DNA of 64,000 bases from Pseudomonadota bacterium (GTDB lineage Bacteria > Pseudomonadota > Gammaproteobacteria > Burkholderiales > Ferrovaceae), in the NCBI GenBank assembly GCA_021805725.1, contig JAJZEH010000045.1, positions 39,378-103,377 of the forward strand, read 5' to 3'. The notes beneath the pieces are model-generated. The model searched no databases. It saw only the letters and a program-made list of their open reading frames with translations, and was not told where the DNA came from. Shown here one piece after another: positions 1-64,000 of this stretch (within the stretch, counting starts at the first letter, position 1; each line of letters begins with the position of its first letter). Both the position numbers and the translations under genes were made by a program.

Positions 1-275
1 AGGATCATGGACTGGATACGGTGGACGCCAACCTGCATCTTGGGTTGCCCATCGATGCCCGAACCTACGATTCTGCTGCAGCCATTCTGGCCCAACTCGG
101 TCTGACGACAATTCGGTTACTCACCAACAATCCGGAAAAAATCTCGCAGCTCAATCAGGCTCCACTCGTCGTTGTTGAACGCGTGCCGCTCCTGGTGCCA
201 CTGCATCAGGAAACGCTGCGCTATCTCAAAACCAAGCAGGAGCGTCTGGGGCACTTGCTCGACCTGACCGAATAG
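1..275 (+). CDS. ribA: GTP cyclohydrolase II, C-terminal part (partial)
   Basis: This is the end of the enzyme that opens GTP at the first step of riboflavin synthesis in the cytoplasm. The frame is open from the window edge: the residues DHGLDTVDAN are read before the first possible GTG at 21, so the gene starts outside the window. The visible part carries the family's C-terminal landmarks, including LLTNNPEKI (GTP/guanine-binding end of the fold), VVERVPL and a final YLKTKQERLGHLL. It could be free-standing RibA or the cyclohydrolase half of a RibBA fusion; the missing N-terminus decides that. About 100 bp separate it from the next gene, so it probably ends its own transcription unit. Confidence 0.9.
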   Translation, partial: DHGLDTVDANLHLGLPIDARTYDSAAAILAQLGLTTIRLLTNNPEKISQLNQAPLVVVERVPLLVPLHQETLRYLKTKQERLGHLLDLTE

Positions 276-373
276 CAGGTATGGATCGCCAACCATGTCC
301 AGACAATCTTGCTGCGCTGCAGTAGAATGCCCCCTGTGCTCATCAATATCGGAACCCTGAGAGGAAATACGCG

Positions 374-1156
374 ATGCTGAAAGGCAAGACGGCCATTGTG
401 ACAGGCTCCACCAGCGGAATTGGCCTGGGCATTGCGAGAGCGCTGGCGGCATCAGGGGTGCGGGTGATGCTCAACGGGTTGGGAGACCCTGTGGAAATTG
501 AAGCGATACGCGCTGGATTGGCCCAGACCGCTGGCGTCGAGGTAGGGTTTCAGGAAGCCAACATGCAGCGCCCCGCCGAAATTGCCGCACTGGTGGCAGA
601 AACTGCCAGGCGTTGGGGCAGTGTGGACATTTTGGTCAATAATGCGGGTATTCAGCATGTGTCCCCGCTGGAAGATTTCCCTGAAGAGCGCTGGGACGCC
701 ATCATGGCCGTGAACCTGTCTTCGGCGTTCCATTCCATACGTCACGCGTTGCCCCTGATGAGGAAAAACGACTGGGGTCGCATCATCAACGTCGCCTCAG
801 CCCACGGGTTGGTGGCCTCTGTACATAAGGCGGCATACGTGGCTGCCAAGCATGGCATCGTGGGTTTGACCAAGGTGGTGGCTCTTGAGACGGCACAGAC
901 AGGAATTACCTGCAACGCCATCTGCCCGGGATGGGTCCTGACACCGCTCGTCCAAAAGCAGATTGACGCGCTGGCAGCACAACAAGGGCTTTCCGTGCAG
1001 GCGGCCAAACAGCGGTTGTTGCTTGAAAAACAACCCTCTGGGGAATTTGCAACGCCCGAGGAAATCGGCGCCCTGGCCGTCTTTCTCTGTTCCCCGGCAG
1101 CCAACCAGATGCGCGGCTCAAGTCTCAGCATTGATGGCGGCTGGACAGCTCAATAA
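374..1156 (+). CDS. bdhA: 3-hydroxybutyrate dehydrogenase (SDR family)
   Basis: This 260-residue classical short-chain dehydrogenase interconverts D-3-hydroxybutyrate and acetoacetate with NAD in the cytoplasm. The cofactor motif TGSTSGIG lies at residues 10-17, NNAG at 89-92, the catalytic Ser at about 142 and the YxxxK pair at Tyr155/Lys159. The C-terminus closes with the SIDGGWTAQ signature typical of this enzyme. A GAGAGGA Shine-Dalgarno precedes the ATG. A CoA-transferase gene starts 26 bases downstream, so acetoacetate made here could be activated directly. Together they form a polyhydroxybutyrate or ketone-body utilisation pair. A generic SDR is the only alternative and is unlikely given the full-length match to the family. 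Confidence 0.92.
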   Translation: MLKGKTAIVTGSTSGIGLGIARALAASGVRVMLNGLGDPVEIEAIRAGLAQTAGVEVGFQEANMQRPAEIAALVAETARRWGSVDILVNNAGIQHVSPLEDFPEERWDAIMAVNLSSAFHSIRHALPLMRKNDWGRIINVASAHGLVASVHKAAYVAAKHGIVGLTKVVALETAQTGITCNAICPGWVLTPLVQKQIDALAAQQGLSVQAAKQRLLLEKQPSGEFATPEEIGALAVFLCSPAANQMRGSSLSIDGGWTAQ

Positions 1157-1182
1157 CCCCTTTAACCTGATTGGCAGATTCC

Positions 1183-2544
1183 ATGGCACTGAAAAAAGTA
1201 TTTCCTGATGCAAAATGCGCCCTTGCAGGGCTCGTTCATGATGGCATGTCCATTGCCGCAGGCGGCTTTGGCTTGAGCGGCATTCCCGAAAATCTCATTG
1301 CCGCTCTGGTGGAGAGTGGTGCGAAGGAACTGACCATCGTGGGTAACAATGCGGGGGTGGATGACTTTGGCATGGGGTTGCTCCTGGCCGGGCGCCAGGT
1401 CAAGAAGGTGATTGCTTCCTATGTGGGCGAAAACAAGGAATTCGAGCGTCAGGTCCTGGCCAGTGAACTGGAACTGGAATTGACGCCACAGGGCACCCTG
1501 GCGGAAAAATTGCGTGCAGGCGGGGCCGGCATCCCCGGGTTTTACACGCGCACTGCTGTGGGGACACCGCTGGCAGAAGGCAAGCCCACGCGGGAGTTCA
1601 ATGGCAGGGAGTATGTGCTGGAAGAGGCCATTCAGACGGATCTTGCCATCGTAAAGGCATGGAAGGGCGATACGGCGGGCAACCTCGTATTTCGCAAGAC
1701 GGCGCGCAACTTCAATCCAATGATTGCCACCTGCGGCCGTGTGACCGTGGCGGAGGTGGAAGAACTGGTGGAGGCAGGTCAGCTTGACCCCGATAACATC
1801 CATACTCCGGGCATCTATGTGGATCGCATCATCCAGGGGGCGCATTATGAAAAGCGCATCGAGTTCCGCACCCTCTCGGGTGGGCACCATGTACACCAGC
1901 ATCATCTTTCGGTGCGCGAGGTTCTGGCGCAACGCGCAGCGAAAGAACTCCGGGATGGATTTTATGTCAACCTCGGCATCGGTATCCCCACGCTGGTGGC
2001 CAACTACATTCCAGAGGGGATTGAGGTAACGCTACAATCAGAAAACGGATTGTTGGGGATCGGGCCGTTTCCCACGGAGGCCACCGTGGACCCCGACCTG
2101 ATCAACGCAGGCAAGCAAACCATTACCACGCTGCCGGGTTCCAGCATTTTCTCGAGCGCGGACTCCTTTGCCATGATTCGTGGTGGTCATGTGGATCTTT
2201 CCATCCTGGGGGGGCTTGAAGTTGCAGAAAATGGCGATCTGGCCAACTGGATGGTTCCGGGCAAGATGGTCAAGGGACCGGGGGGGGCAATGGACCTGGT
2301 TTCGGGCGTCAGGCGGGTCATCGTGCTGATGGAGCATGCTTCCAAACATGGTGCACCCAAGATTCTCAAATCCTGTTCCTTGCCCATTACTGGCAAGGGT
2401 GTGGTCAATACCATCATTACCGAGCTTTGCGTGTTTCAGGTGGAGCCCGGTGAGGGGCTTGTGTTGACCGAGATTCATCCAGGAATAACGCTGGAGGAAG
2501 TCAAGGCCAAGACAGGCTGCGATTTCAGGATCGCTCTCTCGTAA
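1183..2544 (+). CDS. 3-oxoacid CoA-transferase, fused A and B subunits
   Basis: This enzyme moves CoA from succinyl-CoA (or acetyl-CoA) to acetoacetate. The 453-residue protein joins both subunits. The A half carries GGFGLSGIPE at residues 27-36. A His-rich linker at about 227-242 follows, and the B half starts near VREVLAQRAA. The catalytic glutamate is in SENGLLGIGP, at about residue 287. I chose the ATG at 1183 because the protein then begins MALKKVFPDA like other A subunits; a TTG at 1171 in the same frame is less likely. Most bacteria encode the two halves as adjacent genes, while a single-chain form is typical of mitochondrial SCOT. It is downstream of bdhA and probably co-transcribed. 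Confidence 0.9.
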   Translation: MALKKVFPDAKCALAGLVHDGMSIAAGGFGLSGIPENLIAALVESGAKELTIVGNNAGVDDFGMGLLLAGRQVKKVIASYVGENKEFERQVLASELELELTPQGTLAEKLRAGGAGIPGFYTRTAVGTPLAEGKPTREFNGREYVLEEAIQTDLAIVKAWKGDTAGNLVFRKTARNFNPMIATCGRVTVAEVEELVEAGQLDPDNIHTPGIYVDRIIQGAHYEKRIEFRTLSGGHHVHQHHLSVREVLAQRAAKELRDGFYVNLGIGIPTLVANYIPEGIEVTLQSENGLLGIGPFPTEATVDPDLINAGKQTITTLPGSSIFSSADSFAMIRGGHVDLSILGGLEVAENGDLANWMVPGKMVKGPGGAMDLVSGVRRVIVLMEHASKHGAPKILKSCSLPITGKGVVNTIITELCVFQVEPGEGLVLTEIHPGITLEEVKAKTGCDFRIALS

Positions 2545-2568
2545 GGCAGGGGTAATAAGCGCCAACTC

Positions 2569-2597
2569 TTGAATTCCTGCGCGTTTTAACGCATCCT
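2569..2597 (+). promoter_or_regulatory. Candidate promoter for SRP RNA
   Basis: A -35-like TTGAAT at 2569-2574 is separated by 17 bases from CATCCT at 2592-2597. This would place transcription start close to 2606, the predicted first base of the 4.5S RNA. The -10 match is weak (3 of 6), so the call rests mainly on position. Confidence 0.4.
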
Positions 2598-2605
2598 CTC
2601 TCATT

Positions 2606-2701
2606 GGCGGGCCTCCCCGCATTGCAGTGTAGCCAACCTGGTCAGGTCCGGAAGGAAGCAGCCACAGCTACGTCCTGCAAGTGCCGGGGGTAAGGCTCGC
2701 C
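2606..2701 (+). ncRNA. ffs: 4.5S signal recognition particle RNA
   Basis: The RNA partner of Ffh that targets nascent membrane proteins to the translocon. The hallmark domain IV is intact: GGTCAGGTCCGGAAGGAAGC at 2640-2659, containing the GGAA tetraloop and the asymmetric loop bound by the Ffh M domain. The ends pair: GGCGGGCCT at 2606-2614 with AGGCTCGCC at 2693-2701. The length, about 96 nt, is normal for the short bacterial form. A T-rich stretch (CTATTTTTAATG) follows directly and probably ends transcription. Confidence 0.95.
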
Positions 2702-2747
2702 ACCCTATTTTTAATGATGTTCACACGACGCTAAATCAGGGAAGACG

Positions 2748-3287
2748 ATGGTGAGATCAATCTTTGTTTTTTTGATTTTTGGGATGCTTGCCATCCGCGG
2801 AGCATGGGCTGCCGATGCCGTTTCCATTGAGGCTGGGTATGGTTATCACACCGACATGGGGCGGGTTGCATGGTCCAGGGCATGGGACCAGCACTGGTTT
2901 GCCGACGCCCCCTGGGTTCTGGGAGGCTACTGGGATGTGGCTTTGGGAAGGTGGTCGCCACACAATGCTGCTGGTGGCAATCACGACGTGACGGATTTTG
3001 GCCTGACCCCGGTCTGGCGTCTTCGTCCCTCGCAATACTACGGTGCGATTACTCCTTTTTTTGAAGCAGCCGTGGGTTTCCACTACATCAGTGACCACCA
3101 GATTTATGCAGGGCGCGACATGAGTACCCATTTTCAGTTCGGCGACCATGTGGGGGCGGGGCTCACCCTGGGTGAGCACCATGATTGGGATGTGATGCTG
3201 CGCTTGCAGCACCTCTCCAATGCCGGCCTGCAAAATCCCAACCCGGGCATTAATTTTTATCAGATACGGCTCAGTCACTGGTACTAA
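2748..3287 (+). CDS. pagL: Lipid A 3-O-deacylase (PagL-type acyloxyacyl hydrolase)
   Basis: A small outer-membrane beta-barrel enzyme that removes the 3-linked acyl chain from lipid A. The 179-residue precursor has a signal peptide ending AIRGAWA (cleavage near 21). Its C-terminal half contains the family motif LQHLSNAG with the presumed catalytic His155 and Ser157. The chain ends in the aromatic RLSHWY expected for a barrel. In Pseudomonas PagL a glutamate 12 residues after the Ser completes the triad; the equivalent position here reads GIN, so Asn169 appears to replace it. The same alignment by eye supports the family strongly. It sits alone between ffs and dnaX, starting 15 bases before dnaX, with no obvious functional link to either. 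Confidence 0.85.
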   Translation: MVRSIFVFLIFGMLAIRGAWAADAVSIEAGYGYHTDMGRVAWSRAWDQHWFADAPWVLGGYWDVALGRWSPHNAAGGNHDVTDFGLTPVWRLRPSQYYGAITPFFEAAVGFHYISDHQIYAGRDMSTHFQFGDHVGAGLTLGEHHDWDVMLRLQHLSNAGLQNPNPGINFYQIRLSHWY

Positions 3288-3302
3288 CGCACCCGACAGG
3301 AT

Positions 3303-4961
3303 ATGGAAACTTCCCAGGTACTGGCGCGCAAATGGCGGCCCCGCTCCTTCTCCGATCTGGTCGGCCAGGAGCATGTCGTGCGGGCGCTGGGCAATGCGCT
3401 CCAGACCGGCAGACTCCACCATGCATACCTGTTCACCGGTACTCGTGGTGTCGGGAAGACAACGATTGCCCGCATCCTGGCAAAATGCCTCAATTGCGAG
3501 GTTGGGCTCAGCGCAACGCCTTGCGGCGTCTGCGCCACCTGTCGCGATATCGATAGCGGCCGTTTTCCTGACATGCTGGAAGTGGATGCTGCCACCAATA
3601 CCAAGGTGGAAGAGATGCGTGAGTTGCTGGATAACGCCCAATACATGCCGGTATCCGGACGTTTCAAAGTGTACATCATCGATGAAGTGCACATGTTGTC
3701 CCGCTCGGCATTCAACTCCATGCTGAAGACCCTTGAAGAGCCCCCGGAGCACGTGAAATTCATATTGGCAACGACGGACCCGCAAAAAGTCCCGGTGACC
3801 GTTCTGTCACGCTGTCTGCAGTTCAACTTGCGGCAGATGCCACCCGATCTGATTACGTCGCGCCTGAAGTACGTTCTTGAGCAGGAACATATCCCGTGCG
3901 AGCCCGAAGCTTTGCCGCTGATTGCACGCGCGGCCCAGGGCAGCATGCGCGACAGTCTGAGCCTGCTGGATCAGGCCATTGCCTACGGCGGGGGCCAGGT
4001 CAAATGTGCTGAAGTGGGCGACATGCTGGGGTCCATCGAGCAGGATTACCTGCTGGAAATCCTGCGTGCACTGAGCGCGGAGGACGGTGCCACCCTGATG
4101 CAGGTGGCCCGGAGCATGTCTGAGCGCAGCCTGTCGTTTGAACAGGCGCTTCAGGATTTGTCTGCGTTGTTGCACGATCTGGCGTTGCTAGGTGCATTGC
4201 CTGGGCAGCGCGAAGATCTCGGTATCGAAGCGGCGCTGGAGCCTTTGGCTCAGCGCTGGGATGCGCAGACCCTTCAACTGCTGTATCAAATTGCCGTGCA
4301 AAGCCGCAAGGATTTACCCCTGGCGCCAGACGATGCTGCGGGGTTCAGGATGGCATTGTTGCGCATGCTGGCTTTTCAGCCGGCCACCGCACCTGCTGGG
4401 GAGCGCAAACCGCCGCATTCCGTTTCCCAACCTTCGCGGCAGGTCAGTGCATCAGCGCAATCCGTGCCAGTGGCGGCACCACTTGGTAAAGCTGCCAGGC
4501 CTGCGCCAGCAACACCGGTACCCGCCGCTCAGATCAAAACTGTGGCCGAAAAGGGAATTCCCCCAGCGCTTGGAGACTGGCCGGGCCTGGTGCGTCGCTT
4601 GTCCGGCGGCGGCATGGCTTTCGAGTTGGCGCGTCATTCCGAATTGGTGCGTTATGCCGAAGGGACGCTGGTGCTGTTGCTTGAACCGACCCATAAACAT
4701 CTGATGCCCTACAAGGAAAAGTTGCGCACGGCGCTGGAAGCCTTGCTCGATGCAGACATCAGGGTCACGATCGAGCTGGGGGAGAGCGCTGGAGAGAGCG
4801 TGGCCGCCGTTGAAGTAAAAGCTCGTGCCGCAACGCTGCAGGAGGCTACAGATGCCATTCGCAATGATCCTTTCGTGCAAACCGTGGTGGGGACTTTGGG
4901 GGGCAAACTGGTAGAATCCACCATAAAACCCAAACACGAGCAGGATCAGGGAGAACGTTGA
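3303..4961 (+). CDS. dnaX: DNA polymerase III subunits tau/gamma
   Basis: The clamp-loader ATPase that links polymerase cores and helicase at the replication fork. The 552-residue protein has the AAA+ Walker A GTRGVGKT at 46-53, a four-Cys zinc module (Cys65, 74, 77, 80), Walker B DEVH at 127-130, and the sensor motif [11 protein letters not shown]. An Ala/Pro-rich linker around 360-420 follows, then a C-terminal region like tau domain V. Its stop overlaps the ybaB start (TGATG). I see no strong A-rich slippery site like the one that makes gamma in E. coli, so this gene may make only tau. Confidence 0.97.
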
Positions 4962-5284
4962 TGATGAAAGGTGGTTTGTCTGGCCTGATGAAACAGGCCC
5001 AGCAGATGCAGGAAAACATGCGCCGGGCCCAGGCCGAACTGGCCCAGCGCGAGGTGGAGGGACAGGCGGGCTCCGGGATGGTCAAGGTGGTGCTCACCTG
5101 CGATCACGACGTCAAGCGGGTCAGCATCGATGCATCGGTCATGGACGACAAGGACATGCTGGAAGATCTTCTGGTTGTTGCCCTGAAAGACGCACATCGG
5201 CAAGTTGAATCGGTCACTCAAGAGCGCATGGGCGGTTTTACGGCGGGCATGGGACTGCCTCCGGGACTCAAGCTGCCTTTCTGA
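4961..5284 (+). CDS. ybaB: Nucleoid-associated protein YbaB/EbfC
   Basis: A small dimeric DNA-binding protein of the bacterial chromosome. The 107-residue chain begins [17 protein letters not shown] and contains the helical MxxAQxELA region and the [17 protein letters not shown] core typical of the family. I start it at the ATG at 4961, which overlaps the dnaX stop and is preceded by AGGGAG at a proper distance; a TTG three bases earlier is less likely. The dnaX-ybaB-recR order is widely conserved and marks a recombination and replication repair operon. Confidence 0.95.
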
Positions 5285-5291
5285 TCTGGTT

Positions 5292-5900
5292 GTGAGTGTG
5301 ACCACGCCTACGCGACTCGAAACCCTGATTGAAGCACTGCGTTGTCTACCCGGTGTTGGCCCGAAGTCTGCGCAGCGCATGGCCTTCCACCTGATGCAGC
5401 GCGATCGTGTCGGGGCGGGCACCCTGGTTCAGGCGCTGTCCGAGGCGTTGCAGACCATACAGCATTGCGTTCAATGCAACAATTTCACAGAAGCCACCGT
5501 GTGTGAACTGTGCAATTCCGAGAGACGGGATGCGCGTTTGTTATGCGTCATCGAAACGCCTGCTGATCTGCTCATGATGGAGCAAACCCATGCCTACCGT
5601 GGAATGTACTTCGTGCTCATGGGTCGTCTGTCCCCGCTGGACGGAATCGGTCCTCAGGAAATCAGGTTGGACAGGCTACTGGATCGTGCCACCGACGGCG
5701 TGACGGAAGAAATCATTCTGGCCACCAATTTTACGGCTGAAGGTGAAGCCACGGCGCATGCCATCAGTGAATTGCTGCGCCCCAAGGGCCTTCGGGTTAC
5801 CCGCATTGCCCGCGGCGTGCCTGTGGGCGGTGAACTGGAATACGTGGATAGCGGAACGCTGGCGCAAGCGCTGCTGGAGCGACGACCCACGTCGCGTTAG
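5292..5900 (+). CDS. recR: Recombination mediator RecR
   Basis: RecR works with RecO (and RecF) to load RecA on gapped DNA. The 202-residue protein has the helix-hairpin-helix [11 protein letters not shown] at about 19-29, a four-Cys zinc finger (Cys59, 62, 71, 74) and the Toprim domain with [13 protein letters not shown]. The C-terminal [14 protein letters not shown] matches the family. Start choice matters: the frame is open back to 5205, but only the GTG at 5292 gives the normal length (E. coli RecR has 201 residues) and leaves a 7-base gap after ybaB. A second GTG at 5298 is possible. Confidence 0.95.
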
Positions 5901-8725
<2,825 letters not shown>

Positions 8726-8753
8726 CCGTTCAGAAGTTGATCAAGGTCATTGA

Positions 8754-9455
8754 ATGATGAATCGCTGTGTTGCCATTTTACCGGCAGGCGGGTTTGGAAC
8801 CCGTTTTGGAACCGGACGCCCCAAGCAGTTTACCCTGCTCTGCGGGCAGATGTTGCTGGTTCATGCGATCCAGTCCCTGCTGCAGGACCCCCGTGTGAAA
8901 ACAGTATACGTGGTGCTTGCCCCCGGGCAACACAACGAGGTGGAGTGGAACCGATGGGAAGGTCGGGTTCGGCCGCTCGCCCATGCTGGGGAATCCAGGG
9001 CCGAAACCGTTCTGAATGCGCTCAACGCGTTGCATTCCGGACTTGAGCCTCTCGATTGGGTGTTGGTGCACGATTCGGCCAGGCCCTGCCTCTCGCGTGG
9101 CGCATTGACGCGCCTGCTGGATACCTTGATGGATGATCCGGTGGGGGGGCTGCTTGCGGTGCCGGTGGCGGATACCCTAAAGCGCCAGGACGGCGCCGGG
9201 CATGTTCAGGAAACCGTTAGCCGCGAAGGCCTGTGGGGTGCCCAGACGCCGCAAATGTTCCGCTATGGCCTGCTGCACCAAGCTCTGGGACGGTCCCAGT
9301 CCCACACCGACGAGGCTTCCGCCATGGAGGCCATGGGTTATGCACCATTGCTGGTGATGGGCGAGTCCACCAATGTCAAGGTAACCTATCCCGCCGATTT
9401 GTTGCTGGCGGAGTGGATTCTCACCGCGAGGGAAAAACTTCTGGAGGCGCCATGA
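8754..9455 (+). CDS. ispD: 2-C-methyl-D-erythritol 4-phosphate cytidylyltransferase
   Basis: Third step of the MEP isoprenoid pathway: couples CTP to methylerythritol phosphate. The 233-residue nucleotidyltransferase opens with [10 protein letters not shown] followed by PKQF, the family's CTP-binding P-loop-like motif. It has [12 protein letters not shown] in the middle and a C-terminal [12 protein letters not shown] block. The ATG at 8754 is followed by another at 8757 and either could be used. Its stop overlaps the ispF start (ATGA), so the two successive pathway enzymes are translationally coupled. Another MEP gene, ispG, lies at 37.8 kb. Confidence 0.95.
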
Positions 9456-9931
9456 GAGTTGGTCAGGGTTTTGATGTGCATGCATTGGTTCCGGGGCGTC
9501 GCCTCATCATCGGAGGCGTGGAAATTCCATACGCGCTGGGACTGGAAGGTCATTCGGATGCCGATGTTCTGCTGCATGCCATCTGTGACGCCCTGCTTGG
9601 GGCGGCAGGCCTGGGCGATATTGGTCGTCATTTTCCAGATCATGATGCGGCCTACAAGAATGCGGACAGCAGGGTATTGCTGCGTCATGTCGTCGGGCTG
9701 ATTCGTACGGCCGGATTTACGCCGGTCAACGTGGATGCCACCATCATCGCGCAGGCTCCCCGGATGGCACCCCACATCACCACGATGGTGGCCCATCTGG
9801 CCTCTGATCTGGAGGTTCCTGCAGGGGCCATCAACATCAAGGCGACCACCACTGAAGGGCTGGGATTTGCCGGTCGTGGCGAGGGAATCGCCGCCCAGGC
9901 GGTTTGCCTGCTTGCAAGGGTGGATCAGTAA
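9452..9931 (+). CDS. ispF: 2-C-methyl-D-erythritol 2,4-cyclodiphosphate synthase
   Basis: Closes the cyclic diphosphate in the MEP pathway. The protein has 159 residues, the normal length. The N-terminal VGQGFDVH and [19 protein letters not shown] blocks provide the zinc ligands (Asp8, His10, His42), and the C-terminal [20 protein letters not shown] is diagnostic. The frame is open further upstream inside ispD, but the ATG at 9452, overlapping the ispD stop, gives the right length and N-terminus. Its last 7 bases overlap the end of the convergent phosphohexomutase gene. Confidence 0.97.
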
Positions 9932-11298
9932 GGCAGGACGGCATCCGGCTTGATTTTAAGGATCTGCTGTTTGAAATCCTTCTGGATGCGTTGCAATGCC
10001 TCCTTGCTATCCGCTTCAAAACGCAGGACGATCACCGGCGTGGTGTTGCTGGAACGTGCAAGACCAAATCCATCGGCAAATTCCACCCGAACGCCGTCGA
10101 GGGTGATGATGTTCTGGGCGCCTTCAAATCGACCCGAGCGCTGAAGCTCTGCAATCACGGCAAAATTTTCTCCTTCGCGCAGCCGTATCTGGAGTTCCGG
10201 GGTCGTGATGGCGTCGGGCAGTTCGTTCAGTGTTCCTTCCACGTCGGCAACCTGGCTCAGGATTTCGAGAAGCCGCGCGCCGGCGTAGAGTCCGTCGTCA
10301 AACCCATACCAGCGTTCCTTGAAGAAAGTGTGCCCGCTCATCTCGCCCGCAAGAAGCGCACCGGTTTCCTTCATCTTGGCTTTGATCAGAGAATGCCCAG
10401 TTTTCCAGAGGGTGGGCTTGCCGCCGTGATCACGGATCCAGCCAAACAGGTTCCGTGTACATTTCACGTCAAAAATGATTTCTGCACCGGGGTTGCGCGA
10501 CAGCACGTCGGCCGCAAACAGCATCAACTGGCGGTCAGGAAAAATGATATGACCGCTACGGGTCACCACCCCCAGGCGGTCGCCATCTCCGTCAAAAGCA
10601 AGCCCGATTTCGCCTTGCCCTGCGGCCAGCGCGGCCTGAAGGTCCTTCAGGTTTTCGGGTTGTGAGGGATCGGGGTGGTGATTGGGAAAATGCCCATCCA
10701 CCTCGCAGAATAGCCCGACGACGGCACAACCCAGGTTGCGGAACAGCGTTGGCGCAAAGCGCCCGGGAATGCCATTGCCGCAGTCCAGGACCACCTTCAT
10801 CGGGCGTGCCAGTGAAATGCCTCCGACGACGCGCTTGATATAGGCTTCGGCGATGTCGGCTGTGCTGGATTGACCTTGTCCGCTGAAGAGGTCTCCTTTC
10901 ACCAGGCGCTCATGCAGGGACAAAATGGTGTCACCCGAGAGCGTGTCGCCTCCCAGGACCATTTTCAGGCCGTTGTAGTCAGGAGGGTTATGCGATCCCG
11001 TGACCATGACTCCCGAGGAATGGGCAAGCTCGTGGGCCGCGTAATACAGCATCGGGGTCGTGACCATACCCACGTCCACCACGTCCACGCCGCTACGACG
11101 AATGCCAGCTGAGAGCGCGGCGCTCAGCGCAGGCCCAGACAGGCGTCCATCGCGGCCAATGGCTATCCGCGACAATCCCCGGACGCGCGCTTCCGATCCA
11201 ATGGCCTGCCCGATGGCTTCCACTCCTGCCGCGGTGAGGGTGTTGTCAACGATGCCGCGTATGTCGTATGCCTTAAAGATTTCTCGGGGTGGAATCAC
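9925..11298 (-). CDS. algC: Phosphomannomutase/phosphoglucomutase
   Basis: Interconverts hexose 1- and 6-phosphates (mannose or glucose) for LPS and polysaccharide precursors. The 457-residue alpha-D-phosphohexomutase has the phosphoserine loop [12 protein letters not shown] near 100, the metal loop FDGDGDRLG near 245, the sugar loop [13 protein letters not shown] near 325 and a C-terminal phosphate-binding [14 protein letters not shown]. The N-terminus [10 protein letters not shown] is that of the AlgC/ManB subfamily. Substrate preference cannot be read from sequence alone, so the gene symbol is by closest family. It is transcribed toward ispF. Confidence 0.9.
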
Positions 11299-11355
11299 GT
11301 TTTGTTCCTCTGTATCGTGTGAAATTGCGATGGTTCGTTGCGATCCTGCAAGGGG

Positions 11356-12096
11356 TCAAAATGCCGAAGACACGCGAAACACAAAGGTTCGGGCAGGCGC
11401 GGCCTGATTGAGTCCATAAAGAAGCGCCGAACTGTATTCGAGACTTTTTTCATGCCCGAAGTGGACTTCTCCCGAGAATCCGGGACCCAGTTGATGGGCG
11501 TTGTCGGCAGGGCGGTAGTAGGCTTCAATGCCGGGAGCGAAGGCGTCTTCCAGCTTGTAATCGGCCATGTAGGTGGCGCGGAAGTTGAATTTGCCCACCA
11601 GGTCCACCCCCACTTGTTTTTCCCAGATCAGGTTGAGCCGTTGCAAGGTGGTTTCGGTTTCCTTTTCCAGCAGCGGTCCCAGTTCCAGGGAGTTCGACAC
11701 GCCGGCCTGGTTGTTGCGAACATAGGCCACCAGGAAACCAATGTCAGCCCAATAGGCGCCGTGCGGCGCCATTTGAAAAAAGTTTTCCCATTCCCAGCCA
11801 CTGTAATTGGTTCCTGCAATGGATGGACCGTAGACGAATGGGCCATTGTAAATTTCCGTCTTCCACCAGGATGTGGGCGAGTAGGCGATGGCAGCCCCAA
11901 ACATGCCGGTCTGGTTGATGTCCGGATTGGCATCGCGTGTATTGAAGCCGCGCAGTTCCACCTCGGTCTGACCTTGGGTAACCCGCGGCGAATAAATGAT
12001 GTAGTCATCGGCAGCGTGGGCGGCGATAGCGAGCGCAAGGCTGCAAGACGCGAAGAGGGTTCCGAAAAGAAAGGAGTATGTGCTTCTGGAATTCAT
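11356..12096 (-). CDS. Predicted outer-membrane beta-barrel protein, unknown function
   Basis: I do not recognise a named family. The 246-residue precursor has a clear signal peptide (hydrophobic segment about 10-25, cleavage after AHA). The mature part is rich in alternating hydrophobic, aromatic and Gly residues (YIIYSPRV, VELRGFNTRD, SPTSWWKTEIYNG, WADIGFLVAY). It ends in VFRVSSAF; a C-terminal Phe is the usual barrel assembly signal. A Glu-rich segment (LEKETETTLQRLN) lies mid-protein. It stands alone, upstream of the phosphohexomutase on the same strand with 57 bases between. An outer-membrane sensor or channel is possible, but nothing in the neighbourhood indicates a substrate. Confidence 0.7.
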   Translation of the reverse strand: MNSRSTYSFLFGTLFASCSLALAIAAHAADDYIIYSPRVTQGQTEVELRGFNTRDANPDINQTGMFGAAIAYSPTSWWKTEIYNGPFVYGPSIAGTNYSGWEWENFFQMAPHGAYWADIGFLVAYVRNNQAGVSNSLELGPLLEKETETTLQRLNLIWEKQVGVDLVGKFNFRATYMADYKLEDAFAPGIEAYYRPADNAHQLGPGFSGEVHFGHEKSLEYSSALLYGLNQAAPARTFVFRVSSAF

Positions 12097-12163
12097 GGGC
12101 CCCCCGCTTTTTACTTTGCAGTGTGATTATTTTGGTCTGGAAATTATCGCATAACTCCCAAAA

Positions 12164-13144
12164 TCAATATGGCGGGGCGGCGCCGGCCCGCTGAAAAAAC
12201 TGCATCACCTGTTGCGGCATCCAGGAAATCTGGCCTGGAAAATGACCGGAAACGAATCCCACGTGTCCCCCTCGGGTCTGAAAGTCGCGGGTGACATGGC
12301 CGGAGCACTGCTCTGGTCCTGGAAGCACACCCTCAGGCACGAATGGATCGTCGCAGGCATTGAGGAGCAATGTAGGAAGCTGGATGCGGCTCAGCCAGGG
12401 TTTGCTGCTGCAGCGGGTCCAGTAGTCATCCACATTGGCAAAGCCATGCAACGGCGCGATGAAATGATCGTCGAACTCGCGCAAATTCCGGGCCTTGAGC
12501 GTGGCGGCGAGATTGAAAAGGCCAGGATGCTGGTTGAACTTGGCCTGGGCTTTTTGCTTGAGCGTGGTTAGAAAATGATTCGTGTAAAAGCGGTTGAATC
12601 CCTGGGCCAGATGATCTCCCACCGCGTGTAAATCCAAAGGCGCTGCGACGGCAGCAGCACTGGTGAGAAGGCTTTTGGCCTGCAGGCCCTGCTCGCCCAG
12701 CCATTTGAGCAGCATGTTGCCGCCCAACGAAATCCCCACGGCATGAAGCCGGGTGTGGTTCTGGGAACTGCTGACACGAGTCAGGATCCACTGGATTTCG
12801 GCGCTGTCGCCCGCGTGGTAGGAGCGGGGCAGGCGATTCATGACGCCACTACAACCTCTGAAATTGGGGGCGACAACGTGCCATCCCGCACGGTGCGCGT
12901 TTTCGGCCAGCGTGCGCACGTAGCGGGAGTCCGTGCTGCCCTCCAGGCCATGGAAAATCACCAGCGTGGGCGCGCCACTCGACCCATCGAGGCAGTCCAC
13001 GTCGATGAAGTCTTCATCCGGGGTGGCCCAGCGCTCGCGCCGCCATTGGGGGCGTTCGGCCGGCACGAGGAGTGCGCCGTAAAGCGTTTGGGCGTGGCGG
13101 TTGGTCAACCAGAATGGCGCTTGAAACATTGCCGATGGGGTCAT
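12164..13144 (-). CDS. yheT: YheT-family alpha/beta hydrolase
   Basis: A cytoplasmic alpha/beta-fold hydrolase of unknown physiological substrate, related to bacterial YheT and eukaryotic ABHD1/3 lipid hydrolases. In its 326 residues I see the family N-terminus PFWLTNRHAQTLYG, the oxyanion region VIFHGLEGSTDSRYVR, NFRGCSG, the nucleophile elbow GISLGG, and a late Asp (NACDDPFVPE) and His (GGHVGFVSG) that complete the triad. It is divergent from alr across 83 bases. Confidence in the family is high; the reaction is unknown. Confidence 0.88.
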   Translation of the reverse strand: MTPSAMFQAPFWLTNRHAQTLYGALLVPAERPQWRRERWATPDEDFIDVDCLDGSSGAPTLVIFHGLEGSTDSRYVRTLAENAHRAGWHVVAPNFRGCSGVMNRLPRSYHAGDSAEIQWILTRVSSSQNHTRLHAVGISLGGNMLLKWLGEQGLQAKSLLTSAAAVAAPLDLHAVGDHLAQGFNRFYTNHFLTTLKQKAQAKFNQHPGLFNLAATLKARNLREFDDHFIAPLHGFANVDDYWTRCSSKPWLSRIQLPTLLLNACDDPFVPEGVLPGPEQCSGHVTRDFQTRGGHVGFVSGHFPGQISWMPQQVMQFFQRAGAAPPY

Positions 13145-13227
13145 GAAAAGGCGCCAGAGGGGCTAAAAAGTCGCTATTATGCGCATATTTGGGCGTCGCT
13201 GTACGCCCTCTGCGCGGTTTGATCGAC

Positions 13228-14316
13228 ATGGCTCGCCCCACGTGTTTCCACATTCATCTCGACCGGCTGGTCAGTAACCTCAAAACGGCACGGCGTTTGC
13301 ACGGCGGACGCGTGTTGGCCGTCATCAAAGCCAATGCCTACGGCCACGGGGACCTGGCCTGTGCCGGGGCCCTGGGGTCCGTGGCTGACGGCTTCGCGGT
13401 GGCCACCCTTGAAGAGGCGTTGCACCTGCGTGGGGCCGGCATCAAAGCCCCCATTGTGTTACTGGAGGGAGTGTTCAATGAGATGGAGATGCGGGAGGTC
13501 GTCGCCCATCGTCTGACGCCTGTCATCCATGCTGCCTGGCAGATCGAGGCACTGCTGCGTACCCGTTTTCCGGCTCCCCCGCCGGTCTGGATCAAGCTCG
13601 ATACCGGTATGCACCGATTGGGATTCCAGCCGGATGAACTTCACGCCATCCATGAAAGGCTTCGCGGAAGCGGGCAGGTGGGAGACATCACCGTCATGAC
13701 CCACTTTGCCAATGCGGATAGCCCTTCTGCCGGGGCTCTTGACGAACCCCTGCTGCGTTTTCGCAACGCCACGCAAGGGTTGCCGGTTTCCACCAGCCTG
13801 TGCAATTCCGGCGCAATCCTGGGCCACCCTTCGGCGCACGGCGACTGGGCCCGCCCTGGGCTGATGCTGTATGGCATTGACCCAGGTGTGCCCGGCATTG
13901 CCCCGCGCCAGGCTTTGCAGCCCGTAATGCGGCTGGTCTCTCGGATATCCGTCATTCGCACGATCGCACCGGGCGAGGCGGTGGGTTATGGCAGCCTGTT
14001 CAAGGCAGAGCGGCCCACCCGGGTGGGTGTCATCCCCTGCGGGTACGCGGATGGTTACCCGCGCAGCGCCGTTCAGGGCACCCCTGTGGCCGTCTCGGGG
14101 GTATTGGTGCCGATCATCGGTCGCATCTCCATGGACATGATCACGGTGGATTTGACCGATGCGCCGCAGATCCAGCCGGGCGCTCCCGTGGAGTTATGGG
14201 GGGATCAGGTGACCGTCGATACCGTGGCCCAAAACGCCGGTACGGTAGCCTACGAATTGCTGTGCCACGCAAGGCGGGCACCCATCCAGTACCATGCCGC
14301 AGTCCAGCATTCCTAA
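13228..14316 (+). CDS. alr: Alanine racemase
   Basis: PLP enzyme making D-alanine for peptidoglycan. With the ATG at 13228 the protein has 362 residues, the normal size; the frame is open back to a TTG at 13189, but that adds residues not seen in the family. The PLP lysine is Lys34 in VIKANAYGHG. MTHFANAD, the substrate-binding AVGYGSLF and GYADGYPR follow, and the catalytic Tyr side is near residue 260. GRISMDMITVD is at the C-terminal domain. A short GC hairpin (GGGCGT...ACGCCC, 13191-13208) lies just before the start. A strong hairpin after the stop may end its transcript. Confidence 0.96.
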   Translation: MARPTCFHIHLDRLVSNLKTARRLHGGRVLAVIKANAYGHGDLACAGALGSVADGFAVATLEEALHLRGAGIKAPIVLLEGVFNEMEMREVVAHRLTPVIHAAWQIEALLRTRFPAPPPVWIKLDTGMHRLGFQPDELHAIHERLRGSGQVGDITVMTHFANADSPSAGALDEPLLRFRNATQGLPVSTSLCNSGAILGHPSAHGDWARPGLMLYGIDPGVPGIAPRQALQPVMRLVSRISVIRTIAPGEAVGYGSLFKAERPTRVGVIPCGYADGYPRSAVQGTPVAVSGVLVPIIGRISMDMITVDLTDAPQIQPGAPVELWGDQVTVDTVAQNAGTVAYELLCHARRAPIQYHAAVQHS

Positions 14317-14341
14317 AACCCTAAAATCCTGATGTTGTTTG

Positions 14342-14365
14342 CGTCGGCCGCAAGAGCGGCCGACG
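14342..14365 (+). terminator. 10-bp stem-loop between alr and the trb cluster
   Basis: A perfect 10-bp GC-rich stem (14342-14351 with 14356-14365) closes an AAGA tetraloop, 25 bases after the alr stop. There is no T-run behind it, so it is an atypical intrinsic terminator or a processing/regulatory hairpin. It lies in the open frame upstream of the trbB start I prefer, which argues that this stretch is not coding. Confidence 0.55.
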
Positions 14366-14379
14366 GTAGCATCCTTGTC

Positions 14380-15393
14380 ATGAATTACGACATGAACGAG
14401 CATCTTGCCGCGATGCTCCAGGATGCATTTTCCAGGTTGATGCCCTTGCTGGACGACGCCGCCATTCGCGAAGTCATGGTGAATGGCGAAGACAATGTCT
14501 GGATAGAGCGTGATGGTCGTCTTGAAAAGACAGCCTGCCGGTTTTCCAGGAACGACGCACGCAATGCAATTCAGATTCTCGCAACCATGACGGATCGCGA
14601 GGTAGGGACGCGTGCTGGGGAGGCACTGCTTGATGCCGCCTTTTCAAACATGCGCGTCTCGGCCGTACTCTCACCCATCGCCACCCAGGGGCATGCGCTT
14701 TGTATCCGCAAACTCGCTGGCGTGACCAAGTCGCTCTCTGATTATCTCCCGGAATCTTCGACAACTGCTGTTGCCAGCTCTGCCACGAAGCAGAATTGGA
14801 ATGAAGATTTTCAAATTCCCGAAATGATGAACGGCCGCCTCCAGCAATGGGTCAATACCAGAATGAACATTCTGGTCAGCGGCGGTACTAGCACGGGGAA
14901 AACAACTTTCCTCAATGCCTTGATTCGGGTGATGCCGGCTTCTGACAGGCTGATTACCATCGAAGACACGCGCGAGCTGATCGTGGATTTGCCCAATCAT
15001 GTGTCGTTCGAAGCCAACGCATCTCTTGCCGTCACAGTTCGGGATCTGGTGCGCCAGACCTTGCGGTTTCGTCCTGATCGCATCGTGGTGGGAGAAGTTC
15101 GGGGTGGCGAGGCTTTTGATCTCATTCAGGCCATGAACACGGGACATGATGGCTGCCTTGGCACGCTGCATGCCAACAGTGCTTTCGATGCGCTGGGCCG
15201 GTTGGAACAGATGGTCATGCAGTGTGGCGTGGACTGGTCCTCTGAGGCCATTGCGCGCCAAATCGCAAGCTGCATTGACGGCGTGATCCACCTGTCACGC
15301 ATCGGTGGTGTGCGCCAAATTGAAGACATGATTCAGGTGGAGGGATATCGAAATGGCACCTATCAGACCCAGACTTTATTGCAGCAAACCTGA
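14380..15393 (+). CDS. trbB: Type IV secretion/conjugation ATPase TrbB (VirB11 family)
   Basis: Hexameric cytoplasmic ATPase that powers pilus assembly and substrate transfer in type IV secretion. In 337 residues I see the N-terminal domain with PLLDDAAIREVMVNG, Walker A GGTSTGKT at 168-175, the Asp box IEDTREL, Walker B VVGEVRGGEAFD and the His box GTLHANSA. The frame runs back to an ATG at 14332, but that crosses a perfect hairpin and adds residues not seen in TrbB. The ATG at 14380 (or 14392) fits family length. No start has a good ribosome site. It is the first gene of a tightly packed trb-type operon and overlaps trbC by 41 bases. Confidence 0.9.
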   Translation: MNYDMNEHLAAMLQDAFSRLMPLLDDAAIREVMVNGEDNVWIERDGRLEKTACRFSRNDARNAIQILATMTDREVGTRAGEALLDAAFSNMRVSAVLSPIATQGHALCIRKLAGVTKSLSDYLPESSTTAVASSATKQNWNEDFQIPEMMNGRLQQWVNTRMNILVSGGTSTGKTTFLNALIRVMPASDRLITIEDTRELIVDLPNHVSFEANASLAVTVRDLVRQTLRFRPDRIVVGEVRGGEAFDLIQAMNTGHDGCLGTLHANSAFDALGRLEQMVMQCGVDWSSEAIARQIASCIDGVIHLSRIGGVRQIEDMIQVEGYRNGTYQTQTLLQQT

Positions 15394-15694
15394 CTTCCTG
15401 CTCGGCGGGTTGGCAGTGGGGCTACTCGTATGGTCCTCTGGAGCGTTTGCACTTTACACGCCCATGCCATGGGAAGGTCCCATTTGTGCCGTTGCAAGCA
15501 GCCTCAAGGGTCAGGTGGCCGTGGTGTTGTCCGTGGTGGCGACCATCATGATCGGCATCATGTTCATGTACGCAGAAACCGGGGGCATCGTGGCCAGGAT
15601 TGCAAGTTGGCTGCTGGGAATGTCCTGCGCACTGTCCGTCGTCAGTATTATCACAGCCCTGTTTCCTGGAGTGACCATGCCGGGGTGTTTATGA
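15353..15694 (+). CDS. trbC: Conjugal pilin subunit TrbC (VirB2 family)
   Basis: Major pilus subunit precursor. It has 113 residues with a long hydrophobic leader (about 15-34, ending GAFALY) and two further membrane helices (about 50-70 and 78-100) separated by a short ETGG turn. This is the layout of VirB2/TrbC pilins. The mature N-terminus region MPWEGPICAVASSLKGQVA is typical. Its start lies inside the end of trbB and its stop overlaps the trbD start (ATGA). Sequence identity in this family is low, so the call leans on topology and gene order. Confidence 0.85.
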   Translation: MAPIRPRLYCSKPDFLLGGLAVGLLVWSSGAFALYTPMPWEGPICAVASSLKGQVAVVLSVVATIMIGIMFMYAETGGIVARIASWLLGMSCALSVVSIITALFPGVTMPGCL

Positions 15695-16014
15695 GCCAAC
15701 CGGGGCAGGAGCGTATTTCGCCGTTGTACCAGTCACTGGTGGAACCCATGTTGATTGCCGGCGTTGAAAAGCCGTTTGCCATCGTCAATGCCACATTGAC
15801 CATTGCCTTGGTGGGTGACCTGCACATGTTTGGCTGGCTGCCCATTGCCGTCTTGGCCCATCTCATTCTGCGACGCATCACCAGGGACGATCCTTTCACT
15901 CGGCAAATCTATGTCAAATACAATCGCCAGGCCGACAGCTACGATCCGTGGCCCCATGTCAGAACATCCCGTGGGCGGCGCCCCATTGGGTTTGGCAGGG
16001 GCATGGCATGTTGA
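15691..16014 (+). CDS. trbD: Conjugal transfer protein TrbD (VirB3 family)
   Basis: Small inner-membrane protein that partners the VirB4 ATPase. The 107-residue chain begins MSQPGQERISPLYQSLVEPM and has a hydrophobic segment split around 33-60. It then reads RRITRDDPFTRQIYVKYNRQ, which resembles the VirB3/TrbD end with its D-P-F/Y motif. It starts at the ATG overlapping the trbC stop. Its stop lies inside the trbE start (ATGTTGA). Gene order trbB-C-D-E supports the assignment. Confidence 0.85.
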   Translation: MSQPGQERISPLYQSLVEPMLIAGVEKPFAIVNATLTIALVGDLHMFGWLPIAVLAHLILRRITRDDPFTRQIYVKYNRQADSYDPWPHVRTSRGRRPIGFGRGMAC

Positions 16015-18497
16015 ACCTCAAGCGTGTGGCCATTGGATTTGATTCCCGCTCGCGCGGTCTTTCCGAGATACTGCCCTGGCTCGTGTTGATTCGCCCAGGG
16101 ATCGTTCTCAACAAGGATGGCAGCCTTCTAGCCTGCTTTTTCCTGCGGGGCATGAATGTGGAGGGCTGTGAAGCGACGGCCATTGACCGTGGTGCCGATG
16201 CATTTGAACAGGCGTTACGAAGTCTGGATCATCGCTTTACGCTCTGGTCCACCGTTCTGAGGCGGGAATGCCGGGATTATCCCCAGGGAACCTTTTCAAA
16301 CCCCGGAAGTGCGGCGATCGATGCGCTTCATCGTCAGAAGATGCAGGCCAAACGGCATTTTTCAAACAGGCACTTCGTCAGTGTCCTTTTTTCCCTCGAT
16401 GAGGTCAGGGATGGTTTTTTCGGAACGCTGGCCCAGGCGTCAGGAGAGGCAGAGGGAAGCCTGTTTCAGCGCCTATGGAGCACGGCCTCTCATCAACTGT
16501 TTCATGGAAGTGCTTTTCGTCATGATGAGAAGATGCTGCAAAAGCGCATCGCCCTCTTTGAGGAAATGCTGTCCCAGTGGGTAGGGGGCTTGCAGCAATT
16601 GGGGCCGGAGCGCCTGGAGGATTCCACCTTGACGGGGTTTCTTCATGAAATGACGAGTCCGGCAACGCACCGTACCCAGCCACCAGAGCCATCTCCGAAT
16701 GAGTACCTGGATACCACGCTGGGTGAGGACAGGGTCATCGTCCAGGGTGATCATCTGCGCTTCGAAGGTGTGGGAACGCCGCGTTATGCCGCAGCGTTGG
16801 CGGTCAAGGGGTGGCCAAGTGCCACGTTCCCGGGCATGCTCGATGCCATTTTGACGGCACCATCAGAATTGACCCTGTCGCAGGTATTTCGCTTCGTGGA
16901 TCAGGACGCAGCCAAGCGTTACATCAAGAATGTCCAGCGTTTTCACCTGAACCTGCAAAAATCGCTATTCAGTTATATCCGCGAGGCCGTGTCAGGCGAA
17001 GAAAGCGTCGTTCGCGATACCGGGCGCGCCGTATCTGCGGAGGATGCGCGCCTTGCGCTGACGGATATCGTGGCGGCCAAGCGTGTTTTTGGCTACCACA
17101 ATTTGACCGTGCTGGTCTTTTCCGGTGACGCCGGCACTCTGGACGAGGCCCTGGGAACCGTGGCAACCAGCATTCGAACCCAGGGTTACCTGCTGCTGCG
17201 CGAACGGCTACACCTCAATTCGGCCTGGTCTGGCACGCTCCCGGGACAATGGGGGGAGTTGGTTCGATGGCATTTCATCAGCACAGCCAACTGGTCCGAT
17301 CTGAGTCCAATCCGCTCGTCGGGATCGGGCTTGCGCGCCAATCGCTATTTGTCCCAGCAGACTGGCAGACCCGCTCCGGCACTTTCACTGTTTTCGACCC
17401 GTTCCGGCAGTCCCTATTACTTCAATCTGCACCATCAGGACCTGGCACATGCCTTCGTCGTGGGGCCTTCACGCAGCGGGAAATCGGTATGGGTCAATTT
17501 CCTGATCAGCCAATTCCAGAAATACCATCCGGTGCGTACCGTTATTTTCGACAAGGACCGCTCCTGCCGGATTCCCACGCTGCTGCAAGGTGGTCAATGC
17601 GTGGATGTTGCACAGTCGTCGTTGCAACTCAATCCGCTTTCATTGGTGGCTGAACCACGACAGCGCAGCTGGTTGGCTCGCTGGCTTGAGATTTTGCTTT
17701 GCGCGCGCGGGCGGGTCCTGTCTGCTGACGACGATCGGGTCATCGCAGAATCTCTGAACGGCCTGGCTGCCTTGTCTCCGAGACTACATCAGCTCAAGAG
17801 TCTGCATGGATTGCTGCCCCGTCATCTCAGGGTGGAACTCGAACCCTGGCTTGCTGGGGGCATTCTTGGCGGGCACTTTGACCACGCACAGGATGACTTC
17901 GTCCTTTCACCCTTTACCTGCATCGAAATGGGCCCGGTGCTGCGCGACCATCGCGTGGCAAGGGCCTTTCTGGAGTACGCATTTTTCAGGATCGAGCAGG
18001 CATTGGACGCACACCAAGGTGTTCCCACGCTGATTTATGTTGAGGAAGCCTGGTTTATGTTATCCGATCCATACTTCTCGAACAGGATCAGGGACTGGCT
18101 GAAGACGATCCCTAAAAAGCTGGGTTCCCTCATACTGGCAACCCAGTCCCTGGACGACCTGTCAGGCTCGGACATTTTTTCCACGATCGCAGACAACATC
18201 CCCACCCGTATTTTTCTGCCAAACCACCAGGCGCGGGTTCATCGGGCTCTCTACCATGGGCAGTTTGGCCTCAACGATGCGCAGATCGGAAGAATCGAGC
18301 AGGCAACAGAAAAATGCCACTACTACGTCAGCACCCCCGAAGAAAACCATCTTCTCGATGTCAAGTTCTCGCCGCAGCTGCTGGCGTGGCTGCGATCAGA
18401 TGCCCGAGCCCAGGCATTGTTTGAACAGCACCGCACCTCGGCTCGCGCAGATTGGGTCAATGCTTATCTGAATGACATTGTGGCCGAGACAAAATGA
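16008..18497 (+). CDS. trbE: Type IV secretion ATPase TrbE (VirB4 family)
   Basis: The large ATPase of the type IV secretion machine, acting at the inner membrane. From the ATG at 16008 it has 829 residues, close to other TrbE proteins. An N-terminal CagE/TrbE-VirB domain is followed by Walker A GPSRSGKS at 486-493 and Walker B LIYVEEAW from about 675, then ILATQSLDDL and NHQARVHRALY. The Walker A variant has Arg where GPTGSGKS is usual. The frame is open 20 codons upstream, but the ATG that overlaps the trbD stop is the coupled start. No frameshift is visible, so it appears to be maintained. Confidence 0.93.
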   Translation: MLNLKRVAIGFDSRSRGLSEILPWLVLIRPGIVLNKDGSLLACFFLRGMNVEGCEATAIDRGADAFEQALRSLDHRFTLWSTVLRRECRDYPQGTFSNPGSAAIDALHRQKMQAKRHFSNRHFVSVLFSLDEVRDGFFGTLAQASGEAEGSLFQRLWSTASHQLFHGSAFRHDEKMLQKRIALFEEMLSQWVGGLQQLGPERLEDSTLTGFLHEMTSPATHRTQPPEPSPNEYLDTTLGEDRVIVQGDHLRFEGVGTPRYAAALAVKGWPSATFPGMLDAILTAPSELTLSQVFRFVDQDAAKRYIKNVQRFHLNLQKSLFSYIREAVSGEESVVRDTGRAVSAEDARLALTDIVAAKRVFGYHNLTVLVFSGDAGTLDEALGTVATSIRTQGYLLLRERLHLNSAWSGTLPGQWGELVRWHFISTANWSDLSPIRSSGSGLRANRYLSQQTGRPAPALSLFSTRSGSPYYFNLHHQDLAHAFVVGPSRSGKSVWVNFLISQFQKYHPVRTVIFDKDRSCRIPTLLQGGQCVDVAQSSLQLNPLSLVAEPRQRSWLARWLEILLCARGRVLSADDDRVIAESLNGLAALSPRLHQLKSLHGLLPRHLRVELEPWLAGGILGGHFDHAQDDFVLSPFTCIEMGPVLRDHRVARAFLEYAFFRIEQALDAHQGVPTLIYVEEAWFMLSDPYFSNRIRDWLKTIPKKLGSLILATQSLDDLSGSDIFSTIADNIPTRIFLPNHQARVHRALYHGQFGLNDAQIGRIEQATEKCHYYVSTPEENHLLDVKFSPQLLAWLRSDARAQALFEQHRTSARADWVNAYLNDIVAETK

Positions 18498-19303
18498 AGC
18501 GCAAATTTCTTGACTTGATGCTCGTAATGCTCAATTTCTGCGTTTGTTTGGCGCAACCGGCTGGGGCTGGAGGCGGGGGGGCCATGGGTACCATCGTGTA
18601 CGACCCAACCAACCACGCGGAAACCGCATTGACGGCGGCCAATGCGGTCCGTCAGACAGCGCAGATGGTGCAAGCCTATACCCTGCAGATCCAGCAGTAT
18701 CTCAACGAACTGGAGAATCTCAAGCGGCTGCCTCAGGAAACGCTGGACCAGGTCCTGAATTCCTACACGGACGAGATCGCCGTGGCACAGTCCCTGTCGC
18801 AAACGCTGGGGAGCACGCTCAGCCAGATCAACAACCTGCAGGATAGTTTTACGGCGCAATTCAGGCAGATGGCGGCCATGGGCCTGTCGCCCAACCAGTA
18901 CATGGACCGCGAAATGCAAATTGCGCAATTTCGTGGGCAGAGCATCAGTTCGGTATATCAAAACGAAGTGGGCATCATGCAGTCGGTCAACGATTCGTAC
19001 GCCAGGATTCGCAAGTTGCAGGAACAAATTCCAGCGAGCAGCGGCCTGCAGCAGAGTTTCCAGACGACCAACCAGCATCTCAACCTGTTGGCCGGCCAGA
19101 ACGCCCAGTTGATCAGTTTGATTGCCGGTCACCAGGCCAATGCGTCGGCACGCCTGCAAGACGAGGCCAAAGCCAACGCCATGGCGGGTGAGATCATTCA
19201 AAAACGGCACCAGGATGAAGCGCTAAAGGTGCAGCAATTGCACCAGCAGCTTCGTGACCAGGAGTCGAGCATGGGTTGGGGCATCATGAGTCAAGGGCAT
19301 TAG
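18494..19303 (+). CDS. trbJ: Conjugal transfer protein TrbJ (VirB5 family)
   Basis: Periplasmic or pilus-tip minor subunit. The 269-residue precursor has a signal peptide (about 5-26, ending PAGA). The mature part is almost entirely helical and Gln-rich: YDPTNHAETALTAANAVRQ, then QIQQYLNELENLKRLP and several coiled-coil-like stretches up to the C-terminus. This matches TrbJ, including its N-terminal D-P-x-N motif. The start ATG overlaps the trbE stop. In Ti-type trb operons trbJ follows trbE directly, as here. Confidence 0.85.
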   Translation: MKRKFLDLMLVMLNFCVCLAQPAGAGGGGAMGTIVYDPTNHAETALTAANAVRQTAQMVQAYTLQIQQYLNELENLKRLPQETLDQVLNSYTDEIAVAQSLSQTLGSTLSQINNLQDSFTAQFRQMAAMGLSPNQYMDREMQIAQFRGQSISSVYQNEVGIMQSVNDSYARIRKLQEQIPASSGLQQSFQTTNQHLNLLAGQNAQLISLIAGHQANASARLQDEAKANAMAGEIIQKRHQDEALKVQQLHQQLRDQESSMGWGIMSQGH

Positions 19304-19310
19304 CGGGGCC

Positions 19311-20321
19311 ATGATCACCCTTAATCCAGCCATCATTGATCAATTCGGCCAGTTATTCCTGGATGGCGGGCGCGCCCTTCATGGCAACCTGTCTGGCGTT
19401 GCCGACAGCCTTTATGGATCGCTTTTGCTGCTGACTTTTAGTTGGTCTGGTGTCAACATCCTTCTGGAATCCATGGTTGGAGACAATCTGGGCAAGGTCT
19501 TGTCGCAACTGATCCGGTTTTTGTTTTTGGCGGGGCTCGTCGCCTGGTTTCTTCAGGCCTACGATTTCATCTTTTATGAGGGCATCTATCAAGGCTGCGA
19601 AGCCGTGGCGGCTGCCATCGCGGGTCCCAATGGTGGCGCACAGGGGTTTGCCTCGGCCTGGAGCGTTTTCAGTGATGTCATCGTCACGGTGTGGGACAGC
19701 ATCGCAGGCAGCCCAGAGCGTTATTTGGGTGGTGCAAGCCCCATGTCATGGGCCTTCTGGGGAGCACTGGGCGGTTGGATGGTTACCGTCGCTTTGCTTT
19801 TCATTGCCTTGTGCGTATTCATCGTGGCTCTCACCATTCTGGCCGTCATTCATGTCATGGGAAGTGCCTTGGCGGGGTTGGCATTGGCGCTGGGACCGTT
19901 TTTTATCCCCTGGTTGCTATGGGATCTGACGAAGGAATTTTTCATGGCCTGGGTTCGTTTTTTATTCATTGCCTGCTTTTATCGAGTCATATCCGTGTCG
20001 GTCCTGGTGATGACAAAGCCCGTCTTTGTGTTGTTGCATCAATGGATGACGGATAACGCGACCGTCATGGGCAACGCCACGCCGACAGATTCCATGGCTT
20101 TGGCAGTGCTCCTGATCATTACGGCCAGCATCATTGCCTATCTGACGAGCCACGTCCCTCAAATCGCTGCCGCGTTGGTGGGTCACGCACGCGTGGATAC
20201 CGGGTTCGCAACCCAGTCCAGCCGGGTCATCCACAACCGTATCGGTAAAGCCAATGACTGGATGGCCAGACAAATCCGGGCCTATGGCAGAAGCGAAGGA
20301 CGCTCCGGAGATCGGCCGTGA
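19311..20321 (+). CDS. trbL: Conjugal transfer membrane protein TrbL (VirB6 family)
   Basis: Polytopic inner-membrane protein, proposed to form the translocation path of the type IV machine. In 336 residues I see about six hydrophobic segments (near 35-55, 63-85, 145-180, 182-200, 210-235 and 262-280) and a soluble, basic C-terminus (GRSEGRSGDRP). An aromatic-rich stretch, PWLLWDLTKEFFMAWVRF, lies between helices as in other TrbL proteins. It starts 7 bases after trbJ and overlaps the next small gene (GTGA). The known operon order would place trbF, trbG and trbI next; they are not here. Confidence 0.85.
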   Translation: MITLNPAIIDQFGQLFLDGGRALHGNLSGVADSLYGSLLLLTFSWSGVNILLESMVGDNLGKVLSQLIRFLFLAGLVAWFLQAYDFIFYEGIYQGCEAVAAAIAGPNGGAQGFASAWSVFSDVIVTVWDSIAGSPERYLGGASPMSWAFWGALGGWMVTVALLFIALCVFIVALTILAVIHVMGSALAGLALALGPFFIPWLLWDLTKEFFMAWVRFLFIACFYRVISVSVLVMTKPVFVLLHQWMTDNATVMGNATPTDSMALAVLLIITASIIAYLTSHVPQIAAALVGHARVDTGFATQSSRVIHNRIGKANDWMARQIRAYGRSEGRSGDRP

Positions 20322-20581
20322 AACGAATAAGATTGCCAGGTTTGTCTGATATCCAGCAGCAGCAATTGTTTCAGGCCCTAATACAACGATCCGAATTACA
20401 TCACGAGGCGCGACTTGATTTTCCCGTTCCTGAACTCCTGGCACGCTCGTTTTTCGGACAAGGCTGGTGGGCGTTGCTGAAGGAACTGTATGACCGGCCG
20501 CTGATGACCACCCTGGGGTTCGCTGCCGCGACTACCTACCCATTGTTCTGGCTGTTGCATCTATTACGACGCATGATTTAA
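20318..20581 (+). CDS. Small membrane protein of unknown function at the end of the trb cluster
   Basis: An 87-residue protein I cannot assign. The first 50 residues are polar with a Gln run (DIQQQQLFQALIQRSE). The C-terminal part has one hydrophobic segment (about 63-83, GFAAATTYPLFWLLHLL) followed by RRM, so the N-terminus would be cytoplasmic or the tail would anchor it. The GTG start overlaps the trbL stop, which implies co-expression with the secretion genes. It does not look like TrbF, TrbG, TrbH, TrbI or the TrbK lipoprotein. The coupled start is the main support that it is real. Confidence 0.65.
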   Translation: MKRIRLPGLSDIQQQQLFQALIQRSELHHEARLDFPVPELLARSFFGQGWWALLKELYDRPLMTTLGFAAATTYPLFWLLHLLRRMI

Positions 20582-20605
20582 TTTTTCCATCACTCGCGGT
20601 ATGAT
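20577..20605 (+). promoter_or_regulatory. Candidate promoter for xdhC
   Basis: TTTAAT at 20577-20582 and TATGAT at 20600-20605 are separated by 17 bases, ten bases before the xdhC ATG. The -10 is good (5 of 6) and the -35 is weak. If used, the 5' leader would be very short. Confidence 0.35.
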
Positions 20606-20614
20606 CCTCGCACC

Positions 20615-21553
20615 ATGGACAGCACAGATCTCGAAGTTCTCAAAACCGTGACGCATTGGCAGGAAGCCGGCGCCGAAGTGGCGCTGGCAACGCTCACGCG
20701 TACTTGGGGCTCGGCGCCCCGACCCGTGGGCTCACTGCTGGCCTTGACCACGGAGGGTCGTTTGGTGGGATCCCTTTCCGGCGGCTGCATCGAGGATGAC
20801 CTCCTCGCCAGGATGCATCGGGGCCTTCCAACTGCTCCAGAGACCATGATGTATGGCGTGACGGCAGAGCAGGCCAGTCGCTTCGGGCTGCCTTGTGGCG
20901 GAACGCTGGAACTGGTGCTGGAGCCGCTGCACCCCGGGAGCAAAATACAGGAGTTGCTGGAAGCCGTATCCCGACAGCAGGTGGTGGCCCGAGTGCTGGA
21001 CCTGCAGAGCGGACTGGTTGATGTGGTTCCTGCCAACCGCACGGATACCCTGGTGTGCACGGAGGTGCAATTGCGTTCCGTTCATGGTCCCCGCTGGCGC
21101 CTCCTGATCATCGGCGCGGGTCAGGTCAGTGGCTACCTGGCTGAGATGGCCATGGCGCTGGACTATCAGGTCCTGGTGTGCGATCCACGACCGGAGTTTC
21201 AGAATTCCTGGCAGATCGGGGCGCTCGCGGTGGATGAAGCCATGCCGGACGATTTCATCATTGCCCAGCGACCCGATCCCCACACCGCCATTGTTGCCCT
21301 GACCCATGATTTGAAACAGGACGACCTGGCGTTGCTCGAGGCCCTCAAATCCGATGCATTCTACGTGGGGGCCTTGGGCTCGAAGGCTACCCAGGCCAAG
21401 CGGCGTGAACGCCTTGCCCTGTTTGATCTCAGCGCAGGGCAGATCGGCTCGCTGCATGGGCCGGCAGGTTTGCCCATAGGGAGTCGCACCCCACCCGAAA
21501 TGGCCATTTCCATTCTGGCCGAAATCACTGCCGTTCGCCACGGCGTCCGGTGA
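20615..21553 (+). CDS. xdhC: XdhC/CoxI-family molybdenum cofactor chaperone
   Basis: XdhC proteins bind molybdenum cofactor, oversee its sulfuration and insert it into hydroxylases of the xanthine/CO dehydrogenase family. The 312-residue protein has the N-terminal XdhC/CoxI domain (TWGSAPRPVGSLLAL, GSLSGGCIEDDL, GLPCGGTLEL). It also has a C-terminal Rossmann domain beginning LLIIGAGQVSGYLAEMA, with YVGALGSKATQAKRRERL and IGSRTPPEMAISILAEI near the end. A MocA-like gene follows 4 bases later, a usual pairing. No molybdenum hydroxylase is encoded in this window, so the client enzyme is elsewhere. Confidence 0.88.
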   Translation: MDSTDLEVLKTVTHWQEAGAEVALATLTRTWGSAPRPVGSLLALTTEGRLVGSLSGGCIEDDLLARMHRGLPTAPETMMYGVTAEQASRFGLPCGGTLELVLEPLHPGSKIQELLEAVSRQQVVARVLDLQSGLVDVVPANRTDTLVCTEVQLRSVHGPRWRLLIIGAGQVSGYLAEMAMALDYQVLVCDPRPEFQNSWQIGALAVDEAMPDDFIIAQRPDPHTAIVALTHDLKQDDLALLEALKSDAFYVGALGSKATQAKRRERLALFDLSAGQIGSLHGPAGLPIGSRTPPEMAISILAEITAVRHGVR

Positions 21554-21557
21554 ATTC

Positions 21558-22157
21558 ATGATCGAAGGCCTTCTGCTGGCTGCGGGTCGCAGCACGCGTT
21601 TTGGCCGCAACAAGCTGATTCACGCGCCTCCGGGCGAAGCGCCGTTGGCACTCCAGGCGGCGCATTGCTTGAGCGCGCTGGAGCATTCCCTGGCAGTCAT
21701 TCCCCACGACGACTCCGCATTGCGTGCGTTGTTTCAGGAATTCGGCCTCGCAGTGACGGAAGTTGGCGCATCCGTTGCCGGCGCCCCATTAGGTTTGTCA
21801 GACAGCCTGCGCGCCGGTTTGGAGGCTACCTCAGAAGCTGCGGCCTGGATCATTGCGCTAGCTGATATGCCGCAGGTCACACCTGGTACGGTGGCAGCGA
21901 TACGCCAGTCCTTGTTCGAAGGGGCTGCCATCGTGGCTTGTCGTTATCGGGGGCAGCGCGGTAATCCGGTGGGGTTCTCTCATCGATTCAGGGCTGAGTT
22001 GATGTTGCTGCAGGGCGACCAGGGGGCGCGCGGCCTGCTGGAACGGTATCCAGGCGAAGTGTGCTGGCTGGAGGTGGAAGATCCGGGCATCCTGCTGGAC
22101 ATTGACGTGCCCGCCGACTGGCAGCGCAGGTCCGGACCGGCTACCAGCAAGCCATGA
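21558..22157 (+). CDS. mocA: MocA-like molybdenum cofactor nucleotidyltransferase
   Basis: This enzyme attaches CMP (MocA) or GMP (MobA) to molybdopterin cofactor. The 199-residue protein opens with EGLLLAAGRSTRFGRNKL, the nucleotide-binding loop of MobA-type transferases. It has IIALADMPQVTP with the metal-binding Asp in the middle, and GQRGNPVGFSHRF, DQGARGLLE and LDIDVPADW at the C-terminus, the MocA pattern. Pairing with XdhC favours cytidylyl transfer for a xanthine-dehydrogenase-like enzyme; that is inference. Its last 17 bases overlap the end of waaF on the other strand. Confidence 0.85.
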   Translation: MIEGLLLAAGRSTRFGRNKLIHAPPGEAPLALQAAHCLSALEHSLAVIPHDDSALRALFQEFGLAVTEVGASVAGAPLGLSDSLRAGLEATSEAAAWIIALADMPQVTPGTVAAIRQSLFEGAAIVACRYRGQRGNPVGFSHRFRAELMLLQGDQGARGLLERYPGEVCWLEVEDPGILLDIDVPADWQRRSGPATSKP

Positions 22158-23136
22158 CGCGTTCCGGCATCAGGTCTTCCAGGCATTTCAGATGACCCAG
22201 CGGACATTCCCGCTTGAAGCAGGGGCTGCAAGACAGGCCCAACCGGACCACTTGCGCCCGCGCTGATAGCGGGGGGGTGAATTCCGGGCTGGATGATCCG
22301 AAGACTGCCACCAGGGGGCGATCCAGGGCAGCTGCCACATGCATCAGTCCAGAATCGTTGCTGATGACCCGTTGCGCAATTGCCATGAGATCCACCGCTT
22401 GAGCCAGATCGGTAGCACCGCACAGGTTATGCACGGGACCCGGCAGGTCGAGGGCGATCTCAGCTGCAACGGGCTCGTCTTTTTTTGAGCCCAGCAGCCA
22501 GATCTGAAAGCCCTGTGCGATCAATTGCCTTCCTGCCGCCGCGAAGTGGCGCGCGGGCCAGCGCTTGGCAGGCCCGAATTCCGCACCCGGGCAGAGTACC
22601 GCCACCGGTAGGTCCAGTGTCAGGTGAAGGCGCTGCAGTGATGCAGCCTGCTGTTCCAGGTTGGGTGAAAGCCGCGGGGCGTCCACCGGCCGTTGCAGGA
22701 CCATGCCCCTGGGTAAGGAGAGGGCGGCAAAGCGCTCCACCATCAAGGGCAGGGCCTGGCGGTCCAGCACACGCGCATCGTTCAACAGCAGGTGGCGCAG
22801 CTCTCCCACATAGCCGGTGCGCAGGGGGATGTCGGCAAACCAGGGGATCAGGGCGGATTTGAAGGAGTTGGGGAGCAGGATGGCCTGCTGGTAGCCGGCC
22901 TGCCGCAGCTGTTTGCCCAGGGCGCGTCGGGACAGTAATTGCAGTTGTCCATGGCCGAAGGGGTTGTTGAGGATGCGCGTGACTTCGGGCATCCTCGACA
23001 GTACGCCGTGGGTCCACGGCGGGGCCAGCACGTCGAGTTCGCAGCCCGGGTCGCGTTTTTTGAGGGCAGCGAAGAGCGGTTGGGACAAGACGGCGTCCCC
23101 CACCCAGGAGGCGCCGATGATGAGGATTTTGCTCAA
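22141..23136 (-). CDS. waaF: ADP-heptose:LPS heptosyltransferase II
   Basis: Adds the second heptose to the LPS inner core at the cytoplasmic face of the inner membrane. The glycosyltransferase family 9 protein starts ILIIGASWVGDAVLSQPLF, has LCPGAEFGPAKRWPARHFA mid-chain (WaaF signature with the catalytic region) and ISNDSGLMHVAAALDRPLVAVFGSS at the nucleotide-sugar site. The best start is the TTG at 23136, whose TTGA overlaps the stop of the zinc-finger gene and gives 331 residues. A longer frame back to 23247 lacks family similarity. It is probably co-transcribed with ilvE and the zinc-finger gene. Confidence 0.92.
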   Translation of the reverse strand: MSKILIIGASWVGDAVLSQPLFAALKKRDPGCELDVLAPPWTHGVLSRMPEVTRILNNPFGHGQLQLLSRRALGKQLRQAGYQQAILLPNSFKSALIPWFADIPLRTGYVGELRHLLLNDARVLDRQALPLMVERFAALSLPRGMVLQRPVDAPRLSPNLEQQAASLQRLHLTLDLPVAVLCPGAEFGPAKRWPARHFAAAGRQLIAQGFQIWLLGSKKDEPVAAEIALDLPGPVHNLCGATDLAQAVDLMAIAQRVISNDSGLMHVAAALDRPLVAVFGSSSPEFTPPLSARAQVVRLGLSCSPCFKRECPLGHLKCLEDLMPERVMACW

Positions 23137-23336
23137 TGAGCCGCGCTGCGGGCTCCCCCCGCCAGAATGTAGCGTGTGCCGCAATACGGGCATTGCGCGG
23201 TCCCCGTGCGTGCTACATCCAGAAATACGCGAGGGTGGGTATTCCACAGTTTGACTGCGGGCATGGGGCAGTGCAGCGGAAGATCCTGCTCCGTGACCTC
23301 GACGGCTTTTTGGTTCAATTCGGCAGCGTTCGACAT
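23133..23336 (-). CDS. Zinc-finger (CHCC-type) protein
   Basis: A 67-residue protein of the zf-CHCC family, related to the zinc domain of the NDUFS6 subunit of mitochondrial complex I. The key residues are visible: LPLHCPMP, WNTHPRVFLDV and the C-terminal CPYCGTRYIL, giving the Cys/His/Cys/Cys ligand set. In betaproteobacteria such small proteins commonly lie beside ilvE and waaF, as here. It sits one base after ilvE and overlaps the waaF start (TTGA). Its precise role is not established. Confidence 0.85.
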   Translation of the reverse strand: MSNAAELNQKAVEVTEQDLPLHCPMPAVKLWNTHPRVFLDVARTGTAQCPYCGTRYILAGGARSAAH

Positions 23337-23337
23337 T

Positions 23338-24264
23338 TCAACCTCCGACGACGGTTAACCAGTCCTGATGCTGGGGGGAGCGACCTTTGACGCAGTCAAA
23401 GTACATCGCCTGCAGTTGCGCGGTGATCGGTCCCCGATGCCCGGCACCGATGGTACGACGATCCACCTCGCGAATGGGCGTGACCTCTGCCGCAGTACCC
23501 GTAAAGAACGCCTCGTCAGCGCTGTAGAGTTCGTCGCGTGAAATGCGGCGTTCCAGCACGGTCAGGCCGGCTTCGGCTGCCAGCTGAAAAATGCAGTCGC
23601 GGGTGATGCCTTCCAGGGCGCTGGAAAGGTCGGGGGTGTAGAGGACGCCGCGCTTGACGATGAAAATGTTCTCGCCCGAACCCTCTGCCACAAAGCCGTC
23701 CACGTCCAGCAGCAACGCCTCATCGTAGCCGTCGGCCGTCGCTTCGTTGTTGGCCAGGATGGAGTTCATGTAATTGCCGCTGGCCTTGGCCTTGCACATG
23801 GTGATGTTGGGATGGTGCCGGGTATAGGACGAGGTCTTGACGCGGATGCCCTGTTCGAGGGCTTCTTCACCCAGATAGGCACCCCAGGGCCAGGCGGCCA
23901 CGGCCACGTGGGTCTTGGCGCCTTTGGGGGAAACCCCCATCTTTTCCGAGCCAAAATACACCAGCGGACGGATGTAGCATTCCTCCAGTCCATTGCCGAC
24001 CACCGTGTCGATCTGGGCCTGCATCAAGGTTTCCAGCCCATAGGGCATGGGCATCTGCAGGATGTGCGCAGAACGCAACAGGCGCTCGGTATGCTCGCGA
24101 AGACGGAAAATGGCGGTACCTTGGGCCGTTTTGTAGGCACGAACGCCCTCGAACACGGCCAATCCATAGTGCAGGGAATGGGTGAGTACATGGGTATTGG
24201 CATCACGCCAGTCGACGAGTTGCCCATCCTGCCATATCAGCCCATCGCGATCAGACATCGACAT
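23338..24264 (-). CDS. ilvE: Branched-chain amino acid aminotransferase
   Basis: PLP fold-type IV transaminase for the last step of Leu, Ile and Val synthesis. The 308-residue protein starts MSMSDRDGLIWQDGQLVDW. It has HSLHYGLAVFEGVRAYKT near 30-48, the PLP Lys in CKAKASGNYMNSILA, EGSGENIFIVK and GTAAEVTPIREVD. The frame is open to 24321, but the ATG at 24264 has a GGAG ribosome site at a good distance and the family N-terminus. A candidate promoter lies just upstream on the minus strand. Confidence 0.95.
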   Translation of the reverse strand: MSMSDRDGLIWQDGQLVDWRDANTHVLTHSLHYGLAVFEGVRAYKTAQGTAIFRLREHTERLLRSAHILQMPMPYGLETLMQAQIDTVVGNGLEECYIRPLVYFGSEKMGVSPKGAKTHVAVAAWPWGAYLGEEALEQGIRVKTSSYTRHHPNITMCKAKASGNYMNSILANNEATADGYDEALLLDVDGFVAEGSGENIFIVKRGVLYTPDLSSALEGITRDCIFQLAAEAGLTVLERRISRDELYSADEAFFTGTAAEVTPIREVDRRTIGAGHRGPITAQLQAMYFDCVKGRSPQHQDWLTVVGG

Positions 24265-24292
24265 CTGTTGTGCTCCGTTCTGCAAAACTTCC

Positions 24293-24321
24293 ATTCTAGC
24301 GGATGTTGAAGGGGGCCACAA
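24293..24321 (-). promoter_or_regulatory. Candidate promoter for ilvE
   Basis: Read on the minus strand: TTGTGG (24321-24316), a 17-base spacer, then TAGAAT (24298-24293), 29 bases before the ilvE start. The -10 matches 5 of 6 and the -35 matches 3 of 6. Confidence 0.45.
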
Positions 24322-24392
24322 AACCGGTTACTACAAAGATTACTGGCGCCGGACGTAATCGGTCGAGGCAAAGAGGCTATAATTTCAAGGTT

Positions 24393-27300
24393 ATGGTCAG
24401 CCACCGGGCAATACTGCATCTCTCTCGTCGGGCGCTCCTTTGGGGAAGCGGCCTCCTTGCGGTCACGCTGCTGCTGTTGTGGCTGGCGCTCCAGATTATC
24501 ATTCTTAACGACGTGGGACGCTATCGACCCGAAGTGGTGGCGGCCCTTTCCAAAGCCACCGGCACACGGGTTGAAATCGGCAGCATGACCTCCGCCCGGT
24601 TTGAGTGGCTGCCCACCGTCGTACTCGACCACGTCACGATTTTCGATCCTGAGGGGCGGCCTGGCCTGGTGTTGAATCATGTGGAAGGGCGCATCTCGAT
24701 CCTGGGGTTTATGCGCGGGCGCGTCGATTTGAGCACGCTGATCATCGATCAGCCCTCGTTGACGCTCAGACGCGCCCAGGATGGTCAGCTTTTTCTGTCG
24801 GGCATTCCACTACCACGCCCCGACAGCGGTCCCAGCCAGTTTATGGAGTGGCTGGTCAACCAGGGGGAGATCAGGATCACCAAGGGCACGATTCGCTGGA
24901 TCGATGACATGCTCAACAGGCAGCCACTGCTCTTGACGCAGGGAAACATCCGGATTCGCAACAGCGGATCGCACCATCGGGTGGACATGGCTTTTACGCC
25001 CCCCAACCGCATTTCAGATCCTGTAACGCTCAAGGGGGATTTTTACGGCGAGGACGTGACGGACTTCCGGGATTGGCATGGTTCCATCATTGCCCAGTCG
25101 GCCCGGATGGATCTGGGCGCCCTTAAACCTTGGGTTCCGCAGCTTTCACAATTGGAGAGCGGGCACGGAAAGCTCAAACTCACGCTTGCAATGAGCAGCC
25201 CGCAGCAATGGGGGCTGCAAGCCGATGGCGACGTTAGCGAGCTTGAAGCGCGACTTGCGGCAGGGCTCCCCGTGCTGCATTTTGATCGGTTGCGCGGCGG
25301 AATGTCATTCAAGGCGCTTGCTGGTGGTTTTGACGTCGCCACAGACAAACTGGTGGTGAACGGGTCGGCCAGCCTCAAAACCATCGTGCCATTGGACATG
25401 CATTTGCTGTACACCGAGACGGGCGGATCGCTGCAGGTCAATCAACTGGAGTTGGCCCAATTGTCGGGCCTTGCCGATGCTTTGCCGCTTTCAGCAGAAC
25501 AGCGCGCGCGATGGCATGAGGCAGGCTTCAAGGGCCGGGTCAGCCATCTTGACCTGACATGGAAGGGTTCCCAGGCACAACCCTCCGATTACGCAGTGCA
25601 TTCTGATTTCACCGATTTCCAGGCCAACCCGCGGGGCTTGCTGCCGGCCATCCGAGGGTTTTCAGGGCATCTGGATGCTTCTGCAGATGGTGGGCAGCTC
25701 AAGGGAAAGGGAACGGATACCGTGCTCAATTTCCCCAAAATCTTTGCCGTTCCGATTCCAGTGCGCACTTACAACCTTGATGTTTCCTGGACGCATCAGC
25801 AGGCACAAACGGAAATCCGCTTCAATCGGTTCGAGGTCGAGAATGCGGATCTCATGGGCCATATGGCCGGGAAGATATCGATGGGTCCCGAGGGTCCAGG
25901 CGATAGCCAGCTCACTGGGGAGTTGCAACGCGCGCTTCCCGCCGCGGTGTGGCGTTACATGCCGCTGGGCGTCTCGGCCGATGCCCGCGACTGGCTCCAG
26001 AGCGCCCTGGTGGGGGGCACGGCGCGTCGTGTGGCCTTTGATGTCAACGGCGATCTTCAAAAATTTCCCTTTCCTCACGATCAGGGGGGGAAATTCATGG
26101 TGTCGGCGCAAATTGCCGATGCCGTGCTGCGTTACGATCCGGAGTGGCCTGTCATCACAGGCATTCAGGCCAATCTCCTGATTCAGGGTGAAGCGCTTTC
26201 GGTGACAGCAACCGATGGATTGATCATGGGTTCAAAAATCAAGGCTGCCCATGCTCAAATTACCGATTTGACCCAGGCAGACCCACTGCTCACAGTCACG
26301 GGCGAATCTGAAGGCAGCGTGCATGACGGGTTGAACTTCATTGCCAGGAGTCCCGTGTCAAAGTTCATCAATCACTTCACGGATACCCTGCAGGGCGAGG
26401 GTGCCGGGCAGTTGAGTCTCGAGCTGCAAATTCCCCTGAGCCATGTGAAGGATACGAAGGTCAAGGGAGACTACCAGTTCCTTGATGCCAGCATGGACGA
26501 CGGCGATGCGGGCATTCCCCCCATTACCCAGATCCAGGGGCATTTATCGTTTACAGAAAAGCTGCTCGCATCCCAGGGCCTGACGGCATCCGTCATGGGC
26601 GGGCCCGCCGCATTCGAATTATCCACCTTGCCCTCGGGCGCAACCCGGGTGGTCGCACATGGCAATGCGGATATGTCCCATCTCATCAAGGTCTACCACC
26701 AGCAGGTTCTTGCGGATGTCTCAGGCAAGGAGGAATGGAAGGGCGAATTCAATTTCTCCGAGAAGTTCACTGATATCCGACTGGAATCCCAGGCAGCCTA
26801 TCTGGGCGAGCCTGTATCCGTCAGGGTTTCCACGCTCAAGGACGGCACGCTGGATGTTGCCCTCAAGGGCAAAACCTCCCAGGCCAGCTTGACGAAGCGT
26901 TACCCCGTCAAGCTGATCAAGGTATTGGACGGTCCGGTGAATTGGAACGGGCATGTCTTTGTGCATTCAGGTGGACGCGACGAAGTCAGCATCAATGGCA
27001 CAGCCCTGGTTTTTCAGGAACCAGCAAAGATTGCGATATCCGGGTCTTCCCGGGGCAAGCTGCTGGCCGACCTGTCCGGAAAGGTGGCTGTTGGGTCGTT
27101 GCGTCGACTGGGCTACAACAGTCTCGCAGATCATGCCAGTGGAGCGACGGATTGGCGTGCGCGGATCGAACAGGAAGGGGCCAGGATGCGGACCACGGTC
27201 ACTTCCAGCCTGTCCGGCGTGGCGATCGATTTTCCCGAGCCATTCCATAAGGAGGCGCGCGCATTGCTGCCCTTCAGCCTCAGTTGGACTGCCGAGGGCA

Positions 27301-28628
27301 GTACGCGCCAGCTCAACGCGGCGCTGGACAATTGGCTGGGCGTGCGCGTGGCCTATGTGGCGTCGGCCAAGGGCGATGCATTGCAGGCACGCCGCGGGGT
27401 CATCAATTTTGGAGGGGAGGCTTCGACTTTGCCTCCCGACGGATTCTCCGTGATTGGCACGTTGCGTCATGCCGACCTCGATCAGTGGCAGAAAATGTGG
27501 GGCGATGCTCCCGGAGGTGCGCCCGATGACGGATTTTTTGGACCGGTTACCTGGGTCAGCCTGGGGCTGGAGGACACCCGGTGGGGTGGCAGGACCTGGG
27601 GTGCTCACCGCGTCACGGCCTCGCAAGAGGGCGGGCACTGGCAAATTCAGAGCCGTGGCACCGAAGCCGAAGGGGAAATCACCTGGTTCCCCGAAGGTTC
27701 CGGCCGCATTCGGGCGCATTTCACCAAGCTCGTGGTGCCAACGGCCCCGCCACGCGGGACCGCCGACGAGACGCCAGTGAATGTGGATGCCCAGAAAAAC
27801 ATGCCCTCCCTGGACCTGGTTGCCGAACGGTTTGGGGCCATGGGCAAAGCTCTGGGACGCCTGCAGGTTGCCGGTGCGGGCGATGGCGGCGTGTGGCGCC
27901 TGGACCACTTTTCGCTGGTGTCGGCGCAGGGGGCCATCGATGGGGATGGGCGCTGGACGGGCGCACCTACACCACAAACCCAGCTTAATTTGCATCTCAA
28001 GGCAACTGATCTGGGGAAACTGTTGTCCGATCTTGGATATCCCAACATGGTTGCGCGTGGCGAGGGCGAGGTGCGCGGTCAGCTGAACTGGAGAGGTAAT
28101 CCGCAGGACTTCAGGTTGTCGCGCGCCGCTGGCCAATTCTCGCTGGATCTGCATGACGGGCAGTTTTCCAAGGTTGAGCCTGGTGGGGCTGGCAGGCTCA
28201 TCGGATTGCTCAGCCTGCAAACCCTGCCGCGCCGCATCACGCTGGATTTCCATGACATATTCTCGGATGGCTTTGCATTTGATACGCTAACCGCGAATAT
28301 CGCCATGAATCGTGGAATATTCTCCACCCGTGATTTTGACATGACGGGGCCCGCCGCCAGGGTCATGCTTTCTGGAACCCTGGACGTTGCAACGGAAACC
28401 ACAGAGTTGAACGCCAGGGTGTCACCGGCGGTGGGAAGCAGTGTTTCTCTGGCTACGACGGTGATTGGGGGGCCCATCGCGGGTGCGGCGTCCTACCTGT
28501 TGCAAAAACTGTTGAAAAACCCGATCGACAAGGCTCTGACCTATGAGTACGCCATTGAAGGCAGCTGGGATGATCCCAAAATCAAGCCCATGGGACCTTC
28601 CGCCGTCTCGGCAACGCCAAGTCAATGA
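24393..28628 (+). CDS. yhdP: YhdP-type AsmA-like envelope protein
   Basis: A very large protein (1411 residues) anchored in the inner membrane by one N-terminal helix (about 15-38, LLWGSGLLAVTLLLLWLAL). A long periplasmic beta-rich body follows. YhdP, TamB and related proteins are thought to bridge the envelope and carry phospholipids to the outer membrane. Domains visible are an AsmA-like N-terminus (GTRVEIGSMTSARFEWLPTV) and the C-terminal YhdP/DUF3971 region (GRLIGLLSLQTLPRRITLDF, FDTLTANIAMNRGIFST, VSPAVGSSVSLAT). The ATG at 24393 fits best; an upstream start at 24303 is weaker. A perfect TATAAT at 24378-24383 lies only 9 bases before it. It is followed by nitrilase and tldD, a common betaproteobacterial order. 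Confidence 0.9.
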   Translation: MVSHRAILHLSRRALLWGSGLLAVTLLLLWLALQIIILNDVGRYRPEVVAALSKATGTRVEIGSMTSARFEWLPTVVLDHVTIFDPEGRPGLVLNHVEGRISILGFMRGRVDLSTLIIDQPSLTLRRAQDGQLFLSGIPLPRPDSGPSQFMEWLVNQGEIRITKGTIRWIDDMLNRQPLLLTQGNIRIRNSGSHHRVDMAFTPPNRISDPVTLKGDFYGEDVTDFRDWHGSIIAQSARMDLGALKPWVPQLSQLESGHGKLKLTLAMSSPQQWGLQADGDVSELEARLAAGLPVLHFDRLRGGMSFKALAGGFDVATDKLVVNGSASLKTIVPLDMHLLYTETGGSLQVNQLELAQLSGLADALPLSAEQRARWHEAGFKGRVSHLDLTWKGSQAQPSDYAVHSDFTDFQANPRGLLPAIRGFSGHLDASADGGQLKGKGTDTVLNFPKIFAVPIPVRTYNLDVSWTHQQAQTEIRFNRFEVENADLMGHMAGKISMGPEGPGDSQLTGELQRALPAAVWRYMPLGVSADARDWLQSALVGGTARRVAFDVNGDLQKFPFPHDQGGKFMVSAQIADAVLRYDPEWPVITGIQANLLIQGEALSVTATDGLIMGSKIKAAHAQITDLTQADPLLTVTGESEGSVHDGLNFIARSPVSKFINHFTDTLQGEGAGQLSLELQIPLSHVKDTKVKGDYQFLDASMDDGDAGIPPITQIQGHLSFTEKLLASQGLTASVMGGPAAFELSTLPSGATRVVAHGNADMSHLIKVYHQQVLADVSGKEEWKGEFNFSEKFTDIRLESQAAYLGEPVSVRVSTLKDGTLDVALKGKTSQASLTKRYPVKLIKVLDGPVNWNGHVFVHSGGRDEVSINGTALVFQEPAKIAISGSSRGKLLADLSGKVAVGSLRRLGYNSLADHASGATDWRARIEQEGARMRTTVTSSLSGVAIDFPEPFHKEARALLPFSLSWTAEGSTRQLNAALDNWLGVRVAYVASAKGDALQARRGVINFGGEASTLPPDGFSVIGTLRHADLDQWQKMWGDAPGGAPDDGFFGPVTWVSLGLEDTRWGGRTWGAHRVTASQEGGHWQIQSRGTEAEGEITWFPEGSGRIRAHFTKLVVPTAPPRGTADETPVNVDAQKNMPSLDLVAERFGAMGKALGRLQVAGAGDGGVWRLDHFSLVSAQGAIDGDGRWTGAPTPQTQLNLHLKATDLGKLLSDLGYPNMVARGEGEVRGQLNWRGNPQDFRLSRAAGQFSLDLHDGQFSKVEPGGAGRLIGLLSLQTLPRRITLDFHDIFSDGFAFDTLTANIAMNRGIFSTRDFDMTGPAARVMLSGTLDVATETTELNARVSPAVGSSVSLATTVIGGPIAGAASYLLQKLLKNPIDKALTYEYAIEGSWDDPKIKPMGPSAVSATPSQ

Positions 28629-28646
28629 ATCGTATAGGATGACGCA

Positions 28647-29552
28647 ATGACGTCCGTAAAAAAAGCTGCAGCAGCGCCAGATTCCGGGTTTGGCAAGGCC
28701 AAACCGCTTCCGGGAAGCTTCCGTGTGGCCGCCATTCAAATGGCTTCGGGTCCGCAAGTGGGAGCCAATCTCTCTGAAGCCGGACGCCTCATCAGAATGG
28801 CGGCAGATCAGGGTGCGGGACTCATCGGCCTGCCGGAATATTTTGCCATCATGGGCATGCACGACGACGACAAGGTCAAAGTGGCCGAAAACTTCGGCAA
28901 TGGGCCGATCCAGGAGTTCCTGTCGCGCACGGCCAAGCGCTTTGGCGTGTGGGTCGTGGGCGGATCCATTCCGATCAAATCCGGCGACCCTCACAAAATC
29001 CGCAACAGCTGCCTTGTCTACGACGCTGATGGCCACTGCGTGGCCCGCTATGACAAGATTCATCTGTTTGGCTTTCAGCGGGGCGCCGAGCGTTACGATG
29101 AAGCGCGAACCATCCTGCCGGGTAGCGAAGTGGTTGCCTTTGACAGCCCCTTTGGCCGAATCGGCTTGTCGATCTGCTACGACTTGCGTTTTCCAGAGTT
29201 GTACCGGGCCATGGGACAGGTCGATCTGATCTTCATCCCGTCTGCATTTACCGAAACCACGGGGAAAGCCCACTGGGAAACGCTTGTGCGCGCCCGCGCC
29301 ATCGAAAATATCGCCTATGTAGTGGCACCGGCGCAGGGGGGCTATCACATGAATGGCCGGGAAACCCACGGCTCCACCATGATCGTCGATCCTTGGGGCG
29401 TCGTGCTGGATCAATTGCCGCGCGGGTCCGGAGTAGTCATTGCTGGTGTCAATCCGGTACACCAGGCTGAGTTGCGTACCAGCCTGCCGGCACTGTCTCA
29501 TCGTACCTTGGGCCTTGCCACGCCCAGAAAAACCAAAACAGGAAACAAATGA
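28647..29552 (+). CDS. Carbon-nitrogen hydrolase (Nit/deaminated glutathione amidase-like)
   Basis: Cytoplasmic amidase of the nitrilase superfamily. The 301-residue protein has the Glu-Lys-Cys triad in [18 protein letters not shown] and [14 protein letters not shown]. The last motif is characteristic of the Nit1/YbeM group, which hydrolyses deaminated glutathione, a damage-repair reaction. It follows yhdP and its stop overlaps the tldD start (ATGA). Substrate is by subfamily resemblance only. The N-terminal 20 residues are Lys/Ala-rich and variable. Confidence 0.85.
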
Positions 29553-30994
29553 TGTCTGGTCAAGACCTTGCCATTGCCGAAGCGACCCTTCTCAAGCCCT
29601 ACGCGCTCGATAGCGCCAGCCTGGATCGCATTTTCGGGCAGATCCTCACACACCAGGTGGATTACGCAGATCTGTATTTTCAGTATAGCCGCAGCGAAGG
29701 CTGGAACCTGGAGGAAGGGGCCGTCAAGTCGGGTTCGTTCCATATAGAACAGGGAGTGGGAGTTCGCGCCATCAGCGGTGAGAAAACGGCTTTTGCCTAT
29801 TCCGACGACATTCAGATTGCTTCCCTGGAGCAGGCAGCCCAGGCCACCCGCGCCATTGGACGCTCAGGCCAAAATGGCCGGCAGCAGATTTTGCGCGGCA
29901 ACCCTGAAACGCCGCGCCTGTACGTGCCAAACGATCCATTGGTCACCCTCAAGGATGCCGAAAAGGTCAGTCTGCTGGAACGCCTGGAACGTTTCGCGAG
30001 GGCGCTCGATTCGCGCGTGACGCAGGTCATGGCTTCCCTTGCCGGCGAGTACGAACTGGTCCTCGTGGCGCGTAGCGATGGTCATCTCAGCGCGGATGTC
30101 CGCCCTCTGGTTCGTGTTTCCATCCAGGTCATCGCCGAAGAGGGCGGGGTGCGGGAACAGGGCTCTGCAGGAGGCGGGGGCCGCTTTGGTTTTGAATACT
30201 TCACCGATGCGCTGTTGCAGGACTATGCCCGCAAGGCCGTGGATCAGGCCATCACCAATCTGGGCGCCCGCCCGGCCCCTGCCGGCACGATGACCGTGGT
30301 GTTGGGTTCGGGTTGGCCGGGGATATTGCTGCATGAGGCCATCGGCCACGGCCTGGAGGGCGATTTCAATCGCAAGGGCACCTCTGCGTTTGCCGGACGC
30401 ATCGGCGAGCGCGTCGCTGCAAAGGGTGTAACGGTGCTCGATGACGGCACCATCGCCAACCGGCGCGGTTCGTTGAATCGGGACGATGAAGGCAACCCAA
30501 CCCAATGCACCACGCTGATCGAAGACGGCATTCTCAAGGGATATCTTCAGGACAGCCTCAACGCACGTTTGATGGGCATGCCCCTGACGGGCAATGGCCG
30601 ACGTGAATCTTTTGCTCATATTCCGCTGCCGCGCATGACCAATACCTACATGCCCGCAGGGGACCGTAACCCTGAAGAAATCATTGCGTCGGTGGATCAT
30701 GGCCTGTATGCCGTCAATTTCGGCGGCGGACAGGTGGACATTACAAGCGGCAAGTTCGTGTTCTCCGCGGCCGAGGCTTGGATGATCGAGAACGGCAAGC
30801 TCACCTACCCGGTCAAGGGGGCAACCCTCATTGGTAATGGCCCGGACGTGCTGACGCGGGTTTCCATGATCGGTAATGACATGGCGCTCGATCCGGGGGT
30901 GGGCGTTTGCGGCAAGGAAGGACAGAGTGTTCCCGTGGGTGTGGGGCAGCCGACCTTGCGTATTGATGGGTTGACAGTGGGCGGTACGGCCTAG
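29549..30994 (+). CDS. tldD: Metalloprotease TldD
   Basis: Zinc protease subunit acting with TldE (PmbA). In enterobacteria the pair matures peptides such as microcin B17 and degrades CcdA. The 481-residue protein contains the zinc motif [13 protein letters not shown] (HExxxH form), with [12 protein letters not shown] and the C-terminal [20 protein letters not shown]. The length is normal. Either of two adjacent ATGs (29549, 29552) could start it. No tldE/pmbA gene is in the window, so the partner must be elsewhere on the chromosome. Confidence 0.94.
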
Positions 30995-31056
30995 GGTCTG
31001 ATAAAATAGCCGGTTTTTAATGACTGTGACGGCGTGAAAGACAGGAAACCCCGACC

Positions 31057-32136
31057 ATGACGACTGTTTCGCCCAAAAAAATCGACGATGTTCGCGTTCG
31101 CGAAATCAAGGAATTGCTTCCCCCCGTGCATTTGTTGCGCGAGTTTCCCCTTTCCGCAGAAGCCACGCGGGTGGTCTATGAAACCCGTAGCCAAATCCAT
31201 CACATCCTCCATGGCGCCGACGATCGTCTGGTGGTCATCGTAGGGCCATGCTCGATCCATGACCCCAAGGCTGCCGTTGAATATGCAAGCCGTCTCAAGG
31301 CGCTGAAGGATCAGTGGGCTGAAGAACTGCTGATCATCATGCGGGTTTATTTTGAAAAGCCGCGCACCACGGTGGGCTGGAAGGGCCTGATCAACGACCC
31401 GTACCTGGATGGGAGTTTCCGCATCAATGATGGCCTGCGATTGGCCCGCGGCCTGCTTCTGGAAATTAACGGGATGGGCATGCCCGCAGGCACGGAATTT
31501 CTGGACCTCATTACCCCCCAATATTTTGCCGACCTCATCAGTTGGGGCGCCATTGGCGCACGGACCACGGAAAGCCAGGTCCATCGCGAGCTGGCCTCGG
31601 GACTGTCCTGTCCAGTGGGGTTTAAAAATGGCACTGATGGTAATCTGCGCATTGCGGTGGACGCCATTCGTGCGGCCCAGCAACCTCATCATTTCCTGTC
31701 CGTGACCAAGGCAGGCCATTCGGCCATCGTGGCCACCAACGGCAATGAAGACTGTCACGTCATCCTGCGTGGGGGAAAGTCCACCAATTACGATGCTGCC
31801 AGCGTGGATGCCGCGGCCAGGGAACTTTCAACTGCGGGGCTTGCAGCGCGCGTCATGATCGACTTCAGCCATGCCAACAGCCTCAAGGATCCGCAAAAGC
31901 AATTGCAGGTTGCGCAGAACGTGGCAGATCAACTGGTGGCTGGAGAGTCGCGCATCATGGGCGTGATGATCGAGAGCCATCTGAAGGGTGGGCGACAGGA
32001 CCTCGTGGCAGGACGCGAACTGGAATACGGTAAAAGCATTACGGACGCCTGCATCTCCTTTGACGACACGGTGTCGGTAATTGCCACACTGGGTGAAGCG
32101 GTGCGCCGCCGCCGTCTGGAAGCGACCGAAGTCTGA
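31057..32136 (+). CDS. aroG: 3-deoxy-7-phosphoheptulonate synthase (class I DAHP synthase)
   Basis: First step of the shikimate pathway: condenses PEP with erythrose 4-phosphate. The 359-residue enzyme has the VVIVGPCSIHDPKAAVEYA block, MRVYFEKPRTTVGWKGLINDP, GARTTESQVHRELASGLS and the C-terminal GVMIESHLKGGRQD, all typical of type I-alpha enzymes. The N-terminal extension of about 60 residues carries the allosteric site in this group, so feedback by an aromatic amino acid is likely; which one cannot be told. The isozyme symbol is therefore provisional. Confidence 0.93.
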   Translation: MTTVSPKKIDDVRVREIKELLPPVHLLREFPLSAEATRVVYETRSQIHHILHGADDRLVVIVGPCSIHDPKAAVEYASRLKALKDQWAEELLIIMRVYFEKPRTTVGWKGLINDPYLDGSFRINDGLRLARGLLLEINGMGMPAGTEFLDLITPQYFADLISWGAIGARTTESQVHRELASGLSCPVGFKNGTDGNLRIAVDAIRAAQQPHHFLSVTKAGHSAIVATNGNEDCHVILRGGKSTNYDAASVDAAARELSTAGLAARVMIDFSHANSLKDPQKQLQVAQNVADQLVAGESRIMGVMIESHLKGGRQDLVAGRELEYGKSITDACISFDDTVSVIATLGEAVRRRRLEATEV

Positions 32137-32167
32137 GCATTGTCAAACCGTAACTGAGAGTACGCAG

Positions 32168-32758
32168 ATGGAACATCATTTTCATGTTCATGGCGCCCAC
32201 GAACACGAAGTGGAACACGCGGCCACGGGTGGTCATCAGGGTAAAGGGCATCACGGTATTGCCCTGGCCCAGCAGGTGGCCATTTTTACGGCCCTTCTGG
32301 CCGCCGTGGGCGCCGTGGTGAGCTACCTGGGCGGCAATACCCAGAACGAAGCGTTGTTTCACAAGAACGAGGCTGTGTTGTACAAGGCGCACGCCAGCGA
32401 TCAATGGAGCTTTTATCAGGCCAAAAGCACCAAGGGCCATATCATGAGCATTGCCGGAGAGCTCTCGCCCAGCAAGGAGCGTCGGGCCCAGTATGAAGCC
32501 GACGTAGCACGCTACGAAAAGGAAAAAAAGGACATCAAGGCCAAGGCCGAGGAGTTTGAAGAAAAGTCCCGGCAGGAAAACGAATTGGCTGAAAAGGCCT
32601 TTCATCCGCACCACGCCCTGGCTCTGGCCATGACCTTCATCCAGATCGCGATTGCATTGGCCTCGGTGACTGTCCTGACCAATCGACGCTGGTTGATGAT
32701 TCCGGCGGGGGTGGGCGCCCTGGCAGGCATTGCCACGGCAGTGCTGGCCTACTTATAG
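32168..32758 (+). CDS. DUF4337 membrane protein with His-rich N-terminus
   Basis: A 196-residue protein of the DUF4337 family; function unknown. The first 30 residues are strikingly rich in His and Glu (HHFHVHGAHEHEVEH, then GHQGKGHHG). A first membrane segment lies near 35-55, a long charged coiled-coil region (YEKEKKDIKAKAEEFEEKSRQ) in the middle, and two C-terminal helices at about 148-168 and 175-195. The ATG at 32168 is chosen because the upstream open frame overlaps aroG and has no family similarity. The His cluster could bind metal, but that is a guess. Its end overlaps the convergent adenosyltransferase by 10 bases. Confidence 0.85.
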   Translation: MEHHFHVHGAHEHEVEHAATGGHQGKGHHGIALAQQVAIFTALLAAVGAVVSYLGGNTQNEALFHKNEAVLYKAHASDQWSFYQAKSTKGHIMSIAGELSPSKERRAQYEADVARYEKEKKDIKAKAEEFEEKSRQENELAEKAFHPHHALALAMTFIQIAIALASVTVLTNRRWLMIPAGVGALAGIATAVLAYL

Positions 32759-33297
32759 CCGGGGTGCCACAGAACGTCGGGAACGCCTGCCTCACGGTTA
32801 AGGTATCGCGCCAATACGAAAAGCAGGTCGGAGAGGCGGTTGAGGTAATGCATTGGCGTGGGGGCCAGCGGCTGATCCGCATGCAGCATCACCAGCCGGC
32901 GTTCGGCTCGCCGGCAGACCGTGCGGGCCATGTGGCATAACGCAGCGGCCTTCGAGCCGCCCGGCAGGATGAACTCCTTCAGCGGCTGGAGTTCATTGTT
33001 GAACCGGTCGATTTCCTCCTCCAGCTCACCCACGCGCGCCTCGGGAATGACTTGGTGCCCCGGAATGCACAGTTCGGCCCCAAGGTCGAACAGGTCATGC
33101 TGGATTCGGGTCAACAAGCGGTGGATTGCGGGGGGCAGGACCTCGGTGCAAAGCAAACCGATGACGCTGTTGAGCTCATCCACGTCCCCCATGCTTTCGA
33201 TGCGCCCGTGGTCTTTCGAGACGCGCGTGCCATCCCCCAGCCCTGTGCTGCCGTCATCGCCGGTACGGGTGTAGATGCGAGTCAGTCGGTGGCCCAT
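32749..33297 (-). CDS. PduO-type ATP:cob(I)alamin adenosyltransferase
   Basis: Makes adenosylcobalamin from ATP and cob(I)alamin. With the ATG at 33297 the protein has 182 residues and starts RLTRIYTRTGDDGSTGLGDG, the ATP-binding N-terminus of the PduO/MMAB group. ESMGDVDELNSVIG, LPGGSKAAALCHMARTVCRRAER and YLNRLSDLLFVLARYLN at the C-terminus are also diagnostic. The longer open frame upstream crosses the accA promoter and start and is not coding. Its presence indicates a B12-dependent enzyme somewhere in the genome. Confidence 0.93.
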   Translation of the reverse strand: MGHRLTRIYTRTGDDGSTGLGDGTRVSKDHGRIESMGDVDELNSVIGLLCTEVLPPAIHRLLTRIQHDLFDLGAELCIPGHQVIPEARVGELEEEIDRFNNELQPLKEFILPGGSKAAALCHMARTVCRRAERRLVMLHADQPLAPTPMHYLNRLSDLLFVLARYLNREAGVPDVLWHPGYK

Positions 33298-33320
33298 AGT
33301 TGTGTCAGAGTTCAGAATCG

Positions 33321-33350
33321 TTGTGGTTGCGGTGACAGGGTCGTTATAAT
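33321..33350 (+). promoter_or_regulatory. Candidate promoter for the accA operon
   Basis: TTGTGG at 33321-33326 and a perfect TATAAT at 33345-33350 with an 18-base spacer, in the divergent gap between the adenosyltransferase gene and accA. The start of accA is 48 bases after the -10. Confidence 0.5.
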
Positions 33351-33397
33351 GCCCGTTTGCTTCTGGATACTGCAACCCTTTTGACGGGTGCTTCCTT

Positions 33398-34366
33398 ATG
33401 AAAACAGTTTTTCTGGAATTTGAGCAACCGATTGGTGAGCTGGAAGGCAAGATCGAAGATTTGCGTTTCGTGCAGGAAGACTCTGCCGTGGACATTTCCC
33501 AGGAGATCGAGCGCCTGCAGAAGAAAAGCCAGTCCCTCACCAAGGAAATCTATGCCGGACTGAAGTCCTGGCAGATTGCCCAGGTGGCGCGGCATAGCCA
33601 GCGCCCTTACACGCTGGATTACATCGAGGCGTTATTTACCGATTTCGAGGAGTTGCACGGGGATCGCGGCTTTGCCGATGACCCGGCCATCGTGGGGGGG
33701 ATTGCACGCTTTGGGGGGCGCCCGGTCATGGTGATCGGGCACCAAAAGGGGCGGGATACCAAAGACCGTATCTATCGCAACTTTGGTCAGGCGCGCCCCG
33801 AAGGCTATCGCAAGGCATTGCGCCTCATGCGTCTTGCCGAAAAATTTGGCCTGCCGATCATGACCTTTATCGACACTCCAGGGGCCTATCCTGGCATTGG
33901 TGCTGAAGAGCGGGGTCAGTCCGAAGCCATCGGACGCAATCTGTACGAGATGGCCGCGCTCAAAACGCCAATTATCTGCACCATCATCGGCGAAGGTGGA
34001 TCGGGAGGCGCTCTGGCCATTGCCGTCGGCGATGCCACGCTCATCCTGCAATACTCCATCTACTCCGTGATCTCACCCGAAGGCTGTGCCGCAATCCTCT
34101 GGAAAACGTCCGAAAAAACCAGTGAAGCTGCCGAAGCGCTGGGTATTACGGCGCCAAGGCTCAAGTCGTTGGGGTTGGTGGACAAGATCGTCCCCGAGCC
34201 GCTTGGGGGGGCGCATCGCGATCCCCAGGCCATGGCCCAAAACCTCAAACGCGCATTGCAGGAAGTGCTGAAGCAAGTCGAGGCGCTTTCACCGGATGAG
34301 CTTCTGGCGCGGCGTTTCGAGCGCTTCATGGGCTATGGCAAATTCAAGGAAACAGCTGCTCGCTGA
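33398..34366 (+). CDS. accA: Acetyl-CoA carboxylase carboxyltransferase subunit alpha
   Basis: Transfers the carboxyl group from biotin carboxyl carrier to acetyl-CoA, the committed step of fatty acid synthesis; works with AccD. The 322-residue crotonase-fold protein begins with the usual helical [19 protein letters not shown]. It has [40 protein letters not shown] and [17 protein letters not shown], the CoA/biotin site. It opens a long conserved gene run to purA. The tilS start lies inside its last codons. Confidence 0.97.
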
Positions 34367-35702
34367 AGTCCAAAGCACGGTTTGGCAGGCCCTCCAGAGG
34401 CACATCAGGGAAGGGGATCATCTCTGTGTGGGGTTGAGCGGGGGATTGGACTCCATGGTTCTGCTTGCCCTGTTGCAGGCACTCGCACCGCGCGGTGTGT
34501 GTCGCCTTTCGGCCCTGCACGTCAACCACCGAATTCACCCTGAAGCGGATCGCTGGCAGGAATTTTGCCAGCAGTTTTGCCTGGAGCAGGGCATTCCCTG
34601 CAGCGTCGAACGCGTAGATCTGAACCGCACGGGCGGAGAGAGCCTCGAAGCGGTGGCGCGTGACGCGCGTTACGCGGCATTCGCCCGGCAGCCCGCAGAC
34701 TTCATCGTGTTGGCGCACCACCAGAATGATCAGGCTGAAACCTTCCTGATCCAGTTGCTGCGCGGCGCAGGTCTGCAGGGGTTGTGCGCCATGCCGGAAA
34801 TGCGACCCCTCGATCCGCGCGGCACCGCACCCCGCTTGCTGCGCCCCTTGCTGCAGGTGGCACGCACGGACCTGCAGGCGTGCGCTGAGGCGCTCGGTTT
34901 GCGCTGGATCCACGATCCCTCCAACGATCAGCGCGCCTATGTGCGCAATTTTTTGCGTCATGAAGTGGCGCCCGTGCTGAACGCCCGTTTTCCATCCTGG
35001 CAGGCCACAGTCGCACGTTCCTTGGGGCATCTCTCCCAGGCGCAGGCTCTGCTCGATGTTCTGGCGCAGCAGGACTTTGCGGCATGCGGCAACGCCGAGG
35101 GCATTCGGGTCGGTAACGCGTTGGCGCTGGGAGAGGATCGTGCAACCAATCTGCTGCGCTGGTGGCTGCGCAGGCAGGGAGCGCCGGCCTGCCATCAGGG
35201 ACAATTGCAGGAATGGCTGCGCCAGGGCCATGCGGCACCCGATCGCACGCCCGAGCTCGCCTGGAACGGCTGGGTGCTGGGAAGGTTCGCCGGATCCTGG
35301 CAGCTGCACCGGGCCATCGATGGCGATTGGGTGTTGCCGACCTTGTCGTGCTGGCCCGAAGGAACTATCCAGATCCCCGGGGCAGGGCGGTTGATCCAGG
35401 AGCCGGCAACGGGGTCGGGGATTCGCAGGGAACTCCTGGCACAGGGCCAAATTTCACTGCGCACTCGTCAGGGGGGGGAGCGGCTGCGCCCTAGGGCAGG
35501 GGGGCCCACCCGAACCTTGCGCCATCTTTTTCAGGAGTCGGCGCTGCCTCCCTGGTGGCGTGATGCGCTCCCCTTGGTATTTCGCGGTGATACCCTGATC
35601 TGCGTTCCCGGTGTGGCGGTGGATGCGGCGGCGCAAGCGGGGCCAGGGGAGCCGGGGCTGCAATTGCGATGGGAACCTTTTATGCCTGAGGCCGCACATT
35701 AG
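34335..35702 (+). CDS. tilS: tRNA(Ile)-lysidine synthase
   Basis: Modifies C34 of the CAU-anticodon tRNA-Ile to lysidine so that it reads AUA. The 455-residue protein has the PP-loop GLSGGLDSM near 34-42, [33 protein letters not shown] and the C-terminal TilS substrate-binding domain with [16 protein letters not shown]. The ATG at 34335 overlaps accA by 32 bases; the earlier in-frame codon at 34296 gives no family match. High Gln/Trp content in the linker is normal for this gene. Confidence 0.93.
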
Positions 35703-35762
35703 GTAGCCTCGCCATGTTAGAATGTTCCGTTTTACAAACATCAAGTTAGCGGAGCCAACACC

Positions 35763-36188
35763 ATGTCGATCGAGCGTACCCTGTCCATCATCAAACCCGA
35801 TGCAGTTGCCAAGAATGTCATCGGAGAAATCTATAGCCGTTTTGAAAAGGCAGGCCTCAAAGTCATCGCCGCACGCATGGTTCAGCTCTCAAAAGCCGAA
35901 GCCGAGGGGTTTTATGCCGTGCACCGCGAACGTCCATTTTTCAAGGATCTGGTTTCGTTCATGATTTCCGGGCCGGTCATGATCCAGGTGTTGCAGGGAG
36001 AAGGCGCCATCCTCAAGAACCGCGACCTGATGGGCGCTACGGACCCCAAGAAGGCGGCGTCCGGCACCATTCGTGCAGATTTTGCCGACAGCATCGATGC
36101 CAATGCCGTGCATGGCTCGGATGGCCCTGAAACGGCAGCGGTGGAGATTGCCTACTTCTTCCCCGCGTTGAACGTTTACGCTCGCTAA
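35763..36188 (+). CDS. ndk: Nucleoside diphosphate kinase
   Basis: Balances NTP and dNTP pools by moving the gamma phosphate. The 141-residue protein is full length and highly conserved: [20 protein letters not shown] at the N-terminus, then [12 protein letters not shown] and the active-site block [20 protein letters not shown]. The His in HGSD is the phospho-carrier. GGAG precedes the ATG. About 60 bases separate it from tilS; a TAGAAT at 35718-35723 might be a -10 but has no good -35. Confidence 0.97.
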
Positions 36189-36209
36189 GGAGAGGCTTTC
36201 TCTTTCAAT

Positions 36210-37292
36210 ATGCGCGTCAATCTGCTCGGCCTCAATCGCGAAGAACTGGAACAGACCCTGGAAGGGCTGGGCCAGAAGCCGTTTCGAGCCCGTCAACTGA
36301 TGCGCTGGATTCACCACTTTGGCGTATCCGATTTTGGCAGCATGACGGATATCGCAAAATCGCTGCGTGAGCTACTTGCGGATCATGCCGTCGTGGAAGT
36401 TCCTCGCTTGCTCTCAGAGCAAGTTTCGGAAGATGGCACGCGCAAGTGGCTACTGGAGCTGTCTCCTGGCAACGCCATCGAAACCGTTTTCATTCCTGAG
36501 GATGATCGCGGTACGCTGTGCATTTCATCGCAGGTGGGCTGCGCCCTGGCTTGCACTTTCTGTGCCACAGGGCGCCAGGGATTCAACCGCAACCTCACCA
36601 CGGCCGAGATCATAGGGCAGGTATGGTGGGCCAACCGAGCCCTGGGGCACGATCCCAAGGGTGAGCGCATCATCAGCAACGTGGTATTGATGGGCATGGG
36701 CGAACCCCTGCTCAACTACGACGCTGTGGTGAAGGCCATCGACATCCTGCTCGACGATTTTGGCTACGGATTGTCCCGTCGTCGCGTTACCCTGTCCACC
36801 TCAGGTGTCTTGCCTGCACTGGAGCGGTTGCGGGAGCGGGCGCCGGTGGCGCTGGCCGTATCCTTGCATGCACCTACCGATGCGTTGCGCGATGTTTTGG
36901 TGCCCATCAATCAAAAATACCCCATCAAGGAGCTGATGGCGGCCTGTCGTCGTTATCTTGAGGTCGGGCCTCGCGATTTTGTGACTTTCGAGTATGTGTT
37001 GCTGGACGGCGTCAACGATTCCGAGGCGCATGCGCGCCAATTGATTGCCTGCGTCGCCGACGTCTCCTGCAAGTTCAACCTCATTCCTTTCAATCCCTTC
37101 CCCAATTCGGGCTATCAGCGCTCCCGCCCCGAAGCGGTGCGACGCTTTCGCGACATCCTGATGCAGTCGGGGTTTGTCGTGACCGTGCGCAAAACCCGCG
37201 GTGATGATATTGATGCCGCGTGCGGTCAACTGGCTGGACAGGTGGTCGATAAAAGTCGTCGCAACGTTCACATTCCAAACCAGATCGTATGA
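36210..37292 (+). CDS. rlmN: Dual-specificity 23S rRNA/tRNA methyltransferase RlmN
   Basis: Radical SAM enzyme that methylates C2 of A2503 in 23S rRNA and A37 in some tRNAs. In its 360 residues the iron-sulfur motif is CALACTFC (Cys-x3-Cys-x2-Cys), preceded by [39 protein letters not shown] and INPF-like [10 protein letters not shown] follow, and the second catalytic Cys is near the C-terminus (DIDAACGQL). The length is normal. The rodZ start overlaps its stop (ATGA). Confidence 0.97.
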
Positions 37293-37810
37293 CTGAAACC
37301 AGCGCATCCATTCCTTCTTCGGCGGGCGTAGGGAAGCAATTGGCGGCCTTGCGCCAACAAAAGGGACTGTCCATTCAAGATGTTTCGACGCGACTGCGCT
37401 TTTCTTCAAGGCAACTCACCGCGCTGGAAGAGGGCCAATACGGCGCCCTTCCGGACATGACCTTCGTGCGCGCCATGATCCGGGCGTATGCGCGCTTTCT
37501 GGAATCCGATCCTGCGCTGCTGATTGCTGCGCTGGAAGCCGAACGTCCCGATGCCGTGCCACGCCTGATGGTGGTGCAGCCTGTTTCTGTCCCGAGCGAG
37601 GGCGTTGCCTTTTTTCGCGAGGTCCGCGAGGGCAACCGACGCTGGATCATTGCAGCACTGCTCCTATTGGCGTTGGCGCTGATTGGCGCCTGGGTATGGC
37701 ACCTTGACGAAGCCCCTACCGAAGTGGGTGCTTCGCAAAATGAAGCAATACAACCCGTTGCGCCCGCAAGCACTCCGGATCCTGCCGCCAATCGCCCTCC
37801 AGAGCCATGA
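37289..37810 (+). CDS. rodZ: RodZ-like protein (short form)
   Basis: Cell-shape protein that links MreB to the membrane. The 173-residue chain has an N-terminal HTH domain (about 12-80: [20 protein letters not shown]) of the MreB-binding type. A juxtamembrane basic patch (REGNRR) precedes one membrane helix at about 118-137. Only some 35 periplasmic residues follow, rich in Pro and Ala. The usual periplasmic domain (DUF4115), which makes typical RodZ about 300 residues or more, is absent, with no sign of a frameshift before ispG. The position before ispG is the conserved rodZ site. Confidence 0.85.
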
Positions 37811-39036
37811 TGTCCACAGACGCCCCACATCCAGCGCGACGCGCGGCCCGTCAGGTCAAGGTCAAAGGCGTGACCATTGGCGGCGCTGCTCCCATCGTCG
37901 TGCAGTCCATGACCAACACCGATACCGCCGATGTGGCAAGTACGGTTGAACAGGTGGCGGCCCTGGCACAAGCAGGTTCCGAGCTGGTGCGTGTGACAGT
38001 CAATACCGCCGAGGCTGCAGCGGCTGTGCCCGAGATCCGTCGTCAGTTGGATCGTCGCGGGGTGGGGGTGCCTCTGGTGGGAGACTTCCATTTCAATGGA
38101 CATAAGCTCCTCAACGATTTCCCCGAATGCGCGGCGGTTTTGGACAAATACCGTATCAACCCGGGCAATGTGGGTCGCGGCTCCCGTCGCGACGAACAGT
38201 TTGCCCAGTTGATCGGGCTGGCCTGTCGTTACGGCAAGCCCGTGCGTATTGGGGTGAATTGGGGAAGCCTTGATCAGGAAGTCCTGGCCCGATTCATGGA
38301 TGACAACGCGCAGCTCGCCGCGCCAAGACCGGTAGAGGTGGTCATGCGCCATGCGTTGGTGGCCTCTGCCCTGGAAAGCGCCGCACTGGCGGAACAGTTG
38401 GGACTGCCCGGCGACCGCATCGTTCTGTCCTGTAAGGTCAGCGGTGTGCAGGACCTCATCGCCGTGTACCGCGATCTTGCAGCGCGTTGCGATTATCCGC
38501 TGCACCTGGGGCTCACTGAAGCCGGGATGGGCTCCAAGGGCATCGTGGCTTCCACGGCTGCCATGGGAGTTCTCCTGCAGGAGGGGATTGGCGATACCAT
38601 TCGGGTCTCGCTCACGCCAGAGCCCAATGGCGATCGGACTCAGGAAGTCGTGGTGGCCCAGGAAATCCTGCAAACCATGGGCCTGCGCGCTTTCACTCCC
38701 ATGGTGACGGCCTGTCCGGGTTGCGGGCGTACCACCAGCACCTATTTTCAGGAACTCGCCAGCCGCATCCAGACCTACCTGCGCCAGAGCATGCCGCTAT
38801 GGCGCGTTGATTATCCTGGTGTCGAGCACCTGCATGTGGCGGTCATGGGGTGTGTGGTCAACGGCCCGGGTGAGAGCAAGCTTGCCGACATCGGCATCAG
38901 CCTGCCAGGCTCGGGCGAGCGGCCGGTGGCACCGGTCTATGTGGACGGGGAAAAGACCGTCACACTCAAGGGGGACCATATTGCTGAGGAGTTTCAAGCC
39001 ATTGTGTTCGAATATGTGCAACGCCGGTTTGGTTAG
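37807..39036 (+). CDS. ispG: 4-hydroxy-3-methylbut-2-enyl diphosphate synthase
   Basis: Iron-sulfur enzyme of the MEP isoprenoid pathway (penultimate step). The 409-residue protein contains [20 protein letters not shown] at the N-terminus, [14 protein letters not shown] and [12 protein letters not shown]. The [4Fe-4S] ligands lie in CPGCGRT and [10 protein letters not shown]. The length and motifs fit the flavodoxin-dependent bacterial form. It starts at one of two adjacent ATGs overlapping the rodZ stop. It is part of the accA-purA gene run, physically apart from ispD-ispF. Confidence 0.97.
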
Positions 39037-39039
39037 TTG

Positions 39040-40302
39040 ATGAATCCACAAAAATTTCAGGCCGTGCGCGGCATGAACGATATTCTGCCCGACGACACCC
39101 CTGCCTGGGCATTTCTTGAGGAAACGCTGCGTCGCTGGCTGAACCAATACGGCTACCGCGAGGTTCGCTCGCCAGTGCTGGAGCCCACGGGGTTGTTCAT
39201 CCGCTCCATCGGCGAAGTGACCGACATCGTTGAAAAGGAGATGTACACTTTCGTGGACGGGTTGAACGGCGAGAGTCTGACGTTGCGCCCTGAGGCGACG
39301 GCCTCCTGCGTGCGTCTGGCCGTGCAGCACAACCTGCTCTATGCGGGTCCGCAGCGCTTGTGGTACCTGGGGCCCATGTTTCGCCATGAGCGTCCGCAGA
39401 AAGGGCGTTACCGCCAGTTTCACCAATGTGGAGCCGAAGCACTGGGTTTTGCCGGCCCCGACATCGATGCGGAATTGATCGTCATGACAGCGCGCCTCTG
39501 GGAAATGCTGGGGTTGCGGGAAGTGTCACTGGAAATTAACTCCATCGGAAGCCTGGAGTGTCGCCAGCAGCATCGCCAGAAATTGATTGCCTATTTTGAA
39601 GGTCATCTTGATGCGTTGGACGAGGATGCAAAGCGACGCCTCCATTCCAACCCATTGCGGATACTGGACAGCAAGAACCCTGCGCTGGCACCCATTATCG
39701 AAGGTGCGCCGCGCTTGATGGACACCCTGGATGAGGCATCAGCACTTCATTTTGAGAAGCTGCAGAGCCTGTTACGGGCAGCTGGATTGTCATACCGCAT
39801 CAATCCGCGACTGGTGCGCGGCCTGGACTATTACAACGCCACTGTCTTTGAGTGGGTCACGCCCCTGTTGGGTGCCCAGAGCACCATCTGTGGCGGCGGC
39901 CGTTATGACGGCCTGATGGAGCAACTGGGGGGCAAACCCGCGCCAGCATGTGGTTTTGCCATGGGGCTGGAGCGCCTGTTGGCCTTGCTGCATGAAACGC
40001 GCTCCGAGCCCATGCCGGTGGCAGGGCCGGAAGTCTACGTGGTTCACCAGGGTGAAGGTGCGCAGGAAGCTGCTTTCCTGATTGCCGATGCCCTGCGTGC
40101 TGCAGGACATGTCGTGGTGTTGCATTGTGGTGGTGGCAATTTCAAAGCCCAGCTCAAGCGCGCAGACAGTTGCAAGGCCGCCTTTGCCTTCATCGTCGGT
40201 GAGGATGAGGTGCGGCAGCATACGGTCAGCATCAAACCATTGCGAGGCCAGGGCCCTCAACAAACCTTATCGCTGCAACAGGCGATTCAACTTTTGAAGT
40301 AG
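39040..40302 (+). CDS. hisS: Histidyl-tRNA synthetase
   Basis: Charges tRNA-His. This 420-residue class II synthetase has the N-terminal [12 protein letters not shown], motif 2 ([19 protein letters not shown]), the histidine-binding LVRGLDYYN and GGGRYDGL motifs, and a C-terminal anticodon-binding domain. I use the ATG at 39040, three bases after the ispG stop; a TTG directly before it is in frame but less likely. Another HisS-fold gene, hisZ, is at 47.5 kb and should not be confused with it. Confidence 0.97.
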
Positions 40303-40311
40303 GAAAGTCTT

Positions 40312-40944
40312 ATGTACGATCTGGAAGAGCAGGAAAAAGTCGATGCCATCAAGGCCTGGTGGAAAGATTACGGCCAATGGGTGTGGATTGCCGTACTTGC
40401 CGTGGCCGTCGGTAACGCCGGTTATTGGGGTTGGCATTACTACCAGCGAAACCAGGCTGCCAAGGCGGGCATTCTGTTTGAAGCAGTGCGTGTGGCCGCC
40501 CGGCAGGGCGATGCCGTAAAAACGCTGCAGGCCGCAAAGGTGTTGCAGGAGGCCCAGCCGGACAGTGGGTTGGCCACGCGGGGGGCGCTGATCGCTGCCG
40601 CGGTGAACCACGCCAAGGCAGACAATGCGGCAACCCAGGCCGAACTGGGGTGGGTCATCGGCCATACCAGGGAAGCTGCGCTGGCCGATCTTGCGCGGTT
40701 GCGTCTGGCCGGACTGCTGGCCGATGACAAAAAGTACGAAGATGCGTTGCGCCTGCTCGACGCCAACCATGAATCAGACTTTGCAGGGCTCACGGCAGAT
40801 CTTCGCGGGGATATCCTGCTCGCCTTGAAACGCACGGACCAGGCACGCGAGGCATACAAAATGGCCGCCGAAAAGTCCCCGCCCGATGATGTGCTGCACC
40901 AGATTGCCCAGAGCAAGCTTGAAGCCTTGGGGGATCCAAAATGA
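40312..40944 (+). CDS. yfgM: YfgM-like membrane-anchored TPR protein
   Basis: Ancillary periplasmic chaperone linked to the Sec translocon in E. coli. The 210-residue protein begins YDLEEQEKVDAIKAWWKDYG, the family N-terminus. It has one membrane helix at about 24-45 (WVWIAVLAVAVGNAGYWGW) and then tetratricopeptide-like helices, including YEDALRLLDA and TDQAREAYKMA. Genomic position between hisS and bamB is the conserved one. Its stop overlaps the bamB start. Confidence 0.92.
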   Translation: MYDLEEQEKVDAIKAWWKDYGQWVWIAVLAVAVGNAGYWGWHYYQRNQAAKAGILFEAVRVAARQGDAVKTLQAAKVLQEAQPDSGLATRGALIAAAVNHAKADNAATQAELGWVIGHTREAALADLARLRLAGLLADDKKYEDALRLLDANHESDFAGLTADLRGDILLALKRTDQAREAYKMAAEKSPPDDVLHQIAQSKLEALGDPK

Positions 40945-42134
40945 GGATGACCATGAACGGTGTGGGTCGCGCGTTACGTCATTTTTGTGTCTTCCTGGGC
41001 ATCGGGGTGGTGCTGGCAGGTTGCGGTACGGAGTCGTTTCCCGTTACGCCGTTGCAGCCCCTGCACTCAGCCATGGCCATCAATGTTAAATGGAAGAAGG
41101 ATTTTAGTTCGACCGAGCGCTCGATCTGGTCACCCCTGCAATATTTAACGGCGGAAACCCAAGGGCTCATGACCCCGTTGCTTTATCGGGACACGCTATA
41201 CGTTGCCAATGAGGCGGGCGAACTGCGCGCGCTGGAGCCTCTCACCGGCAAGGAATTGTGGAACATCAAAACCAAGGAATTGTTTTCCGCAGGCATTGGT
41301 TCTGGTCAGGACATGCTGCTATTGGGCAACCGAAAGGGGGAAGCGCTGGCCTATGACTTGAAGGGCGGGTTTTTGTGGCGCTCACAATTATCCAGCGAAC
41401 TGATGGTGTCTCCACAGGCCGAGGAAGGCATCGTGGTTTCCCGTACCGCCGATGGGCACATCTACGGGCTCAATGCCTCGGATGGCAAGCGTCGCTGGAT
41501 GGTGATTCGCCCCATGCCGGTGTTGGTGCTGCGCGGCGTCGGCGGCATCACTCTGGGTCGCGGTGCCGCCATAATCGGGATGCCAGGCGGGAAATTGCTG
41601 GCATTGAATCTGACCAACGGCAATGTGGGTTGGGAGTCTTCGGTCTCGGTACCCAAGGGGTCCACCGAACTTGAGCGGGTCAATGACGTCGTGGGCAATC
41701 CGATCATGGGTTTTCGAGACGTTTGCAGCGCCACCTACCAGGGGAAAACAGCCTGCCTCGATGCCTCGTCAGGCCAGGTGCTCTGGTCAAGGGATATTCC
41801 TCCCGTCGGCGCGCTGGCAGCCGAAGGCAACAAACTGTTCCTGACGGATGAGAAGGGAAATGTGCTTGCCATCAACCGCACCAGTGGTACTGTGGCTTGG
41901 AAGGAAGAGTCCCTGCAAGGGCGCTATCTTGCGCCCCCTGCGGTTACCCAGGATTATGTGGTGGCGGGAGATATCGAAGGCATCGTGCATTTCCTGTCAC
42001 GCGCCGATGGGGCTGAAATCGGACGCAGTAAAACTGAAAACGTCCCCATCACCGAACCGCCTTTGGTGATTGGCGAAAACCTTGTTCTGGTGAGAAACCG
42101 GAATGGCAGGGTTTTTGCCCTGGGCCCCCAATGA
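40941..42134 (+). CDS. bamB: Outer-membrane assembly lipoprotein BamB
   Basis: Lipoprotein of the BAM complex that inserts beta-barrel proteins. The 397-residue precursor has a signal peptide with the lipobox VLAGC (Cys28). The rest is an eight-bladed beta-propeller with repeated PQQ-type motifs, such as [22 protein letters not shown] and [14 protein letters not shown]. Three nearby ATGs (40941, 40947, 40950) are possible starts. It precedes der as in most betaproteobacteria. Confidence 0.94.
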
Positions 42135-42147
42135 TGGCGTCCTGACC

Positions 42148-43557
42148 ATGCTCCCAACAGTCGTTATCGTGGGCCGCCCCAACGTGGGCAAGTCCACCCT
42201 TTTCAATCGCCTGACCAAGTCCCGTGCGGCACTCGTTGCCGACTTGCCTGGATTGACTCGCGATCGCCACTATGGGCGTGCGCGCTTTGGTGAGCTGCAA
42301 TATCTGGTGATCGACACGGGTGGCTTCGAGCCCGTGATCCGCGAAGGAATCCAGGTGGAGATGGCACGCCAGACACTCCAGGCCATGGACGAGGCGGATC
42401 GCATCATTTTCCTGACCGATGGCCGTGCCGGTCTTGCACCGGGCGACCGTAGCATTGCAGAAGAACTCCGTCGGCGGGCCAAGCACGTAACGGTGGCCGT
42501 CAACAAGGTTGAAGGTATGCCCGGCGACCAGGTCACCGCCGAGTTTTACGAATTGGGCCTGGGAACGCCAATCCCCATCTCGTCAGCACATGGCGAAGGC
42601 ATATCGAGCCTGGTCGAGCAGGTGCTGGAGGGGTATTCTCCTGATCAGGAAGCAGCACCTCCGCGCGATGATACGATCCCCCGCATTGCCATCGTGGGCC
42701 GGCCCAACGTGGGGAAATCCACCCTGGTCAATCAGTTGCTGGGCGAAGAACGCATGATTGCCTTTGACCAGCCGGGCACCACGCGGGACAGCATTTATGT
42801 GGATTTTGAAAAGGGTGGAAAACGGTATACGCTGATCGATACTGCGGGGTTGCGACGACGTGGCAAGGTATTTGAAGCCGTCGAGAAGTTTTCGGTCATC
42901 AAGACCATGCAGGCCGTCGAAGATGCCAACGTGGTCGTTCTCACCCTGGATGCACAACAGGATATTTCCGACCAGGATGCCCACATTGCCGGGTATGTCC
43001 TGAATGCGGGAAGGGCTGTGGTTGTGGCCGTCAACAAATGGGACGGGCTTGAAACCTACCGCCGGGACACAGTCAAGAATGAATTGCTGCGCAGGCTGGG
43101 ATTTCTGGATTTTGCAAACTACCTGTTCATTTCGGCCCTGAATGGAAGTGGCGTCAAGGGGCTTTTGCCAGCGGTGGACGCGGCTTATGCAGCTGCCATG
43201 GCCAAGCTTTCCACGCCCAAGCTGACGCGCGTCCTGCAAGCTGCAGTGACCCAGCACCAGCCTCCCAAGGCGGGTCCCTTTCGTCCCAAATTGCGTTATG
43301 CGCATCAGGGGGGCCATAACCCACCCATCGTCGTGGTGCACGGATCGGCCATTGCGCACATTCCTGAATCCTATCGGCGCTACCTTGAAAATACGTTCCG
43401 AAACGCCTTCGAGCTCAAGGGCACGCCTTTGCGCGTGGAGTTCCGCCAGGGGCACAACCCGTTTGCGGACCGCAAACCCAAGCCACTGACCGAATCCGAG
43501 CAGAATCAGTTGCGACGCGCGCGCCGGCGTGGGCGCAAGCTGTTTGGAAAGCAGTAA
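42148..43557 (+). CDS. der: Ribosome-assembly GTPase Der (EngA)
   Basis: Essential tandem GTPase for 50S subunit maturation. The 469-residue protein has two G domains: the first with GRPNVGKS at about 9-16 and DLPGLTRDR, the second again with GRPNVGKS and [10 protein letters not shown] near 190-215. A C-terminal KH-like domain follows ([18 protein letters not shown]) with a basic tail. The ATG at 42148 lies 13 bases after bamB. An in-frame upstream codon at 42103 would overlap bamB and is not supported. Confidence 0.97.
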
Positions 43558-43568
43558 AAATCCCTTTA

Positions 43569-43598
43569 TTGGCAATTGTTTACGATAAGTAGTACAAT
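43569..43598 (+). promoter_or_regulatory. Candidate promoter for hfq
   Basis: TTGGCA at 43569-43574, an 18-base spacer and TACAAT at 43593-43598, in the 92-base gap between der and hfq. It would give a leader of about 45 bases ending in a TGGAG ribosome site. Confidence 0.55.
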
Positions 43599-43649
43599 TT
43601 CACGATGGGGCAATCATTTTTAAAACAAAGTCTTCTGGAGACAAGAATA

Positions 43650-43892
43650 ATGAGTACGAAAGGGCAACTCTTACAAGACCCGTTTCTCAACGCACTCCGT
43701 AAAGAACATATTCCCGTTTCAATCTACCTGGTTAACGGCATCAAACTGCAAGGGCAGGTGGAGTCCTTCGACCAATATGTCGTGCTGTTGAAAAACACCA
43801 CGACCCAGATGGTCTACAAGCACGCAATCTCCACCGTTGTTCCGGCGCGTTCTGTGTCCATGCCCACGACTGATTCCGTTTCCGAAAGCTGA
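43650..43892 (+). CDS. hfq: RNA chaperone Hfq
   Basis: Hexameric Sm-like protein that pairs small RNAs with mRNAs. The 80-residue chain starts [19 protein letters not shown]. It has the Sm1 motif ([25 protein letters not shown]) and the Sm2 motif [10 protein letters not shown]. The ATG at 43650 is preceded by TGGAG; the open frame goes back to 43605, but those residues are not part of Hfq. A short C-terminal tail is normal for this group. It heads the hfq-hflX-hflK-hflC series. Confidence 0.97.
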
Positions 43893-43899
43893 TGCTGCA

Positions 43900-45135
43900 A
43901 TGACGGATTCTGGCCCGTTGGTGGGCCGGGGTCGCAAGTCCCCACCCAGAAAGCCTGAAGCAGTCGGTGCTCTGGAAACCACAGAGCAGGTCGCCGGAGA
44001 TCCCCAGCGTGCCATTCTGGTCAGCCTTGATCTGGGTCGGGACCCCGACAGCGTGGACGAATTGGCGCTGTTGGCCCAGAGCGCCGGGTTGACCGTGGCT
44101 GCAACCGTACTGGGAAAGCGCCTTAAGCCAGATTCGAGTACCTTCGTGGGGAGCGGCAAGCTGCTTGAAGTGGCCGAGCGCGTGGCCGCAGAGCAGGCGG
44201 GCCTCGTCATCCTGAACCATGACATTTCCCCCGCACAGGAGCGCAATATGGCCCGCGTCCTGGGTTGCCGGGTCGTCGATCGCACCAGCCTGATCCTGGA
44301 TATTTTTGCGCAGCGCGCCCGCAGTCACGAAGGGTTGCTGCAAGTGGAGCTTGCTCAACTGGAACGGCTCTCCACGCGCCTCGTGCGAGGCTGGACGCAC
44401 CTGGAACGGCAAAAGGGCGGTATCGGCCTGCGCGGTCCAGGGGAAACGCAGCTGGAAACAGATCGTCGGCTGCTGGGCAAGCGGGTCAAGACCCTGAAGG
44501 AACGCCTTGCCAAGGTACGGCGCAGTCACCGCACGCAGCGATCGGCCCGCGGCCGGGCAGGGGTGCTGCAGGTCTCCCTGGTGGGCTACACCAATGCCGG
44601 CAAGTCCACCCTGTTCAATCGGCTCACTCACGCCAAAGCCTATACCGCGGACCAGCTATTCGCCACCCTCGATACCACCACCCGTAAACTCTACCTCGGG
44701 CCGGATGCAACGGTGGTTTTGTCGGACACGGTGGGATTCATCCGCCATTTGCCCCATACCCTGGTGGCCGCATTCAGGGCCACTCTCGACGAAACCCGGG
44801 ATGCCGATCTGCTGGTGCATGTGGTGGATAGTGCCGATCCCGATCGCGATGAGCAGATCGGGGCAGTCAACGCCGTGCTTGCAGAAATCGGCGCGGATCA
44901 GGTGCCGCAACTCCTGGTCTACAACAAAGTGGATCGTTTGCCGCTGGTTGGAGCCGGGATGGAGCGAGATGCCTATGGTACAATTTCAGCAGTTCGGGCA
45001 AGTGCGTTGACGGGTGCCGGGATGGAGTACATCCGGCAGGCATTTGCAGAAATGTGCCAATCCCAACGACAGCTAGCCGGGCAACCCAATGCTCCCATCG
45101 AGAGACAGACTGAATATCCCAATGGCACAGAATGA
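43900..45135 (+). CDS. hflX: Ribosome-splitting GTPase HflX
   Basis: GTPase that dissociates stalled ribosomes under stress. The 411-residue protein has the N-terminal HflX domain (VGSGKLLEVAERV, FNHD-like ILNHDISPAQERN). The GGIGLRGPGETQLETDRR segment follows, then a coiled coil, then the G domain with GYTNAGKSTLFN, DTVGFIRHLPH and YNKVDRL. Start at the ATG at 43900, 7 bases after hfq. Its end overlaps the hflK start by 14 bases. Confidence 0.96.
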   Translation: MTDSGPLVGRGRKSPPRKPEAVGALETTEQVAGDPQRAILVSLDLGRDPDSVDELALLAQSAGLTVAATVLGKRLKPDSSTFVGSGKLLEVAERVAAEQAGLVILNHDISPAQERNMARVLGCRVVDRTSLILDIFAQRARSHEGLLQVELAQLERLSTRLVRGWTHLERQKGGIGLRGPGETQLETDRRLLGKRVKTLKERLAKVRRSHRTQRSARGRAGVLQVSLVGYTNAGKSTLFNRLTHAKAYTADQLFATLDTTTRKLYLGPDATVVLSDTVGFIRHLPHTLVAAFRATLDETRDADLLVHVVDSADPDRDEQIGAVNAVLAEIGADQVPQLLVYNKVDRLPLVGAGMERDAYGTISAVRASALTGAGMEYIRQAFAEMCQSQRQLAGQPNAPIERQTEYPNGTE

Positions 45136-46405
45136 CCCCCAGTGGGGAAAGAGCAATAACGAAGGCCCGCCAGATCTCGACGAGATCTGGCGTCGTCTTG
45201 TTCAAAAGCTGAAGTCCAGGGGGGCACCCGGCCAGGCGCCCCCGCGCAGCCCTGGGGCGACCCCCCCGGGACCTGGGGGGGGCAGCAGTCGAGCAGGCTT
45301 GCCGGGTGGAAAAAACGCCCTGATGGCCCTGCTGGCGGGCCTCGTGGTGGTTTGGCTGCTGTCCGGTTTTTACATTGTCGACGCCGGGCGTATCGGCGTG
45401 ATCCTGCGCTTTGGCAAATTCCAGGAAACCACGGCACCAGGCCCCCATTGGCATTTGCCTTATCCCATTGAGACCCAGGCTACGGGTAGCCCGCTCAACG
45501 TGGCGCAGGTGCGTACCGTGGAGTTGGGCTATCGCACCAATCTCAAGTCCAAGGTCCTACACGAATCCCTCATGCTGACCGATGACGAAAACATCATCGA
45601 CAATCAATTCGCCATCCAGTACACGATCAAGGATCCGCAGGCTTTTCTGTTCAACAACCGCGATCCCGATGAGGCCGTCATGCAGGTGGCAGAAACGGCG
45701 ATTCGCGAGGTGGTGGGGCGCAATAAAATGGATTTTGTGCTGTACGAGGGACGAACCCAGATTGCGGATGAGTCGGCCAGGTTGATGCAGGAAATCCTGG
45801 ATCGCTATCAGACGGGCATTGCCATCAGCAAGGTCAACATGCAGAACGCACAACCCCCCGAACAGGTTCAAGCAGCCTTTGACGACGCCGTCAAGGCGGG
45901 GCAGGACAGGGAGCGCCAGACCAACGAGGGGCAGGCATACGCCAATGACATTGTGCCCCGCGCCAAGGGAACGGCCTCCCGTTTGCTGGAAGAAGCCAAG
46001 GCTTATGCCCAGCGCGTGGTGATTCGCGCAGAAGGCGATGCCAGCCGCTTCAAGCAAGTGCTGGTGGAATACGCCAAAGCCCCCGAGGTGACGCGTCAGC
46101 GTTTGTACCAGGACATGATGCAGCAGGTGTTGGCTAATACCACCAAGGTGGTGGCAGACCAGAAATCGGGAACCAGCCTGTTGTACCTGCCACTCGACAA
46201 GCTGATTCAGGCCAGCAGCGCCTCTGTGGATGGCGCAACCGATTCGGCGGCGGCAACACCGCGCGCGGGCAATGCGCCTGTCGTAACGCCGGCGCTGCCC
46301 CCTGTGAGCAGTACGTCACCAACCTCACCGCCCCAGGTGGATGCAGTGCAGGAGGGGCGTTCCCGCGATGCCTTCCGCACTCGTGACAGGGAGCCACGGC
46401 CATGA
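45122..46405 (+). CDS. hflK: FtsH protease modulator HflK
   Basis: SPFH-family membrane protein that forms a large cage with HflC around FtsH. The 427-residue chain has the conserved N-terminal GPPDLDEIWRRL, a Pro/Gly-rich stretch, a single membrane helix (about 75-97, LMALLAGLVVVWLLSG) and the band-7 domain. A long coiled-coil region near 250-330 and a variable Ser/Thr/Pro tail follow. The codons for DLDEIW form a 25-base near-perfect palindrome (see separate entry). Its stop overlaps the hflC start. Confidence 0.96.
   Translation: MAQNDPQWGKSNNEGPPDLDEIWRRLVQKLKSRGAPGQAPPRSPGATPPGPGGGSSRAGLPGGKNALMALLAGLVVVWLLSGFYIVDAGRIGVILRFGKFQETTAPGPHWHLPYPIETQATGSPLNVAQVRTVELGYRTNLKSKVLHESLMLTDDENIIDNQFAIQYTIKDPQAFLFNNRDPDEAVMQVAETAIREVVGRNKMDFVLYEGRTQIADESARLMQEILDRYQTGIAISKVNMQNAQPPEQVQAAFDDAVKAGQDRERQTNEGQAYANDIVPRAKGTASRLLEEAKAYAQRVVIRAEGDASRFKQVLVEYAKAPEVTRQRLYQDMMQQVLANTTKVVADQKSGTSLLYLPLDKLIQASSASVDGATDSAAATPRAGNAPVVTPALPPVSSTSPTSPPQVDAVQEGRSRDAFRTRDREPRP
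45168..45192. repeat. 25-bp near-perfect palindrome inside the 5' end of hflK
   Basis: Two exact 12-base arms (45168-45179 and 45181-45192, core AGATCTCG/CGAGATCT) flank a single A. As RNA it could fold into an 11-bp stem with a 3-base loop, 46 bases after the hflK start. It lies in the codons for the conserved DLDEIW motif. As DNA it would make an ideal dyad site. Confidence 0.8.
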
Positions 46406-47286
46406 TGAAGGATGTGGGTGCCTACCTGATCGGCTTTATCATCGTTGCGTTGCTGGCCATGTTCAGCTTGTACACGGTCAACCAGACCCAGCAGGCCCTG
46501 GTATTCCAACTGGGTGAAGTGGTTGCCGTGCGCACTGCGCCGGGACTCTATTTCAAGATTCCCCTGATACAGAATGTCAGATTCTTTGACATCCGCATTC
46601 AGACCCTCGACAACAAGGATCCCGAACGATTCATCACGTCCGAAAAAAAGCCGTTGCTGGTGGATTATTTTGTCAAGTGGAAGATCGCCGACGTCAAACA
46701 GTTCTATGTCAGTGTCGGTGGGGACGAGAGGCGTGCCCAGGTGCGCTTGAGCCAGACCGTTAACGGCGATTTGCGTTCGGAGTTTGCGCAGCGCACGGTG
46801 CACGAGGCAGTATCGGGCGAAAGGGCCAATATCATTGAAGCCATGCGGGCCCGTGCCGATCATGATGCACGACAGATTGGAATCCAGGTTCTCGATGTCA
46901 GAATCCGCCGCGTCGAGCTCACCCCCGAGGTGAGCGAGTCGGTCTACCGTCGCATGGAGGCTGAACGCAAGCGCGTGGCAAACGAATTGCGTTCCACGGG
47001 TGCCGGTGAAGCAGAAAAAATCAGGGCTGATGCCGAGCGTCAGCGTGAAGTCATCCTGGCGGAAGCGTTCCGCGAAGCGCAAAGTATCAAGGGTTCTGGT
47101 GATGCCAAAGCCTCCGCTATCTACGCCGAAGCCTATGGCCGCAATCCCGAGTTCTATGCCTTCTATCGCAGTCTGGAAACCTACCAGCAGGGGTTGAAAG
47201 GGAAGGGGGATGTGCTGGTGCTCGACCCTTCGTCCGAGTTCTTTAGGTATTTCAAGAACACGCCGGGCGCCTCCGGTAAAAAGTGA
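46402..47286 (+). CDS. hflC: FtsH protease modulator HflC
   Basis: Partner of HflK in the inner-membrane SPFH complex facing the periplasm. The 294-residue protein has an N-terminal helix (about 9-28), the band-7 domain (VVAVRTAPGLYFKIPLIQNV, FITSEKKPLLVDYFVKWKI) and a coiled-coil C-terminal half (EAEKIRADAERQREVILAEA). YGRNPEFYAFYRSLETYQ near the end is characteristic. Two adjacent ATGs are possible starts at the overlap with hflK. Confidence 0.96.
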   Translation: MMKDVGAYLIGFIIVALLAMFSLYTVNQTQQALVFQLGEVVAVRTAPGLYFKIPLIQNVRFFDIRIQTLDNKDPERFITSEKKPLLVDYFVKWKIADVKQFYVSVGGDERRAQVRLSQTVNGDLRSEFAQRTVHEAVSGERANIIEAMRARADHDARQIGIQVLDVRIRRVELTPEVSESVYRRMEAERKRVANELRSTGAGEAEKIRADAERQREVILAEAFREAQSIKGSGDAKASAIYAEAYGRNPEFYAFYRSLETYQQGLKGKGDVLVLDPSSEFFRYFKNTPGASGKK

Positions 47287-47473
47287 ATCTTTCCATGCAG
47301 TCTTTGTTAACCGCACTGGCGTTGGTGCTCGTTCTGGAAGGCTTGATGCCCTTCATTGCACCCGCCCGCTGGCGTGAAACCATTACGCGGATTGGTCAGT
47401 TCAGCGATGGCCAAATCCGCTTTCTGGGATTGGGCGCCATCCTGTTGGGCGTCATTTTGATGCAGGTGACACG

Positions 47474-47477
<4 letters not shown>
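47283..47477 (+). CDS. DUF2065 small membrane protein (YjeT-like)
   Basis: A 64-residue protein with two membrane helices (about 8-26 and 44-61) around PARWRETITRIGQFSDGQIR, the DUF2065 signature. Function unknown. It commonly lies between hflC and hisZ or purA in proteobacteria, as here. The GTG at 47283 overlaps the hflC stop; the ATG at 47295 is an alternative that would shorten it by four residues. Its stop overlaps the hisZ start (ATGA). Confidence 0.85.
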
Positions 47478-49793
<2,316 letters not shown>

Positions 49794-49852
49794 GCATCCC
49801 GCCTCTTCCCCGCACTTAGCCCCTTCCCCATAGCAGTTCATTGACGCGTTCT

Positions 49853-49892
49853 CGCGCACGATGCCCCCTGGGCGCATCGTGCGCGTTTTTTC
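49853..49892 (+). terminator. Rho-independent terminator after purA
   Basis: A 12-bp perfect stem (49853-49864 with 49874-49885, CGCGCACGATGC paired to its complement) closes a 9-base loop. It is followed immediately by TTTTTT at 49886-49891. This is the best intrinsic terminator in the window. Confidence 0.92.
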
Positions 49893-49933
49893 GTGTGCGC
49901 CCGCTTATTTTTCTTCACAAATTGAAAGATTTC

Positions 49934-49961
49934 TTGACGCATTGCTGCAACGGGTTATAAT
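49934..49961 (+). promoter_or_regulatory. Strong sigma-70-type promoter for the redox operon
   Basis: TTGACG at 49934-49939 and a perfect TATAAT at 49956-49961 with a 16-base spacer. Transcription would start near 49968, leaving a leader of about 75 bases before the TlpA-like gene. No operator-like repeat is obvious in it. Confidence 0.75.
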
Positions 49962-50042
49962 GGGAAAAAATCCCATAAAAACCCGCTGAAGCGATTACCC
50001 AGCCCCGCAATGTGGCTCTGGGCGCTCAAGGAAAATCAAAAA

Positions 50043-50549
50043 ATGAAAAAAATATCATTATTTATCATGGCGATAGCATTTAATTTGGGGCTGCTTGCAC
50101 CGCTGGATGTGAGCGCGGCAGGAATAGCCGGGCCAGCGCCTGTATTTGAACTGGCCGGTATGGACGGCACCGTCAATCTGGCTCGGTACCATGGCAAGTT
50201 GGTCTATCTGGATTTCTGGGCTTCCTGGTGCGGACCTTGCAAGCAGTCCTTTCCCTGGATGAACGAGATGCAGGCGAAATACGGAAAGCAGGGGCTCCAG
50301 GTGATCGGTGTCAACCTTGACATGAAATCGGAGGATGGCCGCCGATTCCTTGCAGACACACCCGCGCAGTTCATTGTGGCCTTTGATCCCACGGGCGATA
50401 CCCCCCGAAAGTATCAGGTCAAGGGCATGCCCACCAGCGTGCTCATCGGCCGCGACGGCAAAATCATTTCGGAGCACATGGGCTTCAACCACAGGGATCG
50501 CGACGCGCTTGAGCGCACGATCGTCTCTGCCCTGGAGCAGCGCAATTGA
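50043..50549 (+). CDS. TlpA-like periplasmic thioredoxin
   Basis: An exported thiol:disulfide oxidoreductase. The 168-residue precursor starts MKKISLFIMAIAFNLGLL, a signal peptide with cleavage near VSAA. The thioredoxin fold carries the active site WCGPC (Cys63 and Cys66), preceded by LVYLDFWAS, and the cis-Pro motif KGMPTSVLI. The ATG at 50043 is preferred over an in-frame upstream GTG/ATG at 50010. It is the first gene after the promoter, its stop overlaps the DUF4266 start (TTGA), and DsbD three genes on could reduce it. Confidence 0.9.
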   Translation: MKKISLFIMAIAFNLGLLAPLDVSAAGIAGPAPVFELAGMDGTVNLARYHGKLVYLDFWASWCGPCKQSFPWMNEMQAKYGKQGLQVIGVNLDMKSEDGRRFLADTPAQFIVAFDPTGDTPRKYQVKGMPTSVLIGRDGKIISEHMGFNHRDRDALERTIVSALEQRN

Positions 50550-50785
50550 GTGCCCGCTGCACCCTTGCCTTTCCAGGTGGGCTGATATTTGCGCTTTTGA
50601 CCCTGCTCTCTGGATGCGCTTCAACCACTCCGGTGCAACCCTGGGAAAAGGGGAATTTGGCGCGCCCTGAAATGATGTTTGGGCAGGATCCCCTCGATAC
50701 GGCCTTTACCGAACACATTTATTCGAGCAAGGAGGGTGCCTCTGGCGGCGCTGGCGTAGGCGGTGGAGGTTGTGGATGCAATTGA
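50546..50785 (+). CDS. DUF4266 small lipoprotein
   Basis: A 79-residue lipoprotein of the DUF4266 family; function not established. The signal peptide ends in the lipobox LLSGC (Cys24). The mature part is only 56 residues: QPWEKGNLARPEM, then DPLDTAFTEHIYSSKEG and a Gly-rich tail ending GVGGGGCGCN with Cys76 and Cys78. The start is a TTG overlapping the TlpA stop; a GTG at 50550 is in another frame. Genes of this family are typically found beside DUF3570 barrels and ApbE, as here. The terminal Cys-Gly-Cys could bind metal, form a disulfide handled by TlpA, or carry a modification. Confidence 0.85.
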   Translation: MSARCTLAFPGGLIFALLTLLSGCASTTPVQPWEKGNLARPEMMFGQDPLDTAFTEHIYSSKEGASGGAGVGGGGCGCN

Positions 50786-51951
50786 GGAAATTGAAGCAGG
50801 TGCGCCTTCTCTCAAAGCCTGCCAGGGTGCAAACGAACAATGCCACAGGTCCGGCGATATTGCTCGCTGCAATGAGCCTGATGTCCCTAAAGTCCGCCGT
50901 GGCGGAGATCGCTCCTGATCGCGGTCTCATGAGCCTGCGCTACCTCGACTATCAAGATAGCCAGCCAGGTGAAAACAGGATTCATGTGGGCGCCACCTCG
51001 GCCATGGTCATGGTGCCTCTGGCGGGTGAATGGGCAGTGACGGGTACCTATACCACGGACTCCATCTCGGGCGCTTCACCGCGTTATTACACCTATGACA
51101 GCAACGGCAGGTTTCCCAAGATGCATGATTTGCGTCGTGCCGAGGACGTCTCGCTGACGCGGTATTTTTCGCAAGGTACGGCCACCGTGGGCGCTTCGTA
51201 TTCCAAGGAATCGGATTACATTTCCCAAGGGTTGTCTGCACAGGGCACGCTTTCCACCGAGGACAAGAATACCACCTTCAATTTTGGAACGGCCGTCTCC
51301 AATGACGAAATCAATCCGGTCAACAAGATCGTGATCGGTGAACGCAAGCATGTTCTGGAAGTGATCGCAGGCATGACCCAGATTTTCACACCCCAGGACG
51401 TTGCCCAGTTCGATCTGGGGCACTCCATGGGCGAAGGGTACTTTTCTGATCCCTACAAGATCTTCGATAATCGCCCCAGGTCACGCATCCATACCACCGC
51501 CCTGCTACGCTGGAACCATTATTTCTATGCCACGGAGGGCACGGGGCATCTGTCCTACCGGTATTACAGCGACACCTACGACATCCGCGCGCATACCCTG
51601 GACGCAGCCTACGATCAGCCCACCTCCTCGGGATGGACGCTGACCCCCGAGGTCCGGCTCTACTCGCAGTCGGCGGCATGGTTCTACCTCGAGCCCGATC
51701 CCGCGGCGCGACCCTACCCAACGTTTCCAAGCTATGGCACGACTTATTATTCGCTGGATCAGCGCCTGTCTTCCTTTGGAGCCATCACGCTAGGCCTGAG
51801 GGTCTCCAAAAAAATCGGCTCTGATTGGCTGGCTGACATCAAGTACGAGCAGTACGAACAGCGCAATAACTGGAGCGTGATGGGCAATAGCGTCCCGCTC
51901 GACCCATTCCGGGCACGCAGCATTCAATTTGGATTGTCTTGCCTGTTCTAG
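50776..51951 (+). CDS. DUF3570 outer-membrane beta-barrel protein
   Basis: A 391-residue protein with an N-terminal export signal that is unusually long in its polar part (hydrophobic core about 28-42, LLAAMSLMSL, cleavage near AVA). The mature chain is rich in alternating aromatic strands (YYTYDSNGR, ALLRWNHYFYATEGTGHLSYRY, LTPEVRLYSQSAAWFYL) and ends FGLSCLF, with a barrel-type C-terminal Phe. These features and the ISGASPRYYTYD motif fit the DUF3570 family. The ATG at 50776 has GGAGG at an ideal distance and overlaps the DUF4266 gene by 10 bases. Likely role: the outer-membrane component of this redox operon. Confidence 0.85.
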   Translation: MQLRKLKQVRLLSKPARVQTNNATGPAILLAAMSLMSLKSAVAEIAPDRGLMSLRYLDYQDSQPGENRIHVGATSAMVMVPLAGEWAVTGTYTTDSISGASPRYYTYDSNGRFPKMHDLRRAEDVSLTRYFSQGTATVGASYSKESDYISQGLSAQGTLSTEDKNTTFNFGTAVSNDEINPVNKIVIGERKHVLEVIAGMTQIFTPQDVAQFDLGHSMGEGYFSDPYKIFDNRPRSRIHTTALLRWNHYFYATEGTGHLSYRYYSDTYDIRAHTLDAAYDQPTSSGWTLTPEVRLYSQSAAWFYLEPDPAARPYPTFPSYGTTYYSLDQRLSSFGAITLGLRVSKKIGSDWLADIKYEQYEQRNNWSVMGNSVPLDPFRARSIQFGLSCLF

Positions 51952-51952
51952 G

Positions 51953-52873
51953 ATGAAGACCATCACCCGTCAATTCAAGGCCATGGCCAGTGCATGCGAG
52001 GTCACCTTCGCTGACGCCACGGAAGAGAAGCCTGATTCGAAGGCTCAACTTGCCATCGATGAAGTGCTGCGCATCGAGAAAAAATATTCCCGATACCTGA
52101 AGGACAGCGTGGTGTCCAGGATAAATGCAGCGGCGGGGATGGGCTGGGTGGCCTGTGACGGGGAGACACTGCAATTACTCCAATATGCCGATACCTTGTA
52201 CCGAACGAGCGGCGGATTGTTCGACATCACTTCGGGCATTTTGCGCAGGGCCTGGAACTTTAATACTCCCCATATCCCGGCACAGAATGAATTAAAGCCG
52301 TTGCTGGAAAAAATAGGCTGGCCCCTGGTGGACTTGAAAAACGAGAACATCCGGTTGCCAAAGCCTGGCATGGAAATCGACTTTGGTGGATTTGGGAAGG
52401 AATACGCCGCCGATCGCGCAGCCCAGATCCTTGTCGAAGCCGGCATCAGGCATGGTTACGTCAACCTGGGCGGAGACATCCGCGTAATCGGACCCAAGCC
52501 CGACAACAGCGCCTGGTCCTTCGGAATACAGCACCCCAGGGAGCACCGGATCATTGCCACCATCCCCATGTCCGGCGGCGCCTTGGCCACCAGTGGCGAC
52601 TACGAGCGCTTCTTTGAACTCGAGGGTCGCCGCTATTGCCACATCCTCAATCCCAAATCGGGTCGGCCGGCCTCCCATTGGCGTTCGGTAAGCGTGATGG
52701 CCCCGCTTGCCATTGCTGCTGGCAGCTGCACCACCATCGCCATGCTCAAGGAAAAAAGTGGCTTGGCTTTTCTGAACGAGACAGGTTTCTCCTATTTCGC
52801 CATCGATCAGCAAGGAAATACATTTCGCAATCCCCCCAATCCTTCCAAACCCACACCGGCTACCACAGCCTGA
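51953..52873 (+). CDS. apbE: ApbE-family FAD:protein FMN transferase
   Basis: ApbE proteins transfer FMN from FAD to a Ser/Thr of exported proteins. The 306-residue chain has the family motifs GGLFDITSG, EIDFGGFGKEYAADRA, GYVNLGGDIRV, ALATSGDYERFFE and YCHILNPKSGRPA. Two things are odd. There is no signal peptide: the ApbE domain begins almost at the first residue, so the enzyme may be cytoplasmic. The C-terminal block usually containing Ala-Asp-Ala (a metal ligand) reads IAAGSCTTIAM, with Gly at the Asp position by my alignment. The start follows the DUF3570 stop by one base. Confidence 0.88.
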   Translation: MKTITRQFKAMASACEVTFADATEEKPDSKAQLAIDEVLRIEKKYSRYLKDSVVSRINAAAGMGWVACDGETLQLLQYADTLYRTSGGLFDITSGILRRAWNFNTPHIPAQNELKPLLEKIGWPLVDLKNENIRLPKPGMEIDFGGFGKEYAADRAAQILVEAGIRHGYVNLGGDIRVIGPKPDNSAWSFGIQHPREHRIIATIPMSGGALATSGDYERFFELEGRRYCHILNPKSGRPASHWRSVSVMAPLAIAAGSCTTIAMLKEKSGLAFLNETGFSYFAIDQQGNTFRNPPNPSKPTPATTA

Positions 52874-52879
52874 TCGCTC

Positions 52880-54694
52880 ATGAAGAGACACATCTCATTG
52901 CTCCGCATTGCCCTGTTTGGTGTGATTCTGGCCCAGGCTTTTGGCAGTTTCACCCATGCCTCTGACGAATTTCTCAATCCGGAATCGGCTTTTCGATTGA
53001 GTGCCAGCTATACGCCAGAGCATCGGCTGCTGCTGCATTGGGCAATTGCGCCAGGATACAAGTTGTATCGGGATCGCATTCACCTGGCTGCCGTAGATGG
53101 TGCGGCGACCCTGACCGATCCCGTGCTACCCAAAGGACTGCGGGTTCACGACGACAATTTCGACCGGGATGTGGAGATTTACCACGGACAACTCGATGTG
53201 GTGACACCTTTGGATCTGCACGGCAAAGCCGCCCTCATGGCCGTGTCATACCAGGGCTGTGCCGAGGCCGGCTTATGCTACCCGCCCCTGGAGCAACGAT
53301 TTCGAGTGAACCCCGGACAGTTTGGCGCATTGGCCGCACTGGGAGCGGAGGGCGCCGTAGTCCATCCCGTCGCCCAGAGCAATGTTCCTGTCCAGGAAGA
53401 AACCACATCGGTGCGTCAGATTTTTGCCAGTGGCAGCCTGTGGACCATTGGATTTGCTTTTTTGGTCTTCGGCGTGTTGCTGTCCTTCACCCCTTGCGTA
53501 TTGCCGATGGTTCCCATTCTGGCCGCCATCGTGGTAGGCGAGGGTGAGGCAAGTCGCACGCGCAACTTTGCACTGGCGCTTTCCTACTGCCTGGGAATGG
53601 CGCTGGTGTATACGCTGTTTGGCATCGCTGCTGGATTGGCCGGAGAGGGGCTTGCCGGTGCTTTGCAAAAGCCCTGGGTGCTGCTGCTGTTTGCCTCGTT
53701 GCTGCTTGCCATGTCGCTGTCCCTGTTTGACGTGTACCAGTTGCAGATGCCCAGTGCCTTGCAGGGCGGCCTGAGCCATCTCAGCAATCGCCTGCAGGGC
53801 GGACGAACGCTGAGCGTATTCATTATGGGCGGGCTTTCCGCACTGATCGTGGGGCCCTGCGTGGCTGGACCACTCGCTGGCGCGCTGATTTACATCAGCC
53901 AAACCCATGATGTGGTGCTGGGGGGGATCGCCCTCTTTTCCATGGCCATGGGCATGAGCGTTCCCCTGCTGCTGATCGGGGTTTCTGCAGGGCGCTTCTT
54001 GCCTCGCGCCGGAGCCTGGATGGTTGCGGTCAAGCACACCTTCGGGTTGATGTTGATGGCGGTAGCACTCTGGATGATTCAGCCCATTCTGCCGGCACCG
54101 GCTGCCTTGGCGCTGTGGGGGGCCTTTGCCATCGTGTGTTCGGTGTTCCTGCGCGTATTCGATGGAATCTCCGAGCAGGCTTCGGTGGCGCGACGTTTTT
54201 CAAAATCACTGGGCATTCTGGTTTTCATCATTGGCACTTTTGAATTGGCTGGAGCCGTCGCGGGCGGGGACGATGTGCTGCGTCCCCTGGAAGGGTTCAA
54301 GGCGCTGGCCACCGGCAATACCGTGCCCGAAAAAGCGGCGCCGTTTCGCCGCATTACGTCACTTTCCCAACTGGACCAGGTCCTGGCCACGGCACAGAGC
54401 CCCGTCATGCTGGATTTCTATGCGGACTGGTGCACGTCGTGCAAGGAAATGGAGCGTTTCACGTTCAGCAATCCAGTGGTCGCAAGCCGCTTGCGCAGCA
54501 TTACGCTCGTACAGGTGGATGTCACGGCCAACAATGACGACGATCGCGCGCTGATGAAGAAGTTCAGCTTGTTTGGCCCGCCCGGGATCCTGTTTTTTGA
54601 TGCCACGGGAAGGGAGGTCCCCAACAGCAGGGTCATCGGGTATGAACAACCCGACAAATTCCTGGAACACCTGACCCATTACCTCGCACTTTGA
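52880..54694 (+). CDS. dsbD: Thiol:disulfide interchange protein DsbD
   Basis: Carries electrons from cytoplasmic thioredoxin across the inner membrane to periplasmic thiol proteins. The 604-residue precursor has a signal peptide (about 6-27). The alpha domain has Cys127 and Cys133 (YQGCAEAGLCYPP), the eight-helix beta domain has Cys206 (FTPCVLPMVPIL) and Cys327 (VGPCVAGPLAGAL), and the C-terminal thioredoxin gamma domain has Cys518/Cys521 (DWCTSCKEME). All six redox cysteines are present. It ends the operon that begins with the TlpA-like gene, and is the obvious reductant source for it. Confidence 0.95.
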   Translation: MKRHISLLRIALFGVILAQAFGSFTHASDEFLNPESAFRLSASYTPEHRLLLHWAIAPGYKLYRDRIHLAAVDGAATLTDPVLPKGLRVHDDNFDRDVEIYHGQLDVVTPLDLHGKAALMAVSYQGCAEAGLCYPPLEQRFRVNPGQFGALAALGAEGAVVHPVAQSNVPVQEETTSVRQIFASGSLWTIGFAFLVFGVLLSFTPCVLPMVPILAAIVVGEGEASRTRNFALALSYCLGMALVYTLFGIAAGLAGEGLAGALQKPWVLLLFASLLLAMSLSLFDVYQLQMPSALQGGLSHLSNRLQGGRTLSVFIMGGLSALIVGPCVAGPLAGALIYISQTHDVVLGGIALFSMAMGMSVPLLLIGVSAGRFLPRAGAWMVAVKHTFGLMLMAVALWMIQPILPAPAALALWGAFAIVCSVFLRVFDGISEQASVARRFSKSLGILVFIIGTFELAGAVAGGDDVLRPLEGFKALATGNTVPEKAAPFRRITSLSQLDQVLATAQSPVMLDFYADWCTSCKEMERFTFSNPVVASRLRSITLVQVDVTANNDDDRALMKKFSLFGPPGILFFDATGREVPNSRVIGYEQPDKFLEHLTHYLAL

Positions 54695-54729
54695 AGCGAA
54701 CTTTCATCTGATTTCATGAGGACACGATC

Positions 54730-55926
54730 ATGCCGACACTCCAACTCACTGGCGCTCAAAATCTTGCGAATATCCCTCCGGGAGGATTGACCTATACCAT
54801 CATCGGGAATGCCTCCTTCACCAACAACACGGTGGATTTCCTGCAGGGGCTACAGTCCAATTTCACCATCATTCAAAACCCTGACAAGTCAGTGACCGTG
54901 GATTCGGTTTCAGGGGCCAGCAGCCCATACAATTTGACGCTCAAGAATATCCAGTACCTCAAGTTCAACAGCGATACCGTCACTGTCAACCTGAATACCT
55001 ACTTTGGCACCGTGCCACCTTCGGTTGCGACCCTTATTGCCGATCAGTCTGCGGTCTACGGTATGCCCTTCAAGCTGGTGGTTCCCGCCAGCACCTTCAG
55101 TGATGCCAATGTGGGCGCAACCCCCAGCTACAGCGCTGCCCTGTCCAGTGGTGCTGCATTGCCTTCCTGGCTGACCTTTGACCCGGCCACCGACACGCTC
55201 AGCGGCACCCCACCCGGTGCAGGCACTTACAGCATCAGCATCAAGATGACGGATTCGCTCAACCTCAGCGTCACGGACACCTTCAATCTAACCGTCGGGG
55301 CAGCATTTAACGTTATTGGCAAACCCGGCAACAACACCTTTACCAGCAGTCCGGGAAATGACAGCTTCACGGGGGGCAGCGGGGGGGTCAATACGGTGGT
55401 TTATAACGGCAAGGCTGCCAACTTTGCCATTTCCCACACAGCCAGCGGATTGACGGTGCAGGACACCACCGGGGCCCAGGGTACGGACACGCTGACCAAC
55501 ATCCAGCGCATCAAGTTTGCGGATGTCTCCCTGGCCTTCGATACGGGAACGACGCAGTCTGGCGGACAAACTGCAGAAATACTGGGTGCTGCCTTTGGCG
55601 CGGCATCCATTGCCAAGAATCCAGCCTATGTGGGCATTGGACTGCAACTGTTCGACTCGGGCATGACCATGACGCAGGTGGCACAGCTGGCCATCAATAC
55701 GGGGGCAGTGAGTGCGCTGCATGACAACGCGTCCTTTGTAGAGGCAGTGTGGCAGAACGTGGTGGGGACGCCCATCGACCCCGCCAACCTTGCCACCTTC
55801 AAGGGATTGCTGGATAACGGCACTTTTACACAGGCAGGTCTTCTGGCGATGGCCGCTACCACCCAGGTCAATCAGGACCATATCGGCCTCGTAGGGCTCG
55901 CGCAGCACGGCGTCGCCTACGTCTGA
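54730..55926 (+). CDS. RTX/DUF4214-like exported protein with Ig-like domain
   Basis: A 398-residue protein without Cys, with very few charged residues and no Sec signal, the profile of a type I secretion substrate. Residues 33-90 (ending LKNIQYLKFNSDTVTVNL) and 220-271 (ending LTNIQRIKFADVSLAF) are related to each other. Between them lies an Ig-like putative cadherin/He_PIG module (about 96-190, LPSWLTFDPATDTLSGTPP). GNNTFTSSPGNDSFTGGSGG at 200-219 resembles a degenerate RTX calcium repeat. The C-terminal 110 residues resemble DUF4214-associated surface proteins. It lies 35 bases after dsbD with a GAGGA site. No type I exporter is nearby. Function unknown; an adhesin or surface-layer role is a guess. 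Confidence 0.7.
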   Translation: MPTLQLTGAQNLANIPPGGLTYTIIGNASFTNNTVDFLQGLQSNFTIIQNPDKSVTVDSVSGASSPYNLTLKNIQYLKFNSDTVTVNLNTYFGTVPPSVATLIADQSAVYGMPFKLVVPASTFSDANVGATPSYSAALSSGAALPSWLTFDPATDTLSGTPPGAGTYSISIKMTDSLNLSVTDTFNLTVGAAFNVIGKPGNNTFTSSPGNDSFTGGSGGVNTVVYNGKAANFAISHTASGLTVQDTTGAQGTDTLTNIQRIKFADVSLAFDTGTTQSGGQTAEILGAAFGAASIAKNPAYVGIGLQLFDSGMTMTQVAQLAINTGAVSALHDNASFVEAVWQNVVGTPIDPANLATFKGLLDNGTFTQAGLLAMAATTQVNQDHIGLVGLAQHGVAYV

Positions 55927-56077
55927 TCGGGAAAATTCTGCTCGATGAATAGCCCATGGCGCTACCCGCAAGGGTGGGGCCATGGTCATTGCTTGTTGAT
56001 AGTCGTGGCAAGCAGCAGGGGTAAGTGAGATACTAGCAACCTGCTGTAGGAGTTTTCTGCGCGACTAGGGCCGAGGG
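55927..56077. other. Non-coding stretch between the exported protein gene and tRNA-Leu
   Basis: This gap of about 150 bases holds a large hairpin (next entry) and a second weaker inverted repeat, CAGCAGG at 56013-56019 with CCTGCTG at 56040-56046. I see no ORF with coding character and no copy of the tRNA 3' end that would mark an attachment site. Confidence 0.5.
55954..55985 (+). terminator. Large GCAA-capped hairpin after the exported protein gene
   Basis: Arms of 14 bases (55954-55967 and 55972-55985) pair in 13 of 14 positions, one of them G-U, around a GCAA tetraloop (GNRA type). It lies 27 bases after the stop codon. No T-run follows, so it may be a non-canonical terminator, a 3' stabiliser, or part of a structured RNA. 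It would also fold if read from the other strand. Confidence 0.65.
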
Positions 56078-56164
56078 TGGTGCCGAGAAGAGGACTCGAA
56101 CCTCCACAGTGTTGCCACCGCCAGGACCTGAACCTGGTGCGTCTACCAATTCCGCCATCTCGGC
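56078..56164 (-). tRNA. tRNA-Leu (anticodon CAG)
   Basis: An 87-base class II tRNA on the minus strand. The acceptor arm GCCGAGA (56164-56158) pairs with TCTCGGC (56088-56082), followed by discriminator A and an encoded CCA (56080-56078). The D arm has GGCGGAATTGGTAGACGC. The anticodon stem CCAGG/CCTGG closes the loop TTCAGGT, giving CAG, which reads CUG codons. The long variable arm and the T loop GGTTCGAGTCC are intact. A tRNA-Leu beside rnr is common in betaproteobacteria. Confidence 0.95.
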
Positions 56165-56182
56165 ACGAAACTTACAAGACCG

Positions 56183-56199
56183 ACTGATCAGTGATCAGT
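56183..56199. promoter_or_regulatory. 17-bp inverted repeat between tRNA-Leu and rnr
   Basis: ACTGATCA, one G, then TGATCAGT: a perfect 8-base dyad in the 81-base divergent gap. A TACAAT (56199-56204) that could be the -10 of rnr begins at its last base. It looks like an operator or a small hairpin; no regulator is identified. Confidence 0.45.
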
Positions 56200-56245
56200 A
56201 CAATCGAGAACTTCGAATCTCAGAATTTTAAAGGATCCCCTTATT

Positions 56246-58429
56246 TTGTCAACCAAAAAAATTCCTTTGAGGCTTCAGGATCCATTTCTGGAGCGTGAAA
56301 AGGCGCAGTATCCCGATCCCTTGCCCAGCCGCGAATTCATTTTGCACCTGCTGGAACGCGAAGGCGTTCCCCTCGCGGTGGAGCAGTTGGAACGCCTCCT
56401 GACCATCCATGCAAACGAACGCGAACTGTTTTCGCGCCGGTTGCGCGCCATGGAACGCGAAGGCCAAATCATGCGCAATCGCAAGAATGCGCTCTGCCTG
56501 CCCGCCAAGCTCGATCTCATCAAGGCGCGCGTGGAAGGACACCCCGATGGGTTCGGCTTTGCCATTCGCGAGGATGGCGGCAGCGATATTTTCCTCGGAG
56601 CACGCGAAATGCAGCGGGTGCTGCATGGCGACCGGGTCATGGTGCGTACCACCGGCGTGGACCAGCGCGGACGCCCCGAAGGGGTCATCGTGGAGATTCT
56701 GGAGCACGTCAACACGCGTCTCGTGGCGCGTCTGTTCCAGGAGCAGGGCGTGTTGTTTGCCGTGGCCGAGAACAAGCGCATCAGCCAGGACATTCTGGTG
56801 GCGCCAGGACAGGAAGGCGGTGCAAGGCCAGGCCAGGTGGTCATGGTCGAGCTCGTAAAACAGCCCAGTCGCCAGGCCGAGCCCATCGCCAAGGTCGTGG
56901 AGATCGTGGGGAATTATGCCGATCCTGGCATGGAGGTGGAGATTGCCTTGCGCAAGCACGAACTGCCGCATGAGTTCTCTCCCGCGGCCCAGGCGCTGGC
57001 CGACAAGCTGCCCGACGTCGTGCGCAAGTCCGACCTCAAGGGGCGCGAGGATTTGCGCCAGCTGCCGCTGGTGACCATCGATGGCGAGACGGCCAAGGAT
57101 TTTGACGATGCGGTCTATGCCGAACCCCTTCCGGGCGGCGAATATCGTCTGGTGGTGGCCATTGCCGACGTCTCCCACTATGTCCGGCCCAAGGATGCGC
57201 TGGACCAGACCGCCTATGAGCGGGGCAACAGCGTGTACTTTCCACGCCGGGTCATTCCCATGCTGCCCGAGGCGTTGAGCAACGGGCTCTGCTCGCTCAA
57301 CCCGGCGGTGGACCGGCTGTGCATGGTCTGCGACATGACCATCTCGGCGCAGGGGCAAATCCGGATGTACAGGTTTTACCCTGCCGTCATGCACTCCCAT
57401 GCGCGCCTGACCTATACGGAAGTGGCTGCCATTCTGGAGCGCCCGGAGCGTGCCGACAGCGCTCGTCGCCCCATCGTGCCCCACCTGCAGCAACTGGAAG
57501 CCCTGTTCCGTATTTTTTTGAAGGCTCGCGCAGACCGCGGGGCCATTGATTTCGCCAGCGATGAAACGCGCATGGTGTTTGACGACCGCGGCAAGATTGA
57601 AACCATCCTGCCAGTAGAGCGCAATGACGCGCATCGCCTGATCGAGGAATGCATGCTGGCGGCCAACGTGAGTGCCGCGCATTTCCTGCAGGAGCATAAC
57701 CACGCCACGCTCTATCGCATCCATCCATCACCGGCACCCGAACGCCTGGAGATCGTGCGGGAGTTTCTGGGTGAACTGGGGCTGCATCTGCCAGGAGGCG
57801 ACGAGCCAAAGGCTGCAGACTATGCCAAGCTGATTCATAAAATTCAGGGTCGACCCGACCAGCGCCTGCTGGAGACCGTCCTGTTGCGCTCGTTGCAGCA
57901 GGCGCAGTACAGCCCTGAAAACGTGGGGCACTTCGGTCTTGCGTACGCCGCGTACGCCCATTTCACGTCGCCCATCCGGCGCTATCCCGACTTGCTGGTG
58001 CACCGGGCCATTCGTGCCGTTCTGGGCAATGAGGTCTACGCGCCGGGAGACTGGAAAGCCATCGGCGTGCATTGCTCCATGACCGAGCGTCGCGCCGATG
58101 AGGCCACGCGCGACGTGGAAGCCTGGCTGAAATGCTTCTTCATGAAGGACAAGGTGGGCAACGTGTTCAGCGGAACGGTCAGTTCCGTCACGGGCTTTGG
58201 GTTGTTTGTGGCGCTGGATGAGGTGTATGTGGAGGGACTGGTGCATATTTCAGAACTGGGCAGCGATTATTTCCAGTTCGATGCAACCCGCCATCAATTG
58301 CTGGGAGAGCGCACCGGGCAACGCTATCGCCTGGGGGATCGCATCGCCGTGCAATTGGTGCGGGTGGACATGGAAACCAACAAAATTGATTTCGTGCCGC
58401 AGTCCGTACCTCAATCCAGAAAGCGATAA
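56246..58429 (+). CDS. rnr: Ribonuclease R
   Basis: Processive 3'-5' exoribonuclease that degrades structured RNA and helps trans-translation. The 727-residue protein has the N-terminal winged-helix (PLPSREFILHLLEREGVPL), two cold-shock domains and the RNB catalytic domain with TIDGETAKDFDDAVY (metal-binding Asp cluster). HFTSPIRRYPDLLVHR and a C-terminal S1 domain (GNVFSGTVSSVTGFGLFVAL) follow. The start is a TTG at 56246 preceded by AAGGAT. It gives the family N-terminus (STKKIPLRLQDPFLEREKAQY), and no ATG is available nearby. Confidence 0.95.
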   Translation: MSTKKIPLRLQDPFLEREKAQYPDPLPSREFILHLLEREGVPLAVEQLERLLTIHANERELFSRRLRAMEREGQIMRNRKNALCLPAKLDLIKARVEGHPDGFGFAIREDGGSDIFLGAREMQRVLHGDRVMVRTTGVDQRGRPEGVIVEILEHVNTRLVARLFQEQGVLFAVAENKRISQDILVAPGQEGGARPGQVVMVELVKQPSRQAEPIAKVVEIVGNYADPGMEVEIALRKHELPHEFSPAAQALADKLPDVVRKSDLKGREDLRQLPLVTIDGETAKDFDDAVYAEPLPGGEYRLVVAIADVSHYVRPKDALDQTAYERGNSVYFPRRVIPMLPEALSNGLCSLNPAVDRLCMVCDMTISAQGQIRMYRFYPAVMHSHARLTYTEVAAILERPERADSARRPIVPHLQQLEALFRIFLKARADRGAIDFASDETRMVFDDRGKIETILPVERNDAHRLIEECMLAANVSAAHFLQEHNHATLYRIHPSPAPERLEIVREFLGELGLHLPGGDEPKAADYAKLIHKIQGRPDQRLLETVLLRSLQQAQYSPENVGHFGLAYAAYAHFTSPIRRYPDLLVHRAIRAVLGNEVYAPGDWKAIGVHCSMTERRADEATRDVEAWLKCFFMKDKVGNVFSGTVSSVTGFGLFVALDEVYVEGLVHISELGSDYFQFDATRHQLLGERTGQRYRLGDRIAVQLVRVDMETNKIDFVPQSVPQSRKR

Positions 58430-58435
58430 AAGTTC

Positions 58436-59170
58436 ATGGCCAAACTCAAAGTCATCTACGGCTTTCATGCCGTGGCAAGCCGCTTGCGGCATCATCCGGA
58501 AACCATCCACGAGCTTTATGTGGAGGCCTCCAGAAAAGACCCCCGTGCCCGGGATTTCCTGGCGTTGGCGGAAACCGCCGGCGTTGCGGTGCATGCCGTC
58601 CCTGCCGAACGCCTCAATGGCCTGGCCGGCACCTCCCGACATCAGGGGGTGGTGGCACAGGCCGATGCCGTGGCATTGCGCGTGGACCTGGACGAGCTTG
58701 TGGAGGCGGCAGGGCAGGACCTGTTGCTGCTGGTGCTGGACGGCGTACAGGACCCGCATAACCTGGGAGCCTGTCTGCGCGTGGCGGACGCCATGGGAGC
58801 ACACGCCGTGGTGGCGCCGCGCGACCGGGCAGTGTCCTTGTCGCCCACGGTGTCCAAGGTGGCCTCGGGTGCAGCCGAGACGGTGCCCTACATCACGGTC
58901 ACCAATCTGGCGCGCACCCTGCGGGACCTCAAGGACCATGCGGTCTGGGTGGTGGGAACGGATGACCAGGCACAGGAAGACCTCTTTACCGCCAAGTTTC
59001 AGCGGCCCATGGCCTGGGTGCTGGGTGCCGAGGGGGCTGGGCTGCGCCGCCTGACCCGGGAGAACTGCGACCAGCTGGTGCGCATCCCCATGTTCGGCTC
59101 GGTGGAGTCCCTCAATGTTTCAGTGGCTGCAGGGATATGCCTGTATGAGTCGCGGCGCCGGGCGCCTTGA
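58436..59170 (+). CDS. rlmB: 23S rRNA Gm2251 2'-O-methyltransferase RlmB
   Basis: SPOUT-class enzyme that methylates the ribose of G2251 in the ribosomal P-site region. The 244-residue protein has the N-terminal RNA-binding domain ([15 protein letters not shown]). The knotted SPOUT domain carries [46 protein letters not shown] and [15 protein letters not shown], the three SpoU motifs. It begins 6 bases after rnr, the usual pairing, and is probably co-transcribed with it. Confidence 0.96.
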
Positions 59171-59195
59171 TTTGACGAGGGTTTTTCTATAGAAT
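59167..59195 (+). promoter_or_regulatory. Candidate promoter for the rpsF operon
   Basis: TTGATT at 59167-59172, a 17-base spacer and TAGAAT at 59190-59195, beginning at the last bases of rlmB. It gives an 80-base leader before rpsF. Confidence 0.5.
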
Positions 59196-59222
59196 GTCCG
59201 CTCCCTGAAACCTTGCCTGTCA

Positions 59223-59261
59223 CTGTACTCATCAGTACAGGCTTTGTCGCACCAGTGCGGC
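59223..59261 (+). promoter_or_regulatory. Two tandem hairpins in the rpsF leader
   Basis: CTGTACT (59223-59229) pairs perfectly with AGTACAG (59234-59240). GTCGCA (59246-59251) pairs with TGCGGC (59256-59261) around a CCAG loop. They end 8 bases before the AAGGAG ribosome site of rpsF. Leaders of this operon are known targets for autogenous control by the S6:S18 complex in many bacteria; whether these stems form that motif is inference. Confidence 0.45.
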
Positions 59262-59281
59262 ATATCCATAAGGAGAGCTTA

Positions 59282-59671
59282 ATGAGGCATTACGAGATCG
59301 TATTTATCGTACATCCCGACCAGAGCGAGCAAGTGGGCGCCATGGTCGAACGCTACAAGAACATGGTCACCCAGGGCGGCGGCATCGTCCATCGCCTGGA
59401 GGACTGGGGCCGCCGTCAACTGGCCTATCCCATCCAGAAAATTCACAAGGCACATTACGTGCTCATGAACATCGAGTGCGAAAGCGCCGTGCTCAGCGAG
59501 CTCGAGAATGCATTCCGCTTCAATGATGCCGTACTGCGTCACCTCACCATCCAGATGAAGGCTGCAGTCACCGCACCTTCGCCCATGATGCGTGAAGACA
59601 AGCGTGCACAGCCCCGCGAAGATGGCCTTCGTGACGTTGAGCCCGCGGCGGAGGCGGCGCCGGCCTCTTGA
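59282..59671 (+). CDS. rpsF: 30S ribosomal protein S6
   Basis: Ribosomal protein that pairs with S18 on the platform of the small subunit. The 129-residue chain starts [18 protein letters not shown] and has [20 protein letters not shown] and [11 protein letters not shown]. The C-terminal tail is Ala/Glu-rich. The ATG at 59282 has AAGGAG at an ideal 6-base distance; the frame is open further up through the leader hairpins but that part is not coding. Its stop overlaps the priB start (TTGA). Confidence 0.97.
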
Positions 59672-59973
59672 GCCGGAACGAACTGGTCCTGAGTGGCGTC
59701 ATCGCAACTCGCGACCTGTTGCGCTATACCCCGGCAGGTCTTCCCTTGCTGAATTTCGTGTTGCAACACGAATCCGAACAGCAGGAAGCCGGCCAGACAT
59801 TCAGGACGCAGCTTGACATTGCTGTGTCCGTGTTGGGAGAAGCGGCGGTGCAGATGGACCGCCTGGGCCCGGGAACCCGAATCATGTTGAAAGGGTTTCT
59901 GGCCAGAAAAAGCCGCAACAGCCGCCAGTTTGTCATGCGCGCCGAACAATTCAAGTTAATAGACGGAGAGTGA
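59668..59973 (+). CDS. priB: Primosomal replication protein PriB
   Basis: Single-strand-binding, OB-fold protein of the replication restart primosome (PriA-PriB-DnaT). The 101-residue chain begins [23 protein letters not shown] and has [16 protein letters not shown] and the C-terminal [12 protein letters not shown]. Location between rpsF and rpsR is the classical one. The start is a TTG that overlaps the rpsF stop; no ATG is available in this frame at the right place. Confidence 0.9.
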
Positions 59974-59974
59974 A

Positions 59975-60253
59975 ATGGCTCGTCCTACCAAAAAGAAAGA
60001 TGGCAAGAAAGATGCACGCAACAGCAACCGTGGCGGAATGTTCCGCCGTCGCAAATTCTGCCGGTTTACTGTCGAGAAGATCGAGTGGGTGGATTACAAG
60101 GATGTGGATCTTCTGAAGGATTTCATCAATGAAAACGGCAAGATCATCCCGGCCCGGATTACCGGTACCAAGGCGATCTACCAGCGTCAGCTGAGCGCCG
60201 CTGTGAAGCGCGCGCGCTTCCTGGCCTTGCTGCCCTACACTGATTTGCATTAA
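59975..60253 (+). CDS. rpsR: 30S ribosomal protein S18
   Basis: Small-subunit ribosomal protein that binds together with S6. The 92-residue chain has a Lys-rich N-terminus ([20 protein letters not shown]), then [39 protein letters not shown], the S18 signature. It lies one base after the priB stop. The N-terminal basic extension makes it a little longer than E. coli S18 (75 residues). Confidence 0.97.
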
Positions 60254-60264
60254 GGAGATTCACC

Positions 60265-60714
60265 ATGGAAGTCATCCTCATGGAAAAAGTAGTGAACCTG
60301 GGCCAGCTGGGCGACATCGTCAAGGTCAAGGAAGGCTACGCACGCAATTTTCTGATTCCCCAGGGCAAGGCCAAGCGCGCGACTGAAAACAATCGCAAAG
60401 AGTTTGAAGCCCGTCGCGCCGAGCTGGAAAAGCAGCAACAGGAAGCCCTGTCCACCGCACATGCACGCGCCGAAAAGCTGGCCGGCCTCCTGGTGCAAGT
60501 CACCCAGAAGGCGGGTGTGGATGGTCGCCTGTTTGGCTCCGTCACCAACCACGACATCGTGGAAGCACTGAAGGCCCAGGGTTTTGAAGCCACCAAGGCG
60601 GAAGTTCGTTTGCCCAATGGTCCGTTGAAGACCGTGGGCGATCACCCCGTGACGCTGGCACTGCACGGCGATGTCTCTGCCGACATCATGGTTTCGGTGC
60701 TGGGAGAGAGCTGA
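60265..60714 (+). CDS. rplI: 50S ribosomal protein L9
   Basis: Large-subunit protein with two domains joined by a long helix. The 149-residue chain opens [30 protein letters not shown] in the rRNA-binding N domain (read in parts). It has a charged connecting helix (about 40-75) and a C domain with [22 protein letters not shown] precedes the ATG. It is the last ribosomal gene of the rpsF-priB-rpsR-rplI operon. Confidence 0.97.
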
Positions 60715-60725
60715 TCCAACGCCTT

Positions 60726-62111
60726 ATGGCAGACGATGCCGCCATGGACGCGCTCCGGGTTCCGCCTCATAACATCGAGGCGGAGCAGGCGGTGTTGGGT
60801 GGTCTGCTGCTGGACAATCTGGCCTGGGACAAAATTGGCGACCAGGTCAGTGAGTCCGACTTCTACCGCGATGATCATCGCAAAATCTACCGTGCCGTCA
60901 TGGCATTGCTGGACCGTTCGCGTCCGGCCGACATTCTTACCGTTACCGAAGAACTGACGCTACGCGGCGAGCTGGAAAGCGTGGGTGGACTGGCCTATCT
61001 GGGGGCGCTTGCCCACAATACGCCCAGCGCTGCCAACATTCGCCGTTACGCCGAAATCGTCCGGGAACGGGCCCTGATGCGGGGCCTCGTACAAGTGGGC
61101 ACCGAGATCACGGAGAGCGCGTTGTCCCCCTCGGGGCGCGATGCCCGTGCGCTGCTTGATGAGGCAGAAGCCAAGGTATTCAACATCGCCGAGCGCGGTT
61201 CGCGCTCCACCCAGGGGTTTCGCCCCCTGCGCGATCCGCTGGCCGAAGTGGTGGAGCGCGTGGATGAGCTGTACCGCTCGGGCAATCACGATCCCGTCAC
61301 CGGGGTACCCTCGGGCTTTGTGGATCTGGACGAAAAGACCTCGGGGCTACAGCAGGGCGATCTCATCATCGTGGCGGGCCGTCCCTCCATGGGAAAAACC
61401 GCCTTTGCACTGAACATTGCCAGTAACGTGGGGGTGAACACCAAGTTGCCGGTGGCCGTGTTCAGCATGGAAATGTCTTCAAGCCAGCTGGCCATGCGTC
61501 TTTTGGGATCGCACGGCCGGCTCAACCAGCAGGACCTGCGTACCGGCCGTCTGAAGAGCGAAGACTTTGGCCGCCTGACCCGGGCCATGGGCGAGCTGAG
61601 CGATGTGCCCATTTACATTGACGAGTCCGCCGCACTCAACTCCATGGACCTGCGCGCCCGTGCGCGGCGCCTGCACCGCCAGTACGGCGGGCTGGGGCTG
61701 ATCGTGGTGGACTACCTGCAGCTGATGACCTCCGTCAAGTCGGGGGAAAACCGCGCCACGGAAATTTCCGAAATCTCCCGTTCGCTCAAGGCCCTGGCGA
61801 AGGAATTGCACGTGCCCGTGATGGCGCTCTCGCAGCTCAACCGCGGCCTGGAGCAGCGTCCCAACAAGCGTCCGGTCATGTCGGATCTGCGCGAGTCGGG
61901 CGCCATCGAGCAGGATGCCGACGTCATCCTGTTCATCTATCGCGACGAAGTGTACAACGAGGACTCGCCCGACAAGGGCGTGGCCGAAATCATCATCGGC
62001 AAGCAGCGTAATGGCCCCATCGGCACCGTGCGTCTGACCTTCCTTGGGCATTACACGCGTTTTGAGAACTTTGCCCATGGGGGCGGTAACTTCCAGAGTA
62101 GCGATTACTGA
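60726..62111 (+). CDS. dnaB: Replicative DNA helicase DnaB
   Basis: Hexameric helicase that unwinds DNA at the replication fork. The 461-residue protein has the N-terminal DnaB domain (PPHNIEAEQAVLGGLLLDN). The RecA-like core carries GRPSMGKTAFALNIA (Walker A), VFSMEMSSSQLAMRL, GLIVVDYLQLM (Walker B) and LSQLNRGLEQRPNKRPVMSDLRESG, read in pieces. No intein is present. It starts 11 bases after rplI, a conserved adjacency. Confidence 0.97.
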   Translation: MADDAAMDALRVPPHNIEAEQAVLGGLLLDNLAWDKIGDQVSESDFYRDDHRKIYRAVMALLDRSRPADILTVTEELTLRGELESVGGLAYLGALAHNTPSAANIRRYAEIVRERALMRGLVQVGTEITESALSPSGRDARALLDEAEAKVFNIAERGSRSTQGFRPLRDPLAEVVERVDELYRSGNHDPVTGVPSGFVDLDEKTSGLQQGDLIIVAGRPSMGKTAFALNIASNVGVNTKLPVAVFSMEMSSSQLAMRLLGSHGRLNQQDLRTGRLKSEDFGRLTRAMGELSDVPIYIDESAALNSMDLRARARRLHRQYGGLGLIVVDYLQLMTSVKSGENRATEISEISRSLKALAKELHVPVMALSQLNRGLEQRPNKRPVMSDLRESGAIEQDADVILFIYRDEVYNEDSPDKGVAEIIIGKQRNGPIGTVRLTFLGHYTRFENFAHGGGNFQSSDY

Positions 62112-62116
62112 TTCCC

Positions 62117-63478
62117 GTGGCGCGCATCAAAGCCATTTATGTCTGCACCGAATGCGGTGGGCAATCCACGAAATGGCAGGGCCAATGCCCCCATTGCCAG
62201 GCATGGAATACGCTGGTGGAGTCCCGTCCCGAAACCGCAGCCCCCTCGCGTTACTCCCCGCTGACCGAATCCCGGCCATTGCAGATGCTGGGCAACGTGC
62301 GTGCCGAGGCCACTGCGCGACTGAGTTCCGGCATCTCTGAATTCGATCGGGTGCTGGGTGGGGGATTCGTCCCGGGTGGCGTGGTGCTGCTGGGCGGAGA
62401 CCCCGGCATCGGCAAATCCACGCTGCTGCTGCAGGCGTTGGCGCAAGTCAGCCGCAATCACGCCGTGATGTACGTCAGCGGCGAAGAATCCCCCGAGCAG
62501 GTGGCTTCCCGCGCGCAGCGCCTCAAGCTGGATTGCAGCCGCGTGGCGCTGTTGCCCGAAATCCAGCTGGAAAAAATTCTCCAGGCCGTGCAGCAAAACC
62601 ACCCCACGCTGGTGGTCATCGATTCCATACAAACCATTTATAGCGATGCGCTGGAATCGGCGCCCGGCTCGGTGTCCCAGGTGCGCGAATGCGCGGCGCA
62701 ACTGACGCGCACGGCTAAAGGGCAGGGGCCCATCCTGGTACTGGTGGGCCATGTGACCAAGGAAGGCGCCCTTGCGGGGCCGCGCGTGCTGGAACATATC
62801 GTGGATACGGTGCTGTACTTTGAGGGGGACAGCAGTTCCAGCTTCCGCCTGGTGCGCGCCGCAAAAAACCGTTTTGGCGCCGTCAACGAACTGGGCGTCT
62901 TTGCCATGACCGAAACGGGCCTGCGCGAAGTCACCAATCCTTCAGCCATGTTTCTGTCCCACTACGACGCCCCAGTCTCGGGTTCCTGCATTACGGTCAC
63001 CCTGGAAGGCACGCGTCCGCTGGCGGTGGAAATCCAGGCCTTGCTGGATGAATCGCAACAAGGCACGCCCAAACGGCTTTCTGTGGGCCTGGAGCAGAAT
63101 CGCCTGGCCTTGCTGTTGGCCGTGCTGCATCGCCATGCCGGGGTGGCCTGCGCGGACCAGGATGTCTTCATCAACGCGGTCTCGGGGGTGCGGATTGCCG
63201 AGCCCGCGGCGGATCTTGCCGTGATGCTGGCGGTGGTCTCCAGCCTGCGCGGCAAACCCTTGCCGGAAAAGTGGGTGGTGTTTGGAGAAGTGGGTTTGGC
63301 GGGCGAAGTGCGGCCAGTGCAGCGCGGCCAGGAGCGATTGAAGGAAGCCGCCAAACTGGGGTTTACCCATGCCCTGATTCCGAAAGGCAATGCGCCACGC
63401 CAGCCCATCGAGGGGATTCAGATCACTGCAGTGGACCGCGTGGACCGTGCAGTATCCGCAATTTTCAGGGGCGAATGA
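62117..63478 (+). CDS. radA: DNA repair protein RadA
   Basis: RecA-like, DnaB-type ATPase that extends D-loops in homologous recombination. The 453-residue protein has an N-terminal four-Cys zinc finger (CTEC then CPHC), Walker A GGDPGIGKSTLLLQ, the diagnostic KNRFG motif in RAAKNRFGAVNELG and a C-terminal Lon-like domain (FGEVGLAGEVRPVQ). The start is a GTG at 62117, 5 bases after dnaB, giving MARIKAIYVCTECGG. Its last 14 bases overlap the next gene on the minus strand. Confidence 0.96.
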   Translation: MARIKAIYVCTECGGQSTKWQGQCPHCQAWNTLVESRPETAAPSRYSPLTESRPLQMLGNVRAEATARLSSGISEFDRVLGGGFVPGGVVLLGGDPGIGKSTLLLQALAQVSRNHAVMYVSGEESPEQVASRAQRLKLDCSRVALLPEIQLEKILQAVQQNHPTLVVIDSIQTIYSDALESAPGSVSQVRECAAQLTRTAKGQGPILVLVGHVTKEGALAGPRVLEHIVDTVLYFEGDSSSSFRLVRAAKNRFGAVNELGVFAMTETGLREVTNPSAMFLSHYDAPVSGSCITVTLEGTRPLAVEIQALLDESQQGTPKRLSVGLEQNRLALLLAVLHRHAGVACADQDVFINAVSGVRIAEPAADLAVMLAVVSSLRGKPLPEKWVVFGEVGLAGEVRPVQRGQERLKEAAKLGFTHALIPKGNAPRQPIEGIQITAVDRVDRAVSAIFRGE

Positions 63479-64000
63479 TCTCGCCCGTGCGCCCCGTACT
63501 TTCAGGCCCCATCCAGTAGCAATAGGTTTCCATCAGGCTTGCAGGTTGGCGCAGCAGCTCGCCCACTTCGCCTGGGTGGGTGCGGTTGCGCATGGGCGAG
63601 GCCACCTGGCCTGGAATCATGATGTTGAAGCGCAGGTGCGGCTGGTTGACGTATTCATCGGCAAAAATTCTGGCCAGTGCAATCAGGGCTGCATTGCTGA
63701 CCCCAAATCCGCCCCAGTAGGCGGCGGGCTTCAGGCCGTGCTCTTCCGCAGTAAACAACACCGACGCGTCCGGAGACTGGTTGAGTAGCGGCAGGCACGC
63801 CTGCGTCACGCCAAAGGGTGCGAATACATTGGTGGCAAAGGCGGGTTGCCATTGCTTGAGGTGCTGTTGCGAGAGCGGCCCCAGCTTTACATAGTGGCTG
63901 GCGCTATGCAGGATGCCGTCGAGTCGTCCCATTTCCCGTTCAATCATCTGGGCCAGTGCCTGGAAGCGCGGTTCATCGGCATCGGAGAGATCGAAGGGAA
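63465..64000 (-). CDS. Short-chain dehydrogenase-like protein (partial, 5' end outside window)
   Basis: An SDR-fold protein related to the YciK group. The frame stays open to the window edge (PFDLSDADEPRFQALAQ is read before the first Met at 63947), so the N-terminal nucleotide site is not visible. Visible landmarks are GRLDGILHSAS (the usual D-LVNNAG position), ATNVFAPFGVTQACLPLL and FNIMIPGQVASPM. The region that normally holds Ser, Tyr and Lys reads FTAEEHG and WGGFGVSNAAL. The YxxxK pair is therefore FxxxN, and ordinary SDR catalysis is doubtful. Its function is unknown. Confidence 0.75.
   Translation of the reverse strand, partial: PFDLSDADEPRFQALAQMIEREMGRLDGILHSASHYVKLGPLSQQHLKQWQPAFATNVFAPFGVTQACLPLLNQSPDASVLFTAEEHGLKPAAYWGGFGVSNAALIALARIFADEYVNQPHLRFNIMIPGQVASPMRNRTHPGEVGELLRQPASLMETYCYWMGPESTGRTGEIIRP

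Follow-up and report, generated by a model that had tools for sequence, protein, structure and literature searches.

We propose that an operon in a 64,000-nucleotide stretch of DNA (the whole stretch is hereafter called the window) encodes a haem-free electron relay that would lead from the cytosol to the cell surface by way of FMN held in an outer-membrane barrel, a reading towards which we lean. The core cluster is already known; our additions are a model of a barrel with a single motif, a signal-less, Gly-type ApbE and a sixth gene. More tentatively, the cytosolic ApbE would load FMN covalently, before export, both on the barrel, which would pass through Sec and BAM unfolded, and on an RTX-type protein secreted by a type I system, so that a thiol-fed flavin chain would arise at the surface. 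Both the flavinylation in the cytosol and the secreted substrate are predicted from sequence.

Layout and conservation of the cluster

Five co-directed genes, for a TlpA-like protein, DUF4266, DUF3570, ApbE and DsbD, lie on the + strand 3' of a promoter-like site (49934-54694; Table 1) and are joined, in this order, by overlaps of 4 and 10 bases and gaps of 1 and 6 bases. The Pfam matches were DUF4266 (E 2.7e-24), DUF3570 (4.3e-56), ApbE (PF02424, 5e-76; PDB relative 1vrm, E 2.6e-41), DsbD_TM (2.5e-89) and Redoxin (1.1e-20), and ApbE, DUF3570, DUF4266, thioredoxin-like and DsbD genes thus stand all together, as in flavinylation clusters of the DsbD type. The genes, junctions and families of the five-gene operon described in the earlier note were thereby confirmed, and its envelope redox device is supported, as is, by family, its reductant path from DsbD to TlpA. 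The range given there, called self-contained, stops short of a sixth gene, which begins 35 bases 3' of DsbD; no terminator-like site was found in 54500-56300. Start codons are the preferred ones from reading of the sequence and from relatives; the longest frame of the TlpA-like gene would begin at 50010.

Table 1. Features of the cluster and their positions in the window
Feature	Position	Strand	Remarks
Promoter-like TTGACG-16-TATAAT	49934..49961	+	11/12 consensus match, nothing more
TlpA/ResA-like thioredoxin	50043..50549	+	ATG start; signal peptide, WCGPC
DUF4266 lipoprotein	50546..50785	+	TTG start; LSGC followed by Ala; Gly-rich tail with CGCN at its end
DUF3570, 16-strand outer-membrane barrel, expected ApbE substrate	50776..51951	+	ATG start
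Flavinylation motif DSISGAS	51058..51078	+	residues 95-101 from ATG 50776; FMN expected on Ser101
ApbE flavin transferase	51953..52873	+	ATG start; without evident signal peptide
DsbD, transmembrane thiol reductant carrier	52880..54694	+	ATG start
Sixth gene	54730..55926	+	signal-less, type I secretion-type: motif domain, He_PIG, serralysin-like tail
Flavinylation-type motif DSVSGAS	54901..54921	+	residues 58-64 of sixth protein, N-terminal domain

Terminator-like stems lie at 49870-49900, 5' of the promoter-like site, which is the sole match of 11/12 on either strand of 49000-55500. Shuffled regions gave on average 3.2 matches each at the scoring threshold of at least 9/12, so a match per se is not above chance, and the case for a promoter is made by the 11/12 score and the intergenic position.

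The expectation that the five families would co-occur beyond this genome was borne out. Among 80 loci, the best of 370 confirmed relatives with several contigs incomplete, DUF4266 was present in 73, TlpA in 65, ApbE in 58, DsbD in 40 and all five families in 36. The DUF3570 barrel turned up in 71 of the 274 genomes sampled from one class and in 71 of 247 from one phylum. DUF4266 was absent from 5 of 71 DUF3570-bearing genomes and was itself always accompanied by DUF3570 (66/66 in the 274 genomes), which indicates that lipoprotein and flavin barrel go together. Plasmid relatives were limited to three Vibrio records, at 23.9% identity. No natural DUF4266-DUF3570 fusion was noticed among the matches listed, long DUF4266 frames being left out of the inspection.

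The DUF3570 barrel and its proposed thiol partners

The AlphaFold2 model of the DUF3570 protein is a closed barrel of 16 strands and its structural matches are barrels; the even strand number and the signal peptide likewise fit an outer-membrane beta-barrel, as had been suspected. An SP-like N-terminus was found in 128 of 143 DUF3570 frames. In a sequence search for relatives among solved structures, two matches at E 0.2 were taken as chance.

The protein carries one flavinylation motif, not two. An [ST]G[AS][ST] sequence occupies a single alignment column in all 121 DUF3570 sequences, window included; the strict motif is missing in 6 of 149 distinct frames, which have near variants at the same place, and distant DUF3570 proteins show S-A-S variants. 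Topology judged from loop lengths and the general barrel rule would place DSISGAS at the extracellular end of strand 3. In Chlorobium luteolum DUF3570 was shown to receive FMN from ApbE (PMC8238504, in the part of the text available), and by analogy the window protein is expected to be an ApbE substrate. The earlier note had considered covalent FMN possible on the lipoprotein instead. This is not supported in view of the conserved DUF3570 motif and the C. luteolum substrate, and no D-x-x-[ST]-G-A-[ST] occurs in the window DUF4266 protein, where the nearest stretch, KEGAS, has neither the Asp nor the S/T.

The lipoprotein is Cys-ended, as the earlier note had it: a CGCN C-terminus, and with it a CXC pair, is present in 120 of 121 DUF4266 sequences, the window's included. 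By our own hydrophobicity rule 104 of 107 TlpA relatives have an SP-like N-terminus.

A signal-less, Gly-type ApbE

The window ApbE begins MKTITRQFKAMASACEV and has no hydrophobic stretch N-terminal to its domain, as judged by our own hydrophobicity rule in place of SignalP; an ApbE acting in the envelope, as first assumed, does not fit this enzyme. Among 100 distinct DUF3570-linked ApbEs (at least 220 residues), 97 have no evident signal peptide and three do. The rule was positive for 5 of 117 linked enzymes (5 of 100 distinct), the signals of L147, L154 and L165 being real and those of L031 and L064 lying inside the domain; L194 and L195, from the same phylum search, are further regions that look signal-bearing. 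Unlinked ApbEs scored by the rule were signal-bearing in 13 of 17 cases. Of the four negatives, L148 is cut and L166 has a misplaced anchor, and on reading both look signal-bearing; the other two, L159 and L172, belong to DUF3570 clusters. A further unlinked enzyme, L207 (G002:C6), has no clear signal in its visible stretch.

The same division is seen at the ADA.ST-type motif, whose Asp we take to be a metal ligand. The window enzyme reads AGSCTT there and so has Gly in place of the usual metal-site Asp, as do 97 of 100 linked ApbEs; Asp is found in 15 of 17 scored unlinked enzymes, the Gly-bearing pair being again L159 and L172. DUF3570-linked Gly-type, signal-less enzymes split from signal-bearing ones at a 100/100 branch of an ApbE tree that was midpoint-rooted and in which the signal-bearing rows drew a warning of long branches from the program. 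These sequence features suggest that attachment of FMN probably takes place in the cytosol, ahead of export. To our knowledge, no chain already bearing FMN has been described that crosses Sec and BAM.

The sixth gene

The sixth protein has no Sec signal on reading of its N-terminus and has a serralysin-like C-terminal region, as type I secretion substrates do. About half of it, conserved C-terminally, is common to proteins named serralysin or bearing PF00413/PF08548, and its Pfam RTX and DUF4214 scores are under the cut-offs. In a Foldseek search with the whole protein, most matches were Ig- and cadherin-like folds, presumably owing to the He_PIG part. As for a type I exporter, HlyD family matches passed the cut-off in 15 of the 16 related genomes versus 1 of 14 controls; the family was absent from the nearest relative, G001, whose 1.9 Mb are fragmented, and no HlyD match was found in the window.

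Relatives of the gene adjoin the cluster in 27 of 80 loci, the other 53 being without it as scored. The [ST]GA[ST] sequence is kept in 20 of 28 sixth proteins, including that of the window, which has the full D-x-x-[ST]-G-A-[ST] expected of an ApbE substrate; the other eight copies are altered at the Gly or at the preceding Ser/Thr. When copies were picked by similarity alone, the motif was present in 14 of 20 N-terminal domains and in 13 of those 15 whose E-value was below 1e-20. A chance origin was rejected in view of its absence from internal repeats of the motif domain in similar proteins (0/49) and from weak matches in RTX-type proteins away from DUF3570 (0/32, duplicates included and several gapped at the site), and of shuffling, which gave 1.7 motif-bearing proteins per 120 versus 15 observed.

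The 23 rows of alignment A3 were chosen partly by motif-like pattern, which means that D, A and S are invariant in it partly by construction. L003 was included manually, while L007, L011, L044, L075 and all rows that lacked the pattern were left out; among the rows left out, several show SGAS or TGAS but not the Asp (L043, Chlorobi L018, L033, L037, L040). The A3 rows, of which L052, L060 and L063 are near copies, also supplied the profile behind the motif counts given above. Strong matches to the sixth protein were found in 1 of 274, 1 of 300 and 3 of 136 genomes, versus 71, 31 and 25 with the barrel. All strong matches (G002, G822, G824, G882) adjoin DUF3570, though the alignment already contains them or what look like close copies of them. 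The sixth gene is an accessory to the cluster, and its motif suggests that its product may be a second flavin carrier, one that is secreted. The literature searched, in which few subscription papers were covered, yielded a single paper that names DUF3570 or DUF4266, no case of flavinylation together with type I secretion, and no secreted RTX substrate in titles or abstract openings among the matches listed.

The proposed relay and its alternatives

In the relay as we picture it, ApbE would place FMN in the cytosol on Ser101 of the DUF3570 precursor and probably on Ser64 of the sixth protein; the flavin-loaded barrel would be exported by Sec and inserted by BAM, and the sixth protein would exit by type I secretion. 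Reducing equivalents would pass from cytosolic thioredoxin to DsbD and on to the TlpA-like protein, a path established for these families. TlpA would then reduce the C-terminal CGC of DUF4266, whose Gly-rich tail could act as a swinging arm reaching into the barrel, where the dithiol would reduce FMN at the outer mouth. The flavin, directly or via the secreted flavoprotein, would reduce an outside acceptor, for which ferric iron is the first candidate.

The relay might instead be an assimilatory metal reductase that reduces ferric (or cupric) chelates for uptake and does not serve as a respiratory outlet. Uptake may be the role in view of the VIT1 ferrous iron transporter in 25 published clusters; these are few, however, against the several hundred clusters reported (PMC8238504, as far as its text was available), and we regard this account as possible but rather unlikely.

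It is improbable that the cytosolic ApbE serves the sixth protein alone and that a different, secreted ApbE flavinylates the barrel once it is in the periplasm. A second enzyme would often be at hand, as at least two ApbEs occur in 17 of 20 genomes searched and the unlinked ones are, by rule or apparently on reading, mostly signal-bearing. However, the ApbEs present at the many loci scored as lacking the sixth gene are signal-less, and 4 of the 20 genomes, of uncertain completeness, gave only DUF3570-linked signal-less ApbEs (one each in G390, G397 and G493, two in G386). Moreover, the cognate C. luteolum pair was sufficient in E. coli, according to the accessible text of PMC8238504.

We give little credence to a reverse flow from lipoprotein thiols through the flavin to oxygen, by which the system would generate disulfides in the outer membrane in the manner of a sulfhydryl oxidase. 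ERV enzymes do feed their flavin via flexible terminal shuttle cysteines, a C-terminal CXC in Erv2 (PMC4019985), but the operon partners of the flavin here, DsbD and the TlpA-like protein, are by family suppliers of reductant, and Pfam found no DsbA- or DsbB-type gene in the window's cluster. Just as doubtful is a reading in line with the metal-handling idea of the earlier note, in which DsbD and TlpA would only keep the lipoprotein cysteines free for a metal or other ligand, with a separate function for the flavin: the CGC tail could bind copper or zinc, but in the 274 genomes DUF4266 never occurs without DUF3570.

Comparison with known systems

Multihaem cytochromes are the usual explanation for how electrons are exported across the outer membrane. 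If the haem-free relay is correct, thiols and covalent flavin would provide a simpler route, in a common barrel family. Loading of FMN in the cytosol, the more tentative reading, would bring a new class of ApbE substrate, a new order of events in which Sec export follows cofactor attachment, and a haem-free surface conduit. A signal-less ApbE with exported substrates also raises the question of whether Sec and BAM can carry an FMN-bearing chain. In Mtr-type porin-cytochrome conduits electrons exit via an outer-membrane barrel to outside acceptors. The proposed relay would share this exit route, a likeness of mechanism only, but would do without haem: barrel-bound covalent FMN and a thiol lipoprotein would replace the cytochromes. 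Erv2-type thiol oxidases carry non-covalent FAD. They share with the relay a C-terminal CXC shuttle between thiol partner and flavin (PMC4019985, in the part available) but belong to a different protein family with the opposite presumed direction, and homology is not claimed.

The same core cluster was described as the 'DsbD system' by Meheust et al. 2021, eLife (PMC8238504, of which part of the text was available), with the same families, the same DsbD-driven idea and DUF3570 as flavin carrier. Electron transfer was proposed there for the DUF3570/DUF4266 cluster, with an uncertain end function, so the pair is not wholly unassigned, contrary to what had been thought. The window DUF3570 has one flavinylation site versus two in that cluster. 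The survey discarded those FMN-binding and ApbE genes for which no signal peptide was predicted (PMC8238504). In its main text as available we noticed no remark on a signal-less ApbE with DUF3570, the barrel fold or the sixth gene, and 'outer membrane' occurs once, concerning siderophore transporters. A cytosolic ApbE of Klebsiella pneumoniae is likewise signal-less and flavinylates inside the cell, but its substrate is a soluble fumarate reductase (PMC12052999, in the portion available), whereas the substrates proposed here would be exported.

Conservation of the five-gene operon

Pfam and NCBIfam profiles identified the operon products as a TlpA/ResA-like thioredoxin (scoring below the NCBIfam cut-offs), DUF4266, DUF3570, ApbE and a full-length DsbD, and adjacent genes either overlap (by 4 and 10 bases) or are separated by 1 and 6 bases. 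When one genome per species was scanned for relatives of the barrel protein DUF3570, 370 were obtained, and the best 80 of the 370 were kept as loci. In these 80, some of them interrupted by contig ends, DUF4266 was found in 73, TlpA in 65, ApbE in 58, DsbD in 40 and all five in 36. Among 274 genomes of one class DUF3570 occurred in 71 and DUF4266 in 66; all 66 were inside the 71, compared with 17 shared genomes expected under independence. The five-gene set is thus conserved; the earlier note had stated that the families co-occur.

Features of the operon and its downstream region (window positions)
Feature	Position	Strand	Remark
Five-gene operon	50043-54694	+	3' of promoter-like site
Sixth gene, 398-residue frame	54730-55926		35 bases 3' of DsbD
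tRNA-Leu (cag)	56078-56164	-	beyond sixth gene
Promoter match TTGACA-16-TAAAAT	56252-56225	-	strand of tRNA-Leu (cag)

The operon belongs to an already known kind of cluster. The survey by Meheust et al. (2021, PMC8238504) describes 285 DsbD flavinylation clusters, of which 227 hold DUF3570 and 221 hold DUF4266, leaves their function open and records a VIT1 iron transporter in 25; it shows by co-expression that the DUF3570 of C. luteolum is flavinylated by its own ApbE at two [S/T]GA[S/T] sites. Since that text covers the pair, DUF4266 and DUF3570 are not wholly without assignment, contrary to the earlier note, whose suggestion of FMN on the lipoprotein is unsupported because DUF3570 is the flavinylated partner in C. 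luteolum. Apart from this paper, the literature search found none naming DUF3570 or DUF4266.

Variant surroundings were also observed. Compact clusters of DUF4266, DUF3570, the sixth gene and TlpA, with no ApbE recognised nearby, occurred at L015, L028 (DUF4266 past the contig end), L032, L042 and L074. A recurring neighbour in 10 of the 80 loci (e.g. L077:4828-7023) begins, as judged by eye, with a signal peptide and then a CxxCH motif as in cytochrome c, continues with repeats, and would be a haem protein adjoining an otherwise haem-free system. In 15 of the 80 loci (e.g. L061:2055-2852) a recurrent gene no more than 6 kb from the one for the barrel resembles, by eye, a sigma-70-family (ECF) factor and is a possible regulator.

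The DUF3570 barrel and the DUF4266 lipoprotein

The window's DUF3570, modelled with 106 relatives, gave a 16-strand barrel (pLDDT 86.9, pTM 0.82) resembling outer-membrane barrels. The model puts both termini on the side where the turns are short (2-5 residues), which we assign to the periplasm as is usual for barrels of this type; on the opposite side loops reach up to 35 residues. The motif DSISGAS (95-101) was placed at the end of strand 3, at the start of the second outer loop, and its column held [ST]G[AS][ST] in all 121 aligned DUF3570 sequences, window included. The outer part of the barrel contained 28 of the 35 invariant residues versus 185 of all 340 positions. We infer, with fair support, that FMN sits at the outer mouth of the barrel. 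The window protein has a single flavinylation site, as do 69 of the 121 sequences by a simple motif count; extra motifs lay in an insertion within the first outer loop (some Chlorobi), in the second, about 11-21 residues after the common site (other Chlorobi and Undibacterium), or, in a few frames such as L099 and L117, elsewhere.

DUF4266 ended in CGCN after a Gly-rich stretch in 120 of 121 sequences. By the Lol rule, the residue after the lipidated Cys decides outer-membrane sorting. A lipobox was recognised by pattern in 89 of 102 DUF4266 frames and, because the following residue in those 89 was A, S, T or G and in none D, the sequence suits an outer-membrane location.

Among unusual barrel frames, an 832-residue open frame of a Chlorobiaceae genome (G003:C45:38098-40488; L081, L084) contained two DUF3570 domains, possibly a tandem double barrel; it is one of several DUF3570 copies arrayed there. 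At L196, L197 and L198 the DUF3570 frames are extended at length on the C-terminal side, to about 900-1000 residues, and the adjoining DUF4266 ends in CGCY, not CGCN; frames of similar size also occurred in genomes G537, G703, G734, G774 and G794.

A group of ApbE proteins without signal peptides

The N-terminus of the window's ApbE, MKTITRQFKAMASACEV, is too short to accommodate a signal peptide. Linked ApbEs were those on the same strand as a DUF3570 frame and at most 4 kb from it; a hydrophobicity rule scored 5 of 117 of them (5 of 100 distinct) as signal-bearing, and two of these matches lay inside the domain, leaving three. Other ApbEs of DUF3570-bearing genomes scored so in 13 of 17 cases; of the remaining four, two seem signal-bearing on reading and two (L159, L172) are part of DUF3570 clusters. 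Extended to reach slightly further, the rule detected signals in 104 of 107 TlpA, 92 of 102 DUF4266 and 128 of 143 DUF3570 frames. In a maximum-likelihood tree, midpoint-rooted and with long-branch warnings, 99 signal-less ApbEs (97 linked plus L159 and L172) were split from the 18 signal-bearing ones by a branch supported at 100/100; each of the 99 has Gly at the position that is Asp in the 18. In the C. luteolum co-expression (PMC8238504), the pair was cloned with signal truncation and DUF3570 was mostly in the pellet and was flavinylated; ApbE can therefore act in the cytosol on a barrel that is not folded. FMN would thus be attached to the barrel before export.

The phylum search of G003 also yielded a cluster form (L191-L195) with signal-bearing ApbE and barrels carrying S-A-S or SSGAS repeats, not DxxSGAS; the check for the usual Asp covered L147, L154 and L165.

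An accessory sixth gene with a flavinylation-type motif

No terminator-like site was found in the window sequence between DsbD and the sixth gene. The protein has He_PIG in the middle, a C-terminal part common to serralysins and other secreted RTX-type proteins and, on reading of its N-terminus, no signal peptide. In a single-linkage clustering of the genes around the 80 loci, which was not aimed at this gene, its relatives fell in the most frequent cluster; this spanned 34 loci and also included other RTX-type proteins. A profile built on the N-terminal domain placed the gene in 27 of the 80 loci (E at most 1e-8): 24 copies directly followed ApbE, DsbD or DUF3570 on their strand, at -4 to 188 bases, two were divergent next to TlpA and one (L044) was upstream. 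Of 274, 300 and 136 genomes, 1, 1 and 3 gave strong matches and 71, 31 and 25 had DUF3570; the gene is accessory. HlyD, of the type I exporter, was over cut-off in 15 of 16 related genomes versus 1 of 14 controls, and was not over cut-off in the small and fragmented genome of the nearest relative. A looser version of the sixth gene was seen at the Chlorobi loci L018, L033, L037 and L040, where proteins of secreted type encoded close to DUF3570 have VTGAS or VSGAS in what appears to be the corresponding position.

The N-terminal domain contains D58SVSGAS64, modelled in a loop between two strands (pLDDT 90.4, pTM 0.64). Over the 27 loci with the gene and the window, this place held [ST]GA[ST] in 20 of 28 and SSAS, SAAS, GAAS or AGAS in 8. 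Such changes do not disqualify the protein, because a review (PMC12052999) reports that Gly-to-Ala leaves about 50% flavinylation and that Asp loss has minor effects. D58, A63 and S64 were the sole invariant residues in 23 aligned N-terminal domains (27-77% identical to the window's), rows partly selected with a motif-like pattern. In a less biased set of 120 proteins found by whole-protein similarity alone, the motif was present in 14 of 20 N-terminal copies, and in 13 of 15 at E under 1e-20 (window's included in both); none of the 49 internal copies of this repeat carried it. Among 32 weak matches that came from RTX-type proteins away from DUF3570, none had the motif either.

Substrates of type I secretion have no free passage across the periplasm. 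As a putative substrate of this kind, the sixth protein could be modified by an ApbE of the cytosol only, which ties it to the signal-less ApbE. We make the bold and easily tested prediction of a secreted flavinylated protein made by cytosolic ApbE.

Proposed electron relay

The operon most likely works as an electron relay from thioredoxin to an outside acceptor. Electrons would pass from thioredoxin through DsbD to TlpA, then to the CGC tail of DUF4266, which would act as an arm, from there to the FMN at the mouth of the DUF3570 barrel and finally to the acceptor, perhaps via the secreted flavoprotein. The tail would be a CXC-type shuttle by analogy with Erv2, whose C-terminal CXC works as a shuttle (PMC4019985); the likeness is one of mechanism and not of kinship.
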